The notes under the pieces: generated by a model
Told to the model about the DNA's origin: nothing
Databases searched by the model: none
The model's input: the letters and a program-made list of their open reading frames with translations, nothing else
Program-made: the position numbers and the translations under genes
Source of the DNA: Chloroflexota bacterium
GTDB taxonomy: Bacteria > Chloroflexota > UBA11872
Direction: 5' to 3'
NCBI GenBank assembly: GCA_028874175.1
Contig: JAPPLN010000115.1
Span: 1-64,000 of the forward strand
Length of the DNA stretch: 64,000 nucleotides
Shown here: positions 1 to 64,000 of the stretch, in pieces
Layout: every line of letters begins with the position of its first letter
Numbering within the stretch: position 1 is the first letter of the stretch

Positions 1-2
1 GC

Positions 3-857
3 TACCTCCAACGCGCCAGCGCCGACGACATCATTCGCATGCTCGCCGAATACAGTGAAACATCGGAGGATGACGCGACAAACAGACTGCTCCAACATCT
101 CAACGCTGACGACTTGAATGCGCTGAACAATGACCAGCGCATCATCCTGGCCAGCCACCGGTTTGCACCGGAAGTAACCTCCGCTGCCCTCTGGCTTAAT
201 GAGAAGGCCCCCGGTGACGATCTGATTTCGTGCGTCCAATTGACGCCATATCAAGACGGCGAGGATGGGCCGCTTTATGTGCAGGCCAGCACAATCATTC
301 CGATTCCGGGCGTCGACGACTACATCATTAGCATTGGTGAATCATCTACCGACAATATCCCGGTTAGCCCGGGAACTAGCAAGCTGGCTCAGACTATTGC
401 GAGAAATAGGCATGATGAGATCACACGCTTTCTTCGGGGAGTGTCCAATCGGTCAATTGCCAGCTTGCCGTTCCATCTGAGGCCCGACAAGACGAGCCGA
501 TGGGCTGGCGGAAACCCGTCCTCGCGCTACTGGCACTTGTGGTATTCGCGTCCGTTTTGGGGCAATTGGAAAATGGCCTACTTCATCCATCTTGTCCGGC
601 AAGAAGAAGGCCCAAGTGAGTGGCGAGCCTGGCTGGGCCTGGGATTCTGGGACAGTGAGATTAGCGACCTGGAGCAAAAGCTCGAGGGCCTAGACGTTTT
701 CGACGATCAGCGATTCAGGAATGCGGAACTGCACGTTTCCCGCCTCGGGAACGTATCTGAGGACGCGTTCGCCGATGAGCTATCCAAGACTATTTGTCGT
801 TTTATTGAAGTCGTGACGCCAAAGATTGACTCCATCTCGGATGATATCAATGAATAA
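3..857 (+). CDS. Nuclease-like hypothetical protein, 5' end cut by window edge
   Basis: The frame is open to the left edge, so the gene starts outside the window; about 284 residues are visible. An internal stretch (QRIILASHRFAPEV... then a conserved CVQLTPY) resembles the part of PD-(D/E)XK-like hypothetical proteins that follows the nuclease core, where a strand is followed by a helix and a short strand. The C-terminal 150 residues are rich in Trp and acidic residues and I do not recognise them. Base composition is visibly less GC-rich than the sulfatase genes downstream, as it is for the DUF4268 gene at 22645-23643, which suggests an accessory or acquired gene. The catalytic core, if any, lies outside the window, so function is not assigned. 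Confidence 0.6.
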   Translation, partial: YLQRASADDIIRMLAEYSETSEDDATNRLLQHLNADDLNALNNDQRIILASHRFAPEVTSAALWLNEKAPGDDLISCVQLTPYQDGEDGPLYVQASTIIPIPGVDDYIISIGESSTDNIPVSPGTSKLAQTIARNRHDEITRFLRGVSNRSIASLPFHLRPDKTSRWAGGNPSSRYWHLWYSRPFWGNWKMAYFIHLVRQEEGPSEWRAWLGLGFWDSEISDLEQKLEGLDVFDDQRFRNAELHVSRLGNVSEDAFADELSKTICRFIEVVTPKIDSISDDINE

Positions 858-1031
858 CTAGAATACCTGTGTGAAATTGAAGTGAAGATTGCTGGGAGTT
901 CCTATTGGATCGATCATGCTTGGTAATAGTCAGCTTGAGTCTGCGTACGAATGACGAGAAAGTTCTAGCTTTGGTCTGCAGGTAATAAATAGGCACGTCG
1001 TGCGCCCATGACGTCGACTCAATCCGCTTAG
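858..1031. other. Intergenic, no gene seen
   Basis: AT-richer spacer between the nuclease-like gene and the first promoter-like element of the duplicated coiled-coil module. Short open frames on both strands lack ribosome binding sites and recognisable protein sequence. I see no terminator-like hairpin with a T run. Confidence 0.5.
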
Positions 1032-1059
1032 TTGACTTGTGCGCGCTCCGCCTGATACA
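1032..1059 (+). promoter_or_regulatory. Promoter-like boxes, copy 1
   Basis: TTGACT (1032-1037) and GATACA (1054-1059) are separated by 16 bases. The same pair with the same spacing recurs at 1418-1445 in front of the second copy of the module. Conservation between copies is the main support; GATACA is a weak match to a -10 box. Confidence 0.45.
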
Positions 1060-1072
1060 TACAGTCAACGGA

Positions 1073-1109
1073 CCGTGGGCGGTCGGTTCGCAAACCCTAC
1101 CAGCCACGG
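1073..1109 (+). promoter_or_regulatory. Conserved double-hairpin leader, copy 1
   Basis: An outer stem CCGTGG (1073-1078) pairs with CCACGG (1104-1109) and encloses a perfect inner hairpin GGTT-CGCA-AACC (1085-1096). The element spans 37 bases. The same architecture and the same total length recur at 1459-1495, while the bases between the stems differ. It could be a structured 5' leader or a protein-binding DNA element. Confidence 0.45.
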
Positions 1110-1199
1110 ACGCCTGCGACGAACTGGCAAGTCGCAGAGACGACACGTGGCTACTCGACAAGGAGCACCGCCACGGACGTTACAGCCATCATCATCGCT

Positions 1200-1370
1200 A
1201 TGGGCACGATCGGAATGACCCTGGTTCTTGCCATCAGCGGTGCGGCCTGGCGACTCGGAAGTCGCCTGGGAGCCGTCGAGAAGGGCTTGGCAAGTTGCGA
1301 ATCCGATATCAGCGAGCTGAATCGCAAAGTCGATCGCATCCTGGAGCGACTTCCTCCACCACCCGCCTAG
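1200..1370 (+). CDS. Short membrane-anchored protein, small paralogue of the coiled-coil protein at 1557-2123
   Basis: The 56-residue frame has a hydrophobic segment (IGMTLVLAISGAAW) followed by a short basic/acidic tail ending VDRILERLPPPPA. Both ends match the 188-residue protein at 1557-2123 (LTLVFAVAGAAW near the N-terminus, LDRILERLP at the C-terminus), so it is that protein without the central repeat. The start is uncertain. The position aligned with the GTG start of copy 2 is ACG at 1173, sitting 7 bases after AGGAG (1161-1165), exactly as GTG sits 7 bases after AGGAG in copy 2. Either ACG is used, or ATG at 1200, or the copy is decaying. Confidence 0.5.
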   Translation: MGTIGMTLVLAISGAAWRLGSRLGAVEKGLASCESDISELNRKVDRILERLPPPPA

Positions 1371-1417
1371 CCAGTCCTCACGCCAGCCCGCGATTTGGGC
1401 TGGGCCAGACGAGACAA

Positions 1418-1445
1418 TTGACGCTCTCGCACTCCGCCTGATACA
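1418..1445 (+). promoter_or_regulatory. Promoter-like boxes, copy 2
   Basis: TTGACG (1418-1423) and GATACA (1440-1445) with a 16-base spacer, matching copy 1 in sequence and spacing. It precedes the leader hairpin and the coiled-coil gene. Confidence 0.45.
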
Positions 1446-1458
1446 AACAATTAACGAG

Positions 1459-1495
1459 CCGTGGGCGGCGGGTTCGCAAACCTTCCGAGCCACGG
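1459..1495 (+). promoter_or_regulatory. Conserved double-hairpin leader, copy 2
   Basis: Outer stem CCGTGG (1459-1464)/CCACGG (1490-1495) and inner hairpin GGTT-CGCA-AACC (1471-1482), total 37 bases as in copy 1. Bases outside the stems have diverged, so the stems look selected. Confidence 0.45.
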
Positions 1496-1556
1496 ACCAG
1501 GAGCGTGCTGGCGGAGCGCACCGGCGACGTGTGGCCACCTGACCAGGAGTACCGCC

Positions 1557-2123
1557 GTGGACGCCATGCCCATCGTTGTCACCATGATCACCGTCGGCCT
1601 CACCCTGGTCTTTGCCGTAGCCGGCGCCGCCTGGCACGTCGGCATGCGCCTCGGCACCGTCCAGAGAGGCGTGGCCGACGGCGACGAATACACTCGTGAA
1701 CTGCGGACTGATGTTCGCGAAATGCGCGCCGAGTCGCGGTCTGACAACCAGGAATTGCGGACCGAAGTCGAGCAAGTGCGGACCGCTGTGCGAGCCGACG
1801 TTCAACAAGTACGAACTGAGGTCCACAATCTCCGGACCGACGTGACGGCCGAATTCCAGCAAGTGCGGACTGATGTGAAGGACGACATCCAGCTCGTCCG
1901 GACCGAAGTCCGCGACCTGCGGACCGAGGTCAAGTCCGACTTCAAGGAACTTCGCGCCGACGTCAAGGCCGACATGCAGGAGATGCGCGCCGACGTCAAG
2001 ACCGACATGCAGGAACTCCGCACCGACCTGCACGCCGACATCGACGATCTCCGGTCCGAGGTTCGGCAAACCAACGACAAACTCGACCGAATCCTCGAGC
2101 GCCTCCCACACACTGTCCCCTAG
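1557..2123 (+). CDS. Membrane-anchored coiled-coil repeat protein
   Basis: A 188-residue protein. Residues about 4-27 form one membrane segment. Residues about 45-170 are a long charged helix built from repeats of roughly 11 residues of the type (V/L)RTEVxxLRTDV with FQQ, FKE or MQE between them, predicted to form a coiled coil. It ends with LDRILERLPHTVP, shared with the small paralogue upstream. The GTG start at 1557 was chosen because AGGAG (1545-1549) lies 7 bases upstream; an in-frame ATG at 1566 is the alternative. No enzyme signature is visible. The repeat invites slippage, so length may vary between strains. Cell-envelope or membrane scaffolding is only a guess. Confidence 0.7.
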   Translation: MDAMPIVVTMITVGLTLVFAVAGAAWHVGMRLGTVQRGVADGDEYTRELRTDVREMRAESRSDNQELRTEVEQVRTAVRADVQQVRTEVHNLRTDVTAEFQQVRTDVKDDIQLVRTEVRDLRTEVKSDFKELRADVKADMQEMRADVKTDMQELRTDLHADIDDLRSEVRQTNDKLDRILERLPHTVP

Positions 2124-2159
2124 CGCGACCCGCCTGCCAGAAGCAATGCCGCCCGCTGC

Positions 2160-2181
2160 CAGGCCGCCAGCTGGCGGCCTG
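2160..2181. terminator. 22-bp perfect palindrome after the coiled-coil gene
   Basis: CAGGCCGCCAG (2160-2170) is followed directly by its reverse complement CTGGCGGCCTG (2171-2181). As RNA it would give a 9-bp stem with an AGCT loop, 37 bases after the stop codon at 2123. There is no T run, so it may be a non-canonical terminator or a protein-binding site. Confidence 0.4.
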
Positions 2182-2369
2182 TTCTGGCCATAGCGCTAGC
2201 TGCCCGCTGTCGGCGGTTCGTTGCGCCGGCGCGGTCGCGCTGTCTTGAACAAGGGCTCCGTCGGCATCCGTTCCCCAGCGAACCGATCCCGTCGTGCCCC
2301 ACCCGTCTGAGTGTCCGAAGTGTCGATTGTCCCTTGCCGTGGCTCCTTTGCTTGCCTGTGGTACGCATC

Positions 2370-2381
2370 TAGTGTACACTA
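2370..2381. promoter_or_regulatory. Operator-like palindrome TAGTGTACACTA
   Basis: A perfect 12-bp palindrome of the kind bound by dimeric repressors such as the GntR or TetR families. It lies about 400 bases upstream of the tandem sulfatase genes. No regulator gene is nearby, and a 12-bp palindrome can occur by chance in 64 kb at low frequency. Confidence 0.35.
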
Positions 2382-2655
2382 AGCGTGACCAGTACGCAAC
2401 CCTGATCGGAAATCCTTCGTGGCCGTCGCCGCAACCTTCATCCGCACCCCCGGCCCGGCGCTTCCCAGCACGCCGCGCCGCGGGCGTCCGCGGGTCCTGC
2501 GCCGGCTCAGGAGATTCTTGGCAGGGATTTCCCGTTTCGCAGCGGTCGTGATTCACACCCTCCCCAGCACTGCCGCGCTTGGCCACAACCTCAGCCCCTG
2601 CCGCCAGCAGATTTCCGTACACCAGAGCGGGCCAAACGGGGCCCCGCCGCGCCTC

Positions 2656-2679
2656 AAGAGTTTTTTGGAAAAAACTCTT
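2656..2679. repeat. 11-bp inverted repeat AAGAGTTTTTT / AAAAAACTCTT
   Basis: The arms (2656-2666 and 2669-2679) are separated by only two G. The A/T core stands out in GC-rich sequence. It lies about 100 bases upstream of the first sulfatase start. It could be a terminator, a cruciform or a binding site. Confidence 0.4.
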
Positions 2680-2781
2680 ACGTGCGCGAAGGCCCTGCTT
2701 TCCACGCCTTCCGCCGAGCGAGTTGAGCCGCACGCCCCGGAGCGGTACCGTCAGGCGTTGCCTGCCCACGGGATGCCCCGC

Positions 2782-4239
2782 ATGAGCCAGGACCAGAGCC
2801 GCCCCAACGTGCTGCTCATCATCACCGACCAGCAGCGTGGCGACTGCCTGGGCATCGACGGCCACCCCGTCCTGCAGACCCCCGCCATGGACTGGCTCGG
2901 CGCCTCCGGCACCTTCTTCCGCCGCGGCTACTCCGAGTCCCCTTCCTGCATCCCGGCCCGCCGCGTCCTCATGTCCGGCCGCCCGCCCGACGAGGACGGC
3001 ATGGTCGGTTTCATGAGCGCCCCCTGGGACCCGCCCGCCACCCTGGCCGGCGAGCTGCGGGCCGCCGGCTACGAAACCCGCATGGTCGGCAAGCTCCACC
3101 TCCATCCCAAGCGCAAGCGATTCGGCTTCGACGTCCTCGAACTCGCCGACTCCACCCGCGCCGACGACAACGAATACCTGGACTGGCTCGGCGGTGAGTT
3201 CCCCCTCGACCGCTGGGCCATGGCCCACGGCGCCACCCCCAACGGCTGGATCGGCCGCCCCAACCACCTCCCCGAGGAGAAGACCCACACCTTCTGGTGC
3301 GTCTCCCGCGCCATCGAGTACCTCGAAAAGCGCGACCCCTCCTGCCCCTTCTTCCTCAACGTCTCCTTCATCGACCCCCATCCCCCAATGACCCCGCCCG
3401 ATTGGTTCTTCGACCGCTACGCCGCGCTCGACCTTCCCGAGCCGGCCATGGGCGACTGGATGGAGCCGTGGGAAGGCCCGCCCCGCGGCATCCCGGCCGA
3501 GAAGGGCCCCTACGGCCAGCGCGGCCCCATCGACCCCGGTGCCATGCACAACCTGCGCGCGGCCTACTACGGCTTGATCAACCACATCGACATGCAGATG
3601 AGCCGGCTATTCCAATACATGCGCGACAGCGGCCTGCTGGAAGAGACCTTCATCATTTTCGTCAGCGACCACGGCGAGATGCTCGGTGACCACCAGATGT
3701 ACTCCAAGTGCCGCGCCTTCGACGCCTCCGCCCGCGTCCCCTTCCTGGCTCGCGCTCCCCAGCGCATGGGCTTCCCCCGCGAAATCGTCTGCGATCAGCC
3801 CGTCGGCCTCCAGGACGTCATGCCCACCATCCTCGAAGCCGTCGGTGCCCCAGTCCCCGAGTCCGTCAGCGGCCGCAGCCTGCTGCCCCTCATGCGCGGC
3901 GACGACGCCGACTGGCGCCCATACCTGCACGGCGAGCACTGCGGCATGTACCGCTACGTCGACGGCAACCACTGGCTGGTCGATACGCGCTACAAGTACA
4001 TCTGGATGAGCCAGACTGGCCGCGAGCTCTTCTTCGACCTTCACGAAGACCCGCTCGAGGAGCGCGACCTGTCTCAGCAGGCAGACCTCGCCCCTTGGCG
4101 TGAGCACCTGATCGAGAAGCTGCGCGACCGTCCGGAAGGCTTTACCGACGGCCAGCGCCTGATTCCCGGCCAGCCACACGAGCACATGATTCCAACCATG
4201 GTCCCGCCGGGCATCACCGTGACCCGGCCCAAGCTCTAG
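2782..4239 (+). CDS. Sulfatase, type I formylglycine-dependent (first of a tandem pair)
   Basis: 485 residues, alkaline-phosphatase superfamily. N-terminal PNVLLIITDQQ supplies a metal-binding Asp (about D16). The catalytic motif is CIPAR with Cys at about 56, fitting the C-x-P-x-R signal for conversion of Cys to formylglycine, followed by RVLMSG. A second metal motif, VSDHGEMLGDH, lies near the middle. It hydrolyses a sulfate ester, substrate unknown. No signal peptide is seen, so it is probably cytoplasmic unless the start is wrong. Start ATG 2782 gives MSQDQ; ATG 2773 in the same frame adds three residues, and neither has a good ribosome binding site. It is closely similar to the next gene, which starts 11 bases after its stop, so the two probably form an operon after tandem duplication. 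Confidence 0.9.
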   Translation: MSQDQSRPNVLLIITDQQRGDCLGIDGHPVLQTPAMDWLGASGTFFRRGYSESPSCIPARRVLMSGRPPDEDGMVGFMSAPWDPPATLAGELRAAGYETRMVGKLHLHPKRKRFGFDVLELADSTRADDNEYLDWLGGEFPLDRWAMAHGATPNGWIGRPNHLPEEKTHTFWCVSRAIEYLEKRDPSCPFFLNVSFIDPHPPMTPPDWFFDRYAALDLPEPAMGDWMEPWEGPPRGIPAEKGPYGQRGPIDPGAMHNLRAAYYGLINHIDMQMSRLFQYMRDSGLLEETFIIFVSDHGEMLGDHQMYSKCRAFDASARVPFLARAPQRMGFPREIVCDQPVGLQDVMPTILEAVGAPVPESVSGRSLLPLMRGDDADWRPYLHGEHCGMYRYVDGNHWLVDTRYKYIWMSQTGRELFFDLHEDPLEERDLSQQADLAPWREHLIEKLRDRPEGFTDGQRLIPGQPHEHMIPTMVPPGITVTRPKL

Positions 4240-4250
4240 CGGCTCGCGCC

Positions 4251-5771
4251 ATGGCCGACAAGCAGCCCCACATCTTGCTGATCATGACCGATCAGCAACG
4301 CAACGACGCGCTCGGCATCGCCGACCACCCGGTCCTGCAGACGCCCAACATGGACTGGATCGGCGCCACCGGCACGCGCTTCCGCCGCGGCTACACCGAA
4401 TCTCCGGCCTGCATCCCCGCTCGCCGCGTGCTCATGTCTGGCCAGGCCCCTTGCGTTAACGGCATGGTCGGAATGACCGGCGGTATTCCCTGGGATCCGC
4501 CCGCCACGCTGGCCGGCGAGCTGGGCAAGGCCGGCTACGAGACCCGCATGATCGGCAAGATCCACCTCTTCCCGCAGCGCCGCCGCTTCGGCTTCGACGC
4601 CATGGAACTGGCCGACTCGACCCGCCACGAGGACAACGATTATCTGGACTGGCTGCACGGCGAGATACCGCTCGACCGCTGGGCCATGGCCCACGGCGCC
4701 ACCCCCAACGGCTGGATCGGCCGCCCCAACCACCTGCCCGAGGAACTCACCCATACCTTCTGGTGCGTCTCCCGCGCCATCAACTTCCTGGAACGACGCG
4801 ACACCAGCCAGCCCTTCTTCCTCAACCTTTCCTTTATCGACCCTCATCCCCCATTCACCCCGCCAAAGTTCTTCTTCGACCGCTACGCGGACGTGGATCT
4901 GCCGGATCCCGTCATCGGCGACTGGGTAGAGCCCTGGAAGGGTCCGGATCGCGGCATTGATCCCGAGGTTCGCTCTGAACGGCGCTTCTACCGCCGCGGC
5001 ATGAATCTCGATCCCCTGCCCATGCACTACATGCGCGCCGCCTACTTTGGAATGATCGACCACATCGACATGCAGCTCAGCCGGCTCTTCCAGTACATGC
5101 GCGACAAGGGTGTGCTGGAGGACACGCTGGTCGTCTTCGTCAGCGACCACGGCGAGATGCTCGGCGACCACTACCACATCGCCAAGAGCTTTCCCTTCGA
5201 AGCCTCCGCCGGCATTCCCTTCCTCATCAACCCGCCCGAGGCCTGGGGCGCCCCGCGCGCACAGGTCCTCGACCAGCCCGTTGGTCTGCAGGACATCATG
5301 CCCACCCTCATCGACGCTGCCGGCGCCGACGTCCCGTCCTCGGTCACCGGTCGCAGCCTGGTCCCGCTGGTCCGCGGCGAGTCTGTCGCTTGGCGCGACG
5401 CGCTCCACCTGGAATACGCCAGCGGCGCGGGCTCCGAACTAGCGCTTGGAACCACGCAACACGAACCCCCGCCGGCCGAACAACAGTGGGCCCGCGGCTG
5501 GCACGCCTTAGTCAACGAAAGTCACAAGTACATCTGGGAAAGCCAGACCGGCCAGGAGCTCTTGTTCGACGTCCGCAACGACCCGTTCGAAGAGCGCGAC
5601 CTCTCCGCGCAGTCCGACCTCGGTCCTTGGCGACAGCGCCTCATCGAGCAACTGCGCGGCCGCCCCGAAGGCTTCACCGACGGCTCCCGGCTCATTACCG
5701 GCCGCCCCCACGACCACATGGTCCCCGGCCTCGGCCCACCCAGCTACAACCCCGGCCCACCCGTCTACTAG
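4251..5771 (+). CDS. Sulfatase, type I formylglycine-dependent (second of a tandem pair)
   Basis: 506 residues with PHILLIMTDQQ at the N-terminus, formylglycine motif CIPAR (Cys about 54) and metal motif VSDHGEMLGDH. Long stretches match the preceding sulfatase almost word for word, for example RWAMAHGATPNGWIGRPNHL. Differences are an insertion before the central helix (around EVRSERRFYRRG) and a longer loop before HKYIWESQTG; both sit where sulfatases vary in substrate recognition. The pair probably acts on related but different sulfate esters. The last four bases overlap the stop of the convergent MFS gene. Confidence 0.9.
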   Translation: MADKQPHILLIMTDQQRNDALGIADHPVLQTPNMDWIGATGTRFRRGYTESPACIPARRVLMSGQAPCVNGMVGMTGGIPWDPPATLAGELGKAGYETRMIGKIHLFPQRRRFGFDAMELADSTRHEDNDYLDWLHGEIPLDRWAMAHGATPNGWIGRPNHLPEELTHTFWCVSRAINFLERRDTSQPFFLNLSFIDPHPPFTPPKFFFDRYADVDLPDPVIGDWVEPWKGPDRGIDPEVRSERRFYRRGMNLDPLPMHYMRAAYFGMIDHIDMQLSRLFQYMRDKGVLEDTLVVFVSDHGEMLGDHYHIAKSFPFEASAGIPFLINPPEAWGAPRAQVLDQPVGLQDIMPTLIDAAGADVPSSVTGRSLVPLVRGESVAWRDALHLEYASGAGSELALGTTQHEPPPAEQQWARGWHALVNESHKYIWESQTGQELLFDVRNDPFEERDLSAQSDLGPWRQRLIEQLRGRPEGFTDGSRLITGRPHDHMVPGLGPPSYNPGPPVY

Positions 5772-7000
5772 CGGCGCCCGCCCGCCATCCGCACCGCCTC
5801 CGGCCGCCGCCGCAACGCCAGCATCGACACAACCCCAAACACCGGCCCCAACGCCAGCAACCCAAACGCCGCCCCCCAGTGCGGCCCGCTATCCACCAGT
5901 ACCCCAAGCAGGTGAATACTCACGAATGTCAGCAAGAACCCAATGCAGATTTGCATTGTCAACGCGGTGCCCACGTACTCCAGCGGGCTCAACTCCGAGA
6001 TCGCCGCCGAAAACTGCGCCGAGTCCGCAATAACGCTGATTCCCCAGACCAACAGAATCGGCACCAATACCCACAACCGCGCATCCACCAGCAACGCCAC
6101 AGCAATCGCCGCGCTCCCACTCACTGCCATCGCCCCAGCCGCCGTCACCGACCGCCCCACACGATCAGCCACCAAACCGCCCAGGACCGCCCCGCCTCCA
6201 CCCACCGCTATCACCGCAAACGCCAGTCCGGCAGCCAGCCCGGGCTCCCCGCCCTCCCGTGCAACCACCTGCGCCAGGAACAGCGGCACCCACGCCCACA
6301 TGGCATACAACTCCCACTGATGCCCCAGGTACCCCAACGTGGCCAGCCGAAGCCCCGGCGCGCGCACGATCTGCAGCGCGAACCGGGGATTGAACCGGGC
6401 CGGCGGTGCCGCAAACGGCCCCTGGCGAACCCCGCCCAGCACCAGCATTCCGGCGGCCAGCGCCAGCCCCGCGGTCACCAGCACCACCGGCCGCCAGGAG
6501 GCATCCAGCAATGCCCGCACCAAATGCGGACTGGCCGACCCGACGGTCAGCGCGCCCACGATCAGACTCAACGCTAGCCCCCGACGACGTCGGGTCCAGG
6601 TGGCGGCCAGCTTCAGACCTGGCGGATACACGCCCGCCAGAAACGCTCCAGTCAGGAAACGCAGGACGGCTCCGTCAAGCGGGCCAGTGGCAATCACGGC
6701 AAGACCGGCAGTCGTCAGGGCTGCGCCGACGGCACTGAGTGCGAAGAGCCGCGACGCGTCGAAGCGATCGGGAATGTTAAGAACGCCGCTCACCAGCGTC
6801 CCAGCCACGAACCCCAACTGCACGGCCAGCGTCAGCCACGCCGCCGCTCCGGCCCTCAGCTGCCACTCCGCCTGGATCAGCGGCGCAACCGCCGCGGCGC
6901 TAAACCAGGGCGCCAGCGCCAGCAACACCGCGACCGTCAGCAGGGTCAGGCAGCGCCATTGCCTGACGCCGCCCTCAGCCACCGGCGGGGAAATCGTCAT
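5768..7000 (-). CDS. MFS transporter
   Basis: 410 residues, about 12 hydrophobic segments in two halves. The loop VADRVGRS in the second half is the usual MFS cytoplasmic loop (DRxGR). ATG at 7000 was chosen over an upstream TTG at 7006. The substrate cannot be read from sequence. It is convergent with the tandem sulfatases and overlaps the end of the second by four bases, so it is not in their operon. It could export or import a product of sulfatase action; that is inference. Confidence 0.85.
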   Translation of the reverse strand: MTISPPVAEGGVRQWRCLTLLTVAVLLALAPWFSAAAVAPLIQAEWQLRAGAAAWLTLAVQLGFVAGTLVSGVLNIPDRFDASRLFALSAVGAALTTAGLAVIATGPLDGAVLRFLTGAFLAGVYPPGLKLAATWTRRRRGLALSLIVGALTVGSASPHLVRALLDASWRPVVLVTAGLALAAGMLVLGGVRQGPFAAPPARFNPRFALQIVRAPGLRLATLGYLGHQWELYAMWAWVPLFLAQVVAREGGEPGLAAGLAFAVIAVGGGGAVLGGLVADRVGRSVTAAGAMAVSGSAAIAVALLVDARLWVLVPILLVWGISVIADSAQFSAAISELSPLEYVGTALTMQICIGFLLTFVSIHLLGVLVDSGPHWGAAFGLLALGPVFGVVSMLALRRRPEAVRMAGGRR

Positions 7001-7054
7001 TCGCAAACACTACCCCGCAGTGTCCGCTCTGGCTCCCGAGCGCCGATAAGTGAA

Positions 7055-7085
7055 CGAGGCCCCCGCTGCTGAAGCGGGGGCCTCG
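7055..7085 (-). terminator. Rho-independent-like terminator of the binding-protein gene
   Basis: A 13-bp GC-rich stem (7055-7067 with 7073-7085) has a 5-base loop. On the minus strand it follows the stop of the gene at 7106-8761 by 20 bases and is trailed by a moderately T-rich TTCACTTAT. The tail is weak on the plus strand, so it mainly serves the minus strand. Confidence 0.7.
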
Positions 7086-7105
7086 TCTCAACGACGGGTC
7101 AGGCG

Positions 7106-8761
7106 CTAGCGCTTGACGTCGCCGTTGTTCAACTGCTCCTGGAACTTAGCCAGCAGGTTGTTGACCTTCTCGCTGGCCGTGTCCGTGGACTCCTGCGCCG
7201 AGATCTCGCCCACCAGCGCGCCATCCATAACCGGCCGCCACAACGAGCGAATCTCGGAGTAGAAACCGCCCGGCACGTACCACTGCATGGCCCGGAGATT
7301 CGGGTTTGCGATGTACTCGTACAGGTGATGCATCCCTTCCGGCGGCGCTGCGACGGCTTCAGGGAAGTTCGCAACGTCTTTCCACGTCGGCAGGTGACCG
7401 CGGTCGATTGACACGCGGCCCTGCACCTCGGGACCGGACAGGAAGTAGACCCAATCCACCGCCTGCTCTTCCACGCCCGTCACGGTAGCTGTACCGGCCA
7501 CAATGTGCGGCTGGTCGTTCCACTCGAAATTGGCGTGATCAGTGTTCTCGCCCCAGGGCATAGGACCGAGCGACCACTGGAACCGGTCACGAATCGTTGG
7601 AATCCGACCGCCGGTGCCATAGACCGACCCGCCGATTTCCACCGCCTGCTTTCCGGCGGAAAACGGGCTACCGAACTCCCCGGAAAGCCCGCTCCGCTCT
7701 TCGGGCGTGTACGACACGTTCTCAACGTGGATGTAATCCACGATGTCCTGCCAACCCCGCCAACCATCGTCCAGCGGCGGTCCCCAAATCTGATGACCGT
7801 TTGGTCCCTCCACTCGCGCCTGGCCGTTGTTGTACCCGTACATCTGCGGGAACACCTGGAACTGCTCGGAGCGGGTCGCGCGAATTCCCCATACGTCGTT
7901 CTCGGGGTCGCGGATCTTCTTCATCTCCTCGAGCAGGTCGCTGTAGCGCATGCCTTCCGTCGGCTGGGTGGCGCCAGCTCCCTCGAACAGGTTGATGTTG
8001 TACATCAGACCGCCAAGGGCGCCCTGGTAGGGCATCCCGTACAACGGGCCTTGCAGGCGAGTGGCGTCGTACGGATAACTCTGGTCCCTGTTGTCCGAGT
8101 AGATGTCGGGCTGGAACCAGTAGTTCGACGGGTCGTAGCCGTCCTTTTTGGCCAGGATGTCGTCGATCTGCAGCCAGATGCCCGCACCGACGAACTGCTG
8201 GAACGAGACGCCGTTCAGCAGGTTTGTCTCTGACAGCGTGCCGGCCACCGCTTCGATGGCGATTTTCTCGTAGTAGATGTGGTCCTGCGGGATGAACTTC
8301 ACCTTGATGTCCGGGCGCTGCACAGCAAAGCGCTCGATGGCCCACGACATGGCCGCGCCACGTGGACCCGAGGTGTGGTCGGTCGCGTGCTCGATCTTGA
8401 CGGTGCGGGTTTCAGGCGGCGCCTCCACCATTACCTGGACTTCCTTGGTAACGACCTTCTCGACCTCGACCGTTTCCTTTACGACCTTCTCAACCTCAAC
8501 GACCTTCTGGACCTCGACGGTCTGCGTGACGATCTTTTCGACCTGCTGGGTCACGATCTTCTCGACCGGGACTTCCTTGATCTCCGTCTGACGGACGATC
8601 TTCTCTACCGGAACTTCCTTGATGACCGTTTCCTTGACGGGAACTTCCTTGGTCACGACCTTCGTTTCGCCACAGGCCGCCAAGGCCGCCAGGCCGGCTA
8701 GTCCGGTTGCGCCCGCGGCGGCGCCGCGCAGCATGTGCCTACGGGAAATGAGTCGACGCAT
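7106..8761 (-). CDS. Extracellular solute-binding lipoprotein, family 1 type
   Basis: 551 residues. The N-terminus has a twin-arginine-like RRHMLRG and a lipobox LAAC with Cys at 30, so it should be exported and lipid-anchored. Residues about 31-110 repeat the unit (K)EVPVEKIV with V, T and E in register, a long linker typical of such lipoproteins in Chloroflexota. The rest resembles ABC sugar-binding proteins: an ATDHTSGPRGAAM start, an aromatic middle (GWRGWQDIV) and a late W-rich lobe. ATG 8761 is preceded by GGGAGGG, the same context as the paralogue at 42962-44584; an earlier start would put about 32 residues before the signal. No permease or ATPase gene lies nearby. It is downstream of a sulfatase on the same strand. 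Confidence 0.88.
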   Translation of the reverse strand: MRRLISRRHMLRGAAAGATGLAGLAALAACGETKVVTKEVPVKETVIKEVPVEKIVRQTEIKEVPVEKIVTQQVEKIVTQTVEVQKVVEVEKVVKETVEVEKVVTKEVQVMVEAPPETRTVKIEHATDHTSGPRGAAMSWAIERFAVQRPDIKVKFIPQDHIYYEKIAIEAVAGTLSETNLLNGVSFQQFVGAGIWLQIDDILAKKDGYDPSNYWFQPDIYSDNRDQSYPYDATRLQGPLYGMPYQGALGGLMYNINLFEGAGATQPTEGMRYSDLLEEMKKIRDPENDVWGIRATRSEQFQVFPQMYGYNNGQARVEGPNGHQIWGPPLDDGWRGWQDIVDYIHVENVSYTPEERSGLSGEFGSPFSAGKQAVEIGGSVYGTGGRIPTIRDRFQWSLGPMPWGENTDHANFEWNDQPHIVAGTATVTGVEEQAVDWVYFLSGPEVQGRVSIDRGHLPTWKDVANFPEAVAAPPEGMHHLYEYIANPNLRAMQWYVPGGFYSEIRSLWRPVMDGALVGEISAQESTDTASEKVNNLLAKFQEQLNNGDVKR

Positions 8762-8882
8762 CAATCCCTCCCTGGTTACGGCATGAGTGTCGTGTTGACG
8801 CTCAGCGATCCGTCGCGCCGCAAACTCTATAACAGGTGTGCGACGGCGTCGAACCACTCGAAAGTCCGGCCTGTACCGCCGC

Positions 8883-10352
8883 CTAAACTATGGGCCGCGC
8901 CAGCGTGGCGGGACGCGGCGGCGGCTGCACGACCTCCGGCCAGGCATCGCCCGTAGCTTCGCACCAACGGCGTAACGCCCGCCGCGAGCGTTCCACCTGC
9001 TCTCGGCAGGCCGGGTTTCGGACCTGGTTGTGCAGTTCCAGCGGATCGTCTTGCAGATCGTACAGCTCGTCACTGTCGTCCTGGGACTCCACGTACTTCC
9101 AGCGTTCGTCTACCCACATCCGCAGCAGGTGCAGGGGATCGGTCCAGTTCACCGAGTGAAACTCAGCGACGACCCCGTCGTTCACCTTCGTGTCCCCGCC
9201 CAGCACCAGATCGCTGAAGTCCACTCCTTGCAACACGTCGTCCGGCTGTCCGCCGCACATGCGTACGATCGTCGGCACCAGGTCCACTAACGACACCACG
9301 CGCGCCGACCGATGAGCGGCGCCAAGCCCTCCGGGAGGCCGAACGATCAGGGGAATCCGCACCAGGTCCTCGTACATCACGGCGCCCTTCGCGGCCAGCC
9401 CGTGGTGTCCCAGCATTTCCCCGTGGTCCGAGAAGAAAATGAATAGCGTGTTGCCCCACTTATCCGCGTCCAGCAAGGCCGTGACCAGCCGCCCAACCAG
9501 GTGGTCTACGTATGACACGGCACCCCGGTAGGCCGCCCGCATGGATCGAATCTCGTCGTCCGTCCAGTCGGAAATCACCTTGAGCTGCTCCGCGTCGCGG
9601 TGGGCAACCAGCGCCGGACCCCCCGGGTCATGCCGATTCGCCGGAACATCCATATCGTCCGGGTCGTACATTGAATGGAACGGCTCGGGCGAGGTGTACG
9701 GCGGATGCGGCTCGTGACAGGAATAGACCAGGCAGAACGGCCGGTCGTCGCCCTTTCGGCCGCGTACCCAGTCGCTGGCGTGATCCATGTGGAAAAAGGA
9801 CGGGTGCTGAGCCAGCGGCAGCAGCGACGGCCCAACGCTCGTCTTGCGGTTGTAGACGGCGGGATCGGGCTCAAATCCATGCTCCTTGCCGCCAATCTCC
9901 ACCCCAATCTGCTGGGTCAGCCGCAGGATCTCGTTCTGGGCACGCCGGTCCACGTCTATATCTCCGGAGCGCGAGCAGAAGTCGGGAAACCCTGGTCGCG
10001 CTGCCCCACTGCCCAGGTGCCACTTGCCGGCATAGCCCCGCAGGTACCCAAGATCACCCAGGTAGTCGCCCAGGTTTCGAACGCCTTCCGGGTAGCGCAT
10101 CAGGTCGCAGCCCGGCCGCATCTGGTGATTGGCCACCATCCCGTTGGTGTGCGGATACAAGCCCGAGAGCGTCGCCATGCGTGACGGCGAGCAAATGGGG
10201 TACGGACAGTAGGCGCGATCGAACAGCGCCCCGTCGCCGGCAACCCAATCCAGGTGCGGCGTGCGGATACCCTCCACGCCGCCGGCCGCGATGGTGTCGG
10301 CGTGTTGCTGATCGCTGATGAACAGGACGACGTTTGGTCTATTCGCTGCCAT
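8883..10352 (-). CDS. Sulfatase, type I formylglycine-dependent
   Basis: 489 residues. PNVVLFISDQQ gives the first metal Asp, CSPSR (Cys about 54) is the classical formylglycine motif, and FSDHGEMLGHHG gives the second metal site. The insertion between the catalytic motif and the metal site (around DVDRRAQNEILRLTQQIG) differs from the other sulfatases here, so it belongs to a different subfamily. ATG 10352 follows GGAAGGG by nine bases. It lies between the hydrolase gene at 10477 and the binding lipoprotein at 8761, all on the minus strand. Substrate unknown. Confidence 0.9.
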   Translation of the reverse strand: MAANRPNVVLFISDQQHADTIAAGGVEGIRTPHLDWVAGDGALFDRAYCPYPICSPSRMATLSGLYPHTNGMVANHQMRPGCDLMRYPEGVRNLGDYLGDLGYLRGYAGKWHLGSGAARPGFPDFCSRSGDIDVDRRAQNEILRLTQQIGVEIGGKEHGFEPDPAVYNRKTSVGPSLLPLAQHPSFFHMDHASDWVRGRKGDDRPFCLVYSCHEPHPPYTSPEPFHSMYDPDDMDVPANRHDPGGPALVAHRDAEQLKVISDWTDDEIRSMRAAYRGAVSYVDHLVGRLVTALLDADKWGNTLFIFFSDHGEMLGHHGLAAKGAVMYEDLVRIPLIVRPPGGLGAAHRSARVVSLVDLVPTIVRMCGGQPDDVLQGVDFSDLVLGGDTKVNDGVVAEFHSVNWTDPLHLLRMWVDERWKYVESQDDSDELYDLQDDPLELHNQVRNPACREQVERSRRALRRWCEATGDAWPEVVQPPPRPATLARPIV

Positions 10353-10476
10353 CGCTCGATTCCCTTCCGCTGCGGTGCCTCAAGGCCCGGTCCGGCGACG
10401 GTCCCGGTGTGACCTTATGTCATCGGCGGCTGCCTCTGGCGCGTGGCGCGAGGGTCGGCTTCGGAGTGATGGGGGG

Positions 10477-11160
10477 CTAGCCCTTGATCTGCTCGACCAT
10501 CCAGTCCGACGTCACGCGCGCTGCTTCGTCCAGCACTTCCTCGATCGTGCGGCCAGAGCGCTTCAAGACCTTGTAGCCATGATCCGCACCCTCCAAGGCA
10601 TGCAGATGTGCCTCTTCCGTAAGTTCGTCCACGGCTCCGCGAAGCAGATCCAACCGCGCCATGCGGTCGCGGTCCCCTGACAGAAAAAGAATCGGCACGT
10701 CGACTTCCGCTAGGTGTTGGGCCCGGGTAGTGTCTGGCCGCCCAGGCTGGTGGAGCGGAAACGCGTAGGCAACGATCCCGCACAGGCTGTCGATCATTCC
10801 CTTCGATACGGCCAGCGTTGTCATTCGACCGCTCATCGAGTGTCCGCCGGCAAATTTAGGCAGATCTGGTGCAGCTTTCCCGGCGGCGACTACTGCCGCC
10901 CGCACCGTGGCCAAGCGCACGCGCTCGGTATCCATTCCACCCTGTCCGGCGTCCGAGTAGGGGTAGTTGTACCGAAAGGTCGCCACCTCCTCAGCGGCCA
11001 GCACTTGAGCTAGCCGTTCCATGAACGGGTGTCGAGCGTTGGTGCCTGCGCCGTGACCCAGCACTAGCAGCGTTCGCGCCGTGGATGGTCGCGACAGCAT
11101 GGATGACACGCAGCCGCGCTCAGGGGAGATCTCGAATGTCCCCACGGTCGCATGCGCCAT
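10477..11160 (-). CDS. Alpha/beta hydrolase of the KANL3/TEX30 type
   Basis: 227 residues. LLVLGHGAGT is the oxyanion-loop strand and GGHSMSGRM holds the nucleophile Ser in a G-x-S-x-S context. The acid is expected near LFLSGDRDRM and the His in EGADHGYKV. The arrangement matches bacterial members of the KANL3/TEX30 serine hydrolases, whose substrates are mostly unknown. The frame runs further upstream but reads as the antisense of the ankyrin gene, so ATG 11160 is used. The 61-base gap to the ankyrin gene holds a parS site. Confidence 0.8.
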   Translation of the reverse strand: MAHATVGTFEISPERGCVSSMLSRPSTARTLLVLGHGAGTNARHPFMERLAQVLAAEEVATFRYNYPYSDAGQGGMDTERVRLATVRAAVVAAGKAAPDLPKFAGGHSMSGRMTTLAVSKGMIDSLCGIVAYAFPLHQPGRPDTTRAQHLAEVDVPILFLSGDRDRMARLDLLRGAVDELTEEAHLHALEGADHGYKVLKRSGRTIEEVLDEAARVTSDWMVEQIKG

Positions 11161-11205
11161 GGGACGGTTGACTACCCGATCCTCCGACGGTTGCCAGCGA
11201 GTCAA

Positions 11206-11221
11206 TGTTTCACGTGAAACA
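11206..11221. promoter_or_regulatory. parS centromere-like site
   Basis: TGTTTCACGTGAAACA is a perfect 16-bp palindrome identical to the consensus parS bound by ParB/Spo0J in B. subtilis and widely conserved in bacteria. It is wholly intergenic, starting directly after the ankyrin-gene stop and before the hydrolase start. No parA, parB, dnaA or gid gene is in the window. Sequence identity is certain; function as a centromere is inferred. Confidence 0.8.
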
Positions 11222-12607
11222 TCATCCAAGCGGATAACCTGGCAACTCGCTGGATCCCAGGCCACCGTGTCGTTGCAAGGCCTGCGCCACGTCATCGCGG
11301 CCGGAAGCCACGGCCCGGTCGAGATGCGTCCGGCCATCGTCCCCAAGCCGGTTGAGAGTGGGTTCAACGGCTGCCAACAGGTCCACGGTTCTCGCGTAGT
11401 CGCCTTTGGGATCGCGGAAGTTGCCCGCGCCCCAGATCGCCCCGCCCAGCGGCGTGCCGCCGAAGTCATTGGTAACGCCCAGGGACGGCTTATGCGGGAG
11501 CAGCACCTCAACGATGTCCGCGTATCCCCGTACCGCAGCCCGATCAAGCGGGGTGCCGCTGTCATCTCCGCGCGCATCGACCGGAAAACCGACCTCCAGC
11601 ATCAAACCGACTCCCGTGCAGTTGTCATTCCAGGCGGCGTCAGCGATGGCCCGTGACTCATCGGCTGACAGTGACGCGCTGAGTCCGGGTTGCGCGTCCG
11701 CAAGCGACTGCGCGCGATCGCGATTACCGGTCCAGGCTGCATGTATCAGCTGCTCCGCGGGACTGGCTCGCTCCAGCAGCTCCTCGACAAACTCGCCGTG
11801 GCCCCGTGTACTGGCGAAGGGCAGCGGGCGCATCCCCACACCCATCCGGTAGATGTACATGTGCCCGCCGGGCGGCCGGCCATGCATGTGCGGACCGTGA
11901 TTGCTCCGTGAGCGCAAGGCGTCCGGATGATCTGCCAGCACCTGGTCCGCGATCGCAATGTCGCCCAGCGCACACGCGATGTAGATGTCCGGCATGGCGC
12001 CTCGCTCGATCATTCGCTCACAGACCGCAGGCTCATCAATGGCCCACTGTGCCGGGGTCGCGCCGTGGTCGATATCCCGCATATCCACATCGGCGTCGTT
12101 ATCCACCAGCAAGTCCACGATTGCCGGCGTGCGCGCCATGTGCAGCGGCGAGGCACCGTCACGTCCTCGCTCGTTCACGCAATCCGGACGCTCGTCGATC
12201 AGCCGCCGCAACGTGGCCAGATCTCCGAGATTTGCGGCAGCGTGCGCATCAACCGTCAGTCCTCGCAGGCGGAAGTCGTTGAACAGCTCGGTCATCACCG
12301 GCGTACCGTCCGCACGCCACTCCTTGACCCACAGTTCGACGTGCTCACCGTCCAGCACACCCGAACCGCCCGGCTCCCAACCCGACCGCGCATTCACGTC
12401 GGCGCCGGCCTCCACCAGCACCCGCATCATCTCGGCATCCCCGTGCGAACTCGCCTCAACCAGCGCCGGCGCGTCAAAATACCCCCACGGCTCGTCAATG
12501 TGCGCTCGCAACCACGAATCGGACTGCAGCAGCGAACGCATGCCGGCTGCGTCTCCACCTCGCAACGTCGTTAGGAATCGACGTGCGGACGGAGTCTGTT
12601 CGGCCAC
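11222..12607 (-). CDS. Ankyrin-repeat protein
   Basis: 461 residues with clear ankyrin helices: HGDAEMMRVLVEAGADVN near 55, NLGDLATLRRLIDERPD near 125, DGASPLHMART near 150, and further copies up to RTHLDRAVASGRDD near 430. No catalytic domain or signal peptide is visible, so it is probably a cytoplasmic protein-binding scaffold. The GTG start at 12607 has AGGA upstream. It starts 30 bases after the stop of the sulfatase at 12638 and is followed by a parS site and a hydrolase gene, so the three may be co-transcribed. Ankyrin genes beside sulfatases are a loose association; the partner is unknown. Confidence 0.85.
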   Translation of the reverse strand: MAEQTPSARRFLTTLRGGDAAGMRSLLQSDSWLRAHIDEPWGYFDAPALVEASSHGDAEMMRVLVEAGADVNARSGWEPGGSGVLDGEHVELWVKEWRADGTPVMTELFNDFRLRGLTVDAHAAANLGDLATLRRLIDERPDCVNERGRDGASPLHMARTPAIVDLLVDNDADVDMRDIDHGATPAQWAIDEPAVCERMIERGAMPDIYIACALGDIAIADQVLADHPDALRSRSNHGPHMHGRPPGGHMYIYRMGVGMRPLPFASTRGHGEFVEELLERASPAEQLIHAAWTGNRDRAQSLADAQPGLSASLSADESRAIADAAWNDNCTGVGLMLEVGFPVDARGDDSGTPLDRAAVRGYADIVEVLLPHKPSLGVTNDFGGTPLGGAIWGAGNFRDPKGDYARTVDLLAAVEPTLNRLGDDGRTHLDRAVASGRDDVAQALQRHGGLGSSELPGYPLG

Positions 12608-12637
12608 CTGCGACTTCCTGGTTGGGTGCTATGGGCC

Positions 12638-14107
12638 TTAGTACGGCCGCCGCCCCCACGGTTGGGGATTGCGCTTGCCAAACCTGGTGGTTGACTCGTC
12701 GTAGTCGGCGCCGCGCAGGTCGTCGCCCTGCAGCGCCGCGTGGCCACCGTGCGAGCGCACGATTTCGACCAGCGCGGCTCGCATCCGCCCCAACTCGTCG
12801 TCATAGGCCGGGTCGTCGGCCAAGTTCGTCAGCTCGGTTGGGTCGGACTGGCGGTCGAACAGTTGCTCGAAGCGGCCGTTGGCCCACCAGATGTACTTGT
12901 AGCGCTCTTCGATCAGCGCCAGCTGGCGATTCTCCTGGTTGCCGAACACCCCGTGAACCGGCTCCCCCGGGTGGCGGCCGGCGATCACGTCGGCCAGCGG
13001 CGGCGCGGTGCCGACGTCCGGCGGGAGCTCGGCGCCGGCGGCGCTGAGCATGAACGGCATCAACTGCTCCTGGCTTGTCAGGGAGTCAACGCGGCGCGAC
13101 GGGCCGAGGTCCAATTCGTTCCGGATCGCCTCCGGCGCCCACACGATCAGCGGGACGTGCGTGGACTCCTCGTAAAAGTTGCTCTTGAAGAACAGGTTGT
13201 GGTCGCCCATCAGATCCCCGTGATCGGAGTTGAAGACGATGACCGTGTCCTCGCGCAGGCCCAGCCCATCCAGCACGCCCAGCAGGCGGCCGATGCAGTG
13301 GTCCAAGTGTGTGATGTTGCCGTAGTAGAACGCGCGTGCCAGCGCTATCTGCTCGGGTCCCAGGGAATGCCACGTGTACTCGAAGTTGGCGCGGCGGAGC
13401 TGTGGCGGACTCTCCGGCATGTCCTTCCCGTTGCGCCACGGCTCGGGCACTTCGTCAGGTGCGTAGAGCTGGTCGTAGGGGCGCGGCGGGTCGTAGGCGG
13501 AGTGCGGCTTGGTGAAGCTGCAATGCAGGTAGAAGGGCCGCTCGGGCTCGGTCGCGTGATGCTGGTGCAGGAAGCGGATCGCCTCATTGGCGGTCCAGGT
13601 GGAGACGTAGTGCGACTCCGGCACCGGCGAGGGCGCCGCAAAGATGTCGTTGTTGCCCACGCCGTGCGCGCGTTCCAGCCCGGCCCAGGGCGTGGTCTGC
13701 AGCCAGTGGTGGTAGTCGTCGCCCTCCCGCATGCGGCCTTCTTCGCATATAACTGTGCTCTCAAAGCCGTTCAACATGCGTTGATCGGGCGTGAAGTGAA
13801 ACTTCCCGGCACCGTGCGTGCGATACCCGTGCCGCGTCAGCACGCCCGGCAGCGTGTTCTCCGGATTCATCGGATTCCGCGAGTTGCCAAAGACCCCGTG
13901 CGCCCATGGGTGCTGCCCGGTCATCCAGGTCGTGCGCGCCGCCACGCACACCGGCGTCTCGCTATAGCAGCGGGCCAGGTAGTAGCCGTCCCGTGCCAAC
14001 GCATCCAGCGTCGGCGTCTGCAGCCAGGATTGACCCGCGACGCCCAGAGCGTCGCCCCTCTGCTGATCGGTCGTGATGAACAGGATGTTCGGACGCTGCG
14101 CGGACAT
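12638..14107 (-). CDS. Sulfatase with CVAAR catalytic motif
   Basis: 489 residues. PNILFITTDQQ and FNSDHGDLMGDHN give the two metal motifs. The catalytic stretch is CVAAR (Cys about 54) where CxPSR is usual. The Pro to Ala change fits the C-x-(P/A)-x-R form accepted by the radical SAM anaerobic maturase more easily than by the oxygen-dependent formylglycine-generating enzyme. ATG 14107 was chosen because sulfatase similarity starts there, with GGAG nine bases upstream. The substrate is unknown. It is the first gene of a minus-strand run continuing into the ankyrin gene. Confidence 0.87.
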   Translation of the reverse strand: MSAQRPNILFITTDQQRGDALGVAGQSWLQTPTLDALARDGYYLARCYSETPVCVAARTTWMTGQHPWAHGVFGNSRNPMNPENTLPGVLTRHGYRTHGAGKFHFTPDQRMLNGFESTVICEEGRMREGDDYHHWLQTTPWAGLERAHGVGNNDIFAAPSPVPESHYVSTWTANEAIRFLHQHHATEPERPFYLHCSFTKPHSAYDPPRPYDQLYAPDEVPEPWRNGKDMPESPPQLRRANFEYTWHSLGPEQIALARAFYYGNITHLDHCIGRLLGVLDGLGLREDTVIVFNSDHGDLMGDHNLFFKSNFYEESTHVPLIVWAPEAIRNELDLGPSRRVDSLTSQEQLMPFMLSAAGAELPPDVGTAPPLADVIAGRHPGEPVHGVFGNQENRQLALIEERYKYIWWANGRFEQLFDRQSDPTELTNLADDPAYDDELGRMRAALVEIVRSHGGHAALQGDDLRGADYDESTTRFGKRNPQPWGRRPY

Positions 14108-14388
14108 GCTGGGACTCCGGCGAAAGGCCTCAAGCCGCATTCTCATCTATTACCGACCGTATGACGAACGCCCGACTGCCGCTCGTCCAGCCGGGATTCG
14201 GCCAACACCGCGATAGTCCCTCCGGCAGCGCGGACAGCCTCGTACGCCCGCGTCCGACTAGGCTTGGTCCGATTCGAAGCCTTGGACACACCCGGGAGAC
14301 GTGTTCGCATGGCGAGGACTTGTGAGTAAGGCTGCGACGGATCGATTCCGTGAGGCGGCCTGGAAGGGACGAGGCGCCGGCTACAGCC

Positions 14389-15108
14389 ATGCCTGAGCGA
14401 ACGTTCCTCACCGCCGAATGGCGCGACCTGGCGCTGCTGAATTACGAGATTGAGCCGGACGTATTACGACCGCGGGTGCCGGTGGGCACCGAGCTTGACT
14501 TCTGGGATGGACGCTGCTTCGTGAGCGTAGTTGGCTTCCGGTTCCTCAATACGAGGCTGATGGGCGTACCCATACCGTTCCACGCCAACTTCCTGGAGGC
14601 GAACCTCCGGTTCTATGTACGGCGCGAGGTTCAAGGCGAGGTGCGGCGGGGGGTTGTGTTCATCAAGGAGATCGTTCCGCGGCGCGCCATCGCCTGGCTG
14701 GCGCGGGTGGTCTACAACGAGAACTACGTCGCCCTGCCGATGCGCCACGTGGTGGACAACACCTCGGCACGCTACGAATGGCGACTTGACGGCGCCTGGA
14801 ACGGCCTGGCGATCGCCGGGCTGGGCGACTGGCGGGTTGCCGACCCGGCATCCCAGGCCGCGTTCATCACGGAACACTACTGGGGATATGCGGTTCAGAG
14901 GGACGGTTCGACGCTCGAATACCAGGTCGAGCACCCGCGCTGGCGGGTTGCGCAAGCGATCGAGGTGGAGCTGGCATGCGACGTCGGCCGGCTGTACGGC
15001 GACGAATTCGCCCAGGCGCTGAGCCGCGAGCCGGCATCGGCCTTCCTGGCGGATGGATCGGCGGTCGTCGTGCGGCGCGGCCGCCGATTGCCCGTAGGCG
15101 AGGCCTGA
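14389..15108 (+). CDS. DUF2071 (YqjF-like) protein
   Basis: 239 residues. The FLTAEWRDLALLNYEI start, the PxGTELDFWDG loop, and VVGFRFLNTRLMG followed by FLEANLRFYVR are hallmarks of the DUF2071 family, which folds like acetoacetate decarboxylase-type barrels. Its biochemical role is not established. ATG 14389 was preferred over GTG 14350 because family similarity starts there. It stands alone between a minus-strand sulfatase and a plus-strand sulfatase. Confidence 0.8.
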   Translation: MPERTFLTAEWRDLALLNYEIEPDVLRPRVPVGTELDFWDGRCFVSVVGFRFLNTRLMGVPIPFHANFLEANLRFYVRREVQGEVRRGVVFIKEIVPRRAIAWLARVVYNENYVALPMRHVVDNTSARYEWRLDGAWNGLAIAGLGDWRVADPASQAAFITEHYWGYAVQRDGSTLEYQVEHPRWRVAQAIEVELACDVGRLYGDEFAQALSREPASAFLADGSAVVVRRGRRLPVGEA

Positions 15109-15190
15109 CGAGCCGAGCCCCGTGGGCTTCGGCTGACATTTCGCGGCCCGCGTTACGCTGAGCCGACTTCGCCTTTCCCGGTCCCCGCCC

Positions 15191-16552
15191 GTGCCCCCGA
15201 ACTTCCTGTTCCTGATCGCCGACGACCATCGGCACGACGCCATCGGGTCACTGGGCAATCCGGCAGTCCACACGCCGACCCTGGACGCCCTGGCCGCGGC
15301 CGGGACCGCGCTGACCAGCACCTACATCATGGGGTCCACGTCCAACGCGGTCTGCATGCCCAGCCGGGCGATGCTGATGACCGGGCGCTCGCTGTTCCGA
15401 GTATTCGCTCCGAATCTGGAGGATGTTTCGCCATACCCGATGGATCCCGAGATTCCGACGTTTCCACAGCTGCTACGCGGAGCGGGCTATCGAACCTACG
15501 GCGTGGGCAAGTGGCACAACGAGCCGGACCTCTTCGCGCGCAGTTTCGACGGCGGCGGCAGCATCTTTTTCGGCGGGATGTCCGACCACGACGCCGTGCC
15601 GCTGCACGAGTTCGACCCGGACGGCGTTTATACGCCCGAGGCCATGGCCCCTGGCGACGGCTTCTCGACCGAGATGTTCGTCGACAGAGCGATTCAACTG
15701 CTGCGGGAGCATCCCGCCGAACAGCCGTTCTGCCTGTACACCGCGTTCACCTCGCCCCACGACCCGCGCACACCGCCCGCCGAGTTCGCGGAGATGTACC
15801 CGCCCGGGGAGATCGAGCTGTCGCCCAACTTCGCCCGCATGCACCCCTTCGATAACGGGCACCTGCACGGACGCGACGAGTCCCTGGCCGCTCATCCGCG
15901 CGATCCCGACGAGGTCCGCCAACACATCGCCGACTACTACGGGATGATCAGCCACCTGGATGCGCAGATCGGCCGGCTGCTCGCCGCGCTCGCCGCTTCA
16001 GGCCATGCCGAAGACACGATCGTCATCTACACGGCCGACCATGGACTGGCCGTCGGCCAGCACGGACTCCTAGGCAAGCAGAACGTCTACGACCACAGCC
16101 TGCGCGTCCCGCTGATCTTGCGCGGTCCGGGCATCCCCGCCGGACAGCGTCGTGAGGGGCTGTGTTACCTGCACGACATGTTCCCGACCATCCTTGATTT
16201 GGCCGGCCTCCCGGTGCCGTCCGACTGCGACGGAGTAAGCCTCGTTTCAGCGCTGACAGGACAGGACGTAGAGATTCGCGACGGTGTCTTTGCAGCCTTT
16301 CAGCGCGGCCAGAATCTCGGTTCCGGCGACTCCACGCAGCGCATGGTTCGCCGGGGGAGCCTGAAGCTAGTTGAAACGCGCATGTCCGATCGGACGCATC
16401 GTCAACTCTTCAATCTGGCCGACGATCCCTGGGAAACCTGCAACCTGGCCGACGACCCGGCCTATGCCGAACGCGTGGCGACCATGCGGCGCCTACTCAA
16501 CCGCGAGCGCCGGCGCACCGGCGACCCAGACATGCCTGGATCAGACGCGTAG
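15191..16552 (+). CDS. Sulfatase, type I formylglycine-dependent
   Basis: 453 residues. PNFLFLIADDHRHD gives the metal DD pair, CMPSR (Cys about 55) is the formylglycine motif, and TADHGLAVGQHGLLGKQ gives the second metal site. The AVGQHGLLGKQN motif resembles iduronate- and choline-sulfatase-like branches, but the substrate is not assignable. The start is GTG 15191, with no strong ribosome binding site. It is monocistronic as far as visible, with convergent amidohydrolases downstream. Confidence 0.88.
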   Translation: MPPNFLFLIADDHRHDAIGSLGNPAVHTPTLDALAAAGTALTSTYIMGSTSNAVCMPSRAMLMTGRSLFRVFAPNLEDVSPYPMDPEIPTFPQLLRGAGYRTYGVGKWHNEPDLFARSFDGGGSIFFGGMSDHDAVPLHEFDPDGVYTPEAMAPGDGFSTEMFVDRAIQLLREHPAEQPFCLYTAFTSPHDPRTPPAEFAEMYPPGEIELSPNFARMHPFDNGHLHGRDESLAAHPRDPDEVRQHIADYYGMISHLDAQIGRLLAALAASGHAEDTIVIYTADHGLAVGQHGLLGKQNVYDHSLRVPLILRGPGIPAGQRREGLCYLHDMFPTILDLAGLPVPSDCDGVSLVSALTGQDVEIRDGVFAAFQRGQNLGSGDSTQRMVRRGSLKLVETRMSDRTHRQLFNLADDPWETCNLADDPAYAERVATMRRLLNRERRRTGDPDMPGSDA

Positions 16553-16601
16553 CCGGACCTTTCCCACCGCCTTGCCAACTTGCCAGGCGACGCGCGACTG
16601 A

Positions 16602-17432
16602 TTAGAGCCCGAGAACGCCTCGAATGTTCCCGCTGAAGATCTTGCGCTTCTCGTCGTGGGTCAGGTCGGCGTGTGCCACGTTCCCCATCTGCCAGGTCTG
16701 GCCGAGCACCGGGTAGTCGGATCCGAAGACCGCACTCTCGACTCCGGCCACCTTGACGAATGCCTCAATCTGCCCCCGGCGGTTGCCCGAACCGGACATC
16801 TCGCAAAAGACATTCGGCAGGTCGCGCACCGTCAACGCCAGGTCCGGCGTTCGGATGTGTTGCCAGATGGCATGCGCCCAGATGAACCGCGCGTTGGGGT
16901 ACGTGGTTGCCAGTTGGCGTATGCGTGCTGGAGTGTCGTACGTGTGGCTGAGAATCGGCAGCCTGTGATCGTCGGCAAACTCGTACACGGGTATGTAGTT
17001 GGGGCCATGAATCGGGTATTCGTGGATCGTGGAGTGGATCTTGATGCCGCGAAATCCCTGGTCGTCCACGCGGCGAATCAACTCTTCCTTGGCCAGTTCG
17101 GGATAGTTCGGGTTGGGAACCGCGAACCCAATCACCCGATCTGGATGGGCGCGCACTGCCGCGGCGACCAGTTCGTTGCCGCGAACGAAGTCCGGGCCAA
17201 TGGCTGTGTACGCGCTGAAGCAAGAATAGTCCACGCCGGTGCGGTCCATGACGCGAAGCAAGTCGCCCGCGCCGCCGCCCTGGTAGAAAAAGTTGGTCCC
17301 CGGTCCCGGGTGGCTGTGGACGTCAATGACGAAGTCGCTCAGCGGCCCCCCCGCCAGCGCGTCGGCGGCTACAGGATCCGGGTGGTGGTGATGAGGGTGC
17401 GGCGCGTTGTGACGCCAGACATGACCAAACAT
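16602..17432 (-). CDS. Amidohydrolase, TIM-barrel metal-dependent (COG2159 type)
   Basis: 276 residues. FVIDVHSHPG carries the metal-binding HxH. RGIKIHS and LSHTYDTP give further barrel strands, and AVFGSDYPVLGQ holds the conserved catalytic Asp. This matches the gamma-resorcylate decarboxylase/ACMSD-like amidohydrolases, which hydrolyse or decarboxylate small acids. Its ATG lies four bases after the stop of the next amidohydrolase, suggesting translational coupling. The His-rich N-terminus before the domain (HNAPHPHHHHPD) is unusual and may bind metal. Confidence 0.82.
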   Translation of the reverse strand: MFGHVWRHNAPHPHHHHPDPVAADALAGGPLSDFVIDVHSHPGPGTNFFYQGGGAGDLLRVMDRTGVDYSCFSAYTAIGPDFVRGNELVAAAVRAHPDRVIGFAVPNPNYPELAKEELIRRVDDQGFRGIKIHSTIHEYPIHGPNYIPVYEFADDHRLPILSHTYDTPARIRQLATTYPNARFIWAHAIWQHIRTPDLALTVRDLPNVFCEMSGSGNRRGQIEAFVKVAGVESAVFGSDYPVLGQTWQMGNVAHADLTHDEKRKIFSGNIRGVLGL

Positions 17433-17436
17433 CGCG

Positions 17437-18192
17437 CTACCAGGCTGCCATGGCGAGCAGCCGTTCCAGGTTGGACGCGCCGATGGCCCGGCGCGCGTCT
17501 TCATCAATATCGGCGTACATCAATTCGGCGTGCGGTGGCCCGACCGCCTGCCAGGGTAGCTTCGTGCCGAACACCAGACGATCGGCGCCAACGGCATTCG
17601 ACAGGTATTCGATACCCCGGTGCGTGCGAAAGCCGCCGGTTTCCAGCCAGATGTTCGGCGCCTCCCGCATCAGCGGGGTCATGGTGCGGTTGATCATCTT
17701 GTCCACGTCGCACACCGCGATTTGCAGATCGGGATGCGTGGTGGCGACACGGTACAAGTCCCGGGCCGTGGCTGTGCTAAGCGCGTCGATGTGCCAGAAC
17801 AGCGGAACCTGGCCTGCCAATGCCGCGAATAGTTCGCCCAACACCCAATCATCGGTCAGAAACCGCTGGTCGTCCGGAAAGATCCGGACGGCGCGCACTC
17901 CCGCCGAGCGCAAGTCCTCCACAAACCGCGCCGGCTCAGGGAATTCCCCGGTGTGGTGGGGCAGCGCCAGCCAGGACGGGATCAGCGAGTCATGGCCTTC
18001 CAGCGCCCGCATGAGCAGCTGGTTGCCGGCGGTCGGGTGCTCCTCCAGCGCAAGCGAGTGGTAGACCAGCGCCTTGCCGATCCCGAAGTGTGCCTGGTGC
18101 GCCGCCAGGTCGTCGGGGGTCAGGAAGGCCCCGGCCGGCCCGGGCCGGGAAACCATGCCGACCGCGCAGTTTGCGTCGAAGAGTTCAGCCAC
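17437..18192 (-). CDS. Amidohydrolase family protein, divergent
   Basis: 251 residues in the same family as the gene that follows it. VAELFDANCAVG replaces the usual HxH strand, so the first metal pair is missing. RIFPDDQRF, FWHIDAL and LVFGTKLPWQAVG align with later strands, but the catalytic Asp of the GSDYP motif is replaced (GTKLP). It may be a partner or a non-catalytic paralogue. GTG 18192 is used because similarity starts there; a TTG at 18228 is possible. The pair is expressed together. Confidence 0.72.
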   Translation of the reverse strand: MAELFDANCAVGMVSRPGPAGAFLTPDDLAAHQAHFGIGKALVYHSLALEEHPTAGNQLLMRALEGHDSLIPSWLALPHHTGEFPEPARFVEDLRSAGVRAVRIFPDDQRFLTDDWVLGELFAALAGQVPLFWHIDALSTATARDLYRVATTHPDLQIAVCDVDKMINRTMTPLMREAPNIWLETGGFRTHRGIEYLSNAVGADRLVFGTKLPWQAVGPPHAELMYADIDEDARRAIGASNLERLLAMAAW

Positions 18193-18278
18193 GATGGTGA
18201 TGGTACGGAACCGAACGGACGGAGCCAACCAATGCCAGCGGGCACCGACCGATGGCCGCTCGGACGAGGAAGCGCAAC

Positions 18279-18785
18279 CTACTCTGCCGGCGCGGTCTCC
18301 CTCGAACGCCCCCGCCGCCGGTCAATGACATAGGTGCCGGCCATCTTGTCGTGGACACCCTGCCGCTGTTCGTCAAATGTGGCCCAAATGAACCCAAGGC
18401 AGAGTGGAATCTGGACGGTCCGCACAAGGGCGCGCTCAAGTCCGATGGGTCCACCGGTGTGGTCGACCACCCGCAGGCCGAAAATCAGCTTGCCGGGCGT
18501 GGCCCCCCACACCCACCAGAACACGGCGAAGTAGATGATGGCGTAGTAGAGGTAGTAGGGAATGATGTAGATGGCGAATTCGGACTCCAGGAGGCGCGAG
18601 TGATCAAGGCTGAACGCGAGACTTGCCAACATCATCACCAGGAGCAGCACACAGAGGTCGAGCAGATTCGCGTCGAAGCGGGCTCGGAAGCGGGCCAGGG
18701 GATAGCCGCCAACCGTTGGCTCGTCGGTCGCGCCGGCTTCGCCGTTTCCCGATTCTGCTGACGGCCGGTCTGCTTGCGTAGCCAC
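18279..18785 (-). CDS. RDD family membrane protein, single domain
   Basis: 168 residues. GGYPLARFRARFDANLLDL opens the RDD domain, followed by membrane segments, WGATPGKLIFGLRVVD and HDKMAGTYVI, which closes it. RDD proteins are small integral membrane proteins; some are implicated in ion transport, but function is mostly unknown. GTG 18785 follows GGAGG by seven bases. The opening matches the second RDD half of the neighbouring 391-residue protein, so this gene probably arose from it. Confidence 0.82.
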   Translation of the reverse strand: MATQADRPSAESGNGEAGATDEPTVGGYPLARFRARFDANLLDLCVLLLVMMLASLAFSLDHSRLLESEFAIYIIPYYLYYAIIYFAVFWWVWGATPGKLIFGLRVVDHTGGPIGLERALVRTVQIPLCLGFIWATFDEQRQGVHDKMAGTYVIDRRRGRSRETAPAE

Positions 18786-18985
18786 GGGTCGCCTCCGGTC
18801 AGGGTGCGCGCCGCTACTGCGGGACCAAATTATACCGGCTGGCGACCGTGTCCACCGTGACCGGTGCCGGCTCAAACCCAGCGCACGATCCCGGCCGGAA
18901 CTCATGGAGTCCAGACGCCTGTCGCCACGCAGTCATGTGCCGGCCGTCAGTCTGCGGTCACTGTTGACCGCACTCGAGACTGAGG

Positions 18986-20161
18986 CTACTCAGTAGGCCA
19001 ATCGCTTCGGCGTCGTCCCTTGCCCGTGGTGCGCGGGCGCCGCGCCTCGCGCCGGTCGCTGACCCGGCCGTCGCCGGTGTAGGTGACGTATGTACCGGCA
19101 AGCTTGTCGTGCCAGCCCTGGGACGAATCGTCGAACAAGACCGAAATGAACCCCATCAGGAAAACCGGGGCGGAAATCAGGTAACAGACGTGCCTGATAA
19201 GCAGCCTCGAGAGTCCTACATTTCGGCCGTCGAGATCGACGACTTGCAGATTCATTATTCGCTTTCCGACGGTGGACTTGAACATCCAATTCGAAATCAC
19301 GGGATAAACGAGATAACCAAAGACAAGGGCGAGGACTATGGAAAGCCTGATGGCGTCCTGCCGGGCGGTGTCTTCACCAACAAAGTCCTCAGGCGTTCGC
19401 GGAATCCAGATTGACAGGACGAACAGTGCCGCAAGCGACGTAACAAGCGATGCGAAGACATCCAGTCCGAAGGCTGTCGCCCTACGCGAGAAGTCGGCTA
19501 CCGGATAGTCCCCAACAGCGGGTCGATCCGTGTCGCGCTGCCTGGCATCGTCCACGTCCACCACTCGCACGTGCCGTGCTCCCTGGTCCTGGTCGTCAGT
19601 GCCCGAATCCCCGGGTGCGGTCCTGGCAGGGGCCGGTCCCGCGAAGTTCCGCTTGGTCGGCGGGCCACCCATGAGGTCCTTATAGAGGTCGCCGGCCATG
19701 TCCCGGGATCGAGACTTCTCGGGGCCCAGGTAGACGACGTACGTCCCGGCGATAAGGTCGTGCCAACCACGACCGAATCGACTGACGAAGATCCAGGCGA
19801 AACCAAGACCGACGAACAGCGTCGAAACCCCGTAGCCGAAAAGACGCCCAATGGACTGCACGATTCCAATTCGCCAGCCGTTGCGATCGACGATCTGCAG
19901 CTTCAGCATCATCTTGCCGGGCGTAGCGCTGAATGCCGTCCACGCCAGAATGTGGTAGAAGACCAGGAAAGCCACGGTCAGCAAGCCGGCTGACTCCGGC
20001 GGCATTTCCCTGTCCTCGCCCACAACCGCGCCCACAAACAGCATCAAGACAATCAGACCGATGATTGCGGCGTCGATCGCCAATGCCCCCAGGCGACGGC
20101 CGCGGCTCGCGAGCTCCTGGCCGTGGAGGGCGTAGACGGTCTTTTCGGGATCCTCCGGCAT
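18986..20161 (-). CDS. Double-RDD membrane protein
   Basis: 391 residues with two RDD modules. The first (about 18-145) runs from ASRGRRLGALAIDAAI through SATPGKMMLKLQIVD to HDLIAGTYVV. The second (about 220-360) runs from DFSRRATAFGLDVFASL through KSTVGKRIMNLQVVD to HDKLAGTYVTY. A polar linker of about 70 residues (GTDDQDQGARHVRVVD) separates them. Tandem RDD domains give about eight membrane segments. Residues at the very C-terminus are basic. It is the upstream neighbour of the single-RDD gene and diverges from the isomerase at 20377. Confidence 0.82.
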   Translation of the reverse strand: MPEDPEKTVYALHGQELASRGRRLGALAIDAAIIGLIVLMLFVGAVVGEDREMPPESAGLLTVAFLVFYHILAWTAFSATPGKMMLKLQIVDRNGWRIGIVQSIGRLFGYGVSTLFVGLGFAWIFVSRFGRGWHDLIAGTYVVYLGPEKSRSRDMAGDLYKDLMGGPPTKRNFAGPAPARTAPGDSGTDDQDQGARHVRVVDVDDARQRDTDRPAVGDYPVADFSRRATAFGLDVFASLVTSLAALFVLSIWIPRTPEDFVGEDTARQDAIRLSIVLALVFGYLVYPVISNWMFKSTVGKRIMNLQVVDLDGRNVGLSRLLIRHVCYLISAPVFLMGFISVLFDDSSQGWHDKLAGTYVTYTGDGRVSDRREARRPRTTGKGRRRSDWPTE

Positions 20162-20376
20162 TTCGAGGGATTCGGAGGCTTTCTGCTTGGCCGTAGCGGC
20201 GGCTTTCGGGTGGCCTCTTGCGGGAAGGCAAGGGCAGGTCGCTTGATTTTACGACCGCAGTCCACTTGAAGCCGAAGCCGGGGTTGTTCACACTGCGGCC
20301 ACCCCGTGCCGCTAAGGCGTCCCGCGAACCCGAACCACGGCGTGAAGACGCGGGACCCGAGCCGAAGGAGGCCCGC
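20162..20376. other. Divergent intergenic region
   Basis: 215 bases between the double-RDD gene and the isomerase. It must hold both promoters, but no good -35/-10 pair stands out. The isomerase ribosome binding site AAGGAGG (20364-20370) lies at the right end. Confidence 0.4.
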
Positions 20377-21426
20377 ATGGCGTCGATGAAGGGCCCTGCC
20401 ATCCTGCTGGCGCAGTTTCTGCGCGATGAGCCGCCCTACGACAACCTGGAGAACATCGGCCGCTGGGTGGCCGGCCTCGGTTACACGGGGGTGCAAATCC
20501 CCACGTGGGACCCGCGCGTGATCGATCTGGACAAGGTCGCGGAGTCCAAGGCCTACGCCGACGACTACCTGGGTGGACTGGCCGACCTGGGACTTGAAGT
20601 CACCGAGCTCGCGTCGCACCTGCAGGGCCAGGTCCTGGCCATGCACCCGGCCTATGCCGACGGATTCTCGGTATTTCACCCGCCCGGACTTTCGGGGCAA
20701 GAGGTCACGGAGTGGGCCACGGATCAGCTCGGCAAGTCGATCCAGGCCTCGGCCAACCTGGGCGTGAACGCCCTTCCCGTCATGTCCGGCGGCTTCGCCT
20801 GGCACATGATCTATCCGTGGCCGCAGCGGCCGCCCGGCGTGATCGAGACGGCCTTTGAGGAACTGGCTCGGCGCTGGCGGCCGATCCTGGACATGGCCGG
20901 CGATCACGGCGTCACCATTGCCTACGAGCTTCATCCCGGATCGGATCTCTACGACGGCGCCACCTTCGAGATGTTCCTGGACGCCACCAACAACCACGAG
21001 GCCGCCTGCATCAACTACGACCCCAGCCACTTTGTGCTGCAGCAACTGGACTATCTGGACTTCATTCGCCGCTACGCCGACCGAATTACCGCCTTCCACG
21101 TCAAGGACGCCGAATTCCGGCCCGACGGACGCGTGGGCGCCTACGGCGGCTACCAGGGATGGACCGGTCGCGCCGGACGCTTCCGCTCATTGGGCGACGG
21201 CCAGGTGGACTTCACGCAGGTCTTCACCCTGCTGACCGAGGCCGGCTACCGCAGCTGGGCGGTGCTGGAGTGGGAATGCTGCGTCAAGAGCCCCGAGCAG
21301 GGCGCGGCCGAGGGCGCGCCGTTCATCGCGCGCCACCTGATCGACGCGGCCGACGTGGCCTTTGACGACTTTGCCGGCGGCGAGATGGACGCCGACGCCA
21401 ACCGCCGGCTGCTGGGCCTGGACTAG
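20377..21426 (+). CDS. Sugar phosphate isomerase/epimerase-like TIM-barrel protein
   Basis: 349 residues of the xylose isomerase-like (AP endonuclease family 2) barrel. Expected metal ligands occur in order: TIAYELHP (Glu), INYDPSHF (Asp, His), ITAFHVKDAEF (His, Asp) and AVLEWECC (Glu). ATG 20377 sits six bases after AAGGAGG. The stop is followed 31 bases later by a Gfo/Idh/MocA dehydrogenase gene. This pair is common in inositol, keto-sugar and oxidised-sugar catabolism. The exact substrate is unknown. Confidence 0.87.
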   Translation: MASMKGPAILLAQFLRDEPPYDNLENIGRWVAGLGYTGVQIPTWDPRVIDLDKVAESKAYADDYLGGLADLGLEVTELASHLQGQVLAMHPAYADGFSVFHPPGLSGQEVTEWATDQLGKSIQASANLGVNALPVMSGGFAWHMIYPWPQRPPGVIETAFEELARRWRPILDMAGDHGVTIAYELHPGSDLYDGATFEMFLDATNNHEAACINYDPSHFVLQQLDYLDFIRRYADRITAFHVKDAEFRPDGRVGAYGGYQGWTGRAGRFRSLGDGQVDFTQVFTLLTEAGYRSWAVLEWECCVKSPEQGAAEGAPFIARHLIDAADVAFDDFAGGEMDADANRRLLGLD

Positions 21427-21457
21427 TCGCCAGGGCCCGATCGAAAGGACGCCACTC

Positions 21458-22618
21458 ATGGACTCGTGGAACCGCAAGCTGCGGATGGGCATGGTCGGCG
21501 GCGGGCCGGGCTCCTTCATCGGTCCGGTGCATCGGATGGTCGTGGCCATGGAGCAGCAGGCCGAAATGGTTGCCGGCGTGTTCTCGCGCGATCCGGAGCT
21601 CAACCGGGAAACCGGCGCCGAGCTCTACCTGGACGCGGGCCGGGTCTACGACTCGTACCAGGAGATGGCCGCCGCCGAGGCCGCGCTGCCGGCCGACGAA
21701 CGCATCGACTTCGTCAGCATCGTCACGCCCAACGTCTCCCACTTCGACATCTGCCGCGCGTTCCTGGAAGCCGGCATCCACGTCGTCTGCGACAAGCCGA
21801 TGACGTACACGCTGGAGCAGTCCGAGCAACTGGTTCAGATCGTCGAGGAGTCCGGCTTGGTCTTCGCCCTCACCCACAACTACACCGGTCACCCCATGGT
21901 CCGGCAGGCGCGCGCGCTGTTCCGCTCCGGTCAAATGGGGACGGTGCGCAAGGTCATCGTCGAGTACCTGCAGGATTTTCTGGCTACGCCGCACGAAAAA
22001 CTCGGCATGCGACAGGCCGAGTGGCGGCTGGACCCGGCCCGATCCGGCATCGGCGCCACCATCGGCGACATCGGCACCCACGCCTTCAACCTGCTCGAGT
22101 ACGTCACCGGCGAACGCGTCAGCGAAATGTGCGTGGATCTCAGCACCTTCCTGCCCGACCGCACGCTGGACGAGGACGTCAACGCCCTGCTGCGCCTGGA
22201 GGACGGCGGCAAAGGCCTCTTGACCGCCAGCCAGATCGCCACCGGCGAGGAAAACGGCATCACCCTGCGCGTCTACGCCGAGCACGGCGCCATCCGCTGG
22301 GGCCAGGAAAACCCGAACTACCTGGACGTCTGGCGCCTCGGCGAACCGCGCCAGACCTTCAGCCGCGCCCAGGGTTACCTGGACGCCCACGCCTCGGCGG
22401 CCGGACGCATCCCGCCCGGACATCCCGAGGGCTACCTGGAAGCCTTCGCCCAGATCTACGTCGGCGCCCTCACCGCCATCCGCCGCCACCTCGACGGCGA
22501 CCCTATGCCGACGCAGGAATACGACTTCCCCACCGCCTACGACGGTCTCCGCGGCATGCAGTTCATCTACCGCGCCGTGGAGTCGTCGCAGAAGGGCGCG
22601 AGCTGGGTGTCGCTGTGA
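21458..22618 (+). CDS. Gfo/Idh/MocA-family NAD(P)-dependent sugar dehydrogenase
   Basis: 386 residues. RMGMVGGGPGSFIG forms the N-terminal Rossmann loop, VVCDKPMTYTLEQ is the conserved EKP-like motif (here DKP), and GDIGTHAFNLLEYV carries the catalytic His region. It oxidises a sugar or cyclitol hydroxyl. ATG 21458 has GAAAGGA upstream. The upstream isomerase-like gene and this one act as a unit. The reading frame is well conserved to the end (FIYRAVESS). Confidence 0.88.
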   Translation: MDSWNRKLRMGMVGGGPGSFIGPVHRMVVAMEQQAEMVAGVFSRDPELNRETGAELYLDAGRVYDSYQEMAAAEAALPADERIDFVSIVTPNVSHFDICRAFLEAGIHVVCDKPMTYTLEQSEQLVQIVEESGLVFALTHNYTGHPMVRQARALFRSGQMGTVRKVIVEYLQDFLATPHEKLGMRQAEWRLDPARSGIGATIGDIGTHAFNLLEYVTGERVSEMCVDLSTFLPDRTLDEDVNALLRLEDGGKGLLTASQIATGEENGITLRVYAEHGAIRWGQENPNYLDVWRLGEPRQTFSRAQGYLDAHASAAGRIPPGHPEGYLEAFAQIYVGALTAIRRHLDGDPMPTQEYDFPTAYDGLRGMQFIYRAVESSQKGASWVSL

Positions 22619-22644
22619 TTGCTCAACGTCGTAGGAGGTGTTGA

Positions 22645-23643
22645 GTGACTGAGGTTGTACTGAGCCGGTTGAAGCCCGTTGATCTAAGGAGGGTGTGGCA
22701 AAGCGAGCCGGGCGACTTCACGCCTTGGCTTGCAGAGTCGGAGAACATCACTCTGCTGGGTGAAACGCTCGGGCTGGAGCTAGACGTTGAGTCGACGGAG
22801 GCCGGCGTGGGCCCGTTTCGGGCGGACATCGTCTGCCGAGACACTGGGGACGGTTCGCCTGAAGGATCTCTCGTGCTCATCGAGAACCAGCTTGAGCGAA
22901 CGGACCACAATCACTTGGGACAGCTGCTGACCTACGCGGCCGGGCTGGACGCCGTGACAGTTGTTTGGATTGCTGCGCCATTCACCGATGAGCACCGGGC
23001 GGCACTTGACTGGCTCAATCAGAAAACCGAGAAAGGTGTGAACTTTTTCGGTCTGGAAATAGAACTTTGGAAAATCTCTGACTCGCCGATCGCGCCGAAA
23101 TTCAACATCGTTGCCAAGCCGAACGACTGGAGTACATCACTTGTTACGGACCCGGCCATATCGGAAACAAAGCGACAGCAGCTTGAGTTCTGGATTGAGT
23201 TCGAAGCGCTCGTAAAATCGCAGACTGACAATATTCGATGCCAAAAGCCGGGACCTCAGCACTGGATGAATCATCCGATTGGTAGATCCTGGATAACGTT
23301 TGCATCGGTGATCTCGACTTCCCCGCCTTTTGTTCGAGTCGAGTTGAGCCTCAATGGGGACGATGCAAAGACGTGGCTCTCATTGCTGGAAGGAGATTCG
23401 AAAGCCATTGCGGACGCGATCGGCGAACAACTGATTTGGCACAACCCTCCAAACAGCAAACGGGCAGGAATCCAAGTAAGAAATGACCTTGACTTTCGGA
23501 ACGAGTCCCAGCGTCAGGTAGCCAAGGAATGGCTCTACGAGCGCCTCGAGACATTTCACGAAGTCTTGAAGCCTCGTGCGTTGGAGCTGAACGCCGCCGA
23601 CGCACCTGCTGCGGCGAGCGAGCCGGATGTAGCGAGCGACTAG
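22645..23643 (+). CDS. DUF4268 / PD-(D/E)XK nuclease-like protein
   Basis: 332 residues. The N-terminal half has FRADIVCRD, then LVLIENQLERTDHNHLGQ, a D...ExQ pattern of PD-(D/E)XK-like nucleases. The C-terminal half (FWIEFEALVKS, PIGRSWITF, then a helical end) is DUF4268. Such proteins occur in defence or mobile contexts, but function is unproven. GTG 22645 follows GGAGG by six bases. From about 23040 on, the sequence is clearly richer in A/T than its neighbours, as in the gene at the left edge, suggesting acquisition. It separates two halves of a sugar-catabolism cluster. Confidence 0.8.
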   Translation: MTEVVLSRLKPVDLRRVWQSEPGDFTPWLAESENITLLGETLGLELDVESTEAGVGPFRADIVCRDTGDGSPEGSLVLIENQLERTDHNHLGQLLTYAAGLDAVTVVWIAAPFTDEHRAALDWLNQKTEKGVNFFGLEIELWKISDSPIAPKFNIVAKPNDWSTSLVTDPAISETKRQQLEFWIEFEALVKSQTDNIRCQKPGPQHWMNHPIGRSWITFASVISTSPPFVRVELSLNGDDAKTWLSLLEGDSKAIADAIGEQLIWHNPPNSKRAGIQVRNDLDFRNESQRQVAKEWLYERLETFHEVLKPRALELNAADAPAAASEPDVASD

Positions 23644-23706
23644 CGACCTGCCGCATCCACGCGCACACACACCAGACTATGTTCGGCCGAGGCTGGTATC
23701 GACTGG

Positions 23707-24930
23707 TCAAAGGTTCGTGAGGATGTCGCCCTCGATCCGCTGAAACTTGCCGTCCAAAGCCGCCTCGTCCAGCTCGATCCCCAGCCCCGGCCGCTCCGGC
23801 ACCGTCACGTAGCCATCCACCGGCAACACCGGATCGATCACCAGGTCGTCCATTAGCCGGTTGTTGATCAGCTGGTGCTCCAGGGTGTAGCGGTTGGGAA
23901 TGGCCGCCACGAAGTGCGCCGTGGCGGCGAAGGAGATGCCCGTTGTCCAGCTATGCGGAATGCACAGCTTTCCGCGAGCTTCCAACCAGTGGGCGAAGCG
24001 GCGGGCCTGGTCCAGGCCGGTCCAGGTGACGTCCAGGTTGACGATGTCCAGCGCATCGCTGTCGATCAGGCGGCGCACGACGCGGGGATCGAAGGTCGTC
24101 TCGCCGCCCGAGATCGTCATGCCGGACTCTTCCCGCAGCCGCCGGTAGACCGTCACGCTGTCGGCGTCCGTGGCCTCGGCGGTGATGCCGCGGTAGGAGG
24201 CGTCGTCTTCCGCCCGCATGATTGGGTCTTCGAACCAGCGGAAGTCCAGGTCGCGGAGTCCGCGGGCGAGTTCGAGTACCTGGTCCGCCTCGTCGGGGCT
24301 GAAGCGCATGTTGGCGTCGAGCATCAGTTCGAAGTCGGAGCCGACGGCGTGGCGCAGGCGCCCCAGCAGCTCCAGGAAGCGAGCCGGCGTGACGTCGGAG
24401 CGGGCCCAGGAGGTACCGATGCGCAGCTTCATGGCCGTGTAGCCATTGGACTGGTGTTCCAGCGCTTCCTCGATCAGCTGGTCGGGCCGGTCAAACCAGG
24501 CCCAGCTCACGCCGCCGCTGGCATAGCAGCGCAAGCGCGGTTCAGCCAGGCCCTCCGTGTCCAGCAGCCGGTACACCGGCGTCTCGGTGGCCTTGCCCAC
24601 GATGTCCCAGCAGGCAACGTTGACCGCGGCCAGGGCCAGGTTGGTGTCGAGGTCAGATCCAAAGGCGGTGAGCTTGTCGGCGTCGAACGGGCTGCGACCC
24701 AGCAGCCGGGGGCGCACGACGTCGCGCACCGCCCGCACCCGCGTCTCGATGTCGGACCAGGGCATGATTTCGCCCAGGCCGGTGATGCCCTCGTCGGTGT
24801 GCAGGCGCAGCACGATGGCGTTGAAGTGCATGGCCAGCGGCTCGCGCTCCCCCCGCCCGCCGGCGTACCACCGGTCGGCCTCCGGAAAGGCGTAGCTGCA
24901 GACGAACGTCTCGATGTCGGTAATGCGCAT
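23707..24930 (-). CDS. Enolase-superfamily sugar-acid dehydratase (mandelate racemase type)
   Basis: 407 residues. The metal ligands are D205 (LMLDANMRF), E234 (WFEDPI) and E277 (ISGGE), each at the end of a barrel strand. K168-L-R170 occupies the usual K-x-K position, and H326 (IPHSW) is the expected His of the mandelate racemase group. Such enzymes dehydrate aldonic or uronic acids to 2-keto-3-deoxy acids. Arg in place of the second Lys is a variation to note. ATG 24930 lies 16 bases after the upstream RraA-like gene, so both belong to one operon. Confidence 0.87.
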   Translation of the reverse strand: MRITDIETFVCSYAFPEADRWYAGGRGEREPLAMHFNAIVLRLHTDEGITGLGEIMPWSDIETRVRAVRDVVRPRLLGRSPFDADKLTAFGSDLDTNLALAAVNVACWDIVGKATETPVYRLLDTEGLAEPRLRCYASGGVSWAWFDRPDQLIEEALEHQSNGYTAMKLRIGTSWARSDVTPARFLELLGRLRHAVGSDFELMLDANMRFSPDEADQVLELARGLRDLDFRWFEDPIMRAEDDASYRGITAEATDADSVTVYRRLREESGMTISGGETTFDPRVVRRLIDSDALDIVNLDVTWTGLDQARRFAHWLEARGKLCIPHSWTTGISFAATAHFVAAIPNRYTLEHQLINNRLMDDLVIDPVLPVDGYVTVPERPGLGIELDEAALDGKFQRIEGDILTNL

Positions 24931-24946
24931 GTCGACTGGCGCCTTC

Positions 24947-25720
24947 CTAGAGCCGGAACTCGCGCCCGAGCGGACCCCGCCCTTGCGCCCGCTGCCACGC
25001 CTCAAACTCGGCCAGCACCTCGGCGTTGGGCGGATAGTGCGTGTGCAGGCTGCCGCGCCCCGCGCTGATCTCTTCCCGAATCCAGACTTCCAGCTCCTCG
25101 TGGGTGGAGGCTTCGGCGATGACCTCGTCCACGGCGTGCGGCGGAATGACGACGACCCCGTCACCGTCGCCCAACACGATGTCGCCGGGCATGACGGCGA
25201 CCTCGGCGATCTGCACCGGTTCCTGGCTGCCCACGGACATCAGCCGGCGGTCGATGCCCTGCCCGTGCACGCCGCGGGCGTAAAGCGGCAGGCCGACCTC
25301 GCGTATCGCCGTGATGTCGCGGCAGACCCCGTCGATCACAATCCCGAGGCCGCCGCGCGCCTGGACGCGCCGGGTGAAGATGTCGCCCACCACGGCGGCT
25401 TCCAGGCAGCCGCGCGCGTCGATGACCATGATTTCGCCGGGCTCGATCGACTCCAGGGCGCTGCGGTGGGGTGAACTCTCGAGGTCCGCGTACTGCGCCT
25501 TCACCAGGTCCTCGCGCTTCTGGATGAACCGCACGGTGCGCGCGCGACCCACCATGCGGCCGCCTTCCGGCGGCGCCAGCGGGTTGATGCCCGTGGCGTA
25601 GGCAAAGTCGAACCCGAGCTTGCCCAGGGCCGCCGTGACCGTCGGCGTCGCCAGCTCCGCCAGCGCGTCCAGGGCGGCCTGATCAACAGATACGTCGTTC
25701 GAAGGCACGAAATCGGCCAT
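24947..25720 (-). CDS. RraA-like aldolase/decarboxylase
   Basis: 257 residues. The signature of the family, ARGGLGIVIDGVCRD, carries the Arg-Asp pair that binds the metal and the substrate. RraA-like class II aldolases cleave 4-hydroxy-4-methyl-2-oxoglutarate and related 2-keto acids, or decarboxylate oxaloacetate. ATG 25720 was chosen as the start of family similarity. It precedes the enolase-type dehydratase by 16 bases. The dehydratase would make a 2-keto-3-deoxy acid that this enzyme could split. Confidence 0.87.
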   Translation of the reverse strand: MADFVPSNDVSVDQAALDALAELATPTVTAALGKLGFDFAYATGINPLAPPEGGRMVGRARTVRFIQKREDLVKAQYADLESSPHRSALESIEPGEIMVIDARGCLEAAVVGDIFTRRVQARGGLGIVIDGVCRDITAIREVGLPLYARGVHGQGIDRRLMSVGSQEPVQIAEVAVMPGDIVLGDGDGVVVIPPHAVDEVIAEASTHEELEVWIREEISAGRGSLHTHYPPNAEVLAEFEAWQRAQGRGPLGREFRL

Positions 25721-25872
25721 GCGCGGGAAGTCCAGGGTTCGTACAGTTCCGATTGTGCGCGTTCGGGCGAACACGCGCACGGACCCCGCCAAGCGCTGGT
25801 CACCCACGGACAGCGCGAGGCGCGTAGGATGCCAGCAACAGGCGTTTATCCAGCCTCCCAGGAGCGTGCCCC

Positions 25873-26655
25873 ATGGCGGACCCCATCCGCATAACCGTCT
25901 GGAACGAATTCCGACACGAAAAGCGCAACCCCGAAATCGCCGCGATTTACCCCGACGGCATCCATGGCGCCATCGCGGGGCCGCTGGCGAAACATGACGA
26001 CCTGGAGGTCCGTACCGCCACCCTGGACGAGCCGGAACACGGGCTCACAGACGACGTGCTGGCCGCCACTGACGTCCTTACCTGGTGGGGCCACACGGCT
26101 CACGGTGAGGTAGACGACGCGATCGTCGAGCGTCTCCGCAAGCGTGTCTGGGAGGGCATGGGCCTGGTGGTCCTGCACTCCGGCCATCTCTCAAAGATCT
26201 TCTCGTCGCTCATGGGCACCAGTTGCTGGCTGAAGTGGCGGGAGGCCGACGAGCGCGAGCGCATCTGGGTCGTCGACCCATCCCACCCCATCGCGGCGGG
26301 CCTGGGCGAGTATTTCGAGATTCCGCAGTGCGAGATGTACGGCGAGCACTTCGACATCCCGCCGCCCGACGAGCTGGTCTTCATCAGCTGGTTCCAGGGC
26401 GGCGAAGTCTTCCGCAGCGGCTGCACCTTCCGCCGCGGCAACGGCAAGATCTTCTACTTCCGGCCCGGGCACGAAACCTTGCCCATCTACCACCAGGCCG
26501 AAGTCCAGCACGTCATCGCCAACGCCGTGCGCTGGTGCGCGCAGCCCCGTGGGGTCTATCCCGGCTACGGCAACTACCTGCCGCGGGAGGAACTCGAGGG
26601 CTACACCGGCCCGGACTTCAGCGGGCACCCCGACGACGTGGCCGCCAGGGGCTAG
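25873..26655 (+). CDS. ThuA-like trehalose-utilisation protein
   Basis: 260 residues of the class I glutamine-amidotransferase-like ThuA fold. [13 protein letters not shown] opens it, [12 protein letters not shown] is the strand near the ligand site, and GLVVLHSGH holds the nucleophile-like position (S in place of C). [14 protein letters not shown] follows, with a late conserved His. ThuA proteins take part in sugar catabolism with Gfo/Idh/MocA enzymes. It diverges from the RraA-like gene, with a 152-base gap. Confidence 0.87.
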
Positions 26656-26774
26656 TTTTCGTCCGGCGTCCAGCCCGGGACGCCACCAGAACCATCCGCC
26701 CAGACCCCGCGTGGCGCGCGCCTCGGACCAATCGGCGTAGGATGCGGGGAGGCTGACGCGGGGAGATCCATCCA

Positions 26775-27479
26775 ATGGTGCAGGGTTATCCGGGACAGGC
26801 GGGCATCTGGTTTCAGGGCGATCCGGGGATCATCAAGGACTATCTGGAATTCAACCCCGTCGGCATCGTGACCAACACGCTCGTTCTGGACGGTCTCGTC
26901 GACACCTACGGCCCCATGCTTGGCGTCATCGAGCGTTACCTCGAACTCGACAACGACGGCCCGGTGGTCGTCGAGGTAGACGGCGACACCACCGAGGACA
27001 TTGTCAACGCGTCGGCGCCGTTCCAGGCGCTGTCCGAGCGCGTGGTGATGAAGATTCCCAGCACCTCCAAGGGCTTCCGCGCCATCGCCCGCATGAAGGC
27101 CAACGGCCGCGAGTCCATGGTCACCACCCTGTTCTCCGCCAGCCAGGCCGTCGCGGCGGTGCAAGTTGGCGCGACTTACATTGCCCCGTTCGTCGGCCCG
27201 CTCATCGACTCCGGCGCCGACGCCCGCGCCATCGTCAGCGACATCGTGCAAGTCGTCCGCGGCCGCGCCAATCAGCCGTACGTGCTGGGCGGCATCATTC
27301 GCAACTGGATCGCGGCCGACGTTGCCTTGCGGGCCGGCTGCGACGGTGTCGTGGTGTTCCCCCACCACTTTGAAGAGATGATGATTCACGCCGGCACGTC
27401 CGAATGGAACGCCACGTTCCGCGGCCACTGGGACAACATGGTCGACAAGGGTGCGCTGGATGGCGTGATCGACGACTGA
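26775..27479 (+). CDS. Transaldolase/fructose-6-phosphate aldolase-like protein
   Basis: 234 residues. VVMKIPST places the Schiff-base Lys at 93. TTLFSASQAVAA and GATYIAPFVGPLIDSG are the following conserved segments of the FSA/TalC small aldolase family. Members make or cleave C-C bonds of dihydroxyacetone or glycolaldehyde-type donors. Start ATG 26775 follows a GGGGAG. It lies 119 bases after ThuA on the same strand and completes the sugar cluster. Confidence 0.85.
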   Translation: MVQGYPGQAGIWFQGDPGIIKDYLEFNPVGIVTNTLVLDGLVDTYGPMLGVIERYLELDNDGPVVVEVDGDTTEDIVNASAPFQALSERVVMKIPSTSKGFRAIARMKANGRESMVTTLFSASQAVAAVQVGATYIAPFVGPLIDSGADARAIVSDIVQVVRGRANQPYVLGGIIRNWIAADVALRAGCDGVVVFPHHFEEMMIHAGTSEWNATFRGHWDNMVDKGALDGVIDD

Positions 27480-27626
27480 GCCCTGGCCCGTCGATCCGCG
27501 CGTGGTGGCGCCGACCTCCCGCTGCCCGAACCTGATCGTTCCAGATCGAATTGCCCCTGGCACCGCCTTAGTGCACACTCGCAAGCCGTGTGCCGGTGAC
27601 AGTCATGCGGCTGAGTGGAGGAACCT

Positions 27627-28715
27627 ATGGGGCGGCTTCGGAAGTATTTGAGGCTGGGGCTGATAGTCGTGGCCCTGGCGCTAGCAATCGCCGCAATCGC
27701 GGCCTGCGGCGAAGAAGAAGAGGCGGAAACGACCGTCGTCAACCGTCTCGCCGCCGTCAAGGAACGCGGCACACTCATCTGTGCCAGCCGAAACGACGTA
27801 CCTGGGTACGGTTCGCTGGACGCGTCTGGCCGCAATGTTGGCTTTGACATCGACCTCTGCCGCGCCGTTGCCACCGCTGTGCTGGGCGACCCCGAGGCCA
27901 TCAAGGTCGAGTTCATTACCGCGGCCGAGCGTGGTCCCACCATCCAGTCCGGTGACGTTGACCTCCTGGTCCGCACCGTCACGTGGACGACCTCGCGCGA
28001 CGCGCAGTGGGGCAACTACGTCCACACGACCTTCTACGACGGTCAGGGCTTCATGGTTCCCAAGTCGCTGGGCGTTGACTCGGCCTACGACCTTGGTGGC
28101 GCCTCGGTCTGCGTGACCGCCGGTACCACGACCGAGTTGAACATGGCCGACTTCTTCCGCCAGAACAACCTGGAGTACAACCCGCAGGTGTTCGAGGACA
28201 CGGACGTAGTGCTTGGGGCCTATCAGGAAGGCCAGTGCGACGTCTTTACCAATGACCGCTCGCAGTTGGCCGCGCTCCGCAGCGGCCTGTCGAACCCGGG
28301 TGACCACGTGATCCTTCCGGAGACCATCTCCGAGGAGCCGCTGGGTCCGGTCGTTCCGCACGGTGACGAGCAGTGGTTCGACATCGTCAAGACCGTTGTT
28401 GCGGGTCTGATCTACGCCGAGGCGTACGGGATCAACAGCGGCAACGTGGCGCAGATGGCAGCTGGAGACAACGTGAAGGCCAAGCGACTCCTCGGCACCG
28501 AAGGCAGCTTCGGTCAAGAGGATCTCGGCCTGAGCGAGACGTTCATGCAGGACGTCATCACGGCCGTGGGCAACTACGGTGAGATCTACAACCGCAACCT
28601 CGGGCCGGGCGGCATCGACCTCCCGCGCGAGGGTGGTCGCAACGCGCTCTGGGCCAACGCCCCGTGCACGGACTGCCCGAAGGGTGGCCAGATCTACGCA
28701 CCGCCGCTGCGCTAA
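27627..28715 (+). CDS. aapJ: Polar/general amino acid ABC transporter binding lipoprotein
   Basis: 362 residues. A signal peptide (LGLIVVALALAIAAIAA) ends in a lipobox with Cys at 27, then GEEEEAETT. The domain matches AapJ/BztA: GTLICASRNDVPGYG, NVGFDIDLCRAVATAVLGDP, and the late CTDCPKGGQIY. ATG 27627 has GGAGG five bases upstream; GTG 27615 is in frame but lacks this. It heads the ABC transporter operon (28831-32140). A strong hairpin separates it from the permeases and may limit their expression, as in other binding-protein operons. Confidence 0.9.
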   Translation: MGRLRKYLRLGLIVVALALAIAAIAACGEEEEAETTVVNRLAAVKERGTLICASRNDVPGYGSLDASGRNVGFDIDLCRAVATAVLGDPEAIKVEFITAAERGPTIQSGDVDLLVRTVTWTTSRDAQWGNYVHTTFYDGQGFMVPKSLGVDSAYDLGGASVCVTAGTTTELNMADFFRQNNLEYNPQVFEDTDVVLGAYQEGQCDVFTNDRSQLAALRSGLSNPGDHVILPETISEEPLGPVVPHGDEQWFDIVKTVVAGLIYAEAYGINSGNVAQMAAGDNVKAKRLLGTEGSFGQEDLGLSETFMQDVITAVGNYGEIYNRNLGPGGIDLPREGGRNALWANAPCTDCPKGGQIYAPPLR

Positions 28716-28747
28716 TCGCGGCAATGGGCGAGCTTGCTCGCCACGAC

Positions 28748-28777
28748 TTCGGGGGGACGCGGAAGCGTCCCCCCGAA
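28748..28777 (+). terminator. Strong hairpin between aapJ and aapQ
   Basis: A perfect 13-bp stem (28748-28760 with 28765-28777) with a GGAA loop, 32 bases after the aapJ stop. The sequence after it is not a T run. It may be a partial terminator or a mRNA-stabilising element that lets the binding protein be made in excess over the permeases. Confidence 0.65.
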
Positions 28778-28830
28778 ACGCTTAAGGGCATTTCCTGTAG
28801 GCTGACGCGGGCCTACACCGACGAGGGTGC

Positions 28831-30015
28831 TTGCACACCGCTGTGACGCGACTGCTCTACGTCCAGGGCGTCCCGATCTGGCGCAACGTGGTCGCCTTGC
28901 GCTGGGCTGTTCAGATTGTTTCCGCGGTCGTGGTGCTTTCCACGATTGCCCTGTTTCTGCTCAACGTCGCCCGCGAGATCGAGGCGCGCGACATCCCCTT
29001 TGGCTTCACCTTCCTCGACCGCGCCGCCCAGATTCCCATCGGCGAAGCCGTGATTCCCTACCAGCCGTCCGATTCATATCTGTACGGACTGGTCGTGGCC
29101 GGACTCAATACCGTCAGGGCATCCGTACTTGGCGTCATTCTGGCCACCGCCATCGGAATCCTCATCGGCGTGGCGCGCCTATCGCCCAACTGGCTGCTGA
29201 GCCGTATTGCCCTGGTTTACATCGAAGTCTTCCGCAACATTCCCCTCATCGTGCAGCTGCTCTTCTGGCTCACCATCGTGCTTACCCTGCCCAAGGTGGC
29301 GGAGGGCTACGTCTTCGCCGACACGGTCTTCATCAACAACAGCGGCCTCTACCTGCCCTGGTTTGAGGCGCAGGATGGTTTCTGGCCGTGGGCCCTGATC
29401 ACCGCAATTGGTCTGGCGCTAGCCGTCTACGCCTTTAGGCGCCTGACTCGTCGCGAAACCGAGACCGGCCAACAGAGCTATCCGCTGCTCGCGGCTGCCG
29501 TCATCGCCATCGGACTCAGCCTCGTGGCACTGCTGATACTGGGTCCCCTGGCGATCGACATCCCACGAATCGAGGGACGCTTCGGGCGGCTGCAGGGCGG
29601 CGCGCAACTCAGCGGCAGCTTCATGGCCCTGCTGGTCGGCCTCGTGGTCTACACCTCCGCCTTCATCGCCGAAATCGTCCGAGCCGGCATCCAGTCGGTT
29701 GGCAAGGGCCAGACCGAAGCGGCTCGTTCCGTTGGCCTTTCGGGGATGCTCACACTGCGGCATGTCACATTCCCGCAGGCGCTGCGCGTCATCATTCCGC
29801 CACTGATCAGCCAGTTCCTCAATCTCACCAAGAATTCCAGCCTGGCCGCCGCCATTGGCTACCCGGACCTGGTCAGCGTGGCCAACACGATGACGCAGAT
29901 CGCTCCCGCCATCTCACTCTTCATGATCGTTATGGTCAGCTACCTGTCCATGAGCCTGCTGTACTCGCTCATCGGCAACCTCTATAACCGCACGATCAGG
30001 TTCAAGGGCGCATGA
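28831..30015 (+). CDS. aapQ: Amino acid ABC transporter permease, AapQ type
   Basis: 394 residues with about eight membrane segments. The EAA-type loop occurs as EAARSVGLSGMLTLRHVTFPQALR, split by the conserved Gly. SLAAAIGYPDLV and YIEVFRNIPLIVQLLFWL are family hallmarks of AapQ/BztB, which carry an extra N-terminal half. The start is TTG 28831 with GAGGG four bases upstream; GTG 28843 is an alternative. It is followed 10 bases later by aapM. Confidence 0.88.
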   Translation: MHTAVTRLLYVQGVPIWRNVVALRWAVQIVSAVVVLSTIALFLLNVAREIEARDIPFGFTFLDRAAQIPIGEAVIPYQPSDSYLYGLVVAGLNTVRASVLGVILATAIGILIGVARLSPNWLLSRIALVYIEVFRNIPLIVQLLFWLTIVLTLPKVAEGYVFADTVFINNSGLYLPWFEAQDGFWPWALITAIGLALAVYAFRRLTRRETETGQQSYPLLAAAVIAIGLSLVALLILGPLAIDIPRIEGRFGRLQGGAQLSGSFMALLVGLVVYTSAFIAEIVRAGIQSVGKGQTEAARSVGLSGMLTLRHVTFPQALRVIIPPLISQFLNLTKNSSLAAAIGYPDLVSVANTMTQIAPAISLFMIVMVSYLSMSLLYSLIGNLYNRTIRFKGA

Positions 30016-30025
30016 GGGGCTTCGC

Positions 30026-31303
30026 ATGACCGCCCGCGCAGCCCCGGCGCCGCTCCCTCCGGCCACGACGGTGGGCGTACTGGGCTGGCTGCGGAAGAAC
30101 CTCTTCAGCTCCCGGGGCAGCGGCATCGTCACGGTTCTGTTGGCCGTCCTGCTCGGCTGGGTTGTCGTCAACCTTGGCATCTGGGTCCTGGTGGAGGCCG
30201 ACTGGACCGTCATCATCAGCCGAGCGCCCCTATACATCGTTGGGCTCTACCCATACGAGGGGTATTCGCGGCTGGCGATCTGCCTGCTGCTGATCAGCGT
30301 CTTGCTGGGCATGTCCTGGCGCGCCTGGCCCGGACCTGCGCGCCGCTTCGCCTTCGCCTTTGGCGCGGTCATGCTGTTCGTGGGCGTATTTCCGCATGAA
30401 ATGGCGCCGGAACACCGAGCCCTCCTGCTGCTCAACCTGCCGTTCATCGGGCTCGGCTACGTCCTGACCCCTCGCCCGGCGGCAGCAAACCCAGGCCGTC
30501 TGGAAGCCATAGCGGGCGGTGCGCTCGCCCCAGCCCTCGAGCGCATCGCGATCTTCTCAACGCCCAGGCGCATGGTCATCGCGGCATTCGTTGCCCTGGT
30601 GCTCATCATGATCCTCATCCTGGGAATCGCCGGCGTGCCGGGTCTCGATCCGGTTAATCCGGCGGACCTTGGCGGTCTCATGATCAACCTGCTGCTGGCC
30701 TTCTTCGGGATTGTGTGCTCGCTCCCCATCGGCATCGGGTTGGCCCTGGGACGTCGCAGCAACCTGCCGATTCTCAGGGTCGCCTGCGTGATCTTCATTG
30801 AGGTCATTCGCGGCGTGCCCCTCATCACGTTGCTCTTCATGTCCCGTCACATCCTCCCGCTGACGTTCCCCGAAGAACTGAACATCGACCGCGTCTACCT
30901 GGCGGGGATCACCATTACGATTTTCTCGTCCGCCTACATGGCCGAAAACGTGCGTGGCGGCATGGCCGCCGTGCAGGCGGGCCAGACCGAGGCGGCCCAG
31001 GCGCTCGGCCTGCGCGGCTGGCAGACCACCCTACTCATCACGCTGCCGCAGGGCCTCCGAAACATCATCCCGGCCATCGTTGGCCAGTTCATCAGCTTGT
31101 TCAAGGACACCAGTCTCGTCTACTTCATCGGCATGCTGGACCTGGTCGAGATGGGCCGCGTCAGCGTTCAGGGCAACCAGGAATTCATCGACAACGGCCG
31201 GGAGGTCTACCTGTTCATCGCCCTGGTCTTCTGGGTCTTCTGCTTCAGCATGTCGTTCATCAGTCGGCGCATCGAGGGCGCCCTCGGCGTCGGTCGCCGC
31301 TAA
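30026..31303 (+). CDS. aapM: Amino acid ABC transporter permease, AapM type
   Basis: 425 residues. RGVPLITLLFMSRHILPL and AAQALGLRGWQTTLLITLPQ are the AapM/BztC permease motifs, with TSLVYFIGMLDLVEMGR after the EAA loop. It pairs with AapQ to form the membrane channel. It is 10 bases after aapQ and 24 bases before the ATPase. Confidence 0.9.
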   Translation: MTARAAPAPLPPATTVGVLGWLRKNLFSSRGSGIVTVLLAVLLGWVVVNLGIWVLVEADWTVIISRAPLYIVGLYPYEGYSRLAICLLLISVLLGMSWRAWPGPARRFAFAFGAVMLFVGVFPHEMAPEHRALLLLNLPFIGLGYVLTPRPAAANPGRLEAIAGGALAPALERIAIFSTPRRMVIAAFVALVLIMILILGIAGVPGLDPVNPADLGGLMINLLLAFFGIVCSLPIGIGLALGRRSNLPILRVACVIFIEVIRGVPLITLLFMSRHILPLTFPEELNIDRVYLAGITITIFSSAYMAENVRGGMAAVQAGQTEAAQALGLRGWQTTLLITLPQGLRNIIPAIVGQFISLFKDTSLVYFIGMLDLVEMGRVSVQGNQEFIDNGREVYLFIALVFWVFCFSMSFISRRIEGALGVGRR

Positions 31304-31327
31304 CCCGCACCGCGTAGGAGTTCAGCC

Positions 31328-32140
31328 ATGGCGGAATCCAACGGAGTTCAATCGGCCGTCGAAATCCCCGCGGACAAGGCGGAAATCCTCGCCCGCCCAC
31401 TCGAAGAGCGAGACGACATCGTCGTCTGCGAGAACGTGCACAAGTGGTTCGATGACTTCTGCGCCGTCCGCGACGTCAGCATGCGCGTCAAGCGTGGTGA
31501 AGTGGTCGTCATTTTCGGCCCCTCCGGATCCGGCAAGTCGACCTTCATCCGCATGATCAACCGCCTGGAAGAGCACCAGCAGGGCCGCATCGTCATCGAT
31601 GGCATCGAGATGACGAACGATGTCCGCAACCTGGACGCCATTCGCCGCGAGGTCGGGATGGTCTTCCAGCAGTTCAACCTCTTCCCCCACATCACGGTGC
31701 TCGGCAACATCACCCTGGCCCCGCAGCGCGTCCGGCATCTGCCCCGGAGCGAGGCGGAAGCGCTGGCGATGCGGCTCCTGGAACGGGTCGGCATTCCGGA
31801 GCAGGCGCAGAAGTACCCCGCCGAACTCTCCGGCGGTCAGCAGCAACGCGTCGCCATCGCCCGCGCCCTCGCCATGCAGCCCCAGATCATGCTGTTTGAC
31901 GAGCCAACCTCCGCCCTCGACCCGGAAATGATCAAGGAAGTCCTGGACGCCATGCGCGAACTCGCCGCCACCGGCATGACCATGCTTTGCGTCACCCACG
32001 AGATGGGCTTCGCCCGCGAGGTCGCCGACCGCATGGCCTTCTTCGACGAAGGCGCCCTCGTCGAGCTCGGCCCGCCCGACCAGATCTTCAACAATCCCCA
32101 GGAAGATCGAACCAAGATGTTCCTGGACCAGATTCTCTAG
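31328..32140 (+). CDS. aapP: Amino acid ABC transporter ATP-binding protein
   Basis: 270 residues. Walker [10 protein letters not shown] (64-72), Q-loop [10 protein letters not shown], signature [12 protein letters not shown], Walker [14 protein letters not shown], and H-loop [11 protein letters not shown] are all present and intact. It energises uptake of polar amino acids with AapJQM. It ends the operon; a HIT gene lies convergent 55 bases on. Confidence 0.93.
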
Positions 32141-32195
32141 CTGGCCGAGCGGCCTTCAACCTCGACAGCCGCCCCGCGCGCCCCGAGCCGGGCCT

Positions 32196-32636
32196 CTAGA
32201 CGAGCGCTTCCAGGCTCCGCCGCAAGATAATCGCGTAGCGCGCGCGCTCGGCATCGTCCGCCCGCGTGAAGGTCGTGTTCCGCCGGTCGGAGTGCCTCGG
32301 AGCCACGTGCGTGTGCAGATGCCACACGTCCTGCCCGCCGGCCGGTTCGTTGTTTTGGCGGACGGTAACCCCGTCGCAGGGATATCTGCGCCGCATGGCC
32401 GTGGCGACGAGCCGCACCATTCGGGCAATCCGGGCAGCCACATCGTCGGGCAGCGCGTAGATGTTCTCGTAGTGAGTGGTGGGTATGACCAACGCATGTC
32501 CAGGACCTGCCGGATCCCAGTGCTTCGAGATTCGCACGAACACCTGCTCCTCGCGCCAGGCGGTGAACTCCGGCTCGATCACGCAGAACGGGCAGGCGTA
32601 GCCGGGCGGCTCGTGCGAAACGGTCGACAAATCCAT
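32196..32636 (-). CDS. HIT-family nucleotide hydrolase/transferase
   Basis: 146 residues. HLHTHV places the histidine triad at 106, 108 and 110. HALVIPTTHYENI is the conserved N-terminal block, and CPFC (15-18) may hold Zn. Such proteins hydrolyse or transfer nucleotidyl groups (HinT or Ap4A-type). ATG 32636 is used. Tail residues 120-146 are basic. Confidence 0.85.
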   Translation of the reverse strand: MDLSTVSHEPPGYACPFCVIEPEFTAWREEQVFVRISKHWDPAGPGHALVIPTTHYENIYALPDDVAARIARMVRLVATAMRRRYPCDGVTVRQNNEPAGGQDVWHLHTHVAPRHSDRRNTTFTRADDAERARYAIILRRSLEALV

Positions 32637-32873
32637 CGGGTCAGGTCTCGTTAACCGGGGCTGGATTCAGGGTACCGAGCGCCGGCTGAATCATGTCGTT
32701 CGACCAAGCATTGGCGCTCTGGAGGTGCTGGCCGGCCGTCAATTGTCATAGCATCTGGACTTTCCGCGGCGACAGGAGCGACTACCTCGAACGGCGTAAC
32801 GCGTCATTCAATCTGGGCCGCGCGGCTGGTCGTTTTCGCGGCGTTCTTCGATCTCTTTGTCCAGTTCCCGACG

Positions 32874-33962
32874 ATGGCGCCGCATGCGCGAAACCTGGGG
32901 GCCTCCGCGGCGCTGGTGGGCATCGTCGTGGCCGCCTACTCCGTCACGAACCTCTTCGGCAACCTGGGCGCCGGGTTCGTCCTTGACCGGTGGGGTCGTC
33001 GCGGCCCCATCATCTTGGGTCTGGCCATCACCGCACTTGCGGTCCTTAGCTACGCATTCGTGCAATCGCCGGAGCAACTCCTGGTTGCGCGTGCCATCCA
33101 CGGCATCGGCGCGGCGGCGCTCACGCCCGGCGCGTTCTCCATCATCGGCGACTGGGTAGCTTCGGATCAGCGCGGCCGCGCGATGGGGCTGGCCGGCGCC
33201 ATGATTGCCATCCCCGCCATGATCGGCCCGCCAGCCGCGGGCCTTCTCCGCGATGCCTGGGGCGCCGATTCCGTCTTCTATCTCGACGCCGCGGTACTTG
33301 CGATTACCCTGATGGCCTTTGCGGCCGTCACACGCCAGCTGCCCTACAAGGCTGCTCGGCGTGTCTCGCAAGACGCGGCGGGTGCGGACACGACGCCCGG
33401 CTGGCGACTCATGCTCTCGGCAAATGCCACCCTCTTCGCCGTCACCGTCGGCGTCGGAGTGCTCGTGGCCCACCTGCCGATTGTTCTGGAAAACAGCGGA
33501 GAGTCCGCTGCGAGCTCCGGCTTCAGCTTCGCCATCTTTGCGTTGGTCGCAATTCTCGTCATGGCCGGTCCCATTGGTGGTGCCAGCGACCGGTTAGGTC
33601 GGTTCGTCCCGCTGCTCCTAGGTCTGGTCGGCGTAGTTGCCGGCCTCGCCGTGCTTGCCATTGCCGAGGGCTACGGTGCGATTGCAGCCGGGATGGCCGT
33701 GTTCGGCCTTGGTTACGGGCTGGTGTTCCCCGCGGCGACCGCGTTGGTCACCGAAGCCGCAGGCCCCGGGCGTCGTGGCAGGGCGTTCGGCATTTTCTAT
33801 GCCGTGTACTCACTGGGCGTCGCTATCGGGTCGGCCGGCAGCGGGCGCCTGGCCGGGCTATTCGAGGACTCGATTGACACGCCCTTCTTCGTGGCCGCCG
33901 TCGTCGTCCTGGTCGCTGTTCCGATCATCGGAGTCATCAGGCGCCTGCCGGGTTCCCAGTAG
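32874..33962 (+). CDS. MFS transporter, start unclear
   Basis: 362 residues from ATG 32874, but this ATG falls inside the first membrane segment. The frame is open upstream and reads IWAARLVVFAAFFDLFVQF, a normal first segment, yet no ATG, GTG or TTG occurs in it before the frame merges with non-coding sequence. AGGAG lies at 32774-32778. RWGRRGPIILGL and SDRLGRFVPLLLG are the two MFS loops. Either an unusual start is used, or an indel separates a start codon from the gene. Substrate unknown. Confidence 0.8.
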   Translation: MAPHARNLGASAALVGIVVAAYSVTNLFGNLGAGFVLDRWGRRGPIILGLAITALAVLSYAFVQSPEQLLVARAIHGIGAAALTPGAFSIIGDWVASDQRGRAMGLAGAMIAIPAMIGPPAAGLLRDAWGADSVFYLDAAVLAITLMAFAAVTRQLPYKAARRVSQDAAGADTTPGWRLMLSANATLFAVTVGVGVLVAHLPIVLENSGESAASSGFSFAIFALVAILVMAGPIGGASDRLGRFVPLLLGLVGVVAGLAVLAIAEGYGAIAAGMAVFGLGYGLVFPAATALVTEAAGPGRRGRAFGIFYAVYSLGVAIGSAGSGRLAGLFEDSIDTPFFVAAVVVLVAVPIIGVIRRLPGSQ

Positions 33963-34000
33963 CGCTTCGACGGTTCTCTGGCCCCAGACCGACCCAACGT

Positions 34001-34873
34001 CTACGCATACCACGGAAGCATCGGCTCGATGGCCAGGATCAGGAACGTCAGCGCCAGGTACAGCAGCGAGAACTTGTAGGCCGCCAGCGTCTGGCTGGAG
34101 GTCGCGCCGCCGTGAAGCGACCACGAGGCGCGCAGCCAGTACGCGGTCAGCAGCGTTCCCGCCAGCGCGAATGTAAGCCCACCGTAGCCCGCGGCCAGGG
34201 GAAGCCAGGTCAAGGCCGCCAGCAACAGGATGTACAGCTTGATCTGAATCGCGGTGTCACGCTTGCTGGCGATGGCCCCGAGCATTGGGACCTTCGCGGC
34301 GGCATAGTCCTCGCGCAGAAGCAGCGAGAGCGTCCAGAAGTGGGGCGGCGTCCAGAAAAACACGAAGGCGAACATGTAAAGGCCCAGGGCATCGACCTGG
34401 CCCGATACGGCCGCGGCGCCGATGAGCGGCGGAAAGGCCCCGGCCGCACCGCCGATCACGATGTTGTTCCACGAGCGCCGTTTCAAGACCACGGTGTAGA
34501 CGAGCACGTACGTCACGGCCGCAGCCAGCGTGAGCAACCCGGCCAGGAGATTCGCAGCGACCGCGAGTGCCACGACGGCCGCCGCAACCAGGACCAGACC
34601 CACCGCGATGACGGCGAAAGCGCTGACTTGCTGCGACGCCACCGCGCGCCCGCGCGTGCGCCGCATCACCGCGTCAATGTCGGCTTCCAGTCCCTGGTTG
34701 ACGAGATTGGATCCGGCGGCCGACGCAGCCACGGCCAGGATCACGGCGAGCATCGTCGCGGGATCCGGCTGACCGCCGGCGGCCTTCCACGTGCCGGCCG
34801 CCGCGATGAAGACGACCAGGAGGACGATTCGCGGTTTCGCCAGCGGGAACAGGTGTCGGAACAGCGCTGCCAT
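34001..34873 (-). CDS. ctaB: Protoheme IX farnesyltransferase (heme O synthase)
   Basis: 290 residues, about nine membrane segments. NQGLEADIDAVMRRTRGRA is the UbiA-type prenyl-diphosphate site; canonical CtaB has NxxxDxxxD, here NxxxExDxD. The second site is in the DYAAAKVPMLG loop. It farnesylates heme B to heme O for aa3-type oxidases. Its ATG overlaps the COX15 stop (TGATG), so the two are translationally coupled. Confidence 0.9.
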   Translation of the reverse strand: MAALFRHLFPLAKPRIVLLVVFIAAAGTWKAAGGQPDPATMLAVILAVAASAAGSNLVNQGLEADIDAVMRRTRGRAVASQQVSAFAVIAVGLVLVAAAVVALAVAANLLAGLLTLAAAVTYVLVYTVVLKRRSWNNIVIGGAAGAFPPLIGAAAVSGQVDALGLYMFAFVFFWTPPHFWTLSLLLREDYAAAKVPMLGAIASKRDTAIQIKLYILLLAALTWLPLAAGYGGLTFALAGTLLTAYWLRASWSLHGGATSSQTLAAYKFSLLYLALTFLILAIEPMLPWYA

Positions 34874-35754
34874 CAACCGCTTCGGTGCTTCAGCGCCAGG
34901 CTGAAGTTGATTACCAGCACCCAGAGCAACAGCGCGGCCAGCGTCAAGTGCAGGACGCGAAGCTCTGGATACAGGCCAATTGACTTGGAGAGCACGCCCA
35001 CGGCCCCCTGCGCCGTCACAAGTACGACGGCGCTGAGGCTCAGCAGAATCGCCGCCCGCGTTCCGCCGCGCGACCAGACCTGCCATGCCATGACGAAGAC
35101 GTCGATCGCAAGCAGCGACGCGGCGATGCGGTGCAGCATGTGAAGCCCCAGGGCTTCGGCGCCCACGCTGCCGTCGCAAAACGGCAAGGTCGGGCAGCTC
35201 GCGCTCGCGTTTCGTCCGACGATGGTGCCGCCGAGGAGGACCACTAACGCCGCCGCCACCAGAAGTGCGCGCGTGCGCTTCACGCCCGGCAGCTCCACGC
35301 CCGGGACGTTCAGCGCCCGCAGCGCCCCCGCGGTCAACAGGGCCAGCGTCAGCATGGAGAACGTTAGGTGCGCCAGCCGCACCATGCCGTGCAGATGGGT
35401 CAGCACCGTGATTCCGCCCAGCACCGCCTGCACCAGGATGGCCGCCAGCGCGCCGAGAATCAGCCTGGTCGCTTGACGGTCGGCGGTTCGTCCGCGGATT
35501 GCGCACCACGAAGCCGCCACGGCCGCGAGCATTGTCACGCCCGCAAACAGGCGATGGCCAAACTCAATGCCGGTGGCGCCCTCCAGGTCTGGGACAACCA
35601 CGCCCTCGCAGAGCGGCCAGTCCGGGCAACCCAAGCCTGAACCCGACACGCGAACCCACGACCCGTACCCGATAAGGCCAATGGTCAGGATAGACGCGGC
35701 GCCGGCCCACATTCCGGCGCGGCGCAACCAGATCTCAGGACTTGAAGTGTTCAC
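34873..35754 (-). CDS. ctaA: Heme A synthase, COX15/CtaA
   Basis: 293 residues, eight membrane segments. GSGLGCPDWPLCEG and ASCPTLPFCDG are the paired Cys loops. Histidines in EFGHRLFA, RLAHLTF, HMLHRIAAS and VLHLTLA are expected heme ligands. The enzyme oxidises the heme O methyl to a formyl group. GTG 35754 was chosen since similarity begins at NTSSPEIWLRR; no clear ribosome binding site. It is coupled to ctaB and lies 20 bases after the COX2-like gene. Confidence 0.88.
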   Translation of the reverse strand: MNTSSPEIWLRRAGMWAGAASILTIGLIGYGSWVRVSGSGLGCPDWPLCEGVVVPDLEGATGIEFGHRLFAGVTMLAAVAASWCAIRGRTADRQATRLILGALAAILVQAVLGGITVLTHLHGMVRLAHLTFSMLTLALLTAGALRALNVPGVELPGVKRTRALLVAAALVVLLGGTIVGRNASASCPTLPFCDGSVGAEALGLHMLHRIAASLLAIDVFVMAWQVWSRGGTRAAILLSLSAVVLVTAQGAVGVLSKSIGLYPELRVLHLTLAALLLWVLVINFSLALKHRSG

Positions 35755-35774
35755 GGGAAACAGACCGACTTTGC

Positions 35775-35975
35775 CTACTGCGGCTGCAAGGAAAGCCAGA
35801 CGAGCACGGCAAGCAACAGCGCCGGTAGCAACGTCCAACCGATCTCGGCTGGACGGCGACCGACAATGCTGAGGGGTCCGCTCGTCCGCACGCGCATGCG
35901 CAGCGCCTTGACAACAATTGCGGTTTCGATGAGGGCCAACAGACCGGCGACGAGCCAGAAGCCTGAGGTGTGCAT
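35775..35975 (-). CDS. Small two-segment membrane protein resembling the COX2 N-terminus
   Basis: 66 residues. HTSGFWLVAGLLALIETAIVV is followed by a charged loop and RRPAEIGWTLLPALLLAVLVWL, which resembles the second membrane segment of cytochrome c oxidase subunit II (EIxWTxxPxxxL). The CuA domain is absent: the gene stops after the segment. It lies 20 bases ahead of the heme A synthase gene. It may be a diverged anchor or an assembly subunit rather than a truncation. Start ATG 35975. Confidence 0.6.
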   Translation of the reverse strand: MHTSGFWLVAGLLALIETAIVVKALRMRVRTSGPLSIVGRRPAEIGWTLLPALLLAVLVWLSLQPQ

Positions 35976-36182
35976 AAGGAACAGAGTAACGAGCCGAACC
36001 TCGCTCCGTCGGCTAACGTCTGCGAATCTGAGTGTGCTGTCCAGGCTGGATCGCGCGGGGCGGAAGTCCGGCCGCGCAGGGATGGCGCCATCCGCGACGC
36101 TCATCCGAAGCTGCCACGCATCCCTGCCCCACATCCCCTCTATAAGACAGCGTGGTGTCGCCTTATGGCTTCGACCCACCCA

Positions 36183-36320
36183 TGTCACTGGCCGACGAAA
36201 CTATCGTCGCAATGCTGTCTGACCACGGCGAGAGCTTGGGTTCGCGCCGCATGGTCGAGAAAGGCCCCTCCATGTACGAGAAGTCGCGGGGGCTCCCTTT
36301 ATCGTGCGCTGGCTGCGTGC
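36183..36320 (+). pseudogene. Sulfatase remnant
   Basis: ADETIVAMLSDHGESLGSRR, then KGPSMYEKSRG, is the second metal-site block of a type I sulfatase, in frame with no start-side half. After a run of five G (36288-36292) the frame shifts by one and reads GAPFIVRWLR, the next conserved block (usually IPLIVRWP). No upstream FGly motif or downstream C-terminal part was found. It is a dead fragment of a tenth sulfatase gene. Confidence 0.75.
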
Positions 36321-36385
36321 GGAACGGCGGCGTCAGCCCACGATTCCTCGCCGTCGCCCACCGAATTACTTTCGTATACATATAG

Positions 36386-36753
36386 TGTGCAGCAAGTCCG
36401 TTCATCGCGCAAACTGGTGCCCGAATGCCCGCCGTAGTGGCGAGCTGGCTGGCGAACCGGCGCGAGGCGGTTGGGGATCTCTCTCTGTCTCGCGGGCTGG
36501 CATCCTCCTGCTAAGTGTGGGCCTCTGGAACCTCTACTGAACTGGCGAGTTCTTTGACGTCGGCTACCGGACGGCCTCGCTACTGCACAGCTGTGGCACA
36601 GGTCCTGGCTGTTGGGGTAAGTACGGTCCTTCAGTCAGGCATTGCAAACTGGCTGATGCGGCTGACCACTGCCGACTTGGCCGCGTGGTTTCGGTCGCGT
36701 AGCCGTGGGCGGTCGGCGATGATGGCGATCTACTGCCTGAGGAGGGATGACGC
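36386..36753. other. Intergenic, no gene seen
   Basis: About 370 bases before the sulfatase at 36754. Short open frames have no ribosome binding site or family-like sequence. It may hold the promoter of that gene and further decayed sulfatase DNA. Confidence 0.45.
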
Positions 36754-38148
36754 GTGACCCAGCCCAATATTGTGCTGATCGTGGCCGACGACATGGGTTA
36801 TGGGGATTTCGGGATGTTCAATGACGGTCCCGCGCGTACCCCGGTGCTGGATGGGCTGGCGGACGAAAGCGTGTGCCTGACGCAGCACTACTCCGGGTCA
36901 TGCGTCTGCGCCCCCGCCCGGGCCGCTCTGATGACCGGGCGGTATCCACATCGCACCGGAGCCATCGACACGCTGGAGGGCCAGGGGCTCGACCGATTGG
37001 CTTTGCGAGAGGTCACGCTGCCTGATCACCTTCGGGCAGCCGGCTATGCGACCGGCATGGTAGGCAAGTGGCACCTGGGGGCGCTGGATCCGCGGTACCA
37101 CCCGAACGCCCGTGGGTTTGATGACTTCTTTGGGTTTCGTGGTGGCTGGGCGGACTACTACAAGTGGCGCATCGACCGTAACGGGACAACCGAGCACTCC
37201 GACGGCCGCTACCTGACAGATGTCTTCGCGGCAGAGGCATCGGCGTTCATCGAACGCCATGCACAGCGGCCATTTTTCCTGCACGTCGCATTCAACGCGC
37301 CGCACACGCCGTTGCAGGCGCCGCAGGAACTCGTTCAGCCCTATCTGGATGCCGGCCTAGCTCACGGCGTCGCGCTGATCTACGCCATGAACGAGCGCAT
37401 GGATGCGGGAGTCGGCCAGATTCTCGACGCGCTGGACCGAACGGGCTGTGCCGACAACACCGTCGTCATGTTCACAAGCGACAACGGCCCCCAACTTTCG
37501 CACGGATTCGACTACACCATGGGCATCGAAGTGGATACGCATCGCTTCAACTGCAACTTCAACGGCGCCAAGGGCAACGTCTTCGAGGGCGGAATCCGCG
37601 TCCCGATGCTGGTGCGTTGGCCGGAAGGACTGCCGGCCGGACAGCGCAACGATGCACTGGTCCACTACGTTGACTGGCTGCCGACGCTCATCGAGGCGGC
37701 CGGCGTCTCGAGGGTCGGTGGTCGGCCAATTGACGGAGTTAGCGTGCTGCCTGCGCTCCGCGGCGAGATACCGGCTGCCGCACCGCGACGGTACTGGCAA
37801 TGGAATCGCTACACACCACAGGTCGAGTGCAATGCCGCGATCCGGAATGGCCGCTGGAAGTTGGTGCGGCCGCGAATCACAGAACTGATGAGTGTCCGGC
37901 CCGAACACACCCAGATGGACCGTGACCTGAAGTATCGACCCGATCTTCACGCGGCGGCGATTCCGGCCGACATTCCGGAGCGTGACTTTCCACCTCTGGA
38001 AGCCCCGATGCTGTTCGATCTCGAGATTGATCCCGGGGAGCAGAACGATCTGTCGAACACCGAACCGCAGCGAGCCGCCAGGCTGCTTGGCGAGTTGGAG
38101 TCCTTGTTCGAAGAGGTCGAAGCCGAGCGGCTGACGATCGCCGATTGA
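36754..38148 (+). CDS. Sulfatase, type I formylglycine-dependent
   Basis: 464 residues. PNIVLIVADDMGYGDFGMF is the arylsulfatase A-like opening. CAPAR (Cys about 52) is the FGly motif, and FTSDNGPQLSHG is the second metal site with DN rather than DH, as in arylsulfatase A/N-acetylgalactosamine sulfatases. GTG 36754 follows GGAGGG by seven bases. The C-terminal part has WQWNRYTP and ends in a charged helix. It belongs to a different branch from the other sulfatases here. The next gene is convergent. Confidence 0.9.
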   Translation: MTQPNIVLIVADDMGYGDFGMFNDGPARTPVLDGLADESVCLTQHYSGSCVCAPARAALMTGRYPHRTGAIDTLEGQGLDRLALREVTLPDHLRAAGYATGMVGKWHLGALDPRYHPNARGFDDFFGFRGGWADYYKWRIDRNGTTEHSDGRYLTDVFAAEASAFIERHAQRPFFLHVAFNAPHTPLQAPQELVQPYLDAGLAHGVALIYAMNERMDAGVGQILDALDRTGCADNTVVMFTSDNGPQLSHGFDYTMGIEVDTHRFNCNFNGAKGNVFEGGIRVPMLVRWPEGLPAGQRNDALVHYVDWLPTLIEAAGVSRVGGRPIDGVSVLPALRGEIPAAAPRRYWQWNRYTPQVECNAAIRNGRWKLVRPRITELMSVRPEHTQMDRDLKYRPDLHAAAIPADIPERDFPPLEAPMLFDLEIDPGEQNDLSNTEPQRAARLLGELESLFEEVEAERLTIAD

Positions 38149-38179
38149 GGCGGCGGCCCGAAGCCAGAGTCTTCGCGAT

Positions 38180-39541
38180 CTAGTAGGGGACCCTGGCCGC
38201 CGACGGATGATTGGCGTAGGTCAGTTGCGGATCCGGCCGCCCATCCAGCACGCGCGCTACGAATGCCTGCATCTCGCCGCGCAGCGCTTCCGCCAACCCC
38301 TGATGCGTGGCAATGAGATTGGTTCGCTCGTACGGGTCGCTGACGACGTCGTACAGCTCAAGATCTCCTGGCCTAGCTCCAAGGTGACCGGCCGACATGT
38401 GCTCGATGAGCTTCCAGCGCCCGCTGCGCCATCCTCGGTTCATGCCGAAGTTGTTGTTGGTCATGCAGACCGGCGGATGCTCCAGCGTCTGCCCTCGGAT
38501 GGCCGGCATGAGGCTCATTCCATCCACGCACGGAGGTGTCTCAATTCCCAGATAGTCGAGGACTGTAGGCACCAGGTCGATGTGCTCGACGGTGTCTGGT
38601 ACTCGGCGGATGGGAAGGCCAGCCGGGTGGTGAAGGATCAGGGGGATCTGGACGTTGGTCTGATAGAGATCGCCGTGATTGAAGAACATGTCGTGGTCGA
38701 CGATCGACTCGCCGTGATCGGCCACGATGACCGTCAATGTGTCTTCTGCAAGCCCGCGTGCTTCCAGTGACGACAATACGCGCCCAATCATGGCGTCCAT
38801 GTAGGCGATTTCGCCGTCGAATAACGCAGTCACGAATTCCAAGTCGGTTACATCTCGTACCAAGTCGATGTGCGCTTGCTGGCGGGGGTCGCGCCTGCCC
38901 GCGCCGCCGCTCGTTCGATGTTTCCACCACGGGTGCTGGTGGAACTTGGTGAGGCTGGTATTTCCGGGGTTGTGCTCGTCGCCGGCGTAGAACATTCGGT
39001 CATATGGTGCCGGAGGAAAATAAGGCCAGTGGGGATCCCACCAGTGGGTGAACAGGTAAAACGGGCCGTTATCCGCGTCGCCCGACTCGATCCACTCCAC
39101 CAGGATGTCGGCCATGTGTTCGGCTGGGATACCACCTCCATAGGTGGCTTCGCCGCCACGGTCCAGGTACGTCTCCCAGTTGCGCATCCAGTACGGCGAG
39201 CGAAAGGCGCGTCCGCGTCCTTCCAGCGCCGCCGTGCGGTACCCGTGCCGGGCCAGGGTTTCATGCAAAAACTCGATGTCTGGCGCCAGCGCATGCTGCT
39301 GGGGCGGCTCGGCGTGAATCACGATCCCCGAGTTCAGCGGATGGACGCCCGTCAGCATGCTGGTCCAACCCGGCGTGGTCGGCAGCCCTGTCAGGTTTGC
39401 GTCGGCGAACTGCACGCCGTGACGTGCCAGTCGATCGATATTGGGTGAGGTGGGACGCGGGTAGCCGTAGCAGCCCAGGTGATTGGCCGGCGTGGTGTCC
39501 AGCCCGAAGATCAGGATGTTGGGCCGGCGGCTACCACTCAT
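38180..39541 (-). CDS. Sulfatase-fold protein with Thr instead of the FGly Cys
   Basis: 453 residues. The fold is clear: PNILIFGLDTTPANHLGCYG at the N-terminus and VADHGESIVDHD at the second metal site. But the catalytic stretch reads TTPGWTSMLTG, with Thr at about 55 and Trp at about 59, where CxPSR stands in the other sulfatases. Formylglycine cannot form. Thr is the nucleophile in phosphodiesterases of the same superfamily (NPP, LtaS), so this may be a phosphodiesterase, or a non-catalytic paralogue. Its ATG overlaps the stop of the upstream glycosidase-like gene by four bases. Confidence 0.85.
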   Translation of the reverse strand: MSGSRRPNILIFGLDTTPANHLGCYGYPRPTSPNIDRLARHGVQFADANLTGLPTTPGWTSMLTGVHPLNSGIVIHAEPPQQHALAPDIEFLHETLARHGYRTAALEGRGRAFRSPYWMRNWETYLDRGGEATYGGGIPAEHMADILVEWIESGDADNGPFYLFTHWWDPHWPYFPPAPYDRMFYAGDEHNPGNTSLTKFHQHPWWKHRTSGGAGRRDPRQQAHIDLVRDVTDLEFVTALFDGEIAYMDAMIGRVLSSLEARGLAEDTLTVIVADHGESIVDHDMFFNHGDLYQTNVQIPLILHHPAGLPIRRVPDTVEHIDLVPTVLDYLGIETPPCVDGMSLMPAIRGQTLEHPPVCMTNNNFGMNRGWRSGRWKLIEHMSAGHLGARPGDLELYDVVSDPYERTNLIATHQGLAEALRGEMQAFVARVLDGRPDPQLTYANHPSAARVPY

Positions 39542-41040
39542 GCGCTGCCTCGCGCACCCACGAAGCTGAATCCAAACAGCCGCGCAGCTCCGTGAATTCC
39601 AAATCGCAACCTGAACTCTCGACCCGCCGGTAAGGCGATCTCCGGCTCCAAGTTAACGGGCACGCCCGATCCGCCAACATGGACGCGCGCCGGTGGCACG
39701 TTGCCGATTGGATGGCCTGCCGAATCGAGGACGTCCACGCTGATCCAGTTTCGACCCGGCAGCGCGTTACCCCACGAGACCTCGAGCCCAACCCGCGTCG
39801 CCGAAGGCTTGAGTGGAATCGTCGTGACGGCGCCCGGCATTTCGCCGTCGGCTGTTTCGAGAGCCGCGAATCCATCCAAAGGAATCGTCGCGAGGCCGGT
39901 CTGCGCCGGATACACGCTGCCAGCGCTGCTCGTCCACTCGCCCCTATTCTCGGAGGGCCAGTTTGTCCAGTGCTCGGGCTGGCCTGCGTAGAACACCTGG
40001 ATCTCGTGGTCACGTACCACCAGGTCACTCGATGTGACCAGGAAACCACCGTCCCAGTCACCGGGCCCGCCTCGCCGTACAAATGGCTGATTAGGCTGAA
40101 CCCTCTGAAACCGCTCACCGTCACGGCTGACGGCCAGTCGAATGTCAGCCACATACACGGAGGTCAGCGGATCCAGCCAGCCGTACTCGTAGAGCATCAC
40201 GTACAGACCCTTGTAGGGCAGAACTGAGATGAAGTGGATCTGGGACTCATCGCCCTCGTCGGGGTCAATGATTGGGTTCTGCGGTGAACGAGTCCAGGTC
40301 CAGGGGTCCGGGCCGTACAGCAGGGCGCCCTTTCGGATCGACCAGCCGCCGCGCCGTGCCGACATTTGGCCATAGGCTTTGTATCGGCGGTCAGGATTCG
40401 GGTCTTGCCGGTCATAGAGAAGCTGGTGCGCGTCGAACCAGGCGAGGGGATCCGGGAGCTGTCGCCGCGAACCATCGGCGGCCGGGGGCGTCGAGATGCT
40501 GGGAGCGCCCTCGCGCGTGAAGCCCAATCCATCGGGCGAATTCCAAATCTCCCGGTCACCGTTCTCGTCGCGTAGCAGCAACTTGTAGCGTCGGGAGGGG
40601 TCGGTTTCACCAGGGTCCTTCAGCGCCGGACCATTGGTGCGTCTGCCCGGGAGAAATGCGATCAGGTTGTTGTCGCGCGAGCCGCCGTATTCGTGCACGC
40701 CGACGTTGGGCTTTTCCCAGGTCGATCCGTCCGGGCTAACGGCGTAGCCCACGCGCGGGATCTGCAGGCCGGCCTCGGCGACGTCCATGCCCATGTACCA
40801 GGCCTTGTAGTGCCCATCCTCGGCATCCCACATCACTGTGCCCTGCCAGGGACTGGCTTGCAGTGAGTCCCAAGTTCCGAGCGGCCCGGTGCGGATGACG
40901 GGATTGGACGGATGCTTGATGGCTGGTCGAACGACCTGGTGGACCCGCTGCATATCATCGACCTCAAGCAGGTCGAGGAAAAGAACAGACCGGCCAGCCG
41001 TGGCCTCAAGCTCAACGGATGTGGGGTAGGGCGAGGACAC
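39538..41040 (-). CDS. Beta-propeller glycosidase-like protein with C-terminal beta-sandwich
   Basis: 500 residues. Repeating blocks such as YKAWYMG, RRYKLLLRD, RRYKAYGQM and GLYVMLYE, each preceded by W or F, match five-bladed propellers of the GH32/43/68 type. RDGERFQRV and VFYAGQPEHW are later blades. The C-terminal 130 residues form a likely beta-sandwich. Catalytic acids are not assignable with confidence. No signal peptide is seen. It sits between two sulfatase genes on the same strand, overlapping the next by four bases, which fits processing of a sulfated glycan. Confidence 0.72.
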   Translation of the reverse strand: MSSPYPTSVELEATAGRSVLFLDLLEVDDMQRVHQVVRPAIKHPSNPVIRTGPLGTWDSLQASPWQGTVMWDAEDGHYKAWYMGMDVAEAGLQIPRVGYAVSPDGSTWEKPNVGVHEYGGSRDNNLIAFLPGRRTNGPALKDPGETDPSRRYKLLLRDENGDREIWNSPDGLGFTREGAPSISTPPAADGSRRQLPDPLAWFDAHQLLYDRQDPNPDRRYKAYGQMSARRGGWSIRKGALLYGPDPWTWTRSPQNPIIDPDEGDESQIHFISVLPYKGLYVMLYEYGWLDPLTSVYVADIRLAVSRDGERFQRVQPNQPFVRRGGPGDWDGGFLVTSSDLVVRDHEIQVFYAGQPEHWTNWPSENRGEWTSSAGSVYPAQTGLATIPLDGFAALETADGEMPGAVTTIPLKPSATRVGLEVSWGNALPGRNWISVDVLDSAGHPIGNVPPARVHVGGSGVPVNLEPEIALPAGREFRLRFGIHGAARLFGFSFVGARGSA

Positions 41041-41057
41041 GCGAAGTGGTAGGCCTT

Positions 41058-42536
41058 CTAGACGGTGGGCAGCGGCACCGTGTCGTCGACTGCTGCCTGC
41101 CAGGCGCGAATGCGATCCAGCAAGTCGGAGATGCGCCCGCGCTGGTCGGGATCGTTGAACCGGTTCGTCAGTTCGTGGGGATCCGTGTTGAGGTCGAATA
41201 GCTCCGACTGATCCCTGGCGCTGGCGTTCAGCTTCCAGCCATCGTGGCTGAGGATGGAACGCCAGGGATCGGACTCAACGCGGTGCGCCTCGGGCGGCGC
41301 ATCTGGCGGCCAGACGCAGGAGTTGTGGCTGCCGTTCCACTCGGCGATCACGTCGTTGCTGGACAGGTCAGCGCTGCCCTCGAATACGTCGGCCCGACTG
41401 ACGCCCTGTACCTCGGTTGGGGCACCAAGACCCATCAGATCCATCAGGGTCGGAACCAGGTCCACCAGGCTCATCGCGCCGTCGATACGGCGTCCGTTGT
41501 CGGGTAACCAGGGCACGCGCAGCAGCAACGGCACGCGCATGGCCTCTTCGTAGAGCGTGCACTTCGCCAGGATGTTGTGGTCGCCCATCATGTCGCCGTG
41601 GTCCGACGTGAAGACGACGATGGTGCGATCCGCCTGTCCGGAGTCATGCAGGGCCTGGAGGATGCGTCCCACAGCGCGGTCGACGAGGGTCACGAGTCCC
41701 CAGTAGTTTCGACGAACTCTGCGCCAGGAAGCTTCGTCCTTTAGATCAAACCCTCGCCAATCCGTGCTGCCGTAGTAGGCGGCCAGCGCCTGGTGAATGA
41801 GAGAGACGTCGTCGTCCGGCGGACGAAGGAAGGCGGGACCGGTTTCCAGATGTGCGGGGTCGTGCAATTCGTTCAGCGGACCGTCGAAGGGCATATGGGG
41901 CTCGAGGAAGTTGACATAATGCACCCAGGGGGTGTCGGCGTGGGCGCGAATGAACTCGGCGGAACGTTCGCCCAGAAAGCTGGCCTTCGTGTACGGCACC
42001 GGCATCTCGGCGGCGTACTGCCGGGAGAAAGTCCGTAACGTACCGGTGTCCGCCGACGAGTCACCGCGCTGGGATTTCCCGGAATCCGGCTCGAATCCCT
42101 GCTCCACCAGGAAGTGGTGATAGTCGCTCAGACGCTGAGCTTCGACAGGGTCTGCGTAGTGTTCCCGATAGCCGTCCTCGATCCCCACGAACTCCGAGAA
42201 GCCGCGCTGCGCAATGAGCTCGCTACCCAGGTGCCACTTGCCGTAGTACGTGCAGGTGTAATCACCTGGAACGCGCTCGGCCAACGTCAGATGCTCTGGC
42301 TTCAGCGGGTCGTTGTTCTCCAGGCATCCCGTCGTGTGCGGGTAGTACCCGGTCATGATCGACGAGCGCGAGGGCGTGCAGACTGGCTGCGTGCAGTACG
42401 CGCGGTCGACGACGAAGCTGTCGTCGGCCAGACGATTCAGGTTTGGCGCCTGGATCGTCTGGTTGCCGTAGCAGGCCAGCGTGTCGTCCCGTTGCTCGTC
42501 TGTGAAGATGAACAACAGATTGGGCTTCTCAACCAC
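41058..42536 (-). CDS. Sulfatase, type I formylglycine-dependent
   Basis: 492 residues. PNLLFIFTDEQRDDTLACYG, CTPSR (Cys about 53) and FTSDHGDMMGDHN are all canonical. TKASFLGERSAEFIRAH is a typical middle block. GTG 42536 follows AGGAGG by about seven bases. The gene is followed 17 bases later by the propeller protein. Substrate unknown, but it shares an operon with a probable glycan-active protein. Confidence 0.92.
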   Translation of the reverse strand: MVEKPNLLFIFTDEQRDDTLACYGNQTIQAPNLNRLADDSFVVDRAYCTQPVCTPSRSSIMTGYYPHTTGCLENNDPLKPEHLTLAERVPGDYTCTYYGKWHLGSELIAQRGFSEFVGIEDGYREHYADPVEAQRLSDYHHFLVEQGFEPDSGKSQRGDSSADTGTLRTFSRQYAAEMPVPYTKASFLGERSAEFIRAHADTPWVHYVNFLEPHMPFDGPLNELHDPAHLETGPAFLRPPDDDVSLIHQALAAYYGSTDWRGFDLKDEASWRRVRRNYWGLVTLVDRAVGRILQALHDSGQADRTIVVFTSDHGDMMGDHNILAKCTLYEEAMRVPLLLRVPWLPDNGRRIDGAMSLVDLVPTLMDLMGLGAPTEVQGVSRADVFEGSADLSSNDVIAEWNGSHNSCVWPPDAPPEAHRVESDPWRSILSHDGWKLNASARDQSELFDLNTDPHELTNRFNDPDQRGRISDLLDRIRAWQAAVDDTVPLPTV

Positions 42537-42630
42537 TATGGGCCTCCTGTCGCGGATCCTCCCCGCGCGGCTTCACGAGATTCGCCGCGGCCGACGTGCG
42601 GCCAAACATGCGGCTGGCTACGGGCGAGAC

Positions 42631-42849
42631 TTATCCGCCCCCTGAAGCTTGCGGGGAGGCCTGTGCGCCCTGAGCGTCCTGCTTTTCCTGCCACTGCTGG
42701 CGCAGGCGGGCGTGTTCCTCACCGGAGAGATAGCGTCCGCTTTCGGAGCTCGTCCGTGGAAACGAGTAGTCCTCAAAGGCACTCTTTGAGTCGCCGCAAC
42801 CAGCAAGCACTAGCGCGGCGGCAACAGCGGCTCCAAGCGAAAGGCGCAC
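42631..42849 (-). CDS. Small lipoprotein
   Basis: 72 residues. VRLSLGAAVAAALVLAGC is a signal peptide with lipobox LAGC (Cys at 18). After it come an aromatic/acidic patch (KSAFEDYSFP) and a charged, Gln-rich tail. No family recognised. GTG 42849 gives a normal signal length; an ATG at 42957 would make it too long. It lies 112 bases after the solute-binding lipoprotein gene and upstream of a sulfatase. Confidence 0.6.
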   Translation of the reverse strand: MRLSLGAAVAAALVLAGCGDSKSAFEDYSFPRTSSESGRYLSGEEHARLRQQWQEKQDAQGAQASPQASGGG

Positions 42850-42961
42850 CCAGACGCGCGGGCCTACCCCCGGGTTTCGCTTCACTGACGCTCGGGCTCG
42901 CCAAGGCAGCCTTAAGTAGGCGCGAGCCAATTGGCCCGCGCCCACCTGGCGATCCATCCGG

Positions 42962-44584
42962 TTAGATCCAGCCGCGACTGCGCATCTCCTCAATCTGCAG
43001 CGCCTGGTTGGTTTCGGCGGCTGTCTTGACGTTACCAATCATCTCTTCCAGCGCTACCTCGCCAAGCATGTAGCGCTGCTCGAGTCCGATCCAGCTCTGG
43101 TACCACTCACCCCAGTTGGGCATGCGGTACTGACGGTGCCGGTTCTCGGTGCCGTCGGCGTACTGCTTGAGGTAATGCATGTTGTTGGGCGGGCCTGACT
43201 GCGCTTCCGCCGTCTCAAGGGCGGGGCGCCACATCGGCAGGTGGCCGCGGTCCACGCCGGCCACGCGGTGCTGCACCTCGGTCCCGAAGTAGAGGCAGAC
43301 TTCTGTGGTCTCTTCCACGTTACCGCGCGCCTCTGCGCCGCTGGTCACGGCGTGAAACTGGCAGGACCAGAACGTGCCCGACCTGCCGGTCGCGGGATTG
43401 ACCGGCACGGGCGCCAGCGACCACTCGAACCGATCCTTGATCTGAATCAGCGGGCGCGCCGTCTGACGGACGCGCTCGGTGAGGTAGTACGCCTGGATGC
43501 CTGCCGTGAACGGCGTGCTGAACTCGCCGCGAACCTCTCGAATTTCGGCGATGGGCACGGCGACCTCGTGCTGGAATACGGCATCGTGGATGAACTCGAT
43601 GCCCGCGCTGCCGCCGTTGTCGTACATCGTGAATTCGGTGTCGTCGTAGCTGCGGAAGTACTCCTCGTTGCCTGACCAGATCATCGGGTGCCACGAATAC
43701 CAGTTGCCGCCCCCGTCCATGCCCCAAAGGCCTTGTTCTGGATCGGTGGTCTTCTGCGCGTTCTCCAGCAGGTCGTCCCAGGTCCAGCTGTCGTCGGGAT
43801 GACCGGCGCCGAGTTCATCCACCAGAGTCTGGTTGTACATGAAGCCGCTGATCCCGCCCTGGTAAGTGATCCCGTACTGATTGCCGTGCAATTGGGGCGG
43901 AGGCGGAAACCTGTGGTCGTCGTCGTGCCCGTTGTCGGTCCAGAGGTTGGGGATGTAGTAGTACTCCTCCTCATTCCAGCCGTCCATTTTTTCGAGGACG
44001 GAATTGAGCTGGAGGACCGTATTGTCGTCACGCCACGCATTGAAAAGGTGGCCATCCCAGAGCACCATTTCCGGCAGCGTGCCGGCCGCTGCGCGAATTG
44101 ACAGGGTGTCCCAATAGCCCCCGCCCACTGGCTCAACCAGCACCCTCACGTCTGGCCGCCGATTGGCCCAGTTCTCAACCGCCCACTGCACGGCCGCGCC
44201 GCGCGGCCCGGAGGTGTGGTCGGTCGCAAAGGTGAGCACCACGGGCGGGCGCTGAGCCTCGACTTCCACGACCTTCTCAACGACTTTTTCGACGACCTTC
44301 TCGACCTCGACTACCTCTTTGACGACCTCCGTGACGACTTTCTCGACCTGGACTTCCTGGACCTGGACCTCGACCTGGGTCTGCGTCACGATCTTCTCGA
44401 CCGGTACTTCCTTAACCTCGGTCCTGGTCACGATGGTCTCGACCGGCACTTCCTTGACCACGATCTTCTCGACCGGAACTTCCTTGGTGACGACCTGGGT
44501 CTCGCCGCACGCTGCCAGCACGGCCGCGGCACCGGCTCCGAAGCCACCAGCGCCTAGTGCCTTCAGAATGTGTCGTCGTGTCAT
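42962..44584 (-). CDS. Extracellular solute-binding lipoprotein, family 1 type (second copy)
   Basis: 540 residues. RRHILKAL is twin-arginine-like, and LAAC is the lipobox with Cys at 26. The linker about 30-110 repeats EVPVEKIV and EVVEVEKVV. The mature part (ATDHTSGPRGAAVQWA, LWGMDGGGNWYSWHP, GEWYQSWIGLEQ) matches sugar-binding ABC proteins. It is related to the gene at 7106-8761, with an identical start context (CAGGGAGGG before ATG). No transporter permease is in the window near it. It precedes the small lipoprotein and a sulfatase operon. Confidence 0.88.
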   Translation of the reverse strand: MTRRHILKALGAGGFGAGAAAVLAACGETQVVTKEVPVEKIVVKEVPVETIVTRTEVKEVPVEKIVTQTQVEVQVQEVQVEKVVTEVVKEVVEVEKVVEKVVEKVVEVEAQRPPVVLTFATDHTSGPRGAAVQWAVENWANRRPDVRVLVEPVGGGYWDTLSIRAAAGTLPEMVLWDGHLFNAWRDDNTVLQLNSVLEKMDGWNEEEYYYIPNLWTDNGHDDDHRFPPPPQLHGNQYGITYQGGISGFMYNQTLVDELGAGHPDDSWTWDDLLENAQKTTDPEQGLWGMDGGGNWYSWHPMIWSGNEEYFRSYDDTEFTMYDNGGSAGIEFIHDAVFQHEVAVPIAEIREVRGEFSTPFTAGIQAYYLTERVRQTARPLIQIKDRFEWSLAPVPVNPATGRSGTFWSCQFHAVTSGAEARGNVEETTEVCLYFGTEVQHRVAGVDRGHLPMWRPALETAEAQSGPPNNMHYLKQYADGTENRHRQYRMPNWGEWYQSWIGLEQRYMLGEVALEEMIGNVKTAAETNQALQIEEMRSRGWI

Positions 44585-44767
44585 TCGCGCCCTCCCTGGT
44601 TTCGGCCCCGTACTGCCCTATTTCAAAGTAATCTAGGCTCGAACCATCCTCACGCTACGCCCAGCGCGGGAGGGCGTCAAACGCGCTGGCGGCATCAGGC
44701 CTTAGGCATTGGCAAGGGCAGGCATGCTACCGATTTCGCGAAACTGCGCCGCTAGGAGGCACTAACT
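44585..44767. other. Divergent intergenic region
   Basis: 183 bases between the second solute-binding gene and the next sulfatase, with a somewhat A/T-rich stretch (around 44615-44640). Both promoters should lie here; no convincing boxes were identified. Confidence 0.4.
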
Positions 44768-46231
44768 GTGTCCGAGACACGCCCGAACCTCCTGATCATC
44801 CTCTGCGACCAGCTAGACGCCAGTTATCTCGGCGCCTATGGCAACCGCGTGGCCCAGACGCCCCACATCGACCGGCTGGCCGCCGACGGCCTGACGCTGA
44901 ACCGCGCCTACGTTCCGCTACCCCAGTGTTCGCCGGCCCGCGCCTCGATGTTCACCGGGCTGTATCCCCACCAACACCATCTGCTCTGCGTCCCCCGGTC
45001 AGGCCAGGACGAGCGCTTCGGCACCGTCCGGCAGAGGGCCGTGCTTCCGGAGTCCGTTCCGTCGTTGGGTCAGGCATTTCGAGACGCCGGATACCGGATG
45101 GGATACACCGGCCCCTGGCACATGGGCAACGACGAAATCCCGCATCACGGCTGGGAAGAACACTGGCGGACGTACCGCTATTGGAAAAACGGCCGCGACT
45201 ACTACATCCAGCATCTCGAACGCCACGGGCTGGCCGATCTCTTCAAGCGCGAGCACCACGAATTCGGCTTCAGCGAGGGCACGAAGTCCGGCGTGGTGCC
45301 CTCGGGACCGTCTGCGATTCCAGTCGAGCACGCACGTACCTCGTGGGCCGTAGACGAGACCATCAGCTTCATCGCCGGCCGCGACCAGCGACCGTGGGCG
45401 TTCACGCTCTCGATTAAGGACCCGCATCCGCCCGTGATTTCGCCTGGCGATTTCGCGGATCGCATCGACCCTGCCGATGTCGAGCTGCCGCCCACGCTCG
45501 ACGAGGACTTTCAAGGCAAGTCCGACGCCTACCAGCGCAGTCTCACGCATCGCTGGGTCCGCAACATGTCGGAAGCCGACTGGCGCCGCTTTATCGCCCA
45601 CTATCACGGCTTGAACGCTCACATCGACACCGAAGTGGGCCGGCTATTCGCCTATCTGGACGCGCAAGGTCTACGTGACAACACGCTGATCGTTTTCCTG
45701 TCCGATCACGGCGAAATGATGGGTGCCCATCGCATGGCCGGAAAGGGCCCGGCGATGTTCGAACAGTCGATCGGGATTCCGCTCATCATGCGCTGGCCGG
45801 CCGGCATTCCCGCCGGTCGGCAGAGCGACGCGCTATTCAACACCGTTGACCTGCCGGCCACGCTCGGTGCGTTGTGCGGCGTCCCAATCTGTGCGGGCGC
45901 AGGGATCGATCAGAGCGCGATGGTCTCTGGCGAGGCGCCGGGACCACGTCACATCGTCTTCAGCGAGTTCTACATCGAGGCCGGTCTGCGCGATGACCTG
46001 ATGTTCGTCAAGACCGCGGTGACCGACCGCTGGAAACTGAACCTCTGGCTCTACGACCGGCCAGAGTTGTACGACATGCACAACGACCCGCACGAGACCC
46101 GCAATGTAATTGACGATCCCACCACAGCTGACGTGCGTGCCGAGCTGGCGGACGAGATTGTCACCTGGCTCAAGGAGACCGACGATCCATTGCTGCCAAC
46201 GGTCGAGTGGACGATCGGTCGCATCACCTGA
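44768..46231 (+). CDS. Sulfatase, type I formylglycine-dependent
   Basis: 487 residues. PNLLIILCDQLDASYLGAYG, CSPAR (Cys about 54) and LSDHGEMMGAHRM are the sulfatase motifs. KGPAMFEQSIGIPLIMRWPAG is intact; the same block is the one preserved in the remnant at 36183. GTG 44768 follows AGGAGG. It diverges from the binding-lipoprotein gene. Confidence 0.92.
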   Translation: MSETRPNLLIILCDQLDASYLGAYGNRVAQTPHIDRLAADGLTLNRAYVPLPQCSPARASMFTGLYPHQHHLLCVPRSGQDERFGTVRQRAVLPESVPSLGQAFRDAGYRMGYTGPWHMGNDEIPHHGWEEHWRTYRYWKNGRDYYIQHLERHGLADLFKREHHEFGFSEGTKSGVVPSGPSAIPVEHARTSWAVDETISFIAGRDQRPWAFTLSIKDPHPPVISPGDFADRIDPADVELPPTLDEDFQGKSDAYQRSLTHRWVRNMSEADWRRFIAHYHGLNAHIDTEVGRLFAYLDAQGLRDNTLIVFLSDHGEMMGAHRMAGKGPAMFEQSIGIPLIMRWPAGIPAGRQSDALFNTVDLPATLGALCGVPICAGAGIDQSAMVSGEAPGPRHIVFSEFYIEAGLRDDLMFVKTAVTDRWKLNLWLYDRPELYDMHNDPHETRNVIDDPTTADVRAELADEIVTWLKETDDPLLPTVEWTIGRIT

Positions 46232-46258
46232 GGCCCCTGCTGGACTTCGCCCGCCAGT

Positions 46259-47689
46259 TCAGCCGCGTGTGCGAGCGATGTAGTGCGGGCTGGTGTTGAA
46301 AAACACCTCGGCGGCTTCCATGAGCGTTTCCGACGTAGTGGGATGCGGGTGAACACTCAGCCGCAGGTCGTCCGCCCGGGCGCCCATCTCGACAGCCAGC
46401 ACACCCTCGGCAATCAGCTCGCCAGCGCCCCGGCCGGTGATTCCGACTCCAAGTACGCGCTCGGTTGTAGGTTCCAGGATGAGCTTGGTCAGCCCGTCAT
46501 TGCGCCCGAGCGTGGTGGCTCGACCGGAGGCCGCCCAGGGGAATGTGGCGACCTTGTGCGGCCGGTCCGATTCGCGGGCTTCTGATTCGGTCAGCCCGCA
46601 CCAGGCGATTTCGGGATCCGTAAACACCACAGCTGGCATGGCTTGCGCGTCATAGGTTGCCGCGTGGCCGGCGATGGACTCCGCGGCTACGTTCGCCTCG
46701 TAGGTGGCCTTGTGTGCAAGCATCGGCTCGCCAGCAACGTCGCCGATGGCGAAGACGTTGGCGGCGCTTGTGCGGCGCTGGTGATCGACCTTGATAAAAC
46801 CGCGCTTGTCGGATTCCACCCCGGCGGCCGCCAGGTTCAGACCGGCGCTGTTTGGGCGCCGTCCGACCGCGACCAGCACCTTGTCAAATCGTCGCGAGGG
46901 CACTTCGACGCGCGCTCCCGCCAGTTCGACGTCAACACCATCTGATTGGACGTCGAGACCCGCGACCCGGGTACTGAGCAAGATCTCCGCAAATGCCGAC
47001 TCCAACTTGCGCTCAAGTGGCCGAACGAGATCGCGGTCCGCTCCGGGCAGCAGTCCGTTTTCCATCTCGACCAGCGTCACCTTGGAACCGAGTGCCGCGT
47101 AGACCGATCCCAGTTCCAGCCCGATATAGCCCCCGCCAACCACGAGCAGTGTGTCGGGGACGTCCGCCATCTCCAGAGCGGAGGTGGAGTCCAAGACGCG
47201 GTCGCCATCGATCTCGAAGCCGGGCGGGGCCGCCGGCCGCGAGCCGGTGGCAACGACGGCGTAGTCGAACTCGAGACGTTGCGCGTCTCCTCCGTCGGAT
47301 GGCTCGAGGCTCAGCGTGTGCGGCCCATCAAAACGGGCGAGTCCGCGAGTGAATCGCACGCGTCGCGCTCGGGTGAGGAGACCCAGTCCTGAAGTCATCT
47401 TGGAGATAACCTGGTCCTTCCAGCTTCGCAGCCGGTCCAGATCGATTTCCGGTTGGCCAAAGCTCACGCCCCAGTCGGCCGCGTCCTCCGCCTCGCCCAA
47501 TAGTGACGCCACGTGCAGCAGGGTTTTCGAAGGAATGCAGCCGCGATAGAGGCACACGCCCCCTGGGTTCGCCTCGGGGTCGATAAGCGTGACGTCCATC
47601 CCCAGTTCGGCGGCGTGGAACGCGGCCGGATAGCCTCCCGGCCCCGCGCCGATGACGGCTACGCGCGGCTGCCGTCCGTTCGTCGTCAC
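46259..47689 (-). CDS. lpd: Dihydrolipoyl dehydrogenase (E3)
   Basis: 476 residues. VAVIGAGPGGYPAA binds FAD, VCLYRGCIPSK holds the redox pair (C46, C51), VVGGGYIGLELGS binds NAD, and HPHPTTSE near 447-454 supplies the catalytic His and Glu. It reoxidises the lipoyl arm of the 2-oxoacid complex. GTG 47689 lies seven bases after the E2 stop. It is the last gene of the lipoate-pyruvate dehydrogenase run. Confidence 0.95.
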   Translation of the reverse strand: MTTNGRQPRVAVIGAGPGGYPAAFHAAELGMDVTLIDPEANPGGVCLYRGCIPSKTLLHVASLLGEAEDAADWGVSFGQPEIDLDRLRSWKDQVISKMTSGLGLLTRARRVRFTRGLARFDGPHTLSLEPSDGGDAQRLEFDYAVVATGSRPAAPPGFEIDGDRVLDSTSALEMADVPDTLLVVGGGYIGLELGSVYAALGSKVTLVEMENGLLPGADRDLVRPLERKLESAFAEILLSTRVAGLDVQSDGVDVELAGARVEVPSRRFDKVLVAVGRRPNSAGLNLAAAGVESDKRGFIKVDHQRRTSAANVFAIGDVAGEPMLAHKATYEANVAAESIAGHAATYDAQAMPAVVFTDPEIAWCGLTESEARESDRPHKVATFPWAASGRATTLGRNDGLTKLILEPTTERVLGVGITGRGAGELIAEGVLAVEMGARADDLRLSVHPHPTTSETLMEAAEVFFNTSPHYIARTRG

Positions 47690-47696
47690 GTCTCGG

Positions 47697-49013
47697 CTAG
47701 TCCCCCATCGCCAGCATCAGCGGTTGGGCCAGAGCCTCGACAATCCAGGTGAGGAAGCGCGCGCCGTCCGCGCCGTCCACAGCCCGATGGTCGAACGACA
47801 GCGCCAGGGGCAGCATGAGCCGCGGCCGCAACAGTCCTTCGATGTACACGGGCCGCTCCACCGCACGCCCGATGCCCAGAATCCCGACTTCAGGTGGGTT
47901 GATGATTGGCGTGAAATGTCCGGTGCCGAGTCCGCCCAGGTTGCTGATCGTGAATGAGGCGCCCTCCAGTCGCTCCGGCGGGAGTTGTCCTTCGCGAACC
48001 TGGGCGGCGACTTCAGTCACTTCGATCGCCAACTCAGTGATGCTCTTCTCGTCGACGTCCCGGATGACCGGCACTAACAGTCCCCGGTCCGTGTCGGCGG
48101 CGACACCCAGGTGGCAGTAGTCCTTCAGCACCATCTCGTTGGCGGTAAAGTCAGCGCTGGCGTTCATCTTCGGATGCGCCTTCAGCGCGGCGGCCACAAC
48201 TTTCATCAGTATCGGCGTGATTGTGAGGCTACCGCCGGCGCTACGAACACGGTCCTTTTCGCGCTGCCGCATCGTCTCGACGGACGTGATATCGGCGTCG
48301 TTGAAGAGCGTCACGTGCGGAATGGTCGACCACGACTGCGCGATGTTGGTTGCGGTTGCCCGTCGAACTCGATTCATGCGCTCGCGCCTGATCGCTCCGA
48401 ATTTGCTGAAATCGGGCAGCGGCGCAGAAGTCAGACCAACAGAAGCTGCCGGCTGCGTCGATGGTCGAGCGCGGGCGTGGGCCTTGACGTCGTCTATCGA
48501 GATTCGCCCGGCGGGACCGGAACCTGGGACTTCGCGAATGTCCAGACCGATTTCGCGCGCGAACCCGCGGGTTGATGGCGACGCAAATACGGGAAAGTCG
48601 CCGCTGGCGGGTGGAGGTGGCGGCAGGTTCTGGGTGCTTGGCGTCGGGCTGGGCTGCGTTCGTGAAAGAGCGGGCGTGGATGCAGGCGTCGCTGCGGGCG
48701 TCTCGGTGACGGCGCTTGGCCCTGCAGGCGCCGTCGCCGGCGGAGGAGCCTGAGGCTTAACGTCCGCCGCCGAGTCACTCTCTTCCAGTTCGAGAATCGT
48801 CTGTCCGACCTGAAGCGTGTCTCCGGCGCTGACCAGCACCTGGGTCACCGTCCCGGCCAGTTCGGCGGGAACCTCCAGCGTTGCCTTGTCGCTCTCGATC
48901 TCAATGATCGGTTCGTCCTTGGCGACGGCCTGGCCAGCGCTGACGAGCACACTCAGAACGTCCGCGTCAGCAATGCCTTCGCCGAGGTCAGGAAGTCTCA
49001 GTTCAGTCGCCAT
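47697..49013 (-). CDS. Dihydrolipoamide acyltransferase (E2)
   Basis: 438 residues. A single lipoyl domain has K43 in ESDKATLEVP. A Pro/Ala/Thr-rich linker (about 90-140) leads to the peripheral subunit-binding domain (about 150-185, STRGFAREIGLDI). The catalytic domain ends with FDHRAVDGADGARFL, the HxxxDG motif with His about 409. With the AceE-type E1 upstream it should be pyruvate-specific. Confidence 0.93.
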   Translation of the reverse strand: MATELRLPDLGEGIADADVLSVLVSAGQAVAKDEPIIEIESDKATLEVPAELAGTVTQVLVSAGDTLQVGQTILELEESDSAADVKPQAPPPATAPAGPSAVTETPAATPASTPALSRTQPSPTPSTQNLPPPPPASGDFPVFASPSTRGFAREIGLDIREVPGSGPAGRISIDDVKAHARARPSTQPAASVGLTSAPLPDFSKFGAIRRERMNRVRRATATNIAQSWSTIPHVTLFNDADITSVETMRQREKDRVRSAGGSLTITPILMKVVAAALKAHPKMNASADFTANEMVLKDYCHLGVAADTDRGLLVPVIRDVDEKSITELAIEVTEVAAQVREGQLPPERLEGASFTISNLGGLGTGHFTPIINPPEVGILGIGRAVERPVYIEGLLRPRLMLPLALSFDHRAVDGADGARFLTWIVEALAQPLMLAMGD

Positions 49014-49043
49014 GCCGGTTCCGTCGCGGCGGTGGCGGAGGCG

Positions 49044-51752
49044 TCAGGCGAGCCGGGGGTTGGCCTTGGCCGGGTCGATCTCGAGATCCTCAAGTGCCTC
49101 GGAAACGATTTCCCGATCAAGTTCGCCTTCGCGCGCCAGCGCATACAGCGTCGCCAGCGTAACGTACCGCGCATCGACCTCGAAGAAGTCACGCAGGGCC
49201 TCACGGTCCTCGCTCCGCCCGAAGCCATCGGTGCCAAGCGAAATGAGTGGCTGTGGGATCCACTTGGAAACTGAATCCGACATCGTCTTGACATAATCCG
49301 AAGCCGCGACCACGATGCCGGGCAACCCGCTGAGCTGTCGCGTGAGGTACGGGATGCGAGGCTCCTCGTGCGGATGCAGCATGTTCCAGCGCTCGACGTC
49401 CAGGGCGTCACGCCGCAACTCCGTATAGCTCGTCACGGACCAGACATCGGCGGCCACGCCATACCGCTTGGCCAGCATCTCCTGCGCCTTGATGGTCTCA
49501 TTCAGAATCGCCCCGCTCCCCAGCAGCTGTGCCCTGGCTCGCGGCTGCTCAATGTCCGCCCGCCGGAATCGATACATCCCCCGTAGGATGCCTTCGTCCA
49601 CGTCCGGTTCGTCGGGCTTGGGTGGGTGGGTGTAGTTCTCGTTGCCAACGGTCAGATATACGAAGCTGTCCTCGCCGTCGGCGTACATGCGGCGGATGCC
49701 GTCGCGGATCAGGGCTGCGACCTCGTAGGCGAACGCCGGGTCGTACGCCCGGCAGTTGGGCACCGACGAAAACAGCAGATGGCTGTGCCCGTCCTGGTGC
49801 TGCAGGCCCTCACCGGCCAGTGTGGTTCGGCCAGCCGTTCCGCCAATCATGAAGCCGCGGGTGCGACTGTCGGCAGCCGCCCACACCAGGTCGCCGACAC
49901 GTTGATATCCGAACATCGAGTAGTAGATGTAAAAGGGAATCATCGGCAGGCCATGGGTCGCATAGGCAGTTCCCGCCGCGATAAAGGACGACAGCGAGCC
50001 AGCCTCAGTTATCCCTTCTTCCAATATCTGTCCGTCAGTCGACTCCTTGTAGTAGAGCAAGGTGTCGGAGTCGACCGGCTCGTAGAGTTGGCCCACGTGC
50101 GAGTAAATGCCGACCTGCCGAAACAGCGCCTCCATCCCGAATGTCCGCGCCTCGTCTGGGACGATCGGCACGATCAGGCGTCCGATCTCGGGGTCCCGCA
50201 GCAGCTTGGCCAGCAGCCGCACAAACACCATGGTTGTCGAGGCCTGCCGCTGTCCCGTGCCGGCCGAAAACTCGGCATAAGCATCGTTGCTCGGGGCTGA
50301 AATCGGGTTGTAAGACGGCGCACGCGTGGGCAGATGCCCACCCATTGCCCGCACCCGCTCCGCGACGTACCGACCCTCCATGCTCTCGCGTGGCGGCCGG
50401 TACAGCGGCGCATTGATGACCTCGTCGTCCGAAAGTGGAATGTGAAACCGGTCGCGGAAGGAGAGAAGCTCGTCCAGATTGAGTTTCTTCTGCTGGTGCG
50501 TGATGTTCCGGCCTTCGCCGGCCTCGCCTAGTCCGTACCCCTTGATGGTGCGGGCCAGGACGATGGTCGGCGCGCCCTTGTGTCGCACGGCGGCGTGATA
50601 GGCCGCATAGACCTTGATCGGATCGTGGCCACCCAGCCGCATCCGCCAGAGTTCGTCGTCGCTGCGGTCGGCCACCATCGCCAGCAGGCGCGGGTCCACG
50701 CCGTAAAAGTTCTCGCGGATATATGCGCCGCCCGCGACTGAGTACTTCTGATATTCGCCGTCCACCACTTCGGTGGCTCGCTTGGCAAGAATGCCCTCGG
50801 TGTCGTTGGCGAACAGCTCGTCGTAATCGCTGCCCCAAAGCACCTTGATGACGTTCCAGCCGGCGCCGCGGAACAGTCCTTCCAGTTCCTGAACCACGCT
50901 GCCGTTCCCGCGCACCGGCCCGTCCAGGCGCTGCAGGTTGCAGTTAAGGACCCAGGTCAGATTGTCCAGGTTCTCCCGAGCCGCCAGCGAGATCGCCCCG
51001 CTGGCCTCTGGTGAGTCGAACTCCCCGTCGCCCAAAAAGGCCCACACGCGGCGACCGGTGTCCGGGCACAGACCTCGATCGGCCAGGTACTGCATGAATC
51101 GGGCCTGGTATATGGACATAAGCGGCCCAAGGCCCATTGAAACGGTCGGGTACTGCCAGAAATCGGGCATCAGCCACGGGTGGGGATACGACGACAGGCC
51201 GCCGCCGTCCGCCATTTCCCGCCGAAAGTTATGAAGCTGCGCGGGAGGCAGCCGCCACTCGACATACGCGCGCGAATACATACCGGGCGAGGCGTGTCCC
51301 TGGAAGTACACGATGTCGGCGCCGTCCGGGTGATTGGGTCCTCGAAAGAAGTGGTTGAAGCCAACCTCATACAACGTGGCCGCCGACGCGTACGTGGAAA
51401 TGTGGCCGCCGATGCCGTCCGACTTGCCGTTGGCCTCAACCACCATGGCCATCGCATTCCAGCGGATGATGCTCTTGATAGTCCGCTCGATGTCCCGATC
51501 GCCCGGATAGTCGGGCTGCCGCTCGGGCGGAATTGTGTTGACGTAGGGCGTCCGAGACGTGACCGGCAACGAGACGCCGTCCCGCTGCGCATGGATCTGA
51601 AGCTCGCGCAGCAGACCGGCAACGCGCTCAGGTCCGCGCAGGACGTACACGTCGTCGAGCGAGTCCAGCCAGTCCTGGGTTTCAAGGGACTCGACGGCGG
51701 AGTTGTCAGCTTGTCCGTTGACGTCGATGGTTGCGATGGTGCCGCGCCTCAC
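49044..51752 (-). CDS. aceE: Pyruvate dehydrogenase E1, homodimeric AceE type
   Basis: 902 residues, close to the 887 of E. coli AceE. The thiamine-diphosphate motif GDGEFDSPE starts at 241 and ends with N270-C-N272. GGHISTYASAA, FYGVDPRLLAMV and NITHQQKKLNLDEL are AceE blocks. GTG 51752. It decarboxylates pyruvate and passes acetyl to E2. Most Chloroflexota I know use the alpha/beta E1, so the AceE type is worth noting. Confidence 0.95.
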   Translation of the reverse strand: MRRGTIATIDVNGQADNSAVESLETQDWLDSLDDVYVLRGPERVAGLLRELQIHAQRDGVSLPVTSRTPYVNTIPPERQPDYPGDRDIERTIKSIIRWNAMAMVVEANGKSDGIGGHISTYASAATLYEVGFNHFFRGPNHPDGADIVYFQGHASPGMYSRAYVEWRLPPAQLHNFRREMADGGGLSSYPHPWLMPDFWQYPTVSMGLGPLMSIYQARFMQYLADRGLCPDTGRRVWAFLGDGEFDSPEASGAISLAARENLDNLTWVLNCNLQRLDGPVRGNGSVVQELEGLFRGAGWNVIKVLWGSDYDELFANDTEGILAKRATEVVDGEYQKYSVAGGAYIRENFYGVDPRLLAMVADRSDDELWRMRLGGHDPIKVYAAYHAAVRHKGAPTIVLARTIKGYGLGEAGEGRNITHQQKKLNLDELLSFRDRFHIPLSDDEVINAPLYRPPRESMEGRYVAERVRAMGGHLPTRAPSYNPISAPSNDAYAEFSAGTGQRQASTTMVFVRLLAKLLRDPEIGRLIVPIVPDEARTFGMEALFRQVGIYSHVGQLYEPVDSDTLLYYKESTDGQILEEGITEAGSLSSFIAAGTAYATHGLPMIPFYIYYSMFGYQRVGDLVWAAADSRTRGFMIGGTAGRTTLAGEGLQHQDGHSHLLFSSVPNCRAYDPAFAYEVAALIRDGIRRMYADGEDSFVYLTVGNENYTHPPKPDEPDVDEGILRGMYRFRRADIEQPRARAQLLGSGAILNETIKAQEMLAKRYGVAADVWSVTSYTELRRDALDVERWNMLHPHEEPRIPYLTRQLSGLPGIVVAASDYVKTMSDSVSKWIPQPLISLGTDGFGRSEDREALRDFFEVDARYVTLATLYALAREGELDREIVSEALEDLEIDPAKANPRLA

Positions 51753-51814
51753 GCAGTCGAGAGCCTGACCGACCCGAGCCTAGCGCCCCAGGCCGGATGT
51801 GCGCACAGGTTTTC

Positions 51815-52714
51815 TTACCGTTCGTGCGTCAGCCTGGCCGCTTTGTCTCGGGCCGCGCGGGCCTGTTCTCCCGCATGGTACGAACTTCGCACCAGCGGTC
51901 CGGACTCAACGTGGGCGAAGCCGAGGCCCCGCGCTTCGTCCGCCAGCGAATCGAACTCGCTGGGACTGTAGTAGCGGACGATCGGCAGGTGTTTGCGCGA
52001 GGGCCGCAGATACTGCCCGATAGTGAGCAGATCGCAGTCATGGTCGCGCAGATCGGCCAGCGTCTTGGACAACTCGTCCGGCGACTCCCCGAGGCCGACC
52101 ATGATCCCGGACTTCGTAATCATGGTTGGATCGATACGCTTCACTCGTTGCAGCAACTCCAGGGACTGCGTGTAGATCGCCTTGGGCCGCGCGCGCGGAT
52201 AGAGCCGCGGCACCGTCTCGATGTTGTGATTCAGGACGACCGGTCTGGCCCGCACAACGGTCGCCAGCGCGTCCCAGTTACCCATGAAGTCCGGGATCAG
52301 AACTTCGACCTCCACGTGCGGCGTGCGATGTCGGATGGCTCGAATGCATCCGGCGAATATCGCCGCGCCGCCGTCCGCCTCGTCATCCCGATTGACAGAC
52401 GTAATCACGCAGTAATCGAGATCCATCTGCGCAACCGCCTGGGCCACGCGAAACGGCTCAAGCGGATCAAGGGCCCCGGGGCGACCCGACGTAACGGCGC
52501 AGAAGCCGCACGCGCGCGTGCAGGTGTCGCCCAGGATCATGAACGTGGCCTCGCCGGCGTTCCAGCATTCGCCGATGTTCGGGCACCGGGCCTCTTCGCA
52601 GACGGTGTGCAATCGCTCCGCGCGCACCAGGTCTCGCAAGCCTTCGAAGCGCTCGCCCCCGGGCACGCGCGCTCGTAGCCAGGACGGTCGGGCTACCCGA
52701 ACCTCAGAGGCCAC
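51815..52714 (-). CDS. lipA: Lipoyl synthase
   Basis: 299 residues. Auxiliary cluster Cys are C39, C44 and C50 (VCEEARCPNIGECW); the SAM cluster is C65, C69 and C72 (CTRACGFC). RSSYHAGEQ near the end carries the RSSY ligand. The enzyme inserts two sulfurs into octanoyl chains. GTG 52714 overlaps the lipB stop by 11 bases, with GGAG upstream. It needs the auxiliary cluster rebuilt after each turn, hence the interest of nfuA nearby. Confidence 0.95.
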   Translation of the reverse strand: MASEVRVARPSWLRARVPGGERFEGLRDLVRAERLHTVCEEARCPNIGECWNAGEATFMILGDTCTRACGFCAVTSGRPGALDPLEPFRVAQAVAQMDLDYCVITSVNRDDEADGGAAIFAGCIRAIRHRTPHVEVEVLIPDFMGNWDALATVVRARPVVLNHNIETVPRLYPRARPKAIYTQSLELLQRVKRIDPTMITKSGIMVGLGESPDELSKTLADLRDHDCDLLTIGQYLRPSRKHLPIVRYYSPSEFDSLADEARGLGFAHVESGPLVRSSYHAGEQARAARDKAARLTHER

Positions 52715-53393
52715 AAACGGGCTCCACCAATGGTGCCGCTGGCCGAACGTTGGCTTCGTAGGCTTCGCTAAAGGCGGCCACAGCCGCATCCAATACGCAG
52801 TCCATCGGCGGCGCATTCTCCAGCTCGCGAGCCATTGAGGTGACGCCCAATCCGTGAATCCCGCAAGGCACGATGGCATTGAACCACGTCAGATCGTTCG
52901 TGACATTCAGGGCGGCGCCGTGCATCGTCGCGCCCCCGCGTATTGAGACGCCGATGGCCGCGATCTTTCGCGAACCGATCCAGACCCCCGGTCGTCCCTT
53001 GACGGTCCCCCCACGCAGGCCGAGGGCCGAAAGCGTTTCGAGGATCGTGCGTTCGAGGCAACGTACGTGGTCGACAGGACGCAAACTTCGACGCCGCAGA
53101 TTCAGGACGGCGTAGAGCACCAGCTGGCCCGGGCCATGAAACGTCATGTCGCCGCCCCGGTCCGTCACGATCAGGTCAGCGCCGCGTTCGCGCAGATCGT
53201 CTTCGCTCAGCAGCATGTGGTCATCCCCGCCGCGGGCGCCCATGGTGTACACCGGTGGGTGCTCCAGCAGCGCCAGCGCGTCGGCCGAGATCTCGGCTCG
53301 AACTTCGGCGGCCTTCGCCTGTTGCCAGTCCAGCGCGTCGCGGTAGGCCATGTTTCCCAGGTCATACAGGTCAACCGGCAGGTTGGTCGTCAT
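52704..53393 (-). CDS. lipB: Octanoyl-ACP:protein octanoyltransferase
   Basis: 229 residues. RGGDMTFHGPGQL is the LipB signature, with K143 (RKIAAIGV) and C177 (VPCGIHGLG) as the catalytic pair. It transfers octanoyl to E2 for LipA. ATG 53393 follows the radical SAM stop by seven bases. Confidence 0.95.
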   Translation of the reverse strand: MTTNLPVDLYDLGNMAYRDALDWQQAKAAEVRAEISADALALLEHPPVYTMGARGGDDHMLLSEDDLRERGADLIVTDRGGDMTFHGPGQLVLYAVLNLRRRSLRPVDHVRCLERTILETLSALGLRGGTVKGRPGVWIGSRKIAAIGVSIRGGATMHGAALNVTNDLTWFNAIVPCGIHGLGVTSMARELENAPPMDCVLDAAVAAFSEAYEANVRPAAPLVEPVCGL

Positions 53394-53400
53394 AGGCGGG

Positions 53401-54804
53401 TTACGCCGGTATCTCTTCCAGCGGGCTGAACTGCATGTCCGTCGGCTCGGCACAGCAGAACCAGGGCTCGGTGAGTCGCGGACGGACCGGAAGTGGACGG
53501 CCGGCGAGGCTGGGCGGAGACCCCGCTGGCACATCCGGCGCTGCGGCGCGGACGGCCATCCAAAGTCGTTCGAACAAGACCGCATCGGAGGACTCCTCGG
53601 CGATCCCGCGCTCCACGATTCCGGCCAACTCTTCCTGCAGATTGTCGGCGCGCGGATCGTTGGCGTGCCACAGATAGGTCAACCGTTCCTCGTCGTACCC
53701 GCGGAGGTGGGGAATCATCTCTGGCAGGTCCAATAGCAGCGATCCCTGGGGCACCAGCAGCCGAATTGTGAACTGAACGGGATCCACGTTGGCGATCAGG
53801 TCCTGCTTCCGCACGAACTCCAGGATGTCCAGTACGTCAGCTGGCGTGGTCCAGGGGGTGAACGGCATCCAGGACGGACGAATTTCGATGCCGTGCCTTC
53901 GCAATTGCGCAACGGCCTGCGCCGCCTCGGCCGCCGTGTGGCCCTTGTCCAGCCGCCGCAGAATCTCGTCATTGACGGACTCAAATGCCGACACGACGAA
54001 CAGGCAGCCGGCCACCGCAAACTCCTCCCAGATATCCGCATGCTCCAGGATGTGTTCCACCTTGGTCGTCACGTCGAACGTCAGGTGTGGATGCCGGGCG
54101 TGCATGGCCCGAACCACCCGCTCAGAGTGCCGCACGCCGTTCAGAAAATCGGGATCTGCAAAGGTGATGTGGCGCGCGCCCGCCGCCACCAGTTGGTCGA
54201 TGTCGGCCAGCACCACGTCCGGCTCGATGATCCGAATCCGTCCGACGTACACGATTGGGACGGGGCAATGCCGGCACGTGTGCACGCACCCGCGGCTGGC
54301 CTCCGTATATCCCACCGGCGACTCGTCATCGCCTAGCGCCATGTGCGCGTAGCGCGAGATGTCCGGCAGCAGGTGTCGGGCCGGCATCACACTGGCACGA
54401 CGCTCGAGATCCACCTGGGGCTCGACCGCGCCATCGCGCAAGGCCACTCCATCCAGCCATCCGACCAGACCATGCTCGTACGCCCCGGCGATTTGGGCGT
54501 CCGCCAGCTCTGAACCGTTCGGGTGATGCTCCATGCCGGCATAGAGCCCGTAGAAGGCAATCGGCGTGTCGGGATTGTCCTGGCGTATGCGTTGCGCCGC
54601 ACGTTCAGCAAGTCGCGTGGCTGTGTGCATGGGAACCGAAATGGCGACGGCGTCCGCCCAGGTCACCGTGGCGTCGTCCCACATTTTGACCGACAGGTCC
54701 AGGCAGCGCACCTCGTGACCGGCCTGAAGCAGCGCGCCGGCTGCCGACGCCGAGTGCAGCGGCTGGTGTCCGAGTTCGTACGTGGAAATCAGAAGTGCTC
54801 GCAT
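53401..54804 (-). CDS. Radical SAM protein with CCAEP C-terminal tail
   Basis: 467 residues. Residues 1-130 form a Rossmann-like domain resembling a cobalamin-binding module but without a clear DxHxxG. The cluster ligands are C173, C177 and C180 (RGCVHTCRHC). FADPDFLNGV and SAFESVNDEIL are B12-type radical SAM motifs. The tail holds C450-C451 in FCCAEPTD, 16 residues from the end. I recall a curated family with a CUAEP/CCAEP tail where selenocysteine can replace one Cys; here both are Cys codons (TGC, TGT). Substrate unknown. It follows the ATP-grasp gene by 34 bases and leads into lipB. Confidence 0.82.
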   Translation of the reverse strand: MRALLISTYELGHQPLHSASAAGALLQAGHEVRCLDLSVKMWDDATVTWADAVAISVPMHTATRLAERAAQRIRQDNPDTPIAFYGLYAGMEHHPNGSELADAQIAGAYEHGLVGWLDGVALRDGAVEPQVDLERRASVMPARHLLPDISRYAHMALGDDESPVGYTEASRGCVHTCRHCPVPIVYVGRIRIIEPDVVLADIDQLVAAGARHITFADPDFLNGVRHSERVVRAMHARHPHLTFDVTTKVEHILEHADIWEEFAVAGCLFVVSAFESVNDEILRRLDKGHTAAEAAQAVAQLRRHGIEIRPSWMPFTPWTTPADVLDILEFVRKQDLIANVDPVQFTIRLLVPQGSLLLDLPEMIPHLRGYDEERLTYLWHANDPRADNLQEELAGIVERGIAEESSDAVLFERLWMAVRAAAPDVPAGSPPSLAGRPLPVRPRLTEPWFCCAEPTDMQFSPLEEIPA

Positions 54805-54838
54805 CGGTCAATGCTAGGGGTTTTTTCGCACCTTCGCG

Positions 54839-56062
54839 CTAGTTCGCTTCAATGTCGAATTCCAATTCGGCATGAGCCGCGCGCAGCGCCGCTTCGACGG
54901 CAAGAGGTTCACGTCCCCGGGCAAACACGAAACCAAGGTAACGGCTGCCTTCCGGCAAGGGGACCAGTTCCTGTCCCGGGGCGATCGTGATTTCCACGCC
55001 CGCAACGCCGTCGACCGCCCGTGCCTGCTCGACCCCGCCGACGGCTCGCAGCCGGCCGGCGCGCGGGATGGGCAGCATCATCACGCCCGCGGCGGCATCG
55101 GTGCGGGCGAGGTCGTGAATGGGGATTCCCAGCGCGTGCCGCAGAATGAGCTGTTCCAGGCTTATGCCCAGACCAAACCTGAGCGAGCGCGCGCAGAGAC
55201 CCCCGATCGACCGTGCGGCGATCTCCAGCATCCATGCCTGTGAGTCCTTGACTCGCAGTTCGGCGTGGACTGGTCCTTCCGAAAGCCCAAGACTCTTTGC
55301 TGCTGCCGCCGTGACGTAACGGATGGCCTCCTGAGCCTTGGGAGGCAAGCGGGACGGTGTGACGTAAATCGTCTCCTCGAAATACGGACCGTCCAACGGA
55401 TCGGGCTTATCGAATATGGCAAGGACTTCCAATGACCCGTCCCGAACCAGTCCTTCCACCGCGACTTCTGCTCCCGCGATAAATCGCTCAACCAGCAGCG
55501 GGTAGTCCGGACCGCGACCACTCGCTTCCACGATTGACCTGATGCGCTCGACGACCTCTGGTATGTCAGCGGCCTTATCGACGCGAATCACCCCCTGGCT
55601 GGCGGACAGAGACACGGGCTTTAGCACAACCGGATAACCCAGGTGCCTGGCGGCTGTCTGCGCCTCGCCGACAGTCTCGACAATTCGAAACTCGGGCTGG
55701 TCGACGCCTGATGTCGCCAGCAGGCAACGCATCTCGGCCTTATTTCGCGTAGCAGTCACGGCCGCTGGCGGATTGTGCGCCAGCCCAAGCTGTTCGCTGG
55801 CCAGTGCAGCTGTTGCCACACCCTGGTCGTCAACGGCAACGACGGCGTCCACAGGGGCTTCACCTGCGTACTCGACAATTGCCGACGCGGCGACATCGGG
55901 CTCGCTGAGGTGGACTTCAATCACCCCGTCTTCCGCGTCGGCTGATGCCGGGTTACGCCGGTCCGAAGCCACCGTGATTCTCACGCCAAGCTGTCGCGCG
56001 GCTTGCAGAAAGTCGGCCGCCCGATAGCTCTCGCTGTGAAGCAATAGGACAACGTGCGCCAC
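54839..56062 (-). CDS. ATP-grasp ligase
   Basis: 407 residues. Residues 1-100 are a Rossmann-like N-domain (VVLLLHSESYRAADF). YPVVLKPVSLSASQGV binds ATP, PLLVERFIAGAEVAVEGL is the middle strand, and MLEIAARSIGG carries the metal-binding Glu and Asn/Ser region. ATP-grasp enzymes join a carboxylate to an amine or thiol. GTG 56062 is used because similarity starts there; GTG 56101 would add 13 residues. It heads the operon with the radical SAM gene and diverges from nfuA by 47 bases. Confidence 0.85.
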   Translation of the reverse strand: MAHVVLLLHSESYRAADFLQAARQLGVRITVASDRRNPASADAEDGVIEVHLSEPDVAASAIVEYAGEAPVDAVVAVDDQGVATAALASEQLGLAHNPPAAVTATRNKAEMRCLLATSGVDQPEFRIVETVGEAQTAARHLGYPVVLKPVSLSASQGVIRVDKAADIPEVVERIRSIVEASGRGPDYPLLVERFIAGAEVAVEGLVRDGSLEVLAIFDKPDPLDGPYFEETIYVTPSRLPPKAQEAIRYVTAAAAKSLGLSEGPVHAELRVKDSQAWMLEIAARSIGGLCARSLRFGLGISLEQLILRHALGIPIHDLARTDAAAGVMMLPIPRAGRLRAVGGVEQARAVDGVAGVEITIAPGQELVPLPEGSRYLGFVFARGREPLAVEAALRAAHAELEFDIEAN

Positions 56063-56109
56063 GCCCTTATCATAGGGGTGGGGCCAGGATTTACCGTCCA
56101 CAGGAAACC

Positions 56110-56778
56110 GTGATGACGTTCGACAGCGCCGCGGCCGATCAGCCGCTGGTTCAAGTCTCAGACGCCGCCAGGGACCTGGTACTCGCCTATCGCGGCCACT
56201 CGGACAAGCCGAATCCCGAGCGACTGGCCATGTGGGTTGAGATCACCGGCGTATCCGGGTCTGGCTTCAGCTACGACATGTACCTGAAGTCCGTAGACGA
56301 CGCGGCGCCCGACGATGCCGTCGTAACCACGGCCGACGGCCTGCATGTTGTGATTCCGGCCGGCAGCGTGGACCAGATGCAGGGATCAACCATCGACTTG
56401 TCCGATTCACCGGGCGGCGGCGGGCTGTTCGTACGCAATCCGCAAAGTCCCAGCCCGGCCGTCGGCGGTGCCACCGCCGGCCAGGCAACGGCTGCGCCCA
56501 GCGGGCCAGTAGCCGAGCGTGTCATTCAGGTTCTCGACCACCAGATCAACCCAGCCATTGCCGCTCACGGCGGGCATGCGGAGTTGGTCGCTGTTGAGGA
56601 CGATGTGGCCTATTTGCGTCTCTCGGGTGGATGTCAGGGCTGCGGCATGGCCAGCGTCACCCTGTCGCAGGGCATTGAAGTCGCGCTCCGCGACAACGTG
56701 CCGGAGATTTCACGCGTCGTCGACGTCACGGACCATGCTGCCGGCGCCAACCCCTACTACGAAGCCGCCAAGAAGTAA
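56110..56778 (+). CDS. nfuA: NfuA-type Fe-S carrier protein
   Basis: 222 residues. The N-terminal 110 residues are an A-type (HesB/IscA) domain lacking its three Cys (GFSYDMYL, then VVIPAGSVDQMQGSTID). A Pro/Ala-rich linker leads to a NifU C-terminal domain with GGCQGCGMA (C175, C178). This degenerate A-type plus NifU layout is that of E. coli NfuA, which restores the LipA auxiliary cluster. GTG 56110 or ATG 56113; AGGA at 56102. It diverges from the operon holding lipA. Confidence 0.88.
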   Translation: MMTFDSAAADQPLVQVSDAARDLVLAYRGHSDKPNPERLAMWVEITGVSGSGFSYDMYLKSVDDAAPDDAVVTTADGLHVVIPAGSVDQMQGSTIDLSDSPGGGGLFVRNPQSPSPAVGGATAGQATAAPSGPVAERVIQVLDHQINPAIAAHGGHAELVAVEDDVAYLRLSGGCQGCGMASVTLSQGIEVALRDNVPEISRVVDVTDHAAGANPYYEAAKK

Positions 56779-56843
56779 GCTGATCCTCAGCATTTAGCCG
56801 CAGCATCTGGCCAGGAGCTGTGCGCCTGACGGGGGACCGTGCC

Positions 56844-57551
56844 ATGACGTCTGACTATTCCGACCTTGCGTCTTGTCTGCAGTCCGGATTGGGGCTCGAC
56901 TTTCCGCCGGTAGCGCTCACCCGCGTTTCCGAGGCCCCGGACGGTATCGCCGAGGCAACGGCGGCTGTCCCGTCCGCTTGCACCTTCTGGCGTCGTGCCG
57001 AGCGCGGCGTGTTTTTTGCCGGCGCCGGCGCGCACATGGCCTGTCCAATCGGCGCCATGGTCATGGGCTTCGAACTGGACGAAGCGAAGAGCGCCGAACT
57101 GATGAGCCTGGTTGGCGACATGTGTGCCATCAACTACATCGACGAAGCCGAAGTCGCGAACATCCCGCACTTCGATCCTCCGGCTGGCGGCATCGTCTAC
57201 GGCCCTGTGGCTGACTTTCCATTGGCTCCCGACGCCGTGGTCGTATGGACGACTCCCCGTCAGGCCATGCTGTTGGAGGAGGCGCTGGGCGGAACCCATT
57301 GGCACGGCGTGGGTGGGTCGGTTCTGGGCCGGCCAGCGTGCGCCGCGCTACCGCGAGCCGCTGCGGACGGTACGGCCACCCTGTCCGTCGGCTGCGCCGG
57401 CATGCGCACCTTCACCGAGATACCGGACGCGTACACCTTGACGGCAATCCCAGGGGCGCAGCTTGATGGTCTCGTCCAGGCGCTCGAGACCACGCTTGCC
57501 GCCAATAACCACATGCTGGCGGCCTACCGGGAAATGAAGGCGGCCGTCTAG
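56844..57551 (+). CDS. DUF169 protein
   Basis: 235 residues. ACTFWRRAERGVFFAGAGAH and ACPIGAMVMGFEL are the DUF169 signature with conserved Cys; VVWTTPRQAMLLEEAL and LSVGCAGMRTF follow. The family is uncharacterised; its Cys pattern suggests metal or cluster binding. ATG 56844 was chosen over GTG 56820, which has its GGAG too close. It lies 65 bases after nfuA on the same strand and probably shares its transcript. Confidence 0.83.
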   Translation: MTSDYSDLASCLQSGLGLDFPPVALTRVSEAPDGIAEATAAVPSACTFWRRAERGVFFAGAGAHMACPIGAMVMGFELDEAKSAELMSLVGDMCAINYIDEAEVANIPHFDPPAGGIVYGPVADFPLAPDAVVVWTTPRQAMLLEEALGGTHWHGVGGSVLGRPACAALPRAAADGTATLSVGCAGMRTFTEIPDAYTLTAIPGAQLDGLVQALETTLAANNHMLAAYREMKAAV

Positions 57552-57649
57552 CGGGCCGCACTCAGCCGGGCGGTCTGGCGTGCGGGTTGCAGCCTGCCGG
57601 CGGAAGTCGCACGCTGGAGTCGCCTGACGCTCCCTGGAAGCGAACCGGG

Positions 57650-57829
57650 ATGCTGGGGCTGCGGACCGTTGCAAAGGTGCTCAAGCGCGCATTGGGCGAC
57701 GTTGGCAGGGTCATTCGTGAGCTTGGGTCGCACGAGGCGTACATGACGGATCTGTATCACCGTGGCGACTCGTCGATGCGGGGTGGTGATCCCAAGCCCG
57801 AGGCGCGGCGCCGGGACTTCACGGAATAG
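57650..57829 (+). CDS. Possible small protein, unrecognised
   Basis: 59 residues, MLGLRTVAKVLKRALGDVGR as a basic helix, then EAYMTDLYHRGDSS. No family recognised. It fits between DUF169 and the flavin reductase on the same strand. ATG 57650 has no strong ribosome binding site. It may not be expressed. Confidence 0.35.
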   Translation: MLGLRTVAKVLKRALGDVGRVIRELGSHEAYMTDLYHRGDSSMRGGDPKPEARRRDFTE

Positions 57830-57902
57830 AGATGCTCGCCTCGCGGACCCTGCGTCGCGATCGGTCTCTCGCGACGCCCGCACTGGCCGGTTCGAGATCT
57901 CG

Positions 57903-58397
57903 ATGACGCCAGAAGCAACCGACGCGCCGCACGCTCTCGAAATCTTCAAGGAGGCAATGGCCTCGCTGGCCTCCGGTGTTGCGGTAGTAACCGCTGTTGA
58001 TCCTGAGTCGGGGCCTTGCGGGATGACTGTCACCTCCATTGCTTCTTATTCGGCGAGTCCGCCGTCCGTGATCGTCTGCGTCGATGAAACGACTCGCAGC
58101 TTTAGGGGCATGACGGAAGGCGACTACTTTGCCGTTCACCTCCTAAGTGAGGATCAGCCTGAGGTGGCGCGCCTGTTCGCGTCGAAGGTCGACAACAAGT
58201 TTGAGCAGTGCGAGAGCGTTCCGGGTCCGCATGGGTTGCAACTGGTAGCTGGCGGCTTGGCCACGCTTATATGCCGGCGATCGTTTGTAACGAAGCACGG
58301 TGACCATGCCATCGTGATTGGGACGGTGGTGGACGGAAACGTTGAGGACCGGCAGCCGCTGGTGTATTGGCGGCGGGAGTTTTCCGGACGCCGCTAA
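57903..58397 (+). CDS. Flavin reductase-like FMN-binding protein
   Basis: 164 residues. EAMASLASGVAVVTAVD, CGMTVTSIASYSASPPSVIV and FAVHLLSEDQ are the flavin reductase (HpaC/FRP) motifs. It reduces FMN or FAD with NAD(P)H for a partner monooxygenase. ATG 57903. The convergent LLM-type monooxygenase ends 27 bases away and is the likely partner. Confidence 0.87.
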   Translation: MTPEATDAPHALEIFKEAMASLASGVAVVTAVDPESGPCGMTVTSIASYSASPPSVIVCVDETTRSFRGMTEGDYFAVHLLSEDQPEVARLFASKVDNKFEQCESVPGPHGLQLVAGGLATLICRRSFVTKHGDHAIVIGTVVDGNVEDRQPLVYWRREFSGRR

Positions 58398-58424
58398 GTC
58401 AGCCGACCGCGGTGCGGTTGCTCA

Positions 58425-59516
58425 TCAAGCCGCTGGTGTGAGGTCCTTGAGGCGCGGCATGACCTCCTGCGTCAGCAGGTGGAGTGAGCGCTTCCAGCCG
58501 TCGGCCGGTTCCCACTCATGGGCCATGGCCAGCAGTACGCCAAAGCCGCCGACTTCGTCGTAGAGCGCGCGTAGCCGGCGCTCAACTTCGTCGGGACTGC
58601 CGACGATCCAGACTTCGTCGCACAGGTATTCAAGCGTGACATCTTCGTCGGGAATCTCAGGCGTCGTTTTGAACAAGTCGAACATCCCGGCCAGCGGCAG
58701 CAGCCGGAAGAAGTAGTCGCGGAAGTCGCGGCCCATGCTGCCTTCGATGGCCTCCCGGCGAGCCTGCTCGGTGGTATCGGCGACGTAGATCGTCCTGGCG
58801 ATTCGCCAGTCGGTGCGGCTTGGCTGCTTGCCCGCCTTCTGCGCGCCTGCTTCCACGGCATCCCAGTGCGTCTTCAGCGTTACCGGGGGGATGATGTTGA
58901 TCGACATCGGAATCCAGCCGCGCTCGCCGGCCAGGCGCAGGGTGCCCGACGATGGCGATACGCCGGCCACGCCGATGGGCGGGTGCGGCTTCTGGTACGG
59001 CTGCAAGTGGAGGCGCAATCCGACGGCATCTACCTGCTCCGGAATCGTGTACTTCCAGTACTTTGACTCGTAGGTTCCCGGCGCCTGGCCGTTCCAGATA
59101 TCCAGGACAGCCTGGATTGTTTGTCCGGTCATCTTACGGTTTTCACCGGACTTTAGGTCGAATCCAAATGCTTCCAGGTCACCAGGAAACCCACCTGAGC
59201 CAACACCCCAGTAGAATCGTCCCCTCGCCATATGGTCGAGTTGCGCAATGCGGTGGGCCAGGCCGAATGGATGGTGATTTGGAAGGCAGGTAACTCCCGT
59301 TCCAAGGATGATGTTTTTGGTGCGGCCAAGCGCCTGAGCAATCAGGAGGTCAGGCGCAGGAATGTTCTCCCACTCGGCGGTGAAGTGCTCGCCAATCCAG
59401 TATTCGGAGAAGCCGAGCCGATCAGCCTCCACAATTTGCTCGAGATCTGCGGCGATCGTCTCGGTGAAGTTATGGCCGGGTGGATGCAACGGCATCATGA
59501 ATCCGCCGAGCTTCAT
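58425..59516 (-). CDS. LLM-class flavin-dependent monooxygenase
   Basis: 363 residues of the bacterial luciferase-like barrel. LGFSEYWIGEHF, NIILGTGVTCLPNHHPF and RGRFYWGVGSGGFPGD are family motifs, and PHPPIGVAGVSPSSGTL follows. It uses reduced flavin from a separate reductase to oxygenate an organic substrate. The bulk of SAR202 FMN-monooxygenase expansions are of this class, which fits the lineage guess. Confidence 0.87.
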   Translation of the reverse strand: MKLGGFMMPLHPPGHNFTETIAADLEQIVEADRLGFSEYWIGEHFTAEWENIPAPDLLIAQALGRTKNIILGTGVTCLPNHHPFGLAHRIAQLDHMARGRFYWGVGSGGFPGDLEAFGFDLKSGENRKMTGQTIQAVLDIWNGQAPGTYESKYWKYTIPEQVDAVGLRLHLQPYQKPHPPIGVAGVSPSSGTLRLAGERGWIPMSINIIPPVTLKTHWDAVEAGAQKAGKQPSRTDWRIARTIYVADTTEQARREAIEGSMGRDFRDYFFRLLPLAGMFDLFKTTPEIPDEDVTLEYLCDEVWIVGSPDEVERRLRALYDEVGGFGVLLAMAHEWEPADGWKRSLHLLTQEVMPRLKDLTPAA

Positions 59517-59619
59517 GAAATCGCCTCGCTCATCGAACTAGCGCCAACGCCTCGGCGGAAGCGTACGGCGAGCGCAAATCGCCGTCAAAGCCGTGGCGCA
59601 AGAGGCTCGCAACGTGTCG

Positions 59620-60657
59620 TCAGGGCTCATTACTCAGCACGCCGGCGTCAATGCCCAACCTTTCCGCCGTATCCAACAGCGTCTGTAGCGTGGCGGGCGC
59701 CACCTCGATTCCCGACCTGCGTTGCTCTACTCGCGCCCGGCGTTCCGGCTCACCTGGAATCAGAACTTCGTCGAATCCCGGCGCCGTCCGTACGCCCGTA
59801 ACGCGGTCAAACAGCCCGTCTACGGCTGCTCCGTACTCGTCTCTGGGCCTGAATACGGCTGGGTCGATCCCTATCAGGATGACGCCAAGCTTGTTATAGC
59901 GGTCCGTCAGCTCTGATCCCGTCATCCCGCTGCCGAGGGCGTCAATCAGGATCGACAGTGCCGAACCCTTGTGGCCGCCGAAGGGGAGCAGTAAACCGCC
60001 GTCGAAAAAGTCGTCCGGATTGGTTGTTGAATTGCCCTCCGAGTCGAGAATTGAGTTCTCGGGCAGTTGCATCCCGCGCGCCTGGGCGATGCGGATCTTG
60101 CCGACGGCCTGCGCGGATGTCGCGAAGTCCAGGATCATTGGATCGCGCGAACCGGCCGGCACTCCCGCGGCGATTGGATTGGTGCTGAGCGCGGTCTCGG
60201 CGCCGCCGAACGGTGCGGTGACAATGTCGGAGGGGCCGCCGACCACCATCATGGCGATCACGTCGCTCTCGGCCGCCAACTCCGCCCACTCGCCCACGCG
60301 GCCGACGTGGTTGCAGTTCATGATGCCGGCCATCGCGATGCCGGACGTCTTGGCCAGCTTCACCACTTCGGCCACGGCGTCCGCGGCCGTGATCTGTCCG
60401 AATCCCCAGTGGCCATCGACGAAAACCGTGTTTGCCGTTGTCGGCCTGATAGACGGTCGGACTTTCGGATCAACCAAGCCTTCCTCGATGTAGGTGACGT
60501 AGTCGGGAATGCGCATCACACCGTGGGAGGGATGCCCCGAGAGGTCGGCCAACACAAGCGAGCAGGCCACCGCGTCGGCAATATCGGGCGGCGATCCGAT
60601 GGCCGCGAATACATCTCGGCCATACTGCTCGAGAACGCTGCTTGAGAATTGCGGCAT
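59620..60657 (-). CDS. Ldh-family (malate/lactate dehydrogenase-like) oxidoreductase
   Basis: 345 residues. GHPSHGVMRIPDYV, GHWGFGQITAADAV, and MILDFATSAQAVGKI are hallmarks of the YlbC/AllD family, which oxidises 2-hydroxy acids with NAD(P). LPFGGHKGSALSILIDALG is the conserved helix. ATG 60657. It may process hydroxy acids from sugar breakdown; substrate unknown. Confidence 0.88.
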   Translation of the reverse strand: MPQFSSSVLEQYGRDVFAAIGSPPDIADAVACSLVLADLSGHPSHGVMRIPDYVTYIEEGLVDPKVRPSIRPTTANTVFVDGHWGFGQITAADAVAEVVKLAKTSGIAMAGIMNCNHVGRVGEWAELAAESDVIAMMVVGGPSDIVTAPFGGAETALSTNPIAAGVPAGSRDPMILDFATSAQAVGKIRIAQARGMQLPENSILDSEGNSTTNPDDFFDGGLLLPFGGHKGSALSILIDALGSGMTGSELTDRYNKLGVILIGIDPAVFRPRDEYGAAVDGLFDRVTGVRTAPGFDEVLIPGEPERRARVEQRRSGIEVAPATLQTLLDTAERLGIDAGVLSNEP

Positions 60658-60840
60658 AGCTAATCCGTAAGTATGTGGGGTTGGGCTGCCGGCAGTCTAC
60701 ATTTGCAATCCCGCCGACTCAAGAATCCGGGTTCCCAGAGCATAGACTTCGGCATTGAACCAGAGTGCGATGACAGTACGAGTTGTGAGTTCTTCAGCTT
60801 TGGCATAGATCTCGCTCTATTCGCTAAACAAAAGATCAAT

Positions 60841-62038
60841 TTAGATTCGCCCTTTACCTGCTTCGAGATCGGCGGACTCAACCAGAGCGGCAATACCCAT
60901 GCCACCGCCGACACATAGGGCGGCGACACCGCGCCGCGCGTTGCGACGCCGCATCTCGTGCGTCAGGGTCACGAGGATCCGGCAGCCGCTGGCGCCGATG
61001 GGATGCCCCAGCGCAATAGCGCCGCCGTTGACGTTGACCCTGGACGCATCCAGGTCAAGCTGGCGCAGGACTCCCAGCACCTGACCTGCAAACGCCTCGT
61101 TGATCTCATAGAGGTCAATGTCTGCATCGCGTAGGCCGTGCGGCTCCAGCAGTCCTCGGATCGCCTCGACCGGACCAAGACCCATCAGCCCCGGTTCGAT
61201 TCCAACCGTGTTGAAGCCGCGCAGGGTGTGGTCGTAGCGAAGGCCCTGGTCGTCCGCCCAGCGGCGGGAGGCGACGACCGCCAGCGCGGCGCCATCGTTG
61301 ATTCCCGAAGCATTTCCGGCAGTGACCGTGCCGCCGTCCTGAAAAACGGGCCTGAGCGCTGCGAGGGCGGCCAGGCTGGTCTCTCGCGGGTGCTCATCGC
61401 GGCTGATCTCGACCGACCCGCCGTCGCGGGCGAGGGAGATTGGGGTGATCTCTTCGGCCAGCCGATGTCGAGCTGCCTGGTAGCGCCGCTGGCTCTCGAG
61501 GGCGTACCCGTCCTGCTCGGCACGCGAGATTCCCAGCTTGGAGACGATGCGTTCGGTGGTACAGCCCATGTGGATGTGCTCGAAGCAGTCCATCAGCCCG
61601 TCGCCCTGCATCGAATCTACCGGTGACGCCGCCAGGTCGGGAGCGCCCTCGAGGTCGCGCGGTGTCAGAAATGGCGCGCCCGACATGCGCTCGACGCCGC
61701 CGGCCAGAACCACGCGACTCTGTTCCAGCCAGACCTGTTGCGCGGCCTGCTGCACCGCCAGCAATCCGCTGCCGCACACCTGGTTGACTGTAAAGGACGG
61801 TCGTTCGACCGGGATGCCAGCTCGAACGGCGACCTGCCGAGCTACGTTCATACCCAGGCCGGCCTGAAGGGCGCATCCGACAATCACCTGGTCGACCTGG
61901 TCGGGTCTGACGTGCGCGGTCCGCATGAGGTCAACCGCGAGTTGGCGCCCGAGTTCGTCGGCGCTCAATTCGGCAAATGCTCCCAGATACTTGCCGATCG
62001 GGGTTCGCCGCGCGGCCAGGATGACGGCTTCGGGCTGG

Positions 62039-62046
<8 letters not shown>
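60841..62046 (-). CDS. Acetyl-CoA acetyltransferase (thiolase)
   Basis: 401 residues. C91 in NQVCGSGLLA forms the acyl-enzyme; YEINEAFAGQ, ALGHPIGASG and CVGGGMGIA supply the other catalytic His and Cys. ATG 62046 is used because similarity starts at MPDQPEAV. Its start overlaps the acetoacetyl-CoA synthetase stop by eight bases, so acetoacetyl-CoA made there could be split to two acetyl-CoA. Confidence 0.92.

Positions 62047-64000
<1,954 letters not shown>

Follow-up and report, generated by a model that had tools for sequence, protein, structure and literature searches.

The window, by which we mean the whole 64,000-nucleotide stretch of DNA that was analysed, contains at positions 1032-1370 and 1418-2123 two copies of one module, as can be read directly from the letters. 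In each copy, promoter-like boxes are followed by a conserved leader (about 115 bases), a Shine-Dalgarno site, and the gene for a small protein that has one membrane helix and a coiled-coil tail. The genes were assigned to two classes, A (copy 1) and B (copy 2). The features are the following:

1032..1059, forward strand: promoter-like boxes of copy 1 (TTGAC at 1032-1036, GATACA at 1054-1059), kept in most copies of the genus
1073..1109, forward strand: hairpin 1 of copy 1, the 37-base element (CCGTGG/CCACGG outside, GGTT/AACC inside); the stems are nearly invariant and the loops vary
1112..1128, forward strand: hairpin 2 of copy 1 (GCC...GGC), helix 3 of the class A structure
1131..1144, forward strand: hairpin 3 of copy 1 (GTCG...CGAC), with two pairs in which both bases differ among the class A copies
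1146..1175, forward strand: ribosome-binding-site hairpin of copy 1 (CGTGGC at 1146-1151 pairs with GCCACG at 1170-1175)
1173..1370, forward strand: class A small protein gene, 65 aa, predicted ACG start; rival start ATG at 1200
1418..1445, forward strand: promoter-like boxes of copy 2 (TTGAC at 1418-1422, GATACA at 1440-1445)
1459..1495, forward strand: hairpin 1 of copy 2, the 37-base element, with the same outer and inner stems as in copy 1
1545..1549, forward strand: Shine-Dalgarno site of copy 2
1557..2123, forward strand: class B protein gene, 188 aa, GTG start

In the ribosome-binding-site hairpin of copy 1, the AGGAG at 1161-1165 lies in the loop and the ACG start codon in the stem, and the segment 1168-1176 has an alternative pairing partner at 1073-1082. 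An earlier, sequence-only reading of the locus had described a duplicated module with common boxes, a doubly stemmed 37-base element, a common start context, a common membrane segment and a common C-terminus, and all of these were found. Both copies carry the TTGAC and GATACA boxes with a gap of 17 bases, or of 16 if the first box is counted as a hexamer; the generic promoter scan did not call the boxes of copy 1 (1032..1059). The two nested stems of the 37-base element are identical in both copies and the intervening bases differ, and a block of 70 bases has 84% identity between the copies. AGGAG precedes both the ACG at 1173 and the GTG at 1557, which occupy the aligned start position, by seven bases. 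The encoded proteins have the same membrane anchor and end in VDRILERLP (copy 1) and LDRILERLP (copy 2). The additional coiled-coil repeat of copy 2 is also present, but it comprises 123 residues (188 versus 65 aa) rather than the estimated 130 or so.

The tandem array and its proteins

The 148-base leader of copy 1 was used as a query and retrieved related copies from other genomes of the genus with E-values down to 1e-42; therefore, the likeness of the copies is not due to chance. The sequence-only reading would have had to be given up if there were no further copies, or if stems were randomly substituted. Instead, 22 intact copies were found in 11 genomes, and their stems hardly vary, with no random substitution, while the loops do vary. 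The array is present in 11 of the 13 genomes of the genus, mostly with two copies and with up to four (G011); G008 and G010 have one intact copy each, and G005 contains an additional third copy that is decayed. In genomes with enough sequence it is flanked by a conserved gene of about 390 aa upstream and by sulfatase genes on the other side. Leader identity is 82% within class A, 91% within class B, and 73% between the classes, which split before the species did. The array is a vertically inherited tandem array.

The flanking genes were also inspected in the window. Positions 39-857 encode the C-terminal part of the protein of about 390 aa, which most of the genus has conserved ahead of the array and which had no match in Pfam. 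Two tandem sulfatase genes (2803-5771) with long DNA stretches of 78-85% identity follow the array, and related genes stand in this place in most of the other genomes whose sequence extends far enough.

Class A proteins have 65-101 aa, with ACG at the predicted start of the gene, and consist of one membrane helix and a short coiled coil. Class B genes start with GTG, TTG or ATG and encode 177-217 aa in the orthologues that were read to the stop codon. For codons 10-65 of class A the pN/pS ratio is 0.20, indicating purifying selection at the protein level and, therefore, that the class A protein is real. AlphaFold2 predicts for it a single helix comprising residues 2-59 (mean pLDDT 87). The class B tail is composed of 11-residue coiled-coil repeats, visible as 33-base direct repeats and as an autocorrelation peak at 11 residues. 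Both classes keep the membrane anchor and the tip K[VL]DRI[LI]ERLP. In the G011 array the gene order follows the tail length (65, 72, 90, and 217 aa), with anchor and tip constant; the tail length also rises along the arrays of G007 (72, then 101 aa) and G004 (65, then 90 aa), and in most other arrays the short form comes first and the long form second. Such stalks, anchored in the membrane, graded in length and ending in one tip, might act as spacers or bind a partner.

A leader family in front of unrelated small genes

The leader family reaches many other small genes beyond the two copies in the window. The protein profile of class A retrieved paralogues elsewhere that have the leader ends in common, and about 44 further sites in the genus carry these ends, GGGCGG..UUCGC..ACC and GGAGGAACCGCC-start. 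Leaders were searched for first with a pattern and then with R1, a covariance model trained on 17 of them. R1 gave up to 8 matches per genome, with E-values down to 1e-16, in 10 of the 13 genomes of the genus. In a phylum sample of 301 genomes from 179 genera its matches lay in this genus and none outside; a class sample yielded one leader match, in a genome of another family (G035). That locus (L271, G035:C421:2283-2363) has a group D leader and protein, and may represent a transfer or a misbinned contig. One R1 match in the window (15684-15757, E 0.066) looks like chance and was discarded, and the same applied to a short-pattern scan of the genome contigs, in which the pattern was too short and the matches were chance. 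Viral contigs contained no relatives of the proteins and no match to the DNA pattern.

Nearly all of the approximately 44 leaders run straight into the start of a small ORF. At least eight groups of such ORFs were distinguished (C, D, F, G, H, I, J, and K). In most of them the protein has 49-90 aa, a single membrane helix and a coiled coil; whether the helix is N- or C-terminal depends on the group. The leaders of groups C and F in G000 are 92% identical, compared with 77% for the F leaders of G000 and G001; leaders are swapped between unrelated ORFs. Several leader-bearing copies are decayed or have no start codon. In one group J copy (L266, G006:C28:97398-97475) AAG replaces the ATG of the other copies, and the remaining ORF is intact.

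The genes downstream of the leader units vary by locus and, judged by eye, are Uma2-, RelE-, PIN-, or SDR-like; in the window they are the two sulfatases. Because they differ, there is no common partner, and a function as an operon was rejected. Uma2-like genes, again by eye, follow group F or I units at L197, L252, L237, and L251: they lie behind groups F and I in G000 and behind group F in G006, G008, and G009, and in G000 the start of the Uma2-like gene overlaps the stop of the group I gene. At L197 (G000:C79), many interspersed, REP-like CCCTCTCC...GGAGAGGG repeats are found between the small genes. Sub-threshold matches to the whalefall-1 RNA lie near leaders at L217 (1219-1272, 2031-2089, and 2157-2215) and L201 (4427-4485).

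The leader family and the array appear to be undescribed in the libraries searched. Rfam 15 covariance models gave no match in the window above the gathering cut-off and, at E <= 1, none overlapping the leader in five leader-bearing loci. The small proteins matched no Rfam, Pfam, PHROG, NCBIfam, or PADLOC family beyond generic coiled coils. The family forms a countable, regulon-like set of small membrane proteins and offers a handle on a poorly annotated part of bacterial genomes.

Leader structure and the start codon of class A

That stems hold while loops differ had been taken to suggest a selected RNA or DNA structure. For class A this was corroborated by compensatory changes and by excess folding energy; class B, including copy 2, has neither, so the case for a structure does not cover both copies. 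The class A structure was drawn by hand and has five helices. In this structure 95% of the cells are paired, versus 30-44% when it is slid, and 7 cells have changes on both sides, a number reached by 0 of 500 shuffles. The stems of the 37-base element are almost invariant and, therefore, the main stems provide no evidence from covariation; it is supplied by the hairpin at 1131-1144, in which several copies have G-C instead of U-A and U-A instead of C-G. These changes may go back to no more than two or three events. In the alternative fold, 1073-1082 pairs with 1168-1176 across the start codon; 98% of the cells keep this pairing, with no double changes.

Folding energies were compared with those of shuffled sequences. 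Copy 1 is more stable (z -3.6) and copy 2 is not (z +1.0); the z values are about -1.9 for class A, -1.7 for group C, -3.3 for D, and -2.0 for F, and class B and groups G-K are no more stable than shuffles. Pairing of the 5' arm with the ribosome-binding site was predicted in groups C, D, and F only, and groups G-K keep only about three of the five pairs of the 5'-arm stem. For the hairpin of the leader family, changes on both sides were no more frequent than in shuffles, and a mutual-information analysis of 43 leaders, the signal of which was dominated by group structure, revealed no further helix. In summary, RNA structure is well supported for class A and leader groups C, D, and F, and is without support for class B and groups G-K.

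To our knowledge, ACG is almost never used as a start codon by bacteria. All 13 class A copies, from nine species, have ACG seven bases past the Shine-Dalgarno site, the core of which, GGAG, is also kept in 13 of 13. The aligned codon is ATG in group C and GTG, TTG or ATG in class B. Translation of class A probably starts at this predicted ACG. The rival is a start at the ATG of codon 10 (1200 in the window), which is present in 12 of 13 copies, with the ACG merely belonging to the leader structure. In codons 2-9 of class A, which have hardly changed at all, pN/pS is about 0.9, compared with 0.22 in class B, and the synonymous sites are unusually constrained; this pattern may reflect a constraint on the RNA or the lack of translation there, and the latter would suit the ATG. 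Even so, we hold the ATG start to be a serious but weaker contender: the intact G012 copy has GTA at codon 10, the I/V changes at codons 6-8 are conservative, the ACG is the sole in-frame candidate start at a usable distance from the invariant GGAG, and it aligns with the start codons of group C and class B. No report of natural ACG starts in bacteria was found in the literature searched, which covers few subscription journals. A conserved ACG start, if true, would be a rare natural case for studying how start codons are selected. It would also account for the failure of gene finders to place the true start of class A, which the mechanical ORF list puts at codon 10.

Proposed mechanism, alternatives and known systems

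At the level of sequence, there is a tandem array with its own promoter-like boxes, leader, Shine-Dalgarno site and purifying selection, and leader ends are reused before at least eight groups. The likely function is translational control of small membrane proteins. Our preferred reading, to which we give about an even chance, is that these are genus-specific, small, single-pass, all-helical membrane proteins with transcription units of their own and a shared leader that acts as RNA on translation. Each protein would be made from its own short transcription unit behind the leader, which we infer to act on initiation. The 5' arm GGGCGG(UU) would pair with (AA)CCGCC, a segment flanked by the Shine-Dalgarno site and the start codon. 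In class A, the ACG start would be covered by pairing of CCGUGGGCGG with CCGCCACGG, which would compete with hairpin 1 and with the local CGUGGC/GCCACG hairpin. Folding energy in groups C, D, and F and the structure of class A support the idea that the 5' arm can cover this segment; class B and groups G-K give no such support. The mRNA would switch between closed and open states and so give small, regulated doses of membrane protein, and in class A the weak ACG start would reduce the output further. The proteins would then anchor in the membrane, with stalks of graded length ending in the common tip. More tentatively, we propose the combination of an ACG fixed as start codon throughout the genus (13 of 13 copies, nine species) in a switchable leader, an exchangeable leader cassette, and graded membrane stalks.

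Instead of acting as RNA, the leader could owe its conservation to a role as DNA in transcription, such as that of an operator immediately past the -10 box. In groups C-K, GGGCGG..GTTCGC indeed starts about seven bases after that box, and its conservation persists even in leaders whose RNA folds no better than chance. However, conservation extends over about 80-100 bases to the start codon, and the compensatory changes of class A fall within the conserved stretch, and we consider this explanation unlikely. Somewhat less likely still are type I toxin-like units, in which a small hydrophobic protein would be silenced by its own leader and an antisense RNA. The small single-pass proteins, the multiple, tandem and decayed copies, and the complementarity of the 5' end to the ribosome-binding site speak for such units, as does the precedent of dinQ, for which inactive primary transcripts are known (PMC3567139). 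Against them, the tails are long, charged and conserved, with up to 217 aa in class B, and no antisense promoter was found in the array of the window, by a weak scan that detected no sigma-70-like sites on either strand of 850-2300 and misses the forward promoters too. The likeness of the leaders might also be due to recent duplication and gene conversion alone, without any regulatory role, and the leaders of the C79 cluster are in fact more alike within one genome than to their orthologues. We regard this as the least probable of the three, as the stems are preserved among class A leaders, whose mean identity is 82%, whereas class A synonymous sites in codons 10-65 differ at about 36%, and the same leader ends are kept before most unrelated downstream ORFs. 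Control by CsrA was rejected because PF02599 is absent from the genome, as far as its completeness of 92% allows; the control search found it in 3 known genomes.

Several known systems resemble the proposed RNA-controlled units in part. CCDC90-like/DUF1640 proteins (PF07798) also have a coiled-coil stalk and one membrane anchor; the class B score of 33.6 (cut-off 33.5) covers the repetitive coil alone, many unrelated coiled-coil models score there too, and class A and the other tested groups have no match above the cut-off. In BhlA/UviB-type small holins a short coiled coil comes after an N-terminal membrane helix, and the plan of helix plus coil is the same here, but the tested proteins have no Pfam holin match and no relatives on viral contigs. 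Pfam and PHROGs families of lysis proteins and small holins gave no match at E < 0.001 for classes or groups A, B, C, D, and F; the only matches were those of Rz-like spanins to the coils of class B (E 0.0047) and group E (E 0.00099).

The mRNAs of type I toxins of the hok, tisB, and dinQ type, with self-inhibited 5' leaders, share with our units small single-pass proteins, their own promoter, multiple copies, and a transcript 5' end complementary to the ribosome-binding site. In size and hydrophobicity, most groups correspond to type I toxin genes (49-90 aa, one hydrophobic helix), with class B at 177-217 aa. The units differ in their long conserved coiled coils and in a leader that is common to many unrelated ORFs. 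Orphan cis-regulatory RNA motifs of Rfam are likewise conserved leaders between promoter and Shine-Dalgarno site with several copies per genome, whereas the present leader has no Rfam match, is found in one genus, and precedes only small proteins, with no pathway. In infC-type control, a strong Shine-Dalgarno site and the non-standard start codon AUU are kept across species in a translation factor gene; here a rare putative start codon is likewise kept, but it is ACG and the gene does not encode a translation factor. A conserved leader of small membrane-protein genes is of a known kind; what is unusual here is that the leader is exchangeable and that ACG is fixed.
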